Assembly: GCA_902574335.1 (NCBI GenBank)
Contig: CACGNO010000008.1
Span: forward strand, 1 to 41,623
Reading direction: 5' to 3'
DNA from: an uncultured Bacteroidota bacterium
GTDB taxonomy: Bacteria > Bacteroidota > Bacteroidia > Flavobacteriales > Flavobacteriaceae
Length of the DNA stretch: 41,623 nt
The notes beneath the pieces are model-generated. The model saw nothing but the letters and a program-made list of their open reading frames with translations, made no database searches and was not told where the DNA came from. Both the position numbers and the translations under genes were made by a program. Positions 1 to 41,623 of the stretch are shown here, piece by piece; positions within the stretch are counted from its first letter, which is position 1, and each line of letters starts with the position of its first letter.

Positions 1-1347
1 AATAACCTTATCCAAAAGAAAAAAAGTAGCTTTCTTTTTGCCTTAGCATTTTGTTTGTCTTTTCCTCTAACCGGTCAGAAATACAAAGATTTTGATAAAG
101 ATCATCATATAGGCCTGCATCACTGGGAAATTCCAAGCAAAGATCCAGATAGAATAATATTAAATTTTAATGGCGATCCCTCTACTAAAAGAGCTGTTAC
201 GTGGAGAACAGATTTATCAGTTATAAATGCAAAAGCTCAAATTGCTGTTGCGGGTGTAAATTCTAAATTTGCTAAGAATGCAAAAACTTACAAGGCTAAG
301 ACAGAAGAATTTGATTTAGGACTTTATAAGGCCAATAATTCTTTTGTTGTAAAATACCACAGTGTAGTTTTTGAAGAATTAAATCCTAATACAACATACG
401 CATACAGGGTTGGTGATGGAGATAATTGGTCAGAATGGATTCAATTTAAAACAGCTAATGCTGATTACAACTCAACTCAATTTGTATATTTTGGAGATGC
501 ACAAAATGATATTTTAAGTCATTGGTCCAGAGTAATCAGGATGGCTTATCAAACAGCTCCAAATGCATCATTTGTAATTCATGCTGGTGACATGGTTGAT
601 ACTGCTCATAGAGATTATGAGTGGGCCCAATGGTTTAAAGCTGGAGGATTCATTCACAGACAATGGACAACAATTCCAGTTGTAGGCAATCACGAGTTTC
701 AAAGTACAAGCAGGTCTACCCCAAAAAGAGTATCAATTCAATGGAGACCACAATTTACTCTACCTGTTGAAGAAGGGTTAGATTCCAAGCTACATGAGAC
801 TGTCTATACGGTCAATTATCAAGATGTTCTAATCTTAGTATTAAATTCTACCGATTTCGTTGAAAAACAAACTGAATATATTCAAGAGATATTGAGTAAT
901 AGTGATGCAAAATGGAAAATTGTCACATGTCATCATTCTGTTTTTTCACCAGCACAAGGACGTGATTTTGAGTACGCGAGAAAAAACTGGAAACCTCTGT
1001 TCGACAAATACGGAGTAGATTTAGTATTAAATGGACATGATCACACATATGCAAGAGGACACATTCCAATTAAAACTACAGATAATAATAAATCATCTAA
1101 TTTCAATACTTTATATATAACATCTGTAAGTGGACCCAAACAATATAAAATCGGACTTGAACAAATTAAAAATTATCAACTTGATGGTTATAAGAATGAT
1201 AAATTGGGAGAACAGACTCAGTTTTTTCAAGTTATTTCTATCAGCGAAGAAACCTTAACTTATAAAGCATATACTGTTTTGGGTGATGAATATGATACAG
1301 CAATAATTAAAAAAGATTTTTCTTCAGGAATAAAAACATTAAGATGA
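1..1347 (+). CDS. Purple acid phosphatase-like metallophosphoesterase, exported; 5' end outside window
   Basis: Frame 1 is open from base 1 (NNLIQKKKSSFLFALAFCLSFPLTGQ...), a signal-peptide-like KKK + hydrophobic stretch, so the TTG at 55 is probably not the start. Motifs GDAQND, GDMVD, GNHEF, CHHS, NGHDHTYAR fit calcineurin-like purple acid phosphatases with an N-terminal Fn3-like domain. Confidence 0.85.
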   Translation, partial: NNLIQKKKSSFLFALAFCLSFPLTGQKYKDFDKDHHIGLHHWEIPSKDPDRIILNFNGDPSTKRAVTWRTDLSVINAKAQIAVAGVNSKFAKNAKTYKAKTEEFDLGLYKANNSFVVKYHSVVFEELNPNTTYAYRVGDGDNWSEWIQFKTANADYNSTQFVYFGDAQNDILSHWSRVIRMAYQTAPNASFVIHAGDMVDTAHRDYEWAQWFKAGGFIHRQWTTIPVVGNHEFQSTSRSTPKRVSIQWRPQFTLPVEEGLDSKLHETVYTVNYQDVLILVLNSTDFVEKQTEYIQEILSNSDAKWKIVTCHHSVFSPAQGRDFEYARKNWKPLFDKYGVDLVLNGHDHTYARGHIPIKTTDNNKSSNFNTLYITSVSGPKQYKIGLEQIKNYQLDGYKNDKLGEQTQFFQVISISEETLTYKAYTVLGDEYDTAIIKKDFSSGIKTLR

Positions 1348-1379
1348 TATCACGTTAAGCAAATGAAAGTTTATTTGGT

Positions 1380-3191
1380 ATGCAATTTAAAATCATAATA
1401 TTTATAGTTTTATTTTTAATTTCTTGTGATGATTCTTCAGAGTATGATGTTATTGTTATAGGAGGAGGTGCAGGAGGAACATCTGCTGCAATTCAATCGG
1501 CAAGAAACGGAGCAAAAACACTTTTGATTGAAGAGACAGATTGGTTAGGGGGTATGTTAACTTCGGCAGGTGTTAGTGCTGTTGATGGTAATTATAAACT
1601 TCCCTCTGGATTTTGGGGAGAATTTAAAGACAGTTTGGTTTCACATTATGGAAGCTTGGAAGCCTTGAAAACAGGTTGGGTTAGTAATACTCTTTTTGAA
1701 CCTCGAGTTGGGAATCAGATTTTGAAATCTATTGCTGTAAAGGAGAAAAATCTTAAAATACTTTTTTCAACCGAAGTTAATTCTGTCTCCAAATTAGATT
1801 TTCAAAAAATAGACAAATTTGAGGCTGAGTACTATAATTTCAATATAAAGTCGTCAAAAGGAAATTTTTTATCCAAAGTTTTAATTGATGCAACAGAGCT
1901 TGGGGATGTTCTTCCGATGATAGATGAAGATTATGATTTAGGTATGGATAGTAAAGAAATGTATGGTGAGGATATAGCACCTGAAAAAAATAATGATATA
2001 ATCCAAGACCTAACTTTTGTTATGATTTTAAAAAATTATAATAGAAGTGTAAAAATTGAGAAACCAAAAAACTATGACCCATCAGAGTTTTATTGTTCAA
2101 CAGCTTCAATTAATTGTCCCGAGTCTGATAAGGCTCTTTGGACACCAAAGCAAATGATGAATTATGGTGAATTACCCAATGGAAAGATTATGATTAATTG
2201 GCCTATTTATGGAAATGATTATTACTCAAACCTTATCGAGATGAATTACGATGAAAGAAATGAGGTGTTTAAAAATGCTAAGGAAAAATCGTTGAGATTT
2301 TTATATTACATACAGGATGAATTGGGATATGATAATTATTCACTCAGTGATGAAGAGTTTGATACAGAAGATAATTTTCCACCAATTCCGTATTATAGAG
2401 AAGCAAGGAGAATAAAAGGTAAGGTTACATTTTCTTTAGATTATATTAAAAAACCTTTTGATCAAATTCACCCTCTTTACAGGACAGGTATTTTAGTTGG
2501 GGATTATCCTGTTGATCATCATCATGATGCTCATCCCGATAGATATAATTTACCTCAACTTGCGTTTTATCCAATTCCATCTTATTCACTTCCAGTAGGA
2601 TCTATTGTTTCAAAAAAGAATCCTAATTTTTTAGTTGCCGAAAAGTCAATTTCAGTCTCAAATTTGGTAAATGGTACAACCAGGTTACAACCTGTTGTGT
2701 TACAAATTGGACAAATTGCTGGGTTAATAGCTTCAGAATCAGTAAAAAATAACATAAACACCCATCAAATTGACGTAAGAAATATTCAAAAAAAGTTTTT
2801 AGATACAGGAGGTTATATACAACCATATCTCGATGTAGAAAAAAATCACCCCTTTTTTAAAGCATACCAGAGAATTGGCTCAACTGGAATTTTAAAGGGT
2901 ACAGGAATTAATGTTGGTTGGTCCAATCAAACTTGGTTTTACCCAGAGGACAAAATTAATTTTCTGGATTTATTAAAAGGTTTAGACCCATATTATGATT
3001 TAGATAAATATGAATTAAAGGATTTAAAAATTAGCTCAGTATATAAATGGATTTCTTCAATATTAGGTGAAGATATCAATGAAATTGAAAAAAATTGGAA
3101 GAGTTTGGGTTTAAAGAATTTTAATAAAAATAAAAATTATAAATCGAGGAGAATTTGCTATAATTGTGGACTATTTTTTAAAACCATTTGA
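1380..3191 (+). CDS. FAD-dependent oxidoreductase (FAD_oxidored/xanthan-lyase-like), predicted lipoprotein; 3' end apparently frameshifted
   Basis: MQFKIIIFIVLFLISCDD lipobox, then DVIVIGGGAGGTSAAIQSARNGAKTLLIE Rossmann FAD motif. The last ~10 codons look aberrant, and a +1 frame continuation to 3237 reads RGEFAIIVDYFLKPFESFKIDFKGDIIYNE. Confidence 0.8.
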   Translation: MQFKIIIFIVLFLISCDDSSEYDVIVIGGGAGGTSAAIQSARNGAKTLLIEETDWLGGMLTSAGVSAVDGNYKLPSGFWGEFKDSLVSHYGSLEALKTGWVSNTLFEPRVGNQILKSIAVKEKNLKILFSTEVNSVSKLDFQKIDKFEAEYYNFNIKSSKGNFLSKVLIDATELGDVLPMIDEDYDLGMDSKEMYGEDIAPEKNNDIIQDLTFVMILKNYNRSVKIEKPKNYDPSEFYCSTASINCPESDKALWTPKQMMNYGELPNGKIMINWPIYGNDYYSNLIEMNYDERNEVFKNAKEKSLRFLYYIQDELGYDNYSLSDEEFDTEDNFPPIPYYREARRIKGKVTFSLDYIKKPFDQIHPLYRTGILVGDYPVDHHHDAHPDRYNLPQLAFYPIPSYSLPVGSIVSKKNPNFLVAEKSISVSNLVNGTTRLQPVVLQIGQIAGLIASESVKNNINTHQIDVRNIQKKFLDTGGYIQPYLDVEKNHPFFKAYQRIGSTGILKGTGINVGWSNQTWFYPEDKINFLDLLKGLDPYYDLDKYELKDLKISSVYKWISSILGEDINEIEKNWKSLGLKNFNKNKNYKSRRICYNCGLFFKTI

Positions 3192-3229
3192 AAGTTTTAA
3201 AATTGATTTTAAAGGAGACATAATTTATA

Positions 3230-3754
3230 ATGAATAATAGCGAATTATTAATTAGAAAGGCTACACAAAAAGATCTTGATTATGTAATGGTTATAATTAG
3301 ATCATGTACAGAGCATATGATATCCAAAAATATATTTCAGTGGAATGAAAAATACCCCAATATTGAATCTTTTCAAGTTGATATTGATAAAGAACATTTA
3401 TATGTATTAGCTAATAAAGACCAGAAATTGATTGGTTGTGTATCAATTACTTTTGAAATGGATGATTTTTACAAAAAAATTGATTGGATATCATCATCAA
3501 ATAAAAACATCTACGTTCACAGATTAGCAGTACACCCCAATTACCAAGGACAAGGCCATGCCAAAACAATAATGAATTTTATTGAAAATAAGGGAATTGA
3601 AACTAAATGTGAATCAGTTCGTCTTGATACATTTAGCATGAATAATAAAAACAATACTTTATATTCAAATTTAGGATATCAAAGACTTGGTCAGATTTAT
3701 TTTAGAGATCAGAGCGAAATGCCATTCAATTGTTATGAAAAACCCTTAAAATAG
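3230..3754 (+). CDS. GNAT family N-acetyltransferase
   Basis: LLIRKATQKDLDYV...IYVHRLAVHPNYQGQGHAKTIMNFIE: typical GNAT motif A. Confidence 0.88.
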   Translation: MNNSELLIRKATQKDLDYVMVIIRSCTEHMISKNIFQWNEKYPNIESFQVDIDKEHLYVLANKDQKLIGCVSITFEMDDFYKKIDWISSSNKNIYVHRLAVHPNYQGQGHAKTIMNFIENKGIETKCESVRLDTFSMNNKNNTLYSNLGYQRLGQIYFRDQSEMPFNCYEKPLK

Positions 3755-3776
3755 ATTGTTTAATTTTGTAATTGCT

Positions 3777-4167
3777 ATGTCAAAGAAAAAACCAGATCAA
3801 GTTGCAGATAATCCAAATATACTTCCATACGCTTCAAATGTTGGCGCACCTGTCATAAAACCAAATGACCTAACTTCTTTCAAGCAAGAAAAACTTCTTA
3901 AAACAAATACCTATTTTAAATCAAAGTACGAGGAAATTAAAAAGGAGTACCAAGATTTGATTGATTCATATGAATGGAATCAACTTATATATAATTCAAG
4001 TTTTAGTTTTAAACCAGAAAAAGGGGAGATTTACCATTTATATCAAAGGTCAGATGAAAAAACTCTTTTTATCAATCATTGGACCAGATGAATGGAATAT
4101 GATTTATATTGGATCTTTTAGGCTAGATTCCAACGATAAGTGGGAAAAAAATAGATTTAGAAAATAA
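3777..4167 (+). pseudogene. DUF2452-like protein, split by an apparent 1-nt frameshift at the A6 run 4057-4062
   Basis: ORF 3756-4091 (likely start ATG 3777, MSKKKPDQVADNPNILPYASNVGAP) continues in ORF 3961-4167 as LFLSIIGPDEWNMIYIGSFRLDSNDKWEK. Removing one A joins them: ...YQRSDEKLFLSIIGPDEWN... Confidence 0.7.
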
Positions 4168-4940
4168 ATGATATCAATCAACCTAAATAAAGGCAAAAAA
4201 GTATACTTTTCATCTGATAACCATCTAGGAGCTCCAAATCATTCAGAAAGTTTAGTTAGGGAAAAAAAATATTTGTTTCATGGCTTGAAAAAATTAAATC
4301 AGACGCCCAAGTTATTTTTCTGTTAGGTGATCTATTTGATTTTTGGTTTGAATATTATCATTCAACTCCAAAAGGTTTTACTAGGGTTTTAGGTAAGTTA
4401 TCAGAGCTTTGTGACTCTGGAATAAAAATATATTTTTTTGTAGGTAATCATGATTATTGGACAAGAGATTATTTTACAAAGGAGATTGGAATGGAAGTAA
4501 TAAAAAAACCTACAGACTTCAAAATTAATGATAAGTCATTTTTTATTGGACATGGAGATGGGTTAGGCCCAGGAGATTTAAAGTATAAATTTTTAAAACA
4601 AATCTTTAGGAATCCTCTTTTTATTTTTCTCTTCAGAATTAATTACAGCTGGTTTGGAATTCCTTTAGGAAATTTTTTCTCAAGAAATAATAAAATTCTT
4701 TCTGGCAGGGGAATCAAATTCAAATCAAAAGAAAATGAAATGTTGTATCACTTCTGTAAAAAGAAGTTAAAAAATTCCTTTTATAATTTTTTTATTTTCG
4801 GGCATAGACACCTTCCTCTAAAAATTGATTTGGGAAATAATTCTTTTTATTTTAATACTGGAGACTGGATCAATCACTATTCATTTTTAGTTTTCGATGG
4901 ATCAGAGGTTTTATTGAAATATTTTAAAAAGAAAAATTGA
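4168..4940 (+). pseudogene. lpxH: UDP-2,3-diacylglucosamine hydrolase-like (LpxH-type) metallophosphoesterase, split by an apparent 1-nt frameshift at the A8 run 4262-4269
   Basis: From ATG 4168: MISINLNKGKKVYFSSDNHLGAPNHSESLVREKK. The frame then shifts to IFVSWLEKIKSDAQVIFLLGDLFDFWFEYYHSTPKGFTRVLGKL...FFVGNHDYW...GHGDGLGPGD...FGHRH. The listed ORF 4491-4940 is only the C-terminal part. Confidence 0.8.
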
Positions 4941-6073
4941 TAGAAAATAATAAAATCAGCTATGAAAAAGCTGTTTTGATAGGAGTGATTAATAGCGCTC
5001 AAAATGAAAGTACAGTAAAAGATTATTTAAATGAGCTGTCTTTTTTAACTGAAACAGCAGGTGGTGTTGTCTCTAAAACTTTTATTCAGAAAGTTGATAG
5101 TCCTAATCCTAAAACATTTATTGGCTCTGGAAAAATTATTGAAATACAAAGTTATTGTAAGAATAATAATATAGGCTCAGTAATTTTTGATGATGAGCTA
5201 TCTCCTACTCAACAACTGAATTTAGAAAAAATTTTGAAGGCTAAAATAATAGATAGGACAGGTTTAATATTAGATATATTTGCTCAAAGAGCAACTACTA
5301 GCTATGCTAAGAATCAAGTAGAATTGGCTCAATACCAATATTTAATGCCAAGATTGAAGGGGTTGTGGACTCACCTTGAGCGACAAAAAGGTGGAATTGG
5401 GATGAGAGGACCTGGTGAAACAGAAATTGAGACAGATAGAAGAATAGTTAGAGATAGGATCAGCTTATTAAAGAAAAAACTATCCAATATTGACAAGCAA
5501 ATGTCAGTTCAAAGAGGAAACAGAGGTAGTTTGGTAAGGGTGGCGCTTGTAGGCTATACGAATGTTGGCAAATCAACTCTAATGAATTTAATTACCAAAT
5601 CTGATGTATTTGCTGAAAATAAATTATTTGCAACACTAGACACCACGGTAAGAAAAATGGTTATTAGAAATTTGCCGTTTCTAGTAACTGACACGGTTGG
5701 ATTCATTAGAAAATTACCAACTCAATTAATTGAATCCTTTAAAAGTACATTGAATGAAATTACAGAATCCGATCTTTTAATTCATATAGTAGATATATCT
5801 CACCCCAATTATGAAGAGCATATTGATTCAGTTAATGAAATTTTAGGACAAATTGATAGTAGCGATAAGCCACTAATTTTAGTTTATAATAAAATTGATA
5901 GTCTAGACGATCATTCATTTATTGAGCTAAATAAATCAGATAAAAAAGAATATATATCAGCACAAAAAAAAATAAATATTAATCAGTTAAAAGAAAAAAT
6001 ATTTAAACATGTCAGAAAAATACATGTTAAAAGATTCCCTTATAATAAATTTTTATACCCCGATATAGATTAA
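4937..6073 (+). CDS. hflX: GTPase HflX
   Basis: ERQKGGIGMRGPGETEIETDRR and VALVGYTNVGKSTLMN; likely TTG start overlapping the lpxH stop. Confidence 0.93.
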   Translation: MIENNKISYEKAVLIGVINSAQNESTVKDYLNELSFLTETAGGVVSKTFIQKVDSPNPKTFIGSGKIIEIQSYCKNNNIGSVIFDDELSPTQQLNLEKILKAKIIDRTGLILDIFAQRATTSYAKNQVELAQYQYLMPRLKGLWTHLERQKGGIGMRGPGETEIETDRRIVRDRISLLKKKLSNIDKQMSVQRGNRGSLVRVALVGYTNVGKSTLMNLITKSDVFAENKLFATLDTTVRKMVIRNLPFLVTDTVGFIRKLPTQLIESFKSTLNEITESDLLIHIVDISHPNYEEHIDSVNEILGQIDSSDKPLILVYNKIDSLDDHSFIELNKSDKKEYISAQKKININQLKEKIFKHVRKIHVKRFPYNKFLYPDID

Positions 6074-6969
6074 ATGTCAAGACTAAGACCTATACCCATA
6101 ACTTCACGGACTTGAAGTCTTTTTACAGAGTTATGATCATATATGAACTGAATAATTAAGTTCGTAGTTAAGTATTTGTTTATTTTCATTTCCGTATTAA
6201 TAGTGTAGTCTAAATCAATGTTGGCAGGGTTATCTAAATAATCGGAATAAAGACTTATTCTATTTGAAACAAAAACATTTTCAATCAGCTCAAACTTAAA
6301 AAAAGATCTAATAGAGGCACCTAATTCAAATCTACTGGTTTCTCCTTTTTTGACCCCAAAGTATTGTTTATTGTCTTGTAAGTTATCTGTGAAAAAACGA
6401 TTTACCATAATTAATCGACCGGTGAAAGGCGCCATGTTAACCCATAAATCTTTATTTTTTTTCCAATACAATCCAACACCAACTTGTAAATAGGCTGGTG
6501 AGAAGAATCTAGTCAACTCGGTTCGCTCTTCCTGTCCCTCACTATTTTTTCTAAACCTGTAGCCTTTGGTCCATTGTGTTTTAAAATTTATAAAACTAGA
6601 ATAACTCCAATTACCTATTAAATTATTTGTAAATTTTTTTCCTAAAAGGGAATTTATCTCCAGTTTATCATCTGTTTTCTTTAAAAATTTACTTCCACCT
6701 ACGCTATTTAAACCATAAGCTGTGATTAGTTTAGTATCCCAGTTCCATCCATTTTTGTCATAATTAAAGTCGTAATCAATTTTTATTGTCCCGGAAACAC
6801 TTGTTTGACCACCCGCTGTCCAATAACTGTAACTTGACTGGTTGCCCAAAAAGGTAAATTTTCCAGAGAGCAGCCAGCTATTATCAAGGCTATCTTGAAC
6901 TTTATCATTTTGGGATTGAGTATTGCTTAAACTAAAAAAAAGAATTATAATAAATAATAACCTTTTCAT
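6070..6969 (-). CDS. DUF3078-like exported beta-rich protein
   Basis: Signal peptide MKRLLFIIILFFSLSNTQSQ; WLLSGKFTFLGNQSSYSYWTAGGQTSVSG...NGWNWDTKLITAYGLN, matching recalled DUF3078 proteins. Confidence 0.75.
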   Translation of the reverse strand: MKRLLFIIILFFSLSNTQSQNDKVQDSLDNSWLLSGKFTFLGNQSSYSYWTAGGQTSVSGTIKIDYDFNYDKNGWNWDTKLITAYGLNSVGGSKFLKKTDDKLEINSLLGKKFTNNLIGNWSYSSFINFKTQWTKGYRFRKNSEGQEERTELTRFFSPAYLQVGVGLYWKKNKDLWVNMAPFTGRLIMVNRFFTDNLQDNKQYFGVKKGETSRFELGASIRSFFKFELIENVFVSNRISLYSDYLDNPANIDLDYTINTEMKINKYLTTNLIIQFIYDHNSVKRLQVREVMGIGLSLDI

Positions 6970-7475
6970 TTATTTCTTTTAAAAATTGGGACTGATGAAC
7001 ACGCTTCACCAAACATAATTTTCTTAGCAACTGGTTGAATTTTTTCAATTAAAACAGAATAAAGAAATTCTTTAAATTTTTTTTCTGAGCAACCTTTTAT
7101 AATCACAGGTTTGTCCTGATATATGGCAAGATTAATATTATTGATTTTTTCAGTAATCAAGAAATTTTCATAATCATTTACACTACCTATAAAGTTTTTG
7201 ATATTTATGTTTTTTAATTCTGATGATACTAACATAAAGGCCCAGTGCGGAATGATTGCATCATTAGAACATTGTATTGCAACATTTTTACCATTATAAA
7301 TCGACCAATCAAAAGAACTCACCTTTTCTCTGAAATCTTTTTCCACAAGAATTAAATCATCTTTTAGCCAACATTTAAGATCAAAAACAACAATATCAAT
7401 ATCTCCAATAAAATCTTCTAAATCAATAGTTTTTATTTGGCTTTTAGAAACTCTATTTTCAATTTCGTAGTTCAT
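6966..7475 (-). CDS. DUF2480-like protein
   Basis: IENRVSKSQIKTIDLEDF...VQPVAKKIMFGEACSSVPIFKR C-terminal signature; lies in the suf gene cluster. Confidence 0.75.
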   Translation of the reverse strand: MNYEIENRVSKSQIKTIDLEDFIGDIDIVVFDLKCWLKDDLILVEKDFREKVSSFDWSIYNGKNVAIQCSNDAIIPHWAFMLVSSELKNINIKNFIGSVNDYENFLITEKINNINLAIYQDKPVIIKGCSEKKFKEFLYSVLIEKIQPVAKKIMFGEACSSVPIFKRNK

Positions 7476-7802
7476 TTAAAGAAAGCCTAATTCTAGTTTT
7501 GCCTCTTCACTCATTAAATCTCTATTCCAAGGTGGATCAAAAGTCATCTCAACTTCAGCGCTTTTAACTCCATCAATATCTGCAATTTTGTTTTTAACTT
7601 CAAGCGGTAAACTCTCAGCAACTGGGCAATTTGGTGTGGTTAATGTCATTAAAACCTTAACGTCATTATCCTCATTTACAAGAACATCATAAATTAAACC
7701 TAATTCATAAATATCTACAGGTATTTCAGGGTCAAATATGGTTTTTAAAACTCTTACAATTTCCTCCCCAAGCTCATTGGGATCAATTAATTTTTCACTC
7801 AT
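7476..7802 (-). CDS. SUF system DUF59 (MIP18/PaaD/SufT-like) Fe-S assembly protein
   Basis: VLKTIFDPEIPVDIYELGLIYDV...MTLTTPNCPVAESLP...VEMTFDPPWNRDLMSEEAKLELGFL. Confidence 0.9.
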   Translation of the reverse strand: MSEKLIDPNELGEEIVRVLKTIFDPEIPVDIYELGLIYDVLVNEDNDVKVLMTLTTPNCPVAESLPLEVKNKIADIDGVKSAEVEMTFDPPWNRDLMSEEAKLELGFL

Positions 7803-7805
7803 TTT

Positions 7806-8222
7806 TTATTTTTTATTGTATGCGATTGCATAAAATTTTATTTGCTTAATCATGGAATACAATCCATTAGCTCTGTTTGGTGATAAATGTTCTTTTAACC
7901 CTATTTTTTCAATGAATGAAACATCTGATTTTATTATTTCATCGGGAGTTTTATTATTAAAAACCATTAATAAAATTGCAATAATGCCTTTTGTAATAAT
8001 TGCTTCACTATCAGCAATAAAATTAATTTTACCATCTTTAAAATCTGCATTTAACCAAACTTTACTTTGACAACCTTTTATTAAATTTTCATCATTTTTT
8101 AAACTATCATCCATTTTATCTAGTGTTTTTGATAATTCAATCATGTACTCATATTTTTGAGTCCAATCATCAAAAAACGAAAAATCTTCAATTAAGTTTT
8201 CTTGTAAATTTTCAATTGTCAT
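7806..8222 (-). CDS. sufE: SufE family cysteine desulfuration protein
   Basis: KYEYMIELSKTLDKMDD...NLIKGCQSKVWL with conserved GCQS. Confidence 0.93.
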   Translation of the reverse strand: MTIENLQENLIEDFSFFDDWTQKYEYMIELSKTLDKMDDSLKNDENLIKGCQSKVWLNADFKDGKINFIADSEAIITKGIIAILLMVFNNKTPDEIIKSDVSFIEKIGLKEHLSPNRANGLYSMIKQIKFYAIAYNKK

Positions 8223-8242
8223 ACCTGATTCAAAGATACAAA

Positions 8243-9460
8243 TTAGCTTAACATCGATTTTGCTTTTATGATAGCTTCCTGCAGAATATCAATTTCTTCA
8301 AAAGTATTAATAAATGATAGTGAGACACGAACAGTCCCTGGAATATCAAAATGATCCATTATTGGTTGGGCACAGTGCTGCCCAGTTCTTACAGCTACTC
8401 CGTATTTATCGAGAATAGAACCAATATCATAAGAATGAGTTCCTGAAATATTAAAAGAAATTACAGAGGTTTTATTTTTTACATCACCATAAATTATTAA
8501 ACCATCAATCTCTTTCAGTTTTTCTGTTGCGTATTTTAAAAGTTTATCCTCATATTGTCTGATATTTTCAAAGCCTAAACTATTCATATAATCTAACGCA
8601 ACCCCAAATGCAATTACACCAGATATATTTGGTGTACCAGCTTCGAATTTATGTGGTATTTCAGCATATGTTGTTTTTTCAAATGTTACATCAGAAATCA
8701 TTTCACCACCACCCATAAAAGGCTCAATTTTTTCAAGTAATTCTTTTTTGCCGTACAAGAAACCAACTCCAGTAGGCCCACATAATTTATGAGCTGATGC
8801 TGTAAAAAAGTCTACATTAAGTTTTTGTAAATCAATTTTGAAGTGAGCAGCGCTTTGTGCTCCATCAATTAAAACTAAAGCATTATAGCTGTGAGATATT
8901 TGTATTATTTCTTCAATGGGATTTATAATTCCCAAAGCATTAGAAACATGATTTAGGAAAACCAACTTTGTTTTTTTTGAAACCAGATTTTTAAATTCTT
9001 TCAAGTCAAGTTCTCCATTTTTATCTAATGGAATAACCTTTAATTTAGAATTAGTTTTCTTACACATCATTTGCCAAGGAACTATATTTGAATGATGTTC
9101 CAGACCTGAAACAATTATTTCATCTCCCTCTCCTATTAAATTTAAAAACCCATTTGAAACAATATTAATTGAATGGGTGGTTCCAGATGTGAAAATAATT
9201 TCTTCTTTATGTTTTGCGTTGAAATGAATTTGGATTTTCCCCCTAGCTTTTTCATAAGCCTCGGTTGCTTCTTCACTTAAAGAATGAACACCTCTATGGA
9301 TATTCGAGTTGTAATTATTATAATAATCTGATATAGAATTTATAACACAAGTTGGTGTTTGTGAGGTTGCAGCATTATCAAAGTAAATTAACTGCTTTCC
9401 ATTGATTTGCTTTTTTAAAATTGGAAAGTCTTCTCTAATATTTTTAACATCAAATTTCAT
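8243..9460 (-). CDS. sufS: SufS cysteine desulfurase
   Basis: IYFDNAATSQTP...SGLEHHSNIVPWQ...FFTASAHKLCGPTGVGFLYGK...VRTGQHCAQP. Confidence 0.96.
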   Translation of the reverse strand: MKFDVKNIREDFPILKKQINGKQLIYFDNAATSQTPTCVINSISDYYNNYNSNIHRGVHSLSEEATEAYEKARGKIQIHFNAKHKEEIIFTSGTTHSINIVSNGFLNLIGEGDEIIVSGLEHHSNIVPWQMMCKKTNSKLKVIPLDKNGELDLKEFKNLVSKKTKLVFLNHVSNALGIINPIEEIIQISHSYNALVLIDGAQSAAHFKIDLQKLNVDFFTASAHKLCGPTGVGFLYGKKELLEKIEPFMGGGEMISDVTFEKTTYAEIPHKFEAGTPNISGVIAFGVALDYMNSLGFENIRQYEDKLLKYATEKLKEIDGLIIYGDVKNKTSVISFNISGTHSYDIGSILDKYGVAVRTGQHCAQPIMDHFDIPGTVRVSLSFINTFEEIDILQEAIIKAKSMLS

Positions 9461-10812
9461 TAGAGTTCAAAACCAAGGCTAACTCCAATTTTATTAGCAA
9501 TGATTTTTTTAATTTTTGTTTTTAAAACTTGCATTTTGACATTTTCTAAAACATTATTGGCAAATGCATAAGTTAAAAGCCCTTTTGCCTCTTTTTCTGG
9601 TATTCCTCTTGTTTTTAAATAATATAAAGCAGATTTATCAAGTTGTCCAATTGTACAACCATGAGAACATTTAACATCATCGGCAAAAATTTCAAGTTGC
9701 GGTTTTGTATTAACAGATGAGTGATCACCCATTAATAGATTATTATTTTGCTGAAAAGCATTAATTTTTTGAGCAATTTTATCAACTACAACTTTTCCAT
9801 TAAACACACCAGTAGACTTATCATTGTAAATTCCTTTGTATTCCTGATAACTTTCACAGTTGGGGCTGGCATGATGAACCAAAGTATGATGATCTGTATG
9901 TTGATTTGATCCTAGAATAGTAATACCTTTTAAAATGGAATTAATGTTTTTTCCATTTTGATAAAAATTGAGATTATTTCTTACAATATTGCCACCAAAA
10001 GAAAATGTATGACAACTTGCAACGCTATCCTTTTTTTGATCAATGTAAGTGTTATCAATTATCGAAGTAGAATCTAAATCGTTTTGAATCTTATAATAAT
10101 CTAGGTTAGCATTTTCCTCAACATATATTTCGGTTAGAGTATTTGTTAGTGGGTCAATGTGATCATTATTCGAGTTTGATAAATCAGTATTTTTTTCTTG
10201 TAGTGAATAATGACTTTCAATAATCTGAGCTTTCGAACCCTCTTCAAGAATAATTAGATTTCTAGGTTGAAGCATTAGTGATGATTCACCACCTGAGTTT
10301 ATATGAATAATTTCAATAGGTTTATCAAGTTCTACATTTTTTGGGATGTGTATATACGCTCCTTCTTTAGAAAATGAAGTATTTAGTAAACTAAATGAAT
10401 CATTAGTATCAATTAATTTATTATAATAATGAGATATTATATTTGAATACTTATCATTTTCAAGAACAGACGATAAAATGCAAATATCAACACCTTTATG
10501 TGTTGTATTTGACCATAGTGGATCATAAGTACCATCAATTAAAATAATTTTGTAAGATTCAATTCCACCAATAAAAAAATCTTTAACCTTTTCAAAATCA
10601 ATAAGATGTCTTTTCTTTTTAAAAACTGTGAGTTCCTCACTCAATACTTTTTTTATGGGAGTATATTTCCAGAATTCATTTTTTCTATCGGGGAAACCAA
10701 TTTTTTCAAATTCCTTAATTGACTTTGATCTGATATCATGCACAGGCGAATTTATATCAGTGTCAAGCTCAAATGCTAAAAATGATGAAACTAGTTTTTC
10801 TTTTAATGACAT
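9460..10812 (-). CDS. sufD: SufD Fe-S cluster assembly scaffold
   Basis: KVVVDKIAQKINAFQQNNNLLMGDHSSVNTKPQLEIFADDVKCSHGCTIGQLD. Confidence 0.95.
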   Translation of the reverse strand: MSLKEKLVSSFLAFELDTDINSPVHDIRSKSIKEFEKIGFPDRKNEFWKYTPIKKVLSEELTVFKKKRHLIDFEKVKDFFIGGIESYKIILIDGTYDPLWSNTTHKGVDICILSSVLENDKYSNIISHYYNKLIDTNDSFSLLNTSFSKEGAYIHIPKNVELDKPIEIIHINSGGESSLMLQPRNLIILEEGSKAQIIESHYSLQEKNTDLSNSNNDHIDPLTNTLTEIYVEENANLDYYKIQNDLDSTSIIDNTYIDQKKDSVASCHTFSFGGNIVRNNLNFYQNGKNINSILKGITILGSNQHTDHHTLVHHASPNCESYQEYKGIYNDKSTGVFNGKVVVDKIAQKINAFQQNNNLLMGDHSSVNTKPQLEIFADDVKCSHGCTIGQLDKSALYYLKTRGIPEKEAKGLLTYAFANNVLENVKMQVLKTKIKKIIANKIGVSLGFEL

Positions 10813-10821
10813 ATATTTAAA

Positions 10822-11556
10822 TTATATCCAATCATAACCCTTCTCTTCTAACTGTAAAGCAAGGTCTTTATCCCCTGATTTAGCAATTTTTCCATCTTGA
10901 AGAACATGAACATAATCAGGGATTATATGGTCTAACAATCTTTGATAGTGAGTTATAACTACTGTAGCATTATCTTTATTTTTTAGTTTATTAACTCCAC
11001 TAGCTACAATCCTTAGAGCATCTATATCAAGTCCAGAATCTGTTTCATCTAAAATTGCCAATGTAGGTTCTAGCATGGCCATTTGAAAAATTTCATTTCT
11101 TTTCTTTTCACCTCCGGAAAAACCTTGATTCAGTGATCTAGAAAGAAATCTAGAATCAATCTCTAACAGATTAGCCTTTTCTCTAATTTTTTTTAACATT
11201 TCGTTAGCAGGCATTTCTTTAAGTCCTCTAGCTTTTAAATTAGAATTTATTGCTGTTTTAATAAAGTTTGTAACAGTTATGCCAGGTATCTCCACTGGGT
11301 ACTGAAAAGACATAAAAATACCTTTATGTGCTCTTTCCTCTGCAGAGAGATCTTCAATATTTTCATTATTAAAGTAAATATTTCCTTTTGTCACTTCATA
11401 ATCTTCATTGCCAGCAATTACTGAAGAAAGAGTACTTTTCCCAGATCCATTAGGACCCATTATTGCATGAATTTCACCTTTTTTAACTTCTAAGCTAACA
11501 CCTTTGAGAATCTCTTTACCCTCAACACTAACATGTAAATTTTCAATTTTTAACAT
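10822..11556 (-). CDS. sufC: SufC ABC-type ATPase
   Basis: IMGPNGSGKSTLSSVIAG, FSGGEKKRNEIFQMAMLEPTLAILDETDSGLDIDALR. Confidence 0.97.
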   Translation of the reverse strand: MLKIENLHVSVEGKEILKGVSLEVKKGEIHAIMGPNGSGKSTLSSVIAGNEDYEVTKGNIYFNNENIEDLSAEERAHKGIFMSFQYPVEIPGITVTNFIKTAINSNLKARGLKEMPANEMLKKIREKANLLEIDSRFLSRSLNQGFSGGEKKRNEIFQMAMLEPTLAILDETDSGLDIDALRIVASGVNKLKNKDNATVVITHYQRLLDHIIPDYVHVLQDGKIAKSGDKDLALQLEEKGYDWI

Positions 11557-11565
11557 AATAAAATT

Positions 11566-13011
11566 TTAACCAACTGAACCTTCCAATGATATTTCTAATA
11601 ATTTTTGAGCTTCAACAGCAAACTCCATTGGAAGCTTATTTAATACTTCTTTACTAAAACCGTTGACAATTAGAGCGATAGCTTTTTCAACATCTATCCC
11701 TCTTTGATTACAATAAAAAATTTGATCTTCACCAATTTTACTTGTAGTCGCTTCATGCTCAATTTGAGCAGTTTTGTTTTTTGCTTCGATATATGGGAAT
11801 GTGTGTGCGCCACATTTATTGCCCATTAAAAGCGAGTCACACTGTGAGAAATTTCTTGCATTTTCTGCTCTTTTTCCTACGTGAACTAAGCCTCTGTAAC
11901 TATTTTGTGATTTACCTGCTGAGATACCCTTAGAAATGATAGTGCTTTTAGTATTTTTTCCTAAGTGAATCATTTTTGTACCTGTATCGGCTTGCTGATA
12001 ATTATTAGTGACAGCAATTGAATAGAATTCCCCAATACTGTTATCTCCTTTCAAAATACATGATGGATACTTCCAAGTAACTGCTGAACCTGTCTCAACT
12101 TGCGTCCATGAAATCTTAGAGTTTTTGTGACACAATCCTCTTTTAGTTACAAAATTGAATACCCCTCCTTTACCATTCTTGTTACCTGGATACCAGTTTT
12201 GTACAGTCGAGTATTTAATCTCAGCGTCATCTAAAGCAACTAATTCAACAACAGCTGCGTGTAATTGATTTTCATCCCTTGATGGTGCTGTACAACCTTC
12301 AAGATAACTAACGTAACTTCCCTTATCAGCAACAACTAAAGTTCTTTCAAATTGCCCTGTTCCAGCTTGATTAATTCTAAAATATGTTGACAGTTCCATT
12401 GGGCATTTCACTCCTTTTGGAATGTAACAAAATGACCCATCAGAAAATACAGCTGAATTAAGTGCAGCATAATAATTGTCTTTTTGTGGAACAACTGTCC
12501 CTAGATATTTTTTAACTAGTTCAGGATGATTTTGAATTGCTTCAGAAATAGAGCAAAAAATAATTCCCTTCTCAGCTAATGTGTCTTTGAATGTAGTTGC
12601 CACGGAAACAGAGTCCATTACAATATCAACAGCAACTCCAGCTAATTTTTTTTGTTCCTCTAAAGAAATTCCTAGTTTATCAAAAGTTTTTAAAAGTTCA
12701 GGATCTACCTCATCAAGACTTTCATATTTTGGATTTGTTTTTGGAGCTGAGTAATATGAAATCTTCTGAAAATCTGGCTTTTTATACTTAACATTTGGCC
12801 ATTCAGGCTCTTCCATTTTTTCCCAAGCTTCAAAAGCACTTAACCTCCACTCAGTCATCCAGCTAGGTTCATTCTTTTTAGCGGATATTTTCTTAACTAT
12901 ATCTTTATTTAATCCAATAGGAAATGTTTCAGCATCAATATCAGTTGTAAAACCATATTGGTACTCTTGTTGTTCAAGCTCTTTCTTTAATTCTTCTTCT
13001 GTATATGCCAT
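11566..13011 (-). CDS. sufB: SufB Fe-S cluster assembly protein
   Basis: [81 protein letters not shown]. Confidence 0.97.
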
Positions 13012-13013
13012 AA

Positions 13014-13343
13014 CTATAGTGCAAAACTTTCACCGCAACCACAAGTTCTATTTGCATTGGGATTAATAAAAACAAATCCTTTTCCATTTAGACCTCCTGA
13101 GTAATCTAGTATTGTACCAACTAGATATAGAAAGCTTTTTTTATCAACTGCAATTTTAATTCCGTTATCTTCAAAAATCTTATCATCACCAAATGAGTTT
13201 CTATCAAATTTCAATTCATATGAAAGTCCTGAGCATCCTCCACTCTTGACACCAACTCTAATAAAATGTGAACTAGGATCAAACCCATCATGCTTCATTA
13301 GTTTGGTTACTTCATCTTTAGCTTTTTCAGCGACTTTTATCAT
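13014..13343 (-). CDS. HesB/IscA/SufA-type iron-sulfur assembly protein
   Basis: [20 protein letters not shown]...[16 protein letters not shown] with conserved Cys motif. The likely start is the internal ATG (MIKVAEKAK) at 13343 rather than 13352. Confidence 0.92.
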
Positions 13344-13433
13344 ATTATACAAATATAATCCTTTAATAAATATTTATAATCTAAATTTGAATTTCATTAT
13401 TATCCAATTATTATACCAAAACATGCAAATTAT

Positions 13434-14468
13434 ATGAAAAAAAGCTCAGAAAAACTTACAGATATAAATCAAATTGGAGAGTTTGGATTAATTGACTTGA
13501 TTACTAATGATTTTGATATAGTCAATGATAGTACGGAACTGTCGATTGGAGATGATGCAGCTATTTTAAATTATAAAAATCAAAAAACAATTGTTTCAAC
13601 TGATATGTTAGTAGAAGGTGTACACTTTGATTTATCATACTTTCCATTAAAACATTTAGGCTACAAAGCTGTAGTTTCATCAATCTCTGACATATGCTCT
13701 ATGTATGGGACAACAAAACAAATTACGGTTTCAATAGCTATTTCAAACAGGTTCAAGTTGGAATCAATAAAGGAACTTTACTCTGGAATCAATCATGCTT
13801 GTAAAAGATATAATGTTGATTTAATAGGCGGTGATACTACATCATCATTAAAGGGATTAGTGATTTCGGTAACTGCAATTGGATGCACTACTAAATCTGG
13901 TTATGTAACTAGATCTGGATCAAAACCAAATGATTTAATTGTTGTAACTGGTTCGCTTGGTGGAGCATACTTAGGTCTTCAAGTTCTTGAACGGGAAAAG
14001 CAAGTTTTCCTTGTAAACCCAAATAACAAACCGGATTTATCAAAATATAAATATGTTGTCGAACGTCAATTAAAGCCTGAAGCAAAATCCGATATAATCG
14101 AATTCTTTTTAGAAAATAAAATCAAACCAACTTCAATGATTGATATTAGTGATGGACTTTCATCTGAAATAATACACTTGAGTAAAAATTCTGGAAATGG
14201 CTGCATAATCTATGAGGAAAAACTACCCATTTCACAAGAAACAGTTGACACATGTAAAGAATTTAAACTTGAAGCGAGTACAATTGCACTCTCTGGTGGC
14301 GAAGATTATGAATTGTTGTTTACTATTGACTCAAAAGATTTAAAGAAAATAGAGCAACACAAAGAATTTTCTGTAATTGGCTATGTCACTAAGGAAAGTA
14401 ATACAAATTTAATTACAAGAGATGGTAAAACAACTCCTATAAATTCAATGGGCTGGAAATCTTTTTGA
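13434..14468 (+). CDS. thiL: Thiamine-monophosphate kinase ThiL
   Basis: IGDDAAIL...STDMLVEGVHFDL...GGDTTSSLKGLVISVTAIG...MIDISDGLSSEI...SGGEDYELLFT. Confidence 0.95.
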   Translation: MKKSSEKLTDINQIGEFGLIDLITNDFDIVNDSTELSIGDDAAILNYKNQKTIVSTDMLVEGVHFDLSYFPLKHLGYKAVVSSISDICSMYGTTKQITVSIAISNRFKLESIKELYSGINHACKRYNVDLIGGDTTSSLKGLVISVTAIGCTTKSGYVTRSGSKPNDLIVVTGSLGGAYLGLQVLEREKQVFLVNPNNKPDLSKYKYVVERQLKPEAKSDIIEFFLENKIKPTSMIDISDGLSSEIIHLSKNSGNGCIIYEEKLPISQETVDTCKEFKLEASTIALSGGEDYELLFTIDSKDLKKIEQHKEFSVIGYVTKESNTNLITRDGKTTPINSMGWKSF

Positions 14469-14486
14469 TTTATTAAGAATGAGTAT

Positions 14487-15779
14487 TTATTTTGAATTCA
14501 TTAATGATTCAATGTGGTCAATTTCAATTGGTATATCTATCATTAGATTTGTAGGATCACCAGAATCATTAATTACAACATCATCTTCTATTCTTATTCC
14601 AAATTCTTCCTCCATAATATAAATGCCAGGCTCTACCGTTAAAACATTGTTTTTCTCAAAAGGTATTTTTAAGTCACAATAATCATGTGTGTCAAGACCT
14701 AAGTGATGTGATGTACCATGGCTAAAATATTTTTTATAAGCCGGTTTATTTTTTGTTTCATTCTGAACGTCAGACTTGTCTAATAAATTAATTCTTAAAA
14801 GTTCAGATGTCATGATTTTACCAACTTCTTTATGATAATCAGCCCATAAGATACCTGGCCTAAGTAGTTTCGTAACTTCATTTTTAACATTTAAAACAGC
14901 ATTATAAACTGTCTTTTGTCTATCAGTAAATCTTCCATTAACTGGAATAGTTCGTGTCATATCACTAGAATAATTCGCATATTCTGCACCAACATCCATA
15001 AGGATGATTTCTCCATCAAGGCATTGTTTGTTATTTTTTATGTAGTGCAGATAATTGGAATTTTTTCCAGATGCTATTATAGGTGTATATGCAAATCTTT
15101 TAGATCTGTTTTTTAAAAATTCATGAGACAATTCAGCTTCAATTTCATACTCCCAAACACCAGGCTCTACAAATCCTAAAACTCTTTCAAATCCTTTTTT
15201 AGTTATGTCACAAGCCTTTTTAATAAGACTTAATTCAATTTCATCTTTGACAGATCTCTGATATTGAAGAATTGGATTACTCTTTTTAAAGCTTAAACCA
15301 CCAAAATTTTTGAGTTTTTCAATAAAACGATCTTCTCTAGTTTGAGTTTCAACATTTTGTCTGTAATGCTCGTTAGTATTAATGTAAACGTGGTCAACTT
15401 CTTTTAATATTTTACCTAAAATTTTATCAAATTCCCCAAGCCAATGAACATTCTTAATGCCAGAAATTTCAAAGGCGTCAGATTTGGTTAATTTCTCTCC
15501 TTCCCAGTGTACAATATGATCATTGGTTTCTCGTATAAAAAGAATTTCTTTAAAATTTTCATTTATAGAATCAGGGAATAATACTAAAATACTTTCCTCT
15601 TGATCGATGCCGCTTAGGTAAAATATATCTCTATGTTGTTCGAAAGGAAGTGTAGAGTCCGCACTTACAGGATATATATCGTTTGAATTAAAAAAAGCAA
15701 CACTGTTAGCATTTAGCTTATTAGTGAAATTTTTTCGATTTTTAATAAAAAGGGTATTATCAATTTGACTATATTTCAT
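14487..15779 (-). CDS. Xaa-Pro aminopeptidase (aminopeptidase P family)
   Basis: MDVGAEYANYSSDMTRTIPVNG...FSHGTSHHLGLDTHD...LTVEPGIYIMEEEFGIRIEDDV: M24 metallopeptidase motifs. Confidence 0.93.
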   Translation of the reverse strand: MKYSQIDNTLFIKNRKNFTNKLNANSVAFFNSNDIYPVSADSTLPFEQHRDIFYLSGIDQEESILVLFPDSINENFKEILFIRETNDHIVHWEGEKLTKSDAFEISGIKNVHWLGEFDKILGKILKEVDHVYINTNEHYRQNVETQTREDRFIEKLKNFGGLSFKKSNPILQYQRSVKDEIELSLIKKACDITKKGFERVLGFVEPGVWEYEIEAELSHEFLKNRSKRFAYTPIIASGKNSNYLHYIKNNKQCLDGEIILMDVGAEYANYSSDMTRTIPVNGRFTDRQKTVYNAVLNVKNEVTKLLRPGILWADYHKEVGKIMTSELLRINLLDKSDVQNETKNKPAYKKYFSHGTSHHLGLDTHDYCDLKIPFEKNNVLTVEPGIYIMEEEFGIRIEDDVVINDSGDPTNLMIDIPIEIDHIESLMNSK

Positions 15780-15815
15780 AAACGGTAATTACCCAAATTT
15801 ATAAAATAAATTAAG

Positions 15816-18644
15816 ATGAAAAAGATACTTTTTGCACTCCTTTTAGTTTCATATCTCGGATTTTCTCAAAATGCCAATACATCTTATGAGATGATTGAAA
15901 AATCTGAAAGCCAATATAAAATTGATTTACAAAAATCGATAGTTAAAAATATTGATTTTACAAACATAGGACCTAGTGTTATGAGCGGACGTGTAACTGA
16001 CTTAGAGGTAAACCCTAAAAATACAACAGAGTTTTATGTTGCATATGCATCTGGCGGTTTGTGGCATACATTAAATAATGGTACAACCTTTAATCCTATA
16101 ATGGATAATAGTATTACTCAAAATGTAGGAGATTTTGATATTGATTGGAATTCTAGAACAATTTATGTTGGTACAGGGGAAAGTAACTCATCTAGATCTT
16201 CATATCCTGGGATTGGTATATTAAAATCAACTGATAATGGAAAAACATGGACTAATGTAGGACTAAGAGACTCTCATCATGTAAGTAGAGTTATGATTAA
16301 TCCTGAAAATAGCGATCATGTTGTAGTTGCTGTTATTGGTCATTTATATTCAGAAAATGAAGAAAGAGGAATTTTTGTTACCTATGACGGAGGTAAAAAC
16401 TGGAATAAATCTTTATTTGTAAATAATAATACAGGAGCGATTGATTTAATATCAGATCCAAAAGATTTTAATATACAATATGCTGCTTTTTGGGAAAGAA
16501 GTAGAACTGCATGGAATTTTATTGGAAGTGGAGATGACTCAGGAATCTATAAAACTAAAAATGGAGGAAAAACATGGGATTTAATTACTACTGAAAATTC
16601 AGGATTCCCAACAGGCGAAGGAGTAGGGAGAATAGGCTTAGCAATTTATGATTCGAATACTTTATATTCAGTTGTTGATAATCAATTTAGAAGAGAGGAG
16701 AAATCAACAGAAAATTCTGATTTAAAAAGAATAGATTTCAAGGACATGACAGTTAATCAACTCTTAAAGTTAGAAGACAAAAAACTTGAAGATTTTTTAA
16801 GACAAAATGGTTTTTCTAGAGATGAAAGCTCAAAAACTATTAAAGGTAAAATTCAAAAAGGTCAATTAGTTCCTAATGATTTATATAAGTTTTTAACAGA
16901 TGCAAATGCAGAACTTTTTGACACCCCTGTAACAGGTGCTGAGGTTTATAAATCTGTTGATTCTGGAATCACCTGGACTAAACAAAATGATGAATACTTA
17001 GATGGAGTTTACAATAGTTATGGCTATTACTTTGGCAGAATTCATGTTTCACCTAAAGATTCTAATCAGATTTATATTTATGGTGTTCCGATAATTAAAT
17101 CAAATGATTCAGGAAAAACATATGCCAGAATAGGTGCAAGTAATGTCCATGTTGATCATCATGTTTTATGGATAAATCCAGAAAATACTAATCACTTAGT
17201 TCTTGGAAATGATGGTGGTGTAAATATCTCATATGATCAAGGAGAAAATTGGATTAAGTTGAATCAACCTTCAGTTGGGCAATTTTACGCAATTAATGTA
17301 GATAATTCTGAACCGTATAATGTTTATGGTGGATTACAAGATAATGGAGTATGGATGGCAAAAAACACATCAGTTGAATCACCATCATGGTACGAAACAG
17401 GACATAACAACTGGACAAAAATTATGGGAGGTGATGGTATGCATATTCAAATTGACAGTAGAGATAATAATATAGTTTACACTGGTTTACAATTTGGTAA
17501 CTATTACAGACTAAACTTATCAAAGGAAAGCAGAAAAAATATTAAGCCTAAACATAAACTTGGTGAATCGCCATTAAGATTTAACTGGCAAACTCCGATA
17601 TTAATTTCACCGCATAATCAGGATATAATTTATTTTGGAAGCAATAAGCTGCACAGGTCATTTAATAAAGGAGATGATTGGGAAAATATCTCAAGAGATT
17701 TAACTCAAGGAGGTAAAAAAGGTAATGTGCCTTATGGAACTATTGCATCATTTGATGAGTCAATTTTTTCATTTGGTAAGATAGTAGTTGGATCAGATGA
17801 TGGAAAGGTTATTTTAACTGAAAATTCTGGAAATACATGGAAAGAAATAGGAAATAGTCTTCCAAAAGATTTATGGGTTAGTAGAGTGATTTTTTCAAAA
17901 ATTGACAGCAATAAAATTTATATTACTCTGAATGGATATAGGTATAATGATTTTAATCCTTACGTTTTTGTTAGCACTAACAATGGAGAAACATGGAAGA
18001 ATATTTCCTCAAACCTCCCTCTGTCGCCTGTTAATGTAATAAGAGAAGATATTAATAGCGATAAAGTTTTATATGTAGGTACTGATAACGGAGTTTTTGT
18101 GTCTCTTGACAGTGGTGAATCATGGAATCCTTTTAGTAAAAATTTGAACAGGGTAGCTGTTCATGATTTAGTTATTCATCATGGTGAAAATGATCTATTA
18201 GTAGGAACTCATGGAAGATCTATTTATAAAACAAATCTGGATGTATTTGATAATTATATAAAAAAATACAAGAATGGAAATGACATAACCGTGCTTGATG
18301 TATCAGAGTTAAAGTTTTCTAGATCCTGGGGAAGATCTGCTAATTATAGTGATGAAGTTTACAATGAAAAAGTAATTATTGATTTGTTTAGTGAAAGTGA
18401 TAAAAATTTAGAATTTTCTATTGTAGATGAAAAAGGAAACGTGCTCAATAATGGTAATGCAATACTAAGCAAAGGATTTAATACTATTAGTGTTTTACCA
18501 ATTGTAAACGTTGACATCAATGATAAGAAACTTAAAAAACTAAGTTTTCCAACAAATATAGCTTCAGACGGGAATATTTATTTCGGAAAAGGAAAATATA
18601 CATTTAAGACAAGCAGTTTTCAAGAAAGTTTTTTAGTTAAATAA
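15816..18644 (+). CDS. Exported VPS10/sortilin-like BNR-repeat (glycosyl hydrolase-like beta-propeller) protein
   Basis: Signal peptide MKKILFALLLVSYLGFS. Repeated S-D-G-G-KTW type BNR motifs (KSTDNGKTW, TYDGGKNW, KTKNGGKTW, KSVDSGITW, SNDSGKTY, STNNGETW, SLDSGESW). Confidence 0.85.
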   Translation: MKKILFALLLVSYLGFSQNANTSYEMIEKSESQYKIDLQKSIVKNIDFTNIGPSVMSGRVTDLEVNPKNTTEFYVAYASGGLWHTLNNGTTFNPIMDNSITQNVGDFDIDWNSRTIYVGTGESNSSRSSYPGIGILKSTDNGKTWTNVGLRDSHHVSRVMINPENSDHVVVAVIGHLYSENEERGIFVTYDGGKNWNKSLFVNNNTGAIDLISDPKDFNIQYAAFWERSRTAWNFIGSGDDSGIYKTKNGGKTWDLITTENSGFPTGEGVGRIGLAIYDSNTLYSVVDNQFRREEKSTENSDLKRIDFKDMTVNQLLKLEDKKLEDFLRQNGFSRDESSKTIKGKIQKGQLVPNDLYKFLTDANAELFDTPVTGAEVYKSVDSGITWTKQNDEYLDGVYNSYGYYFGRIHVSPKDSNQIYIYGVPIIKSNDSGKTYARIGASNVHVDHHVLWINPENTNHLVLGNDGGVNISYDQGENWIKLNQPSVGQFYAINVDNSEPYNVYGGLQDNGVWMAKNTSVESPSWYETGHNNWTKIMGGDGMHIQIDSRDNNIVYTGLQFGNYYRLNLSKESRKNIKPKHKLGESPLRFNWQTPILISPHNQDIIYFGSNKLHRSFNKGDDWENISRDLTQGGKKGNVPYGTIASFDESIFSFGKIVVGSDDGKVILTENSGNTWKEIGNSLPKDLWVSRVIFSKIDSNKIYITLNGYRYNDFNPYVFVSTNNGETWKNISSNLPLSPVNVIREDINSDKVLYVGTDNGVFVSLDSGESWNPFSKNLNRVAVHDLVIHHGENDLLVGTHGRSIYKTNLDVFDNYIKKYKNGNDITVLDVSELKFSRSWGRSANYSDEVYNEKVIIDLFSESDKNLEFSIVDEKGNVLNNGNAILSKGFNTISVLPIVNVDINDKKLKKLSFPTNIASDGNIYFGKGKYTFKTSSFQESFLVK

Positions 18645-18677
18645 CTGATAATTCTTGTTTCTGATTTGTTTGTGGAT

Positions 18678-18685
18678 TAATTTTG
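18678..18685 (+). promoter_or_regulatory. Candidate Bacteroidetes -7 element (TAATTTTG) for sdhC
   Basis: TAnnTTTG match with TTG at 18655-18657 (20-nt spacer), 26 nt upstream of ATG 18704. The motif is common by chance in AT-rich DNA. Confidence 0.4.
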
Positions 18686-18703
18686 TTAATCTATAAAATT
18701 TAC

Positions 18704-19366
18704 ATGAAAAATATTTTTAAATCCTCAATTGGTAGAAAAATAGCGATGGCTTTATCGGGGATTTTTTTAATAGTTTTTTTAACCCAACACTTTCTAATTA
18801 ACATTACATCTGTTTTCAGTGAGGATATATTTAATATGTTATCCCATTTCATGGGCAACAACCCTTTAGTTCAATTTGTATTGCAACCAGTTTTAATTGC
18901 AGGAGTGCTTTTTCATTTTGTTATGGGTTTTATTTTAGAATGGCAAAATAGAAAGGCAAGACCTGTCACATACGCTATGTACAAGGGATCTAAAAACTCA
19001 ATGTTTGTTTCTAGGAATATGATTATATCAGGTATAGTGATTCTATCTTTTTTAGTATTACATTTTTACGATTTTTGGGTTCCAGAGATGGATTATAAGT
19101 ATATACAGTCTCTGCCCGAAGACCCTAATAGATATTATGAGGAATTGATCCACAAATTTGAAAATCCAGTAAGAGTTGGTTTATATTGTCTATCTTTTAT
19201 ATTTCTTGCTTTACACTTAGTTCATGGTTTGTCATCTTCAACTCAGTCATTAGGAACTAATAACAAGTATGCTACAACTATTGAAAAAATAAGCTTTGCT
19301 TTTGGCATAGCTATTCCATTAGGGTTCTGTTTCATTGCTCTTTATCATTTTTTTATTCATTTTTAA
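18704..19366 (+). CDS. sdhC: Succinate dehydrogenase cytochrome b subunit
   Basis: MKNIFKSSIGRKIAMALSGIFLIVFLTQHFLIN...ARPVTYAMYKGSKNS...LHLVHGLSSSTQSLG. ATG at 18704 preferred over the TTG at 18683, which overlaps a -7-like element. Confidence 0.95.
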   Translation: MKNIFKSSIGRKIAMALSGIFLIVFLTQHFLINITSVFSEDIFNMLSHFMGNNPLVQFVLQPVLIAGVLFHFVMGFILEWQNRKARPVTYAMYKGSKNSMFVSRNMIISGIVILSFLVLHFYDFWVPEMDYKYIQSLPEDPNRYYEELIHKFENPVRVGLYCLSFIFLALHLVHGLSSSTQSLGTNNKYATTIEKISFAFGIAIPLGFCFIALYHFFIHF

Positions 19367-19383
19367 CACATAATGCACGATTT

Positions 19384-19416
19384 TGTAACACTATCAATTT
19401 ATTAATATGTGTTACA
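19384..19416. repeat. Inverted repeat TGTAACAC-N17-GTGTTACA
   Basis: Perfect 8-bp arms at 19384-19391 and 19409-19416, spacer TATCAATTTATTAATAT. Confidence 0.8.
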
Positions 19417-19443
19417 TATAATATATATATTACAAATATAGAG

Positions 19444-19507
19444 CGTGTTAAAAAAATAATTAATCACATTTTTTTTTATTTTAATTTTTATTATTAATTT
19501 TAACACG
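19444..19507. repeat. Inverted repeat CGTGTTAAAA ... TTTTAACACG ending 3 nt before the SdhA-fusion ATG
   Basis: Perfect 10-bp arms at 19444-19453 and 19498-19507; GTGTTA core shared with the preceding inverted repeat. Confidence 0.8.
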
Positions 19508-19510
19508 TGA

Positions 19511-21814
19511 ATGAAAAAAATTACTTACTCTTTAAACTATAGAAAGCCTAAAGAAGAATACACCGAAAATTGTGAGTTAACTGTTTGCGTTAGATATTAT
19601 CAAAAATTAGATGATGGAAAACATAAAGTAGTAAAAAAAAGTACTGGTGTTAAATGCAAACTCAAAGATTGGGACTCTGATTGGCACAAAGCAGAAAATA
19701 GACACCCTATTAAATCTACTGATTCTAACTATTTAGAAAAGAACAGGATTATTCGTAACAAGTCTATAGATCTTCATTCATTTATTAAAGATTTGAAACC
19801 GTTAAAAAACATTTCATCATTTAATTCAAAAGTTCCAAATGGTCCTCTTCATTTAAAATGGAGCAATCATAAAAATGACGTAAGATTAGTAAGTCCTGCT
19901 AATAAAAGAAATATCGATATCATTGTTGTTGGTACTGGTCTAGCGGGAGGTTCCGCATGTGCTACTCTTGCAGAACAAGGATACAATGTCAAAGCCTTTT
20001 GTTTTCAGGATTCATCTCGAAGAGCACACTCTATTGCTGCTCAAGGTGGTATTAATGCTGCAAAGAATTATCAGGGAGATGGTGATTCTGTCTACAGACT
20101 TTTTTACGATACAATAAAAGGCGGTGATTATAGATCTAGAGAATCTAATGTGTACAGATTAGCAGAAGTTTCATCAAGCATTATTGACCAATGCGTTGCA
20201 CAAGGAGTTCCATTTGCTCGTGAATATGGAGGACTTCTAGATAATAGATCTTTTGGTGGTGTTCTTGTGTCAAGAACATTCTACGCTAAAGGTCAAACAG
20301 GACAACAATTACTACTAGGTGCTTATTCTGCAATGAATAGACAAGTTGCAAGAGGAAAAATTGAAATGTTCACTCGACATGAAATGATGGATATTGTTGT
20401 GGTTGAAGGTAAAGCACGTGGTATCATTACACGAAACTTAATTACTGGTGAAATTGAGAAGCATTCAGCTCATGCGGTTGTTTTAGCCTCCGGAGGATAT
20501 GGGAATCTATTTTATTTATCGACTAATGCAATGGGAAGTAATGTTTCAGCTGCATGGAAAGTTCACAAAAAAGGTGCTTTATTTGCTAATCCATCATTTA
20601 CCCAAATCCATCCAACTTGTATTCCTGTTTCAGGAGATTATCAATCTAAATTGACACTTATGTCAGAATCACTTAGAAATGATGGTAGAATATGGGTGCC
20701 GAAGAAAATTGAAGATGCTAAAAAAATTAGTGAAGGAACTTTAAAACCAATCGATCTTAATGAAGAAGACAGAGATTATTATTTAGAGCGAAGATATCCA
20801 GCCTTTGGAAATCTTGTACCAAGAGATGTTGCATCAAGAGCTGCTAAAGAACGATGTGATGCTGGATATGGTGTTAATAAAACAGGTGAAGCAGTTTTCT
20901 TAGATTTTTCATCCGCAATTATTCGATATGGAAAAGAAAAAGCTTTGGTAAAAGGCTTAGACACTGAAGATATGGATTTAGTTAAATCATTAGGAGAAGG
21001 TGTTATTAGAGCTAAATATGGAAATTTATTTCAGATGTATGAGAAAATTGTAGATGAAAATCCTTACAAAACACCAATGATGATTTATCCTGCGGTGCAT
21101 TATACAATGGGAGGTCTTTGGGTAGACTACAATCTAATGACAACTATACCTGGGTGTTATGCAATTGGAGAAGCTAATTTCTCTGATCATGGAGCTAATA
21201 GGCTTGGCGCATCCGCATTAATGCAAGGACTGGCTGATGGTTACTTTGTATTGCCAAATACTATAAATGATTACTTAGCTGATGATATAAAAACTGGGCC
21301 AATTCCAAATGATAAACCTGAATTTGATGAAGCAAAAAAGAATGTTGAAGAAAAAATAGAAAAATTAATTTCTAATAAAGGATCAAAGTCAGTTGATTTC
21401 TTTCACAAAAAATTAGGTAAAATTATTTGGAATAACTGTGGTATGTCTAGAAACGAAACAGATTTAAAAAAGGCTATAAAAGATATTCAAAACCTAAGAT
21501 CGGACTTTTACAATAATATTAAAGTAACAGGTGATAAAAACTCCTTTAATGAATCTTTAGCAAAAGCTCTAAGGGTTGCTGATTTCATGGAACTTGGAGA
21601 ATTATTTGCAGTTGACGCTTTGAATAGAAATGAGTCTTGTGGAGGTCACTTCAGAGAAGAATATCAAACAAAAGAAGGAGAAGCATTAAGAAATGATGAT
21701 GATTATAGGTTTGTTTCAGCTTGGGAGTATAATCCTATAATCGAATTTTCAAAATTACACAAAGAACATTTAGACTTTGAAAATGTTGAACTTAAAAGTA
21801 GGTCTTATAAATAA
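19511..21814 (+). CDS. sdhA: Succinate dehydrogenase flavoprotein subunit with ~100-aa N-terminal extension resembling a tyrosine-recombinase arm-type DNA-binding domain
   Basis: Residues from ~101 on ([60 protein letters not shown]...[24 protein letters not shown]...) are canonical Bacteroidetes SdhA. Residues 1-100 ([55 protein letters not shown]...[19 protein letters not shown]) are not SdhA and read like an integrase N-terminus. Confidence 0.9.
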
Positions 21815-22561
21815 ATGAAGTTATATCTAAAAATATGGCGTCAAAAAAATAGTCAATCCAAAGGGAAAATTGTTGATTATGAGATTGATGATATTTCACC
21901 TGATATGTCTTTTCTAGAAATGATGGATGTATTAAATGAAAAGATCATTGATGAAGATGGTGATCCAGTAGCTTTTGATCATGACTGTAGAGAAGGAATA
22001 TGTGGATCATGCTCAATGTTTATAAATGGAGAGCCACATGGACCTGACAAGTTAATTACAACTTGCCAATTGCATATGAGAAGATTTAAAGATGGTGATA
22101 CTATTTATATTGAACCTTTTAGAGCTAAAGCATTCCCAATAATAAAAGATTTAGTAGTTGATAGAACAGCGTTTGACAGAATTCAACAATCTGGTGGCTT
22201 TATATCAATTAATACATCAGGAAATACTCTTGACGCTAATACAATTCCAATTGAAAAGGAAAATGCTGATAAAGCATTTGATGCTGCAACTTGTATTGGT
22301 TGTGGTGCATGTGTTGCAAGTTGTAAGAATTCGTCTGCAATGTTGTTTGTTTCTGCTAAAGTATCTCAATTTTCTTTATTGCCTCAAGGTAAAGTTGAAG
22401 CTACTGATAGAGTTTTGAATATGGTTAATCAAATGGATGAAGAAGGTTTTGGAAATTGTACCAATACCGGAGCATGTCACGTTGAGTGTCCTAAAGGAAT
22501 CTCATTGGATTACATTGCAAAGCTTAATAGAGAATACGTTAAAGCAAACCTGAAGAAATAA
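21815..22561 (+). CDS. sdhB: Succinate dehydrogenase iron-sulfur subunit
   Basis: [20 protein letters not shown]...[19 protein letters not shown]...[27 protein letters not shown]. Confidence 0.97.
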
Positions 22562-22562
22562 A

Positions 22563-24155
22563 TTATATACTTTCTCTAATAATCCAATTTGCTCTAATCT
22601 TGATTTTTTCTGGGCTATGGATTGTTCTTTCTGCATTAATCTTTTTTAAATAATTTCCGGAGTCCCATTTCATATTTTTGTTTTTATCATGAATTAATCG
22701 AATACTGTAATCACCAGGATTAATATTTTCAAAAATACAATCATCTAGTTCGTCTGTTAGATATTTTATTTTAACTATTTTTTCATTTGAATCTAACAAT
22801 TCAACTATAATTGGGAATTCTTTTAATGATAAAATGTTCATAATAAGAGTACCATAATCAGATGCTTTTTTTGTGGAAAGATTATACTGTAAAGTGTCAA
22901 TCGTATTTTCATAAAAATCAACAATTGAATTAGGAAATAAATTAATGAAGTAGTTATCATTTGGTAATACTTCAAAGTCAAATACAATACGGTTATTATT
23001 TTCAATGTTTGTTGAAAAGCTAACTTCAACTGAGTCCTTGTTCATAATTTTTATGAAATTGTTATTTACAGAATTTAATGGAATATTGCTATTTAGTGCA
23101 AACTTAGCCCCTAAATCAATTGAATTATTATTCTCATTCTCAATTTGTAAAGAATCTATATCTAGTTTCTTTTTTGGGAAGGGTAACTTATATTCCTCTT
23201 CATAACCCTCATTTGTAATTCTCATACGTATTGTATCATATTCAAATTCTTTGAACCAAAAATTAAGAGTATCCTTATCCTTTTCATATGTTATGGCCGT
23301 AGATTCTTTGGCATTTTTATTTTCGATTTTTATCTTTAGGTTTTCCTCATTGCCTCTGAATCCAAAACTTACTCTGTTATAAAAATTTTGAAATGGTTTA
23401 AAAATAAAAAATGAGGGTTCTTCTTTAAATATTTTTAAATCAATTTTATAATCACCAGGTAACTCAACTATTTCATCGTAAAATGCAATTTTATCAATTA
23501 AAGGATCAAACAAAAAGTTATTATTATAATCTTTAATTGCAACTAGATGATATTTTCCTGATTTTAGATTTGTGAATTTAAAGTATGTACTATCCAGTGT
23601 GCTTGCTACATAAGTAGGTTTATTTTTAAATACAATTGAGTCATTAAATTCATTATTTAAGGGATATAACATAGCTGTTATTAATTCTTCCGTTTTTGAA
23701 GAATAACCGTCATTAATCATCCCATCGATTTCTAACGAATCAATATATGAGCCCGTTGAAAAAGCATATTTATAAAATGGCAACTCATTTTCTTCATTAT
23801 TATCTTTTATACTTTGACCAAAATTAAAAACATATGTAGTGCTATCTGTAAATGTTTCGTTTATGTCGATATCGATATATTTAGATGCACCACCTTGAGG
23901 GAAAATAGAATATTTATTTTTTTCTATTGGTGGAGAAACAACTAGTTGAGAATTAAGATCCTCTAGTTTTATATATTCATTAAAAAATATTCTTATTCTT
24001 TTATCATTAAAAAAAACTGAATTATTTTCTGGGACTGTTTTAATAACCTCCGGTGGAGCTTCATCTATAGGTCCACCATCGGGAGTTCCTCTCTTTGCAC
24101 ATGAAATACTTATAAATATTAATATGAGTAGTGGAATTATAAATTTGATTTTCAT
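22563..24155 (-). CDS. Ig-like (Big_5/SbsA-type) domain lipoprotein
   Basis: Lipoprotein signal MKIKFIIPLLILIFISISCAKRGTPDGGPIDEAPPEVIKTVPENNSVFFNDKRIRIFFNEYI; C-terminal RLIHDKNKNMKWDSGNYLKK. Confidence 0.8.
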   Translation of the reverse strand: MKIKFIIPLLILIFISISCAKRGTPDGGPIDEAPPEVIKTVPENNSVFFNDKRIRIFFNEYIKLEDLNSQLVVSPPIEKNKYSIFPQGGASKYIDIDINETFTDSTTYVFNFGQSIKDNNEENELPFYKYAFSTGSYIDSLEIDGMINDGYSSKTEELITAMLYPLNNEFNDSIVFKNKPTYVASTLDSTYFKFTNLKSGKYHLVAIKDYNNNFLFDPLIDKIAFYDEIVELPGDYKIDLKIFKEEPSFFIFKPFQNFYNRVSFGFRGNEENLKIKIENKNAKESTAITYEKDKDTLNFWFKEFEYDTIRMRITNEGYEEEYKLPFPKKKLDIDSLQIENENNNSIDLGAKFALNSNIPLNSVNNNFIKIMNKDSVEVSFSTNIENNNRIVFDFEVLPNDNYFINLFPNSIVDFYENTIDTLQYNLSTKKASDYGTLIMNILSLKEFPIIVELLDSNEKIVKIKYLTDELDDCIFENINPGDYSIRLIHDKNKNMKWDSGNYLKKINAERTIHSPEKIKIRANWIIRESI

Positions 24156-24231
24156 TAATAACTTGAATTATATAAAGCTTTTTTCAATTAAATTAAAATC
24201 ATATTAATGTTGAATATAGTATTTTTGTTAA

Positions 24232-25761
24232 ATGTCTGAAGAAAAATTCAAGAAAATAATTTCACATGCAAAAGAATACGGTTTCATTTTTCAATCGAGT
24301 GAAATTTATGATGGATTAAGTGCAGTTTATGATTATGGTCAAAATGGAGTTCTACTAAAAAATAATATAAAAGAATATTGGTGGAAGTCTATGACTCAGT
24401 TTAATGAAAATATTGTAGGTATAGATTCAGCTATTTTTTCACATCCCACGACTTGGAAAGCAAGTGGTCATTTGGATGCATTTAATGACCCATTAATTGA
24501 TAATAAAGATTCTAAAAAAAGATATAGAGCTGATAATTTAATTGAAGATTTTATCCAAAAAATAGAAAAAAAATTATCTAAGTTGATAGAAAAAAATAGA
24601 AAAAGATTTGGTGAAAGTTTCGATGAAGAAACTTTTTTATCTACAAATGATAGGGCAAAAAAATATAAAGCAGAAATCAACGATTTGAAATCAAATCTAA
24701 ATAAAGCACTCAACGAAGAAAATTTAGATTTATTAAAAGAAATTATAATATCGAAAAATATTTCTTGTCCAGTCTCAGGAACAACTTATTGGACTGACGT
24801 TAAACAATTTAATTTGATGTTTAACACAAAAGTTGGTGCCTCCGCTGAAAGTGCTACAGAATTATTTTTAAGACCTGAAACTGCTCAAGGTATTTTTTTA
24901 AATTATTTAAATGTTCAAAAGACAGGGAGAATGAAAATCCCTTTTGGAATTGCTCAAATTGGAAAGGCTTTTAGAAATGAAATTATAGCTAGACAATTTA
25001 TTTTTAGAATGCGTGAGTTTGAACAAATGGAAATGCAATTTTTTGTCAAGCCTGGTACTCAAAAAAAATGGTACGAACAATGGAAAAAAAACAGAATGGA
25101 ATGGCATTTATCAATTGGAATAAATAAAAATAATTACAGATTTCATGATCATGATAAACTTGCACACTATGCTGATGCTGCTTGTGATATTGAGTTTAAT
25201 TTCCCATTTGGATTTAAAGAATTAGAGGGTATTCACTCACGTACAGATTTTGATTTGGCAAATCACGAAAAGTTTTCCTCAAAACAAATTAAATATTTTG
25301 ATCCTGAGGATGAATCTAAATACATACCTTATGTTGTAGAAACATCAATAGGTTTAGATCGAATGTTTCTTGCCGTCTTTTCTAATTCCCTTTGTTTTGA
25401 ATCGCTGGAAGACGGTTCTCAAAGAACTGTATTAAAAATCCCAAAAATATTAGCACCAAATCAATGCGCAATTCTACCATTAGTAAAGAAAGATGGACTT
25501 GCTGATTTTGCAAAAGAGTTAAAAAATCAACTTAAAGTAAAATTTAAATTAATTTATGATGAAAAAGATGCTATAGGTAGAAGATATCGAAGGCAGGACG
25601 CTTTAGGAACACCTTTTTGTATAACAGTTGACCATCAGACCCTTGATGATAAAACCATCACGATTAGAGATCGGGACTCAATGAAACAAAAAAGAATTAA
25701 AGTGGATGAATTAGAAAATTTTTTATTTAAATCTTTTGAAATTTCTAATTGGCTTAAGTAA
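24232..25761 (+). CDS. glyS: Glycine--tRNA ligase
   Basis: YGFIFQSSEIYDGLSAVYDYGQNGVLLKNNIKEYWW...FLRPETAQGIFLNYLN...IGKAFRNEIIARQFIFRMREFEQMEMQFF: class II GlyRS. Confidence 0.96.
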   Translation: MSEEKFKKIISHAKEYGFIFQSSEIYDGLSAVYDYGQNGVLLKNNIKEYWWKSMTQFNENIVGIDSAIFSHPTTWKASGHLDAFNDPLIDNKDSKKRYRADNLIEDFIQKIEKKLSKLIEKNRKRFGESFDEETFLSTNDRAKKYKAEINDLKSNLNKALNEENLDLLKEIIISKNISCPVSGTTYWTDVKQFNLMFNTKVGASAESATELFLRPETAQGIFLNYLNVQKTGRMKIPFGIAQIGKAFRNEIIARQFIFRMREFEQMEMQFFVKPGTQKKWYEQWKKNRMEWHLSIGINKNNYRFHDHDKLAHYADAACDIEFNFPFGFKELEGIHSRTDFDLANHEKFSSKQIKYFDPEDESKYIPYVVETSIGLDRMFLAVFSNSLCFESLEDGSQRTVLKIPKILAPNQCAILPLVKKDGLADFAKELKNQLKVKFKLIYDEKDAIGRRYRRQDALGTPFCITVDHQTLDDKTITIRDRDSMKQKRIKVDELENFLFKSFEISNWLK

Positions 25762-25764
25762 ATA

Positions 25765-26532
25765 GTGATTAAAATTTTCTCATACAATATTAACGGAATT
25801 AGAGCAGCTATAAAAAAAGATTTAGTAAAATGGATTACAAAATCAAATCCTGACATAGTTTGTTTTCAAGAAATAAAAGCTAATGAGGACCAATTTGATA
25901 CTGAAATTTTCACTAAACTTGGATACCATAATTATTGGTTTTCAGCTCAAAAAAAAGGATACAGTGGAGTTGGTATAATATCTAAAATCAAACCTGAAAA
26001 TATTCAAATAGGTACAGGTATTGACTTTATGGATTATGAGGGAAGAAACTTAAGATTAGATTTCAAAAAGTTTTCAGTAATGAGCTTATATCTTCCATCC
26101 GGAACAAACATTAATAGATTAGAATTTAAATTTAAGTATATGTATGAGTTTGAAAAATATGTCAACTCTTTAAAATCTAAAATTCCTAATTTAATTATTG
26201 GCGGAGATTATAATATTTGTCATAAAGCTATTGATATTCATGATTCGTCACCAAGAATGGAAAAAGTTTCAGGATTCCTTCCAGAGGAAAGAACTTGGCT
26301 TGATAAATTTATAAAGTCAGGATTTATAGACTCATTTAGATATTATAATAAATTCCCACACAAATATTCTTGGTGGAGTTATAGAGCAAACTCAAGGAAT
26401 AATAATAAAGGTTGGAGGATTGATTATTTGTTGGTATCAGAAGCATTACGTAAAAATTTAATAGGATCATATATTTTGGATGATATAGTTCACTCTGATC
26501 ACTGTCCAATCGGAATAAATATTGAAATTTAA
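25765..26532 (+). CDS. xth: Exodeoxyribonuclease III
   Basis: IKIFSYNINGIRAA...DIVCFQEIKANEDQ...GGDYNICH...WSYRANSRNNNKGWRIDYLLVS...HSDHCPIGI; GTG start. Confidence 0.93.
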   Translation: MIKIFSYNINGIRAAIKKDLVKWITKSNPDIVCFQEIKANEDQFDTEIFTKLGYHNYWFSAQKKGYSGVGIISKIKPENIQIGTGIDFMDYEGRNLRLDFKKFSVMSLYLPSGTNINRLEFKFKYMYEFEKYVNSLKSKIPNLIIGGDYNICHKAIDIHDSSPRMEKVSGFLPEERTWLDKFIKSGFIDSFRYYNKFPHKYSWWSYRANSRNNNKGWRIDYLLVSEALRKNLIGSYILDDIVHSDHCPIGINIEI

Positions 26533-27563
26533 TGGAATATAATTATCTACCCTCAACAAAAATAAAGGTTAGTAAAATATGTCTTGGTACAATGACATGG
26601 GGTCGGCAAAATACTGTTAAGGAGGCATTTGATCAAATGAATTATAGTATTGAAAATGGTGTGAATTTTTTCGATACTGCCGAACTATACCCAGTTCCAG
26701 CAACACCCGACAAATATGCTGAAACTGAAAAAATTATAGGAAATTGGTTTAATGAGTTTAAAAAAAGAGATAAAGTAATTTTAGCAACTAAAATTGCAGG
26801 TCCAGGTGCTTATACGGCACATATTAGAAAGACAGGATTTAAAGGCAATTCAATTGAAGAGGCAGTTAATGGAAGTTTAAAAAGATTAAAGACAGATTAT
26901 ATAGATTTATATCAGTTACATTGGCCAGAAAGAATTACAAATACTTTTGGTAACAGAAGTTTTCAATATATAAAAGATTCATGGGAAGATAATTTTAAAG
27001 AAATTTTAGAAAAGTTGGAGCAAATAATTAAATCTGGTAAAATAAGACATATTGGCTTATCAAACGAAAATCCATGGGGTATCATGAAGTTTATAGAGTA
27101 TTCCAAAAAAGGTTTGCCAAAGATGATTACAATTCAAAATCCATATTCATTATTAAATAGATTGTTTGAAATTGGTAGTTCTGAAATTTGTAAATATGAA
27201 AATGTAGGGCTACTTGCTTATTCTCCACTAGCTTTTGGTGTTTTAACTGGAAAATACTTTAATAACGAAATTCCTAAGAACAGTAGATTGGATTTATTTC
27301 CAACACTTAAAAGATACAATGGAAAAAGATCGATGGATGCTGCACTCTTATATCAAAAAATAGCAGATAAATATGGTTTATCATTGACCGATTTAGCTCT
27401 CTCTTTCGTAAACGATAGACCTTTTGTTACAAGTAATATAATTGGTGCAACTACTTTAAATCAATTAAAAGAAAATATTAAAAGTATCAATGTTAAACTA
27501 TCTGATGAAATAATTAGTGAAATTAACCTAGTTCAGGAAATCATACCTAATCCTGCTCCTTAA
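26532..27563 (+). CDS. Aldo/keto reductase (Tas-like)
   Basis: KICLGTMTWGRQNTVKEAFDQMNYSIENGVNFFDTAELYPVP...DYIDLYQLHWP...IRHIGLSNENPWG...IIGATTLNQLKENI. Confidence 0.92.
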   Translation: MEYNYLPSTKIKVSKICLGTMTWGRQNTVKEAFDQMNYSIENGVNFFDTAELYPVPATPDKYAETEKIIGNWFNEFKKRDKVILATKIAGPGAYTAHIRKTGFKGNSIEEAVNGSLKRLKTDYIDLYQLHWPERITNTFGNRSFQYIKDSWEDNFKEILEKLEQIIKSGKIRHIGLSNENPWGIMKFIEYSKKGLPKMITIQNPYSLLNRLFEIGSSEICKYENVGLLAYSPLAFGVLTGKYFNNEIPKNSRLDLFPTLKRYNGKRSMDAALLYQKIADKYGLSLTDLALSFVNDRPFVTSNIIGATTLNQLKENIKSINVKLSDEIISEINLVQEIIPNPAP

Positions 27564-28905
27564 ATACTTCTTTAACAACATCACTTAACTTGGAAAATTT
27601 TAATATGTCAATTTGATTTGTTTTATTTTGTGTTTTTGAATTCGATGAAATTATAATTTTATTGTATCCTAATCTTTCTGCTTCAGATATTCTTATATCA
27701 ATATTTTTTACATTTCTTAATTCACCTGACAGTCCAACTTCAGCACAAAAACAAAGTCCATTTTTAATACTTAGGTTAGTATTTGATGATAGTATGGAAA
27801 AAATAACTGCAAGATCTAAAGCTGGATCATCAATCTTTATCCCACCAGTTATATTTATAAAAATATCTTTTACTCCAATTTTAAAACCAGCCTTTTTTTC
27901 TAAGACTGCTAACAACATATTTAATCTTTTTGAATTAAAACCATTGGATATTCTTTGAGGAGTACCGTAAACTGCAGAACTAACAAGAGCTTGAATTTCA
28001 ATCATTATAGATCTATTACCATCTAGTGTTATTCCAATGCAATTACCGCTTAATTGATTTTCTCTATTTGAAGTGAAAAGTTCGCTTGGATTTTTAACAA
28101 TGTTTAATCCAGTATTTATCATTTCATATATACCGATTTCTGAAGTTGATCCAAATCTGTTCTTTTTTGACCTTAGAATACGATATAAATTATTTTTATC
28201 ACCCTCAAAGTTTAATACGACATCAACCATATGTTCTAAAACTTTAGGTCCAGCTATATTACCATCTTTAGTAATGTGTCCAATTACAATAATTGGAATA
28301 CCTGTTTGTTTTGCGACTTTAATTAACGTTGAGGTACATTCTTTAATTTGTGGTGTGCTACCTTGTATATTTTCAATACCGTCTGTTTGAATTGTTTGAA
28401 TAGAATCAATTACGATTAAATCAGGCATTAATGCCTCAATAGATTTTAATATTAATTCTAAGTTTGTTTCAGTTAAAATATAGCATTCATTTTGATTCTT
28501 AGAAATTCTGTTAGCTCTTAATTTAATTTGTTGTTGACTTTCTTCACCAGAAATATATAAAACTTTTCTTTTGATGGAAATTGATATTTGAAGTATTAGT
28601 GTTGATTTTCCAATACCAGGTTCACCTGAAATTAAAATCACAGATCCAGGTACTATACCACCACCAAGAACTCTATTAAGCTCATTATCACCTATTTTTA
28701 TTCTTTCAGTTGTTTCAGCATCAATTTCTTTTATTTCTTTAAGCTTTGATTTATTTAGTATAATGTTGGGTTCGCTTTTCTTTTTGGATTGTATTATTTC
28801 CTCGTCTACTGTATTCCATTCCCCACATTGACTGCACTGGCCCATCCATTTCGGATATTTTGCCCCACAATTATTACAAGAATAAATTTTTTTGGTACTT
28901 GCCAT
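27547..28905 (-). CDS. radA: DNA repair protein RadA
   Basis: C4 zinc motif YSCNNCGAKYPKWMGQCSQCGEWNT; ILISGEPGIGKSTL; KKNRFGSTSEIG. Confidence 0.96.
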   Translation of the reverse strand: MASTKKIYSCNNCGAKYPKWMGQCSQCGEWNTVDEEIIQSKKKSEPNIILNKSKLKEIKEIDAETTERIKIGDNELNRVLGGGIVPGSVILISGEPGIGKSTLILQISISIKRKVLYISGEESQQQIKLRANRISKNQNECYILTETNLELILKSIEALMPDLIVIDSIQTIQTDGIENIQGSTPQIKECTSTLIKVAKQTGIPIIVIGHITKDGNIAGPKVLEHMVDVVLNFEGDKNNLYRILRSKKNRFGSTSEIGIYEMINTGLNIVKNPSELFTSNRENQLSGNCIGITLDGNRSIMIEIQALVSSAVYGTPQRISNGFNSKRLNMLLAVLEKKAGFKIGVKDIFINITGGIKIDDPALDLAVIFSILSSNTNLSIKNGLCFCAEVGLSGELRNVKNIDIRISEAERLGYNKIIISSNSKTQNKTNQIDILKFSKLSDVVKEVFKEQD

Positions 28906-28911
28906 TAGTCC

Positions 28912-29259
28912 CTAAACTAATGTATTTTTTTTATTAGGAAAAATTATTGAAGGTTTAAAAATTTTGGCATTTTTTAGGGACATAGTAGCATAGCTAATTA
29001 TAATTATTGTATGACCTTTGCTTACCTTCTTAGCAGCTGGCCCATTAATTTCTATTTGTCCAGAATTTCTTTTTCCCTTAATTACGTATGTTTCAAGTCT
29101 TTCTCCGTTATTAACATTTAGGACTTGAACTTTTTCTCCTGCGACTATATTAACAGCTTCCATAAGTTTTTCATCGATGGTTACGCTACCTATATAATTT
29201 ATATTTGCTTCAGTCACTGTAACGTTATGTATTTTCGATTTTAAAACTTCAATTTTCAT
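28912..29259 (-). CDS. panD: Aspartate 1-decarboxylase
   Basis: [61 protein letters not shown] self-processing site. Confidence 0.96.
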
Positions 29260-29268
29260 ATTATTAAT

Positions 29269-30117
29269 CTAAAAAAGAAGATTATCAATTAATCTTACAC
29301 CTTCTACTTTAACACAGATAAATCCTCTAAATCTTCCCTTATCATTAGACTTACCAAAATGCTCCAAAGTAATCTCATCTCTAATTTCAAAATATTCAAG
29401 ATTAAAATCATTTGTTTTTTCAATTTTACTTTTGATTTTTCTTAATAAATCTGGGTAATCAATTTTTAAATAATTTTCTTTAGCAAATAATAAGCAGTCA
29501 AAGATTATTCCACACTGTTTATAAGAATTTGCTGATAACAATTTATTTCTTGAGCTTAATGCTAACCCATTTTTATTTCTTACGGTTGGGCATACAACTA
29601 AAATAATATTTGGAAAGAAGCCATCAATTAAAGTTCTAATCACCAGTGTTTGTTGAAAATCTTTTTCCCCAAAAAATACAACTTGAGGACGAAATATTTC
29701 AAAAAGTTTATTAATAATTGTTGCTACGCCATCAAAATGACCAGGCCTAGATATACCCTCGAGTACTGTATTTATAAACCCAAGTTCAAATTCATCAATA
29801 TTGGTATTATCTTGGTAAATTTCATTTACACTTTCAGGGATAAATACATTAATATTACATGATATAGAATTAATTTTTTTAATATCATTTTCAAAATCTT
29901 TCGGATAAGATTCAAAGTCCTTAGGATCATTAAATTGAGTAGGATTTATAAAAATAGTAACCCAAACTTCATTACAGGATTTAAATGCTGCTTTTATTAG
30001 TGATAGATGCCCTTCATGTAATGAACCCATAGTTGGCACTAGTCCTATTTTTTTTTCTTCTTTTTTGCTTGATTTGAGAGTGTTTTTTAAATCAATTATA
30101 TTCTTGACTATTTGCAT
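29269..30117 (-). CDS. panC: Pantoate--beta-alanine ligase
   Basis: IGLVPTMGSLHEGHLSLIKAA...VWVTIFINPTQFN...FDGVATIINKLFEIFRPQVVFFGEKDFQQ...LALSSRNKLL. Confidence 0.96.
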   Translation of the reverse strand: MQIVKNIIDLKNTLKSSKKEEKKIGLVPTMGSLHEGHLSLIKAAFKSCNEVWVTIFINPTQFNDPKDFESYPKDFENDIKKINSISCNINVFIPESVNEIYQDNTNIDEFELGFINTVLEGISRPGHFDGVATIINKLFEIFRPQVVFFGEKDFQQTLVIRTLIDGFFPNIILVVCPTVRNKNGLALSSRNKLLSANSYKQCGIIFDCLLFAKENYLKIDYPDLLRKIKSKIEKTNDFNLEYFEIRDEITLEHFGKSNDKGRFRGFICVKVEGVRLIDNLLF

Positions 30118-30210
30118 TTAAGAAAATTTTAACAGCAGGCAAACATAACACTTTAGATTTAATCTTATATAATTTTTGTAATTTTGTACACCTTATTATA
30201 AGAAGGATTT

Positions 30211-31023
30211 ATGAAAGGAAAAAAGATTTTATATATTTCCTCAGAGGTGATACCTTATATGCCTCAAACTGAAATAGCAACTATGACTTACAGTTTGCCT
30301 AAAATTGTCAATGAAAATGGTGGGCAAACTAGAATATTTATTCCAAAATATGGTATAATAAATGAAAGAAGACATCAGTTACATGAAGTTATTAGACTTT
30401 CAGGAATAAATTTAATAATTGATGATATGGATATGCCTCTTATTTTAAAGGTTGCCTCCATACCTAAAGAAAGAATGCAGGTTTATTTCATTGATAGCGA
30501 AGACTATTTTAAAGATAGGCAAGTTGAGTCAGATAAAAATGATAAACTATACAAGGATAATGACGAAAGAGCAATTTTTTTTGCTAAGGGCGTTATTGAG
30601 ACAATAAAAAAATTGAATTGGGCACCAGATCTTATCCACGTTCATGGATGGATTGCATCTCTTCTTCCTTTATATTTAAAAAACTATTACAACGAAGAAC
30701 CAATGTTTCAAAATACAAAGGTGATAGTATCATTATATGAAAATGAGATTAAAGGAAAGCTCGATAAAAAAATAGTTGATAAGATAAAATTTGATGAGAT
30801 TGAAGATAAAAATATTTCAATTCTTGATAATCCAACTTATGAAAACCTATATAAAATATCTCTTGCTCTAGCAGACGGTGTAATCTTTACATCGGATATA
30901 AAGAATTCTTTCAATGAAATTTTAAAAAAGACCAAAGTGCCTGTTTTGGAATGCTTTTTGAAATCCGATTATGAAAAAGAGTATATGGACTTTTACAATC
31001 AATTCTTGGTGAATGAAGACTAA
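30211..31023 (+). CDS. Glycogen/starch synthase-like N-terminal domain protein (GT5 N-domain only)
   Basis: KKILYISSEVIPYMPQTEIATMTYSLPKIVNENGGQTRIFIPKYGIINERRHQLHEVIRLSG...DLIHVHGWIASLLPLYLK; 270 aa, no GT-B C-terminal half. Confidence 0.85.
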   Translation: MKGKKILYISSEVIPYMPQTEIATMTYSLPKIVNENGGQTRIFIPKYGIINERRHQLHEVIRLSGINLIIDDMDMPLILKVASIPKERMQVYFIDSEDYFKDRQVESDKNDKLYKDNDERAIFFAKGVIETIKKLNWAPDLIHVHGWIASLLPLYLKNYYNEEPMFQNTKVIVSLYENEIKGKLDKKIVDKIKFDEIEDKNISILDNPTYENLYKISLALADGVIFTSDIKNSFNEILKKTKVPVLECFLKSDYEKEYMDFYNQFLVNED

Positions 31024-32824
31024 TAATTTAATTATTTTTTTATCTTTTTTAATGTTCTTTTCTTGTGTAAAAGAGTACAATACTATTGGAACTGATATTC
31101 TCAAGTCTGATACCTTTAAAACAGAAGTTGAATATGTTGGTGTTCAAATCAAACAAAAAATAATTCCACCTTTTAAATCAATAGCTCTTCCAATTTACCA
31201 GTTAGGTAATTTACAGGATGGTGTATTTGGAAATAAAGACGCTTTTTTCATTACACAGTTAGGTTTAGAAGAACTAGATCCAAGGTTTGGAATTACAAGC
31301 CAGGAGGCAGAGGAGGCTGGAAGTGATACTAATGTTCAAATTATAAAAGAAAATGAACAAGTAATAGACGCTTATTTAGATATACCTTTTTTCAATAATA
31401 CGTTTGATAGTGATGGTGATGGAGTTATTGATGCTTATGATGTAGATCCGTTTGATATTTATAGCGATAGTGATGGAGATGGGCTAGCCGATGTGCTTGA
31501 AAGGTCTAATGGTACAGATCCTTTAAATCCAGATACCGATGACGATGGGATCCTAGATAATGTTGATACTGATACAATTAACCCTAATCAAGGAGCAACA
31601 GTTTATGACATTGATTCTTTAATTGGCAATAAGGATACATCTTTTAAAATAAAAGTTCAAGAATTAGATTATTATTTAAGTACATACGATCCATCAAATA
31701 ATTTTGAAACTTTCTTAAAATATTATTCCGATGATAATATTATTGAGAATTTTAAGGGTAAAGTATTATATGATGGAGAAGCAGAGATAAATACCAATGA
31801 AGTCGTTATATATAAAGAGGACGATCCTGAAACTGATGATATTGATGAATCAACAGAAGTTAAAGAAAGGTTAACCCCAAGATTGAGAATACCGATTGAT
31901 ATTGATTATATGCAATCAAAAATTATTGATATGGAAGGTAATATTGATCTCGTTAATCAAGATAATTTTAGTTTATATTTCAAGGGTATATTTTTAAGTG
32001 CTTATGATTTTTCTGAACCTCTAATGTTAATTTTGGATTATTCACAAGCTGCAATTAATATAGTTTACGAATATGATGAATATAATAAAAATGACACGCC
32101 AGATGACACAACTGACGATACAATTGACAGAAACGAAAAAATATTCAAATTAAACCTTACAGGTAACCAAATAAATATATTTAAAGATGACCCATATTCA
32201 TCTCAAATACAAGATGCTTTATCCAGTAGTTCTGAGGATCTTAAAAGAGTATATTTAAAAGGAGGTGAGGGCATAATGATGGAAATAGATTTATTCAAAG
32301 ACAGTAATGGAAATGATGTTTTAGAACAAATAAAATCAAACGGATGGCTAATCAATGAAGCAAATTTAACTATGTATGTAGACAAAGAAACTATTGATAT
32401 CAATGGAGGAATCATTGAGCCATCTAGGCTTTATCTTTATGATATTGAGAGTAAGGCACCAGTCATTGATTATTTTATTGATCAATCCCAAGGGCAAAAG
32501 CCAAAAGATCAAAAAGCTGTACATGGTGGAATAATTGAAATTGATGAGGACAGAAAAGGAATCAAATATAAAATTAGAATTTCAGAGCACGTAAAAAATA
32601 TAATTAGAAATGATTCTCTAAGTAAGAAGTTAGGTTTAGTTGTCTCTTCTGATATAACTAATGCCATAAATACAGATTTAAAAAATAATAATGAGTTAGA
32701 GTATATACCAATATCAACTGTTGTTAACCCTCTAGGTACTGTATTGTATGGCCCAAGTCCTGAACCAGCTAACAATGACAAAAGATTTAGATTAGAATTA
32801 TTTTACACTGAAATAAATAATTAA
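31013..32824 (+). CDS. DUF4270-like lipoprotein with an inserted thrombospondin type-3-like Ca-binding repeat segment
   Basis: Lipobox FLSFLMFFSCVKEYNTIGTDIL; VNPLGTVLYGP near the C-terminus; DSDGDGVIDAYDVDPFDIYSDSDGDGLADVLERSNGTDPLNPDTDDDGILDNVDTD. Confidence 0.8.
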   Translation: MKTNNLIIFLSFLMFFSCVKEYNTIGTDILKSDTFKTEVEYVGVQIKQKIIPPFKSIALPIYQLGNLQDGVFGNKDAFFITQLGLEELDPRFGITSQEAEEAGSDTNVQIIKENEQVIDAYLDIPFFNNTFDSDGDGVIDAYDVDPFDIYSDSDGDGLADVLERSNGTDPLNPDTDDDGILDNVDTDTINPNQGATVYDIDSLIGNKDTSFKIKVQELDYYLSTYDPSNNFETFLKYYSDDNIIENFKGKVLYDGEAEINTNEVVIYKEDDPETDDIDESTEVKERLTPRLRIPIDIDYMQSKIIDMEGNIDLVNQDNFSLYFKGIFLSAYDFSEPLMLILDYSQAAINIVYEYDEYNKNDTPDDTTDDTIDRNEKIFKLNLTGNQINIFKDDPYSSQIQDALSSSSEDLKRVYLKGGEGIMMEIDLFKDSNGNDVLEQIKSNGWLINEANLTMYVDKETIDINGGIIEPSRLYLYDIESKAPVIDYFIDQSQGQKPKDQKAVHGGIIEIDEDRKGIKYKIRISEHVKNIIRNDSLSKKLGLVVSSDITNAINTDLKNNNELEYIPISTVVNPLGTVLYGPSPEPANNDKRFRLELFYTEINN

Positions 32825-33693
32825 AATTTCAATATTTTTTTTAATAAACTACGTTTCTCTTTTAAGAAAAAAGATAGAGTAATGAGTTCAATAATCTTTG
32901 AACTAAAAATAATAAAACAAAGTAGTCTAGCATATAAACCATCAAAGTGTTTATTGATATAAATTAAAGAAGATTTAATTACCTCAGCTTTAGAATTAAT
33001 TTTGGTTTGAAAATCTTTTCTTGAGGACTTACCATGATAATGATAACAATAAAGATCATTAAAAAATAATGTATGAATTTTAAAACTTCTAGCTCTTTTG
33101 CAAATATCCATATCTTCATAATACATCCAATAGTCTTCATCCCAACCACCAATTTTAATATAATCACTTTGCCTTAACAATAGAAAAGAGCCAGATATCC
33201 AGTCAGGAGAAAATGAAGTTTTTTGATTTATTTTATTTTTTGAAATACCAAAAATAAGTCTGTATATAAATCTAAGAATTCCATTAATTGAATATAAGTT
33301 TAGAAATATACCATATGCATTTGTGTTTTTATTTTTATTATCAAGTTGCTTAATACTAAAAATAGTATTGTTAATATTTTTAACTCTGTTCAATAATACA
33401 TCAAGACAATTATTTGGAATTTTAGTATCGGGGTTTAAGAATAAAAGCCATTTACCTGTTGCATTCGAAGCACCTATATTACATGCTCTTGAAAACCCAT
33501 AATTTTTTGGGTTTTCTATCCATTTAACACGGTTATATTTTGATTTATAATTATCAATTTTGCTATCATTAGAATTATTATCTAATACAATTATTTCTGG
33601 ATTTATTTTTTTTTGATTTTGAATACTATCTAAGCATATGCTTAAATGCTCCCAAGATTTATAATTGACAATTATAATCGAAAGAGTTGTCAT
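32821..33693 (-). CDS. Family 2 glycosyltransferase
   Basis: LSIIIVNYKSWEHLSICLDSIQNQ...NYGFSRACNIGASNATGKWLLFLNPDTKI...DWISGSFLLLRQSDYIKIGGWDEDYWMYYEDMDICKR. Confidence 0.93.
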   Translation of the reverse strand: MTTLSIIIVNYKSWEHLSICLDSIQNQKKINPEIIVLDNNSNDSKIDNYKSKYNRVKWIENPKNYGFSRACNIGASNATGKWLLFLNPDTKIPNNCLDVLLNRVKNINNTIFSIKQLDNKNKNTNAYGIFLNLYSINGILRFIYRLIFGISKNKINQKTSFSPDWISGSFLLLRQSDYIKIGGWDEDYWMYYEDMDICKRARSFKIHTLFFNDLYCYHYHGKSSRKDFQTKINSKAEVIKSSLIYINKHFDGLYARLLCFIIFSSKIIELITLSFFLKEKRSLLKKILKF

Positions 33694-35141
33694 TATAATT
33701 TTCTCCTTAGTCTAGCAACTGGAGCACCAATCATTTCACGATATTTTGCAACGGTTCTTCTTGCAATTGGATAACCTTTTTTGTTTAATAATTTTGTTAA
33801 CAGATCATCAGTTAATGGCTTTTTCTTGTCTTCATTTTCAATAATATTTTCTAAAGTTTTTTTAACCTCAATTGTAGAGATATCTTCACCCTTAGAATTC
33901 TTTATCCCCTCAGAAAAAAATGACTTTATTAATTTGATTCCATATGGTGTATCAACATATTTGCTATTAGCAACTCTTGAAATAGTTGATATATCCATTG
34001 TAATTTCTTCAGCAATGTCTTTTAAAATCATAGGTCTAATTTTTTTCTCATCTCCACTTAAAAAATATTCTTTTTGAAAATTTACTATGGCGGACATTGT
34101 CATGATTAGAGTTTGATTTCTTTGTTTTATGGCTTCTATAAACCATTTTGCGGAATCTAGTTTTTGTTTTATAAATAGAACCGCATCCTTTTGACTTTTA
34201 GTCTTTTCTTTAGATTCTGAATATCCTGAAAGCATATTCTTGTATTCTTGAGATACATATAAATCAGGAGCATTTCTTGAATTTAATTTAAGTTTAATTT
34301 CACCATCAACTATTTCAATAGTAAAATCTGGTACAATTGAAGAATTAATTTTTGTATTCTCATTATATGCACCACCAGGTTTAGGGTTTAATTTTTCTAT
34401 CTCACCTACACAATCTTTTAGTTCCTCATCAGAAATATTAAGCTTAGTTTTTATTTTATCAAAGTGTCTTTTCGAAAACTCATCAAATAAGTTTTCTGTA
34501 ATTCTAATTGCATTTGAAATATTCTTTGTTATTTTTTTTCTCTTTAATTGAAGAATTAGACATTCTTGTAAGTTTTTAGCTCCAACTCCTGCTGGGTCTA
34601 GAAGGTATACTTTATCTAAAATTTTTTGAATTCTATCTTCTTGTGCATCAATTCCTAAAGAGAAAGCTAAATCATCAGAAATATCTATCAAGTCTCTTCT
34701 TAGATATCCAAATTGATCTAAACTTCCTACAATGAATTCAGCTATTTTTAAATCTTCAGAATTAAAAGAGAATGAATGCAATTGGTTTTTTAAGAATTGA
34801 TTGAATGAAGTTCCCGAAGCAAAAGGAATCGCATTTTCATTTTCTTCACTGTGGTTGTTAGTTCTTAAGTTATAATCTGGTATATCATCATCAGATAAAT
34901 AATCAGAAATATCTATTTCATCATCATTAAACTCCTCTCTTTCTGAGTTGTCCTCAATGTCAAATTCATCTTTTTCATTATCAAGATTTTCATTAATAGT
35001 ATCGAGTGCTGGATTCTCTTCGATCTCTCTTGAGAGTTTTTGTTCAAACTCCAAAGTTGACAATTGAATTAACTTCATCAATTGAATCTGTTGTGGAGAT
35101 AATTTTTGCGAAAGTTTTAATTGTAACTTTTGATTTAACAT
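33693..35141 (-). CDS. rpoN: RNA polymerase sigma-54 factor
   Basis: LQLKLSQKLSPQQIQLMKLIQLSTLEFEQ...DISTISRVANSKYVDTPYGI...KKGYPIARRTVAKYREMIGAPVARLRRKL RpoN-box region. Confidence 0.96.
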   Translation of the reverse strand: MLNQKLQLKLSQKLSPQQIQLMKLIQLSTLEFEQKLSREIEENPALDTINENLDNEKDEFDIEDNSEREEFNDDEIDISDYLSDDDIPDYNLRTNNHSEENENAIPFASGTSFNQFLKNQLHSFSFNSEDLKIAEFIVGSLDQFGYLRRDLIDISDDLAFSLGIDAQEDRIQKILDKVYLLDPAGVGAKNLQECLILQLKRKKITKNISNAIRITENLFDEFSKRHFDKIKTKLNISDEELKDCVGEIEKLNPKPGGAYNENTKINSSIVPDFTIEIVDGEIKLKLNSRNAPDLYVSQEYKNMLSGYSESKEKTKSQKDAVLFIKQKLDSAKWFIEAIKQRNQTLIMTMSAIVNFQKEYFLSGDEKKIRPMILKDIAEEITMDISTISRVANSKYVDTPYGIKLIKSFFSEGIKNSKGEDISTIEVKKTLENIIENEDKKKPLTDDLLTKLLNKKGYPIARRTVAKYREMIGAPVARLRRKL

Positions 35142-35184
35142 CTTTGATAATTAATCTAAAATTACAAAATAACAGGGAGAAAAT

Positions 35185-36621
35185 TTAAAAATCAGCGTTT
35201 TTAGGTGTTCTTGGGAACGGAATTACATCTCTAATATTACCCATCCCAGTTATAAATAAAATAAGCCTCTCCAATCCAAGTCCAAATCCACTGTGCTTAA
35301 CTGAGCCAAATTTTCTTAGATCCAAATACCACCAAAGTTCTTTCTCATCAATATCCATAGATTTAATTCGATCTTTTAAGATATCTAATCTTTCCTCCCT
35401 TTGAGAACCACCAACAATTTCACCTATTCCAGGAAATAAAATATCCATAGCTCTAACTGTTTTCTTATCATCATTAAGTCTCATGTAAAATGCTTTTATT
35501 TTTGCAGGATAGTCATAAACTACAACAGGACATTTAAAGTGTTTTTCTACTAAAAATCTTTCATGTTCACTTTGGAAATCAATACCCCAATCATTAACGG
35601 GATATTTAAATCTACCCTTTTTATTTGGCTTACAGTTCTTAAGAATATCAAAAGCATCTGTATAACTTATTCTAATAAATTTATTTTCAATAACAAAATT
35701 TATCCTTTCAATTAAACTTAATTCATTCCTTTCAACCTTAGGAAGACTTTGTTCTTCTTTTAAAAGCCTTTCACTTAAAAAATTTATTTCTTTTTTACAT
35801 TTTTCATATACATCTTTAATAATGTATTTGATGAATGATTCAGCTAAATCTATGTTATCACTTAATTCATAAAATGCCATTTCAGGCTCTATCATCCAAA
35901 ATTCAGCAAGATGTCTTGATGTATTTGAGTTTTCAGCTCTGAATGTTGGCCCAAAAGTATAAACCTTACCCATGCCTAATGCTAAAGCTTCTGCTTCCAA
36001 TTGTCCAGAAACTGTTAAATTAGTCTCTTTTCCGAAAAAATCTTTTGAAAAATCTATGCCATTATTTTCATCCTTTGGTATTTCTTTTAGATTATGAGTT
36101 GTTACTTTAAACATTTCACCTGCCCCTTCCGCATCGCTACCAGTTATAATTGGTGTATGAACATAGTAGAAATTGTTTTTATTGAAAAATTTATGGATTG
36201 AATATGAAATTTCAGATCTTATTCTTAAAACGGAACTAATAGTTTTTGTTCTTGCTCTTAAGTGTGCATTTTCTCTAAGGAATTCAAAAGAATGTTTTTT
36301 TGGTTGAATTGGATAATTATCTGGATGGCTTGTGCCTAGTATTTCAATATTTTTTACATGAATCTCAACATTTTGACCCTTACCTTGACTTTCTACAATT
36401 TCACCTTTTAAATTTAAGGAAGCTCCAGTAGTTATCTGAGATAAAGTTTTTTTATCAAAACTATCTAGTTTAATAACACATTGTAAATCTTCAATGCATG
36501 AGCCATCATTTATATTAATAAAACGATTAGACCTAAAGGTTTTTACCCAGCCACATACGTATACATCTTTACCAATATCCTTGTTCTTTAAAATATTTTT
36601 TATTTCAGTATGATTCAGCAT
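35185..36621 (-). CDS. asnS: Asparagine--tRNA ligase
   Basis: VCGWVKTFRSNRFININDGS...FRAENSNTSRHLAEFWMIEPEMAF...GFGLGLERLILFITGMGNIRDVIPFPRTPKNADF. Confidence 0.96.
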   Translation of the reverse strand: MLNHTEIKNILKNKDIGKDVYVCGWVKTFRSNRFININDGSCIEDLQCVIKLDSFDKKTLSQITTGASLNLKGEIVESQGKGQNVEIHVKNIEILGTSHPDNYPIQPKKHSFEFLRENAHLRARTKTISSVLRIRSEISYSIHKFFNKNNFYYVHTPIITGSDAEGAGEMFKVTTHNLKEIPKDENNGIDFSKDFFGKETNLTVSGQLEAEALALGMGKVYTFGPTFRAENSNTSRHLAEFWMIEPEMAFYELSDNIDLAESFIKYIIKDVYEKCKKEINFLSERLLKEEQSLPKVERNELSLIERINFVIENKFIRISYTDAFDILKNCKPNKKGRFKYPVNDWGIDFQSEHERFLVEKHFKCPVVVYDYPAKIKAFYMRLNDDKKTVRAMDILFPGIGEIVGGSQREERLDILKDRIKSMDIDEKELWWYLDLRKFGSVKHSGFGLGLERLILFITGMGNIRDVIPFPRTPKNADF

Positions 36622-36623
36622 AA

Positions 36624-37175
36624 TCAGAGTGATAAAATTTCCTTTTCTTTAACTGCTAAAATACTGTCAACCTTTGAGATAAACTTGTTAGTTAGATCCT
36701 GAATATCTTGCTCATAATTACTTTTTAAGTCTTCAGAAAAATCTGATTTTCTAATATCATTATTTGCATCTTTTCTAGCATTTCTAATACTAACCTTAGC
36801 TTTTTCCACTTCTGATTTAGCAATTTTTACTAATTCAATTCTTCTTTCCTCAGTGAGAGGGGGAATATTAATTAGAATAGATTCACCATTATTCATTGGG
36901 TTAAATCCTAAATTACTGTTTAAAATAGATTTTTCAATATCTTGAAGTTTATCCTTTTCCCAAGGTTGAATAGAAATCGTTTGGGAGTCTGGAGTATTAA
37001 TATTTGCAATTTGATTAAGAGGAGTTAAAACTCCATAGTATTCAACTTTTACTGTTGAAAGCATATTAGGATTAGCTTTACCTGCACGAATATTTACTAA
37101 TTCTTTTTCCAAATAAATTATAGAATTATCCATCATTTCATTTGAACTTTCTATTATAAAATCTAATTCTTCCAT
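36624..37175 (-). CDS. frr: Ribosome recycling factor
   Basis: IRAGKANPNMLSTVKVEYYGVLTPLNQIANI...IPPLTEERRIELVKIAKSEVEKAKVSIRNARKDAN. Confidence 0.96.
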   Translation of the reverse strand: MEELDFIIESSNEMMDNSIIYLEKELVNIRAGKANPNMLSTVKVEYYGVLTPLNQIANINTPDSQTISIQPWEKDKLQDIEKSILNSNLGFNPMNNGESILINIPPLTEERRIELVKIAKSEVEKAKVSIRNARKDANNDIRKSDFSEDLKSNYEQDIQDLTNKFISKVDSILAVKEKEILSL

Positions 37176-37176
37176 T

Positions 37177-37881
37177 TTAATTTACAATTGTTCCAATATC
37201 TTTTCCTTCAATGATTTTTTTAAGGTTTCCAGGTTTATTCATATTAAAAACTATAATTGGTAAGTTATTTTCTTGGCTTAATGTAAAAGCTGTGGAGTCC
37301 ATAATTTTAAGTTTTTTATTAATTGCCTCATCATATGTAAGTTTCTTAAACTTCACTGCATCTTTATTTTTTTCAGGATCAATATTATAAATTCCATCAA
37401 CTCTTGTACCCTTTAATATAGCATCTGCATTAATTTCTATTGCTCTTAGAACCGCTGCAGAGTCTGTTGTAAAAAAAGGATTACCTGTGCCTGCACTAAA
37501 AATAACTACTCTCTTTTTTTCAAGATGTCGTACAGCTTTTCTTTTTATATATGGTTCAGCAACTGCTTCAATTTTAACAGCGGTTTGAAGTCTAGTTTGA
37601 ACATTTAGTTCTTCCAAACTACTTTGTAATGCAAGACCATTTATTACTGTTGCCAACATCCCCATATAATCAGCTTGAACTCTATCAATTCCATTACTTG
37701 CACCTGAAACTCCTCTAAAAATATTTCCACCTCCAATAACAATTGCTAATTCAATACCAGCATCAACTATTTCTTTAATTTCTTTACTGTACGCAAGTAT
37801 TCTTTTAGGATCAACACCATGATTTCTTTCTCCAAGCAATGCTTCTCCGCTTAACTTCAGTAAAATTCTATTATATGACAT
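37177..37881 (-). CDS. pyrH: UMP kinase
   Basis: [26 protein letters not shown]...[11 protein letters not shown]...[21 protein letters not shown]...[19 protein letters not shown]. Confidence 0.97.
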
Positions 37882-37885
37882 ATAA

Positions 37886-37909
37886 TATGATTATGTAAAT
37901 ATAATCATA
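37886..37909. repeat. Inverted repeat TATGATTAT-gtaaat-ATAATCATA in the tsf-pyrH gap
   Basis: Perfect 9-bp arms (37886-37894, 37901-37909), 6-nt spacer, 4 nt upstream of the pyrH start. Confidence 0.7.
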
Positions 37910-37942
37910 GTATTTAAAAAGGCTATTAGTTAATAGTTGTTA

Positions 37943-38767
37943 TTAAACTAAAGCTACTCTTTTGAAGTTAGTAATTACACATTCGTTATTTTCAGACTGA
38001 ATGTAATTTTCAACACTAGATTTATTGTCTTTGATATATGCTTGTTTGACTAATGTATTGTCTTTGAAGAATTTTTTTAATTTGCCTTTTGCTATGTTAT
38101 CTAACATTGCTTCTGGCTTACCTTCGGCTCTAAGTTGTTCTTTAGCAATTTCGATTTCCTTTTCGATTACTTCTTTACTAACTGAATCTTCATTTAATGC
38201 TATGGGATTCATTGCAGCAACTTGCATGGCAACGTTCTTTGAAACATCAGAAACATTCTCAAATTTATTAGATAATCCTGCAAGAGTAGCGATTTTATTC
38301 CCTGCATGAATATAAAAGCCTACATGTTCAGATGAAACAGATTCAAAAGCTCCTATCTCTAATTTTTCTCCAATAACACCTGTTTGTTCTATAAGTTTTT
38401 CACTAACTGTCATTGACTCATGTGTAGAATTTAATAGTTCTTCAAGGTTTGAGCAATTTAGAGCTATTTTACAAAATGATTTCGCTAGATCAACAAAGCT
38501 TTCATTTTTAGCAACAAAGTCAGTTTCACAATTTAATGAAATAATTACACCTTTAGTTTGATCATCGTTGACCATGGCAATCACAGCACCTTCGCTTGAA
38601 TCTCTATCAGCTCTTTTAGCAGCTACTTTTTGACCTTTTTTTCTAAGATTTTCGATTGCTAGTTCAAAATCGCCGTTAGCTTCGACAAGTGCGTTTTTAC
38701 AATCCATCATTCCAGCACCTGTAGCTTTTCTAAGTTTATTAACTTCTGAAGCAGTAATATTACTCAT
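37943..38767 (-). CDS. tsf: Elongation factor Ts
   Basis: ITASEVNKLRKATGAGMMDCKNALVEANGDFELAIENLRKKG...NCETDFVAKNESF. Confidence 0.97.
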   Translation of the reverse strand: MSNITASEVNKLRKATGAGMMDCKNALVEANGDFELAIENLRKKGQKVAAKRADRDSSEGAVIAMVNDDQTKGVIISLNCETDFVAKNESFVDLAKSFCKIALNCSNLEELLNSTHESMTVSEKLIEQTGVIGEKLEIGAFESVSSEHVGFYIHAGNKIATLAGLSNKFENVSDVSKNVAMQVAAMNPIALNEDSVSKEVIEKEIEIAKEQLRAEGKPEAMLDNIAKGKLKKFFKDNTLVKQAYIKDNKSSVENYIQSENNECVITNFKRVALV

Positions 38768-38778
38768 AAATATAATTT

Positions 38779-39546
38779 TTAATTTTTCTTATTTGAATCA
38801 TTATCTTCGGAAGGATTATCACTTTTTTCTTTTTTGGCCTCGTTTTCCATTTTTTCATTTTCTCTTATTGAAAGTCCTTTTTTTACTGATTCAGTAACAT
38901 GTTTTAAAATAACTTCAATAGATTTAGTAGCATCATCATTGGCAGGTATTCCAAAGTTGACTTGATTAGGATCTGTATTAGTATCTACTAATGCAAAAAT
39001 TGGAATATTTAATTTGTTTGCTTCTCTTACGGCTATATTTTCTCTTCTTATATCAACAACAAAAATTGCACCTGGTAATCTAGTCATAGATGTGATTGAT
39101 CCTAAGTTTTTTTCAAGTTTAGCTCTTGTTCTATCAACCCTTAGTTTTTCTTTTTTAGAAAGAGTTTCGAATGTACCATCTTCCTTAGTTCTGTCTATAG
39201 CTGACATTTTTTTAACTGCTTTTCTAATGGTAACAAAATTTGTTAACATACCACCAGGCCATCTTTCAGTAATATATGGCATATTAACCTCAGATGCAGA
39301 TTTTGATATGATATCTTTTGCTTGCTTTTTGGTTGCAACAAATAATATTTTTCGTCCTGATGAAGCAATTTTTTCCAATGCATTACAAGCTTCTTCAAGC
39401 TTATTAACAGTTTTGTATAAATTAATGATGTGAATGCCATTTTTCTCCGAATAAATGTATGGCGACATGTTTGGATTCCACTTTCTCGTCAGGTGACCGA
39501 AATGAACTCCTGCTTTTACTAATTCTTTTATTTCAATTTTACTCAT
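38779..39546 (-). CDS. rpsB: 30S ribosomal protein S2
   Basis: IKELVKAGVHFGHLTRKWNPNMSPYIYSEKNGIHIINLYKTV...RWPGGMLTNFVTIRK...FALVDTNTDPNQVNFGIPANDDATKSIE. Confidence 0.97.
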   Translation of the reverse strand: MSKIEIKELVKAGVHFGHLTRKWNPNMSPYIYSEKNGIHIINLYKTVNKLEEACNALEKIASSGRKILFVATKKQAKDIISKSASEVNMPYITERWPGGMLTNFVTIRKAVKKMSAIDRTKEDGTFETLSKKEKLRVDRTRAKLEKNLGSITSMTRLPGAIFVVDIRRENIAVREANKLNIPIFALVDTNTDPNQVNFGIPANDDATKSIEVILKHVTESVKKGLSIRENEKMENEAKKEKSDNPSEDNDSNKKN

Positions 39547-39550
39547 TTTA

Positions 39551-39613
39551 TTTAGTTTACGTTCTTAAAATTTTAGCAACAAACTTTTACATTTGTTTAG
39601 ATGCTAAACTAAA
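39551..39613 (-). promoter_or_regulatory. Candidate structured rpsB 5' leader (nested/overlapping inverted repeats)
   Basis: TTTAGTTTA 39551-39559 / TAAACTAAA 39605-39613; TTTAGCA 39572-39578 / TGCTAAA 39602-39608; AACAAA 39578-39583 / TTTGTT 39592-39597. All lie between rpsI and rpsB, 4 nt upstream of the rpsB ATG. Confidence 0.5.
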
Positions 39614-39650
39614 CTTCAACAAGGCGATGATATTAAATGTAATCTGGATT

Positions 39651-40037
39651 TTATCTCTTAGAAAACTGAAATTTCTTTCTTGCCTTCTTTTGCCCAAACT
39701 TTTTTCTTTCTACCATTCTTGGATCCCTGGTTAACAAACCTTCTTTCTTTAATGCAGATTTATTTTCATCGGACATTTCAGAAAGAGCTCTAGAAATCGC
39801 AAGCCTTATTGCTTCAACTTGGCCAGTAATTCCACCACCATAAACATTTACAGATAAGTCAAACTTGCCTATATTATCAGTTAATTTAAATGGTTGTAGG
39901 ATTTTATACTGAAGTGAAGTCGTTGGGAAATAATCTTTGTAATCTTTTCCATTGATAGTCATTTTATCCTTACCCTTTGATAAGTAAATTCTTGCGACGG
40001 ATGTTTTTCTTCTTCCTATTTTATGTATTATTTCCAC
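39651..40037 (-). CDS. rpsI: 30S ribosomal protein S9
   Basis: IGRRKTSVARIYLSKG...VYGGGITGQVEAIRLAISRALSE...LLTRDPRMVERKKFGQKKARKKFQFSKR. Confidence 0.98.
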   Translation of the reverse strand: MEIIHKIGRRKTSVARIYLSKGKDKMTINGKDYKDYFPTTSLQYKILQPFKLTDNIGKFDLSVNVYGGGITGQVEAIRLAISRALSEMSDENKSALKKEGLLTRDPRMVERKKFGQKKARKKFQFSKR

Positions 40038-40039
40038 AA

Positions 40040-40492
40040 CTAAAATTCATTAATATTAATTATCTCTGGATTCTGTGAGCTTTGATTATGATTTTCATCA
40101 TCATAAACCCTTAAATTTTTAAAAATTGCAGACCCTAATTTATTTTTAGGTAACATGCCTTTGACGGCTTTTTCTATTAAGTCTGCTGGATTTTTATCAA
40201 AAACTTGCTGAGCAGTCTTAATCTTTTGTCCACCTGGATATCCAGAGTGACTTATATAAGTTTTGTTTTCCCATTTATTTCCTGTTAGATTAACTTTTTT
40301 AGCATTTATAACTACAATGTAATCTCCACAGTCAACATGAGGAGTAAAGGATGGTTTATGCTTTCCTCTTAATATTTTAGCAATATTAGAGCACATTCTT
40401 CCAAGATTTTGATCAGTAGCATCAACAAGAAGCCACTTTTTATCAACATCTTCTTTCCTCAGAGATAAAGTCTTAAAACTGTTTGAATCCAA
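40040..40492 (-). CDS. rplM: 50S ribosomal protein L13 (start re-placed to TTG 40492)
   Basis: MDSNSFKTLSLRKEDVDKKWLLVDATDQNLGRMCSNIAKILRGKHKPSFTPHVDCGDYIVVINA. The listed start 40516 lies inside a -7 promoter element. Confidence 0.93.
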   Translation of the reverse strand: MDSNSFKTLSLRKEDVDKKWLLVDATDQNLGRMCSNIAKILRGKHKPSFTPHVDCGDYIVVINAKKVNLTGNKWENKTYISHSGYPGGQKIKTAQQVFDKNPADLIEKAVKGMLPKNKLGSAIFKNLRVYDDENHNQSSQNPEIININEF

Positions 40493-40513
40493 AACAATTA
40501 ATTTATTGGCCAG

Positions 40514-40544
40514 CAAAACTACAATAAATAATCAAAAATGCAAA
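40514..40544 (-). promoter_or_regulatory. Bacteroidetes-type promoter for rplM-rpsI: TTTG-N19-TAGTTTTG
   Basis: On the minus strand, TTTG (plus 40541-40544), exactly 19 nt, then TAGTTTTG (plus 40514-40521). This matches the -33 TTTG / -7 TAnnTTTG consensus of Bacteroidetes primary sigma promoters. Confidence 0.75.
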
Positions 40545-40568
40545 TGATTCATCTATAAATACTGATAG

Positions 40569-41623
40569 TTAGTGCGCTTCAAGCCAATTTTCACCAACAC
40601 CTATGTCAACAGTAAGAGGAACTTCTAGTTTATAGGCATTTTCCATATTATCGATAATTATTTTTTTTGCTTGTTCAACTTCATTTTGTGGTGCTTCAAA
40701 AACTAATTCATCATGAACTTGTAGAATTAGCTTTGTTTTCATGAATTTGGAGTTCAAATCATTAAATATTTTTATCATTGAAAGTTTTATTATGTCGGCG
40801 GCGCTCCCTTGAACTGGTGTATTTATTGCGTTTCTTTCAGCCGAAGATCTAATCATACCATTTCTAGAATTGATATCATTTAGAAATCTTTTTCTTCCAA
40901 CTAAGGTTTTAACAAAACCATTTTCTCTAGCGTAATTTATTTGATTTGTCATAAATTCTTTTAGAGAGGGATAGCTATTATAATAATTATCTATTATAAC
41001 TTTTGATTCGGCTCTTGTTAAATTTGTTTGATTACTTAATCCAAAAGCTGAAACACCATATATAATACCAAAATTTACAATTTTAGCATGACTTCGCTGC
41101 TCTTTTGTAACTTCTTTTAAATTAATTCCAAAAACATTTGCAGCAGTAGATGCGTGGATATCTTCATTATTATTAAAGGCATCAATCATATTTTTATCAC
41201 CACTCATAGATGCAATTACTCTTAATTCAATTTGTGAATAATCCGCAGAAATAATTACATTTCCCTCTTTGGCTGTGAATGCACTTCTTATCATTCTACC
41301 ATTTTTTGTACGAATAGGTATATTTTGAAGATTAGGATTATTACTACTTAATCTACCCGTTGTAGTATTGGTTTGATTGAATACAGAATGTATTCTATCT
41401 GTTTTTTCATCAACTTGATTTGGAAGAGCGTTGATGTATGTAGTCATAAGTTTTTGTAATGATCTCCAATCTAAAATTTCTTTAACAATTGTATGCTTTT
41501 TGGATAATTTTGATAATGTTTCCTCAGAAGTTGAATATTGACCGGTTTTAGTTTTTTTGGGATTAGACTCAATTTTCAAGTCATCAAATAAAACTTCACC
41601 CAGTTGTTTTGGAGAAGCCAAAT
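40569..41623 (-). CDS. polA: DNA polymerase I, C-terminal polymerase domain; 5' end outside window
   Basis: TTGRLSSNNPNLQNIPIRT...ISADYSQIELRVIASMSGD...HAKIVNFGIIYGVSAFGLS...QVHDELVFEAP; open to the window edge. Confidence 0.96.
   Translation of the reverse strand, partial: LASPKQLGEVLFDDLKIESNPKKTKTGQYSTSEETLSKLSKKHTIVKEILDWRSLQKLMTTYINALPNQVDEKTDRIHSVFNQTNTTTGRLSSNNPNLQNIPIRTKNGRMIRSAFTAKEGNVIISADYSQIELRVIASMSGDKNMIDAFNNNEDIHASTAANVFGINLKEVTKEQRSHAKIVNFGIIYGVSAFGLSNQTNLTRAESKVIIDNYYNSYPSLKEFMTNQINYARENGFVKTLVGRKRFLNDINSRNGMIRSSAERNAINTPVQGSAADIIKLSMIKIFNDLNSKFMKTKLILQVHDELVFEAPQNEVEQAKKIIIDNMENAYKLEVPLTVDIGVGENWLEAH

Follow-up and report, generated by a model that had tools for sequence, protein, structure and literature searches.

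A recombinase-type arm-binding domain fused to SdhA, and a putative operator array before its gene, suggest self-regulation of succinate dehydrogenase in marine Flavobacteriales

Why should the gap between two genes of a respiratory enzyme be crowded with short repeats, and why should the protein encoded just beyond it begin with an integrase-like domain? The question arises from a 41,623-nucleotide stretch of DNA (the window) from a partial genome assembly (0.92 Mb; 57% complete) of an uncultured marine flavobacterium. An initial annotation had described five TAACAC/GTGTTA hexamers between sdhC and sdhA, arranged as two inverted repeats, and read them as recombinase sites or operator dyads retained from a captured element or, instead, as sites regulating sdhAB. 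We consider it quite likely, from the comparisons set out below, that the hexamers are operators (GTGTTAYAA) through which a domain borne by SdhA regulates sdhAB in a PutA-like manner.

The window carries, on the plus strand, the membrane anchor gene sdhC (18704..19366; Pfam Sdh_cyt, 37.7 bits), an sdhA gene whose product has about 97–100 extra N-terminal residues ahead of a complete SdhA, and, directly 3′ of sdhA in the list of open reading frames, the iron-sulfur subunit gene sdhB (21815..22561), identified solely by its place in the operon. Within SdhA, an arm-binding-like domain (residues 1–97; 19511..19801) is followed by a low-confidence, probably flexible linker (19802..19825; pLDDT <50 from residue 100) and the flavoprotein core (19826..21814; FAD_binding_2 and Succ_DH_flav_C). 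The extension belongs to the same family as the arm-binding (AB) domain of tyrosine recombinases, PF17293 (Arm-DNA-bind_5), exceeding the curated cut-off of 22.6 bits as an isolated domain (residues 1–136, 24.8 bits; also in a six-frame scan) and falling below it, at 19.6 bits, when the whole SdhA protein is scored; the domains of the related loci L086 (17.0 bits) and L104 (19.6 bits) are also under the cut-off. An AF2 model of the isolated extension (pLDDT 88.2) contains three strands (E4–8, E22–32 and E38–50) and a helix (H74–95), and this predicted fold appears to match the three strands then helix stated for recombinase AB domains (PMC8138268), a family that binds short repeated arm sites. 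A Foldseek search of the PDB with the model gave no meaningful match, and a phage integrase at rank 4 in BFVD (TMq 0.56, E 0.16) was non-significant and was not counted. The extension shares 38% identity with the arm domain of a genuine integrase from a same-genus genome, and it evolves under purifying selection, with dN/dS values of 0.02–0.09 in close pairs that resemble those of the SdhA core.

Turning to the repeats, TAACAC at 19364, 19386 and 19501 and GTGTTA at 19409 and 19445 can be read directly in the window, just where the initial annotation had put them, as can the inverted repeats TGTAACAC-N17-GTGTTACA (19384–19416) and CGTGTTAAAA-N44-TTTTAACACG (19444–19507). The clustering also proved to exceed chance, as had been supposed: the 147 bp running from the sdhC stop codon up to the sdhA ATG contain five hexamers against a mean of 0.23 in dinucleotide shuffles, the maximum among 20,000 shuffles being three and none reaching five. 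Counted across the entire window, the hexamer occurs about as often as chance predicts (22 versus 17.8), and the same holds for GTGTTAYAW across the window genome (34 sites versus 32 for a reversed control pattern); the clustering is therefore local to the sdhC–sdhA gap, and the concern that similar densities might recur elsewhere falls away. The chance-level frequency genome-wide also ruled out a dispersed repeat family. Two further arrays that match the pattern in the genus, in G018:C57 and G007:C3, lie within coding DNA and are probably due to chance. In a same-genus genome, a four-site TAACAC/GTGTTA array with two sites 22 bp apart (G010:C6:34888-35010; L116:7890-8010) sits between convergent genes away from sdh.

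What is conserved in 52 related loci is a single asymmetric 9-bp site, GTGTTAYAA; it faces either way, which fits a site in double-stranded DNA. The inverted repeats are thus correctly described as sequence, whereas the dyad as a conserved unit was rejected, being one of several arrangements that vary among relatives. In the window, site 1 (GTGTTAAAA on the minus strand, TTTTAACAC; 19361..19369) and site 3 (GTGTTACAT on the plus strand; 19409..19417) are read directly; site 2 (GTGTTACAA on the minus strand, TTGTAACAC; 19383..19391) is 22 bp from site 1, site 4 (GTGTTAAAA on the plus strand; 19445..19453) is 36 bp from site 3, and site 5 (GTGTTAAAA on the minus strand, TTTTAACAC; 19498..19506) lies 5–10 bp upstream of the sdhA ATG. 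The TAACAC of site 1 overlaps the sdhC stop codon, the TAA of sdhC being the first half of the site; this site is kept in most clade-A relatives (L053–L055, L077 and L085), and site 5 is found in all of them. In the 52 gaps the heptamer occurs 132 times against 4.6 expected, a density of 19.9/kb compared with 0.21/kb elsewhere in the same loci (about 93-fold), and the spacings of same-orientation neighbours cluster at 11–12, 22, 35–37 and 46–48 bp. Many extension carriers have additional sites 19–72 bp upstream of sdhC. Five loci (L063, L066, L067, L075 and L079) retain just a single perfect gap copy, a point against the operator reading, though further sites lie upstream of sdhC in each.

These 52 loci, found in marine Flavobacteriales with one genome taken per GTDB species, are those bearing the arm-domain extension: in 49 the domain is fused in frame to SdhA, in two a contig end truncates the locus, and in one the domain forms an open reading frame by itself. 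Sites are present at sdh in every one of them, so that the suggested association of the array with an integrase-like arm-binding domain is borne out. In 51, one to six sites lie in the region before the domain reading frame; the exception, L102, has a gap of 6 bp and two TTGTAACAC sites 22–23 bp apart just upstream of sdhC. Relatives without the extension, where the same array would have counted against the association, have none in 14 of 14 loci, including three from a sister clade in the window's own genus. There, sdhC and sdhA overlap or almost touch, with gaps of only 0–60 bp where the window has a putative control region (19367..19510); against the operator reading stands a single isolated TAACAC (TAACACATT) in the short gap of each of L021 and L026. 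Among 195 genomes sampled from the order, the SdhA frames listed are mostly about 650–700 aa, save for the arm-domain fusions and those of a second family, f7; frames of 743 aa (G398) and 747 aa (G294) result from upstream in-frame reading into sdhC and are not new extensions.

The extension is patchy on a tree of 64 SdhA cores (six changes), and a single clade of all carriers is rejected (AU p 1.5e-11); its history must therefore include repeated losses, transfer or both. Extension and array co-occur in all independent comparisons, of which three are on supported branches, too few for significance. One carrier, L104 (genome G343), encodes an 827-aa SdhA with the arm domain and a linker longer by about 60 residues; it belongs to family f9, otherwise without the fusion in the sample, and is a long branch in the SdhA tree, and its fusion may have arrived by horizontal transfer. 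Many bacterial sdh operons are under ordinary regulators, and the sites could belong to an unrelated stand-alone transcription factor, the SdhA extension having some other role; such a reading gains from the fact that binding by the extension is itself deduced from sequence. We nevertheless hold it to be improbable: the array follows the extension and not the lineage, a clade of the same genus being without both, the motif is at chance genome-wide, and SdhA is the only PF17293 protein in the window genome, as far as its 57%-complete assembly extends.

Where the sites stand relative to the promoter bears on the sign of the proposed regulation. The flavobacterial sigma-A −7 box is TAnnTTTG (PMC9723704), and it occurs in the last 70 bp before sdhA in 34 of 48 gaps against 5.7 expected; the gap of the window clade, a point against the proposal, has no perfect TAnnTTTG, and in the window a degenerate −7-like TAATTTTA precedes site 5. 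In L070–L073, L078, L082 and L104, TAACAC lies directly 3′ of the −7 box, over the expected start point, and in seven close relatives of the window (L058–L062, L064 and L065) the box lies between two sites. Such placement makes repression likely in several clades, with activation or looping also possible. One large clade has paired sites 48–60 and 107–118 bp upstream of the −7 box, and the distance of the nearer ones (about 48–60 bp) would suit activation or looping as well, leaving repression only the likelier sign; arrays flanking the promoter in family f7 point the same way. That SdhA, with the same fusion and sites, is mainly an activator or an architectural, looping protein at its own promoter is accordingly a possibility, but an unlikely one, given the several clades in which a site directly follows the −7 box or falls between box and ATG, the usual place of a repressor. 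The regulator would probably be a repressor.

Control could also act on the mRNA, with SdhA or an inverted-repeat hairpin governing translation of sdhA, given that site 5 adjoins the start codon and that base pairing between the repeats is possible in the window sequence. This seems very unlikely to us. Sites are found on either strand, relatives do not keep the dyads, and the domain family is a DNA-binding one; moreover, sites upstream of −7 boxes are outside the transcript of that promoter.

The presence of PF17293, an integrase arm-binding domain, leads to the suggestion that the sites are core/arm recombination sites from a donor mobile element and the array a fossil attachment site, and domains of this kind are known to bind accessory arm sites (PMC8138268). 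The sdh loci examined, however, contain no integrase catalytic domain, att duplication, element boundary or element genes; synteny is metabolic (sdhC–sdhA–sdhB), and the arm domain is fused to SdhA. The integrases whose arm domains are closest to the extension (L034:5957-7768 and L110:1700-1980) both lie at tRNA-Met with TAGTACCC direct repeats, likely a different arm site, and no GTGTTAYAA array was found near the G012 or G097 integrases, so that neither the motif nor the array, which the initial annotation had proposed to look for upstream of intact integrases, accompanies the nearest recombinases. While the extension shares its family and its three strands and helix with AB domains, it differs in being fused to SdhA, in having no catalytic recombinase and in facing sites at a metabolic promoter. 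The purifying selection on the extension argues that the array is kept up across the lineage as part of sdh and is no leftover, and the array's persistence over widely diverged genera and its tie to promoter boxes are unlike a fossil; we therefore give this reading scarcely any credence. The one further observation in its favour is a GTGTTATAA cluster beside a duplicated tRNA-Asp 3′ end in the window genome. There, seven GTGTTATAW copies within 1.5 kb (G000:C2:59156-60666; L113:11156-12668) adjoin a 177-bp, 94% duplicated tRNA-Asp 3′ region, a probable att scar, and some copies precede small open reading frames with TAnnTTTG boxes; the cluster could be an integrated element with a recombinase using a similar site, or repeated promoters.

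A parallel to the arm-domain fusion comes from family f7 of the same order, in which SdhA is fused N-terminally to HTH_17 (PF12728), an excisionase/MerR-like domain (49.7 bits in the G042 copy). Ten loci carry this fusion (L121–L126, L129–L131 and L133), and the gap of every one contains RGACA repeats, 42 in total against 3.9 expected, with 40 of the 42 in one orientation, mostly at 10-bp steps and, in most of the loci, extending up to the start codon. Three f7 members without HTH_17 have gaps of 32–46 bp, and one genome, G299, has two HTH_17–SdhA genes. HTH_17 has a fold unrelated to that of the window's arm domain and a different operator, a direct-repeat array of its own, and the HTH_17–SdhA fusions appear to be independent of the arm-domain fusions; the case is a parallel to the window's and not the same system. 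That two unrelated domains are each accompanied by a distinct array in the same position argues for binding by the fused domain and is hard to explain otherwise, by a stand-alone factor in particular.

Locus L086 (genome G183; 84% complete) offers a natural experiment. In its sdh region (L086:4650-9050; G183:C13), sdhC persists as scraps only, some with stops, and a native SdhA was not found in the genome; the arm domain is an intact stand-alone 131-aa open reading frame with four sites before it, and directly 3′ lies an unrelated replacement sdhC–sdhA–sdhB set of the PRK07803/PRK12386 type. Although this is one species only, and a recent deletion that has not yet decayed is possible, the locus suggests that domain and array are of value apart from the enzyme. 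That these two parts alone were kept is again at odds with a separate factor acting on the sites.

The predicted targeting is narrow. In 20 whole genomes of other lineages, a closely spaced double site has 29 matches, mostly in the sdhC–sdhA gap, and by this measure paired-site targeting appears near-exclusive to sdh. Four matches lie away from the sdh gap. One (L091:930-970) is a double TTTGTAACAC site over a TAnnTTTG box, overlapping TAAATTTG, immediately upstream of another SdhA/FrdA (TfrA-like) flavoprotein gene, which the SdhA regulator may also control; two more seem to code for one and the same peptide in sister species, and the fourth is inside an open reading frame.

Together, the co-occurrence of extension and array, the promoter box and the f7 parallel support the regulatory option of the initial annotation, with the hexamers as putative operators of sdhAB. 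After its synthesis in the cytosol, SdhA is recruited by SdhB and the SdhC anchor. We propose that a tyrosine-recombinase arm-binding domain was co-opted at the SdhA N-terminus on a flexible linker, and that the sdhC–sdhA gap would be a separate control region with its own promoter (in most relatives with a TAnnTTTG −7 box). Free, unassembled SdhA may bind several phased sites cooperatively and lower sdhAB transcription; uptake into the membrane complex by SdhB and SdhC would remove it from the DNA and open the promoter. Alternatively, release could follow a change in the substrate or flavin redox state of SdhA. The fusion, its conservation and selection, the array, its co-occurrence with the extension, the promoter box, the near-exclusive targeting of sdh and the f7 parallel can all be read in the genomes, and from them we infer that the domain binds the sites, that its effect is mainly repressive and what signal releases it.

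The closest likeness in working is to E. coli trifunctional PutA, a catabolic membrane-associating flavoenzyme with an N-terminal DNA-binding domain that represses its own operon and switches between DNA and membrane (PMC5293562). SdhA is likewise a membrane-associating flavoenzyme with an N-terminal DNA-binding-type domain and operator-like sites at its own gene. The window protein is not itself of the PutA type, which is a PRODH/P5CDH with a ribbon-helix-helix domain, whereas here SdhA carries an integrase arm-binding domain (PF17293) or HTH_17, with other operators. The analogy is one of working and implies no homology: for PutA, repression and membrane switching are known, while for SdhA the corresponding behaviour is predicted from sequence alone, by the fused domain and the sites in its own control region. 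A broader likeness is to trigger enzymes, which also act in gene regulation: here too an enzyme would convey its state to transcription. The open-licence papers searched yielded no example of SdhA fused to a DNA-binding domain.

We lean towards the view that, on two or more occasions in marine Flavobacteriales, SdhA turned into a sensor-regulator of its own production by capturing domains of mobile-element type (an integrase arm and an excisionase-type HTH). Each capture would have come with a newly evolved operator array, coupling transcription directly to the assembly or redox state of Complex II, and in one lineage or more the circuit would have survived the loss of the enzyme, standing now before a replacement sdh operon. 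The standard example of an enzyme that carries a DNA-binding domain is PutA; a core enzyme of the TCA cycle and respiration seems to have followed that path on two occasions, the domains being unrelated, and recombinase arm-binding domains may gain a role outside recombination. The steps by which domain capture turns an enzyme into a regulator, and by which its operators arise with it, become testable here; so is whether, in small-genome marine bacteria such as the many flavobacteria that appear to carry the fusion, single-target fusions replace separate regulators.
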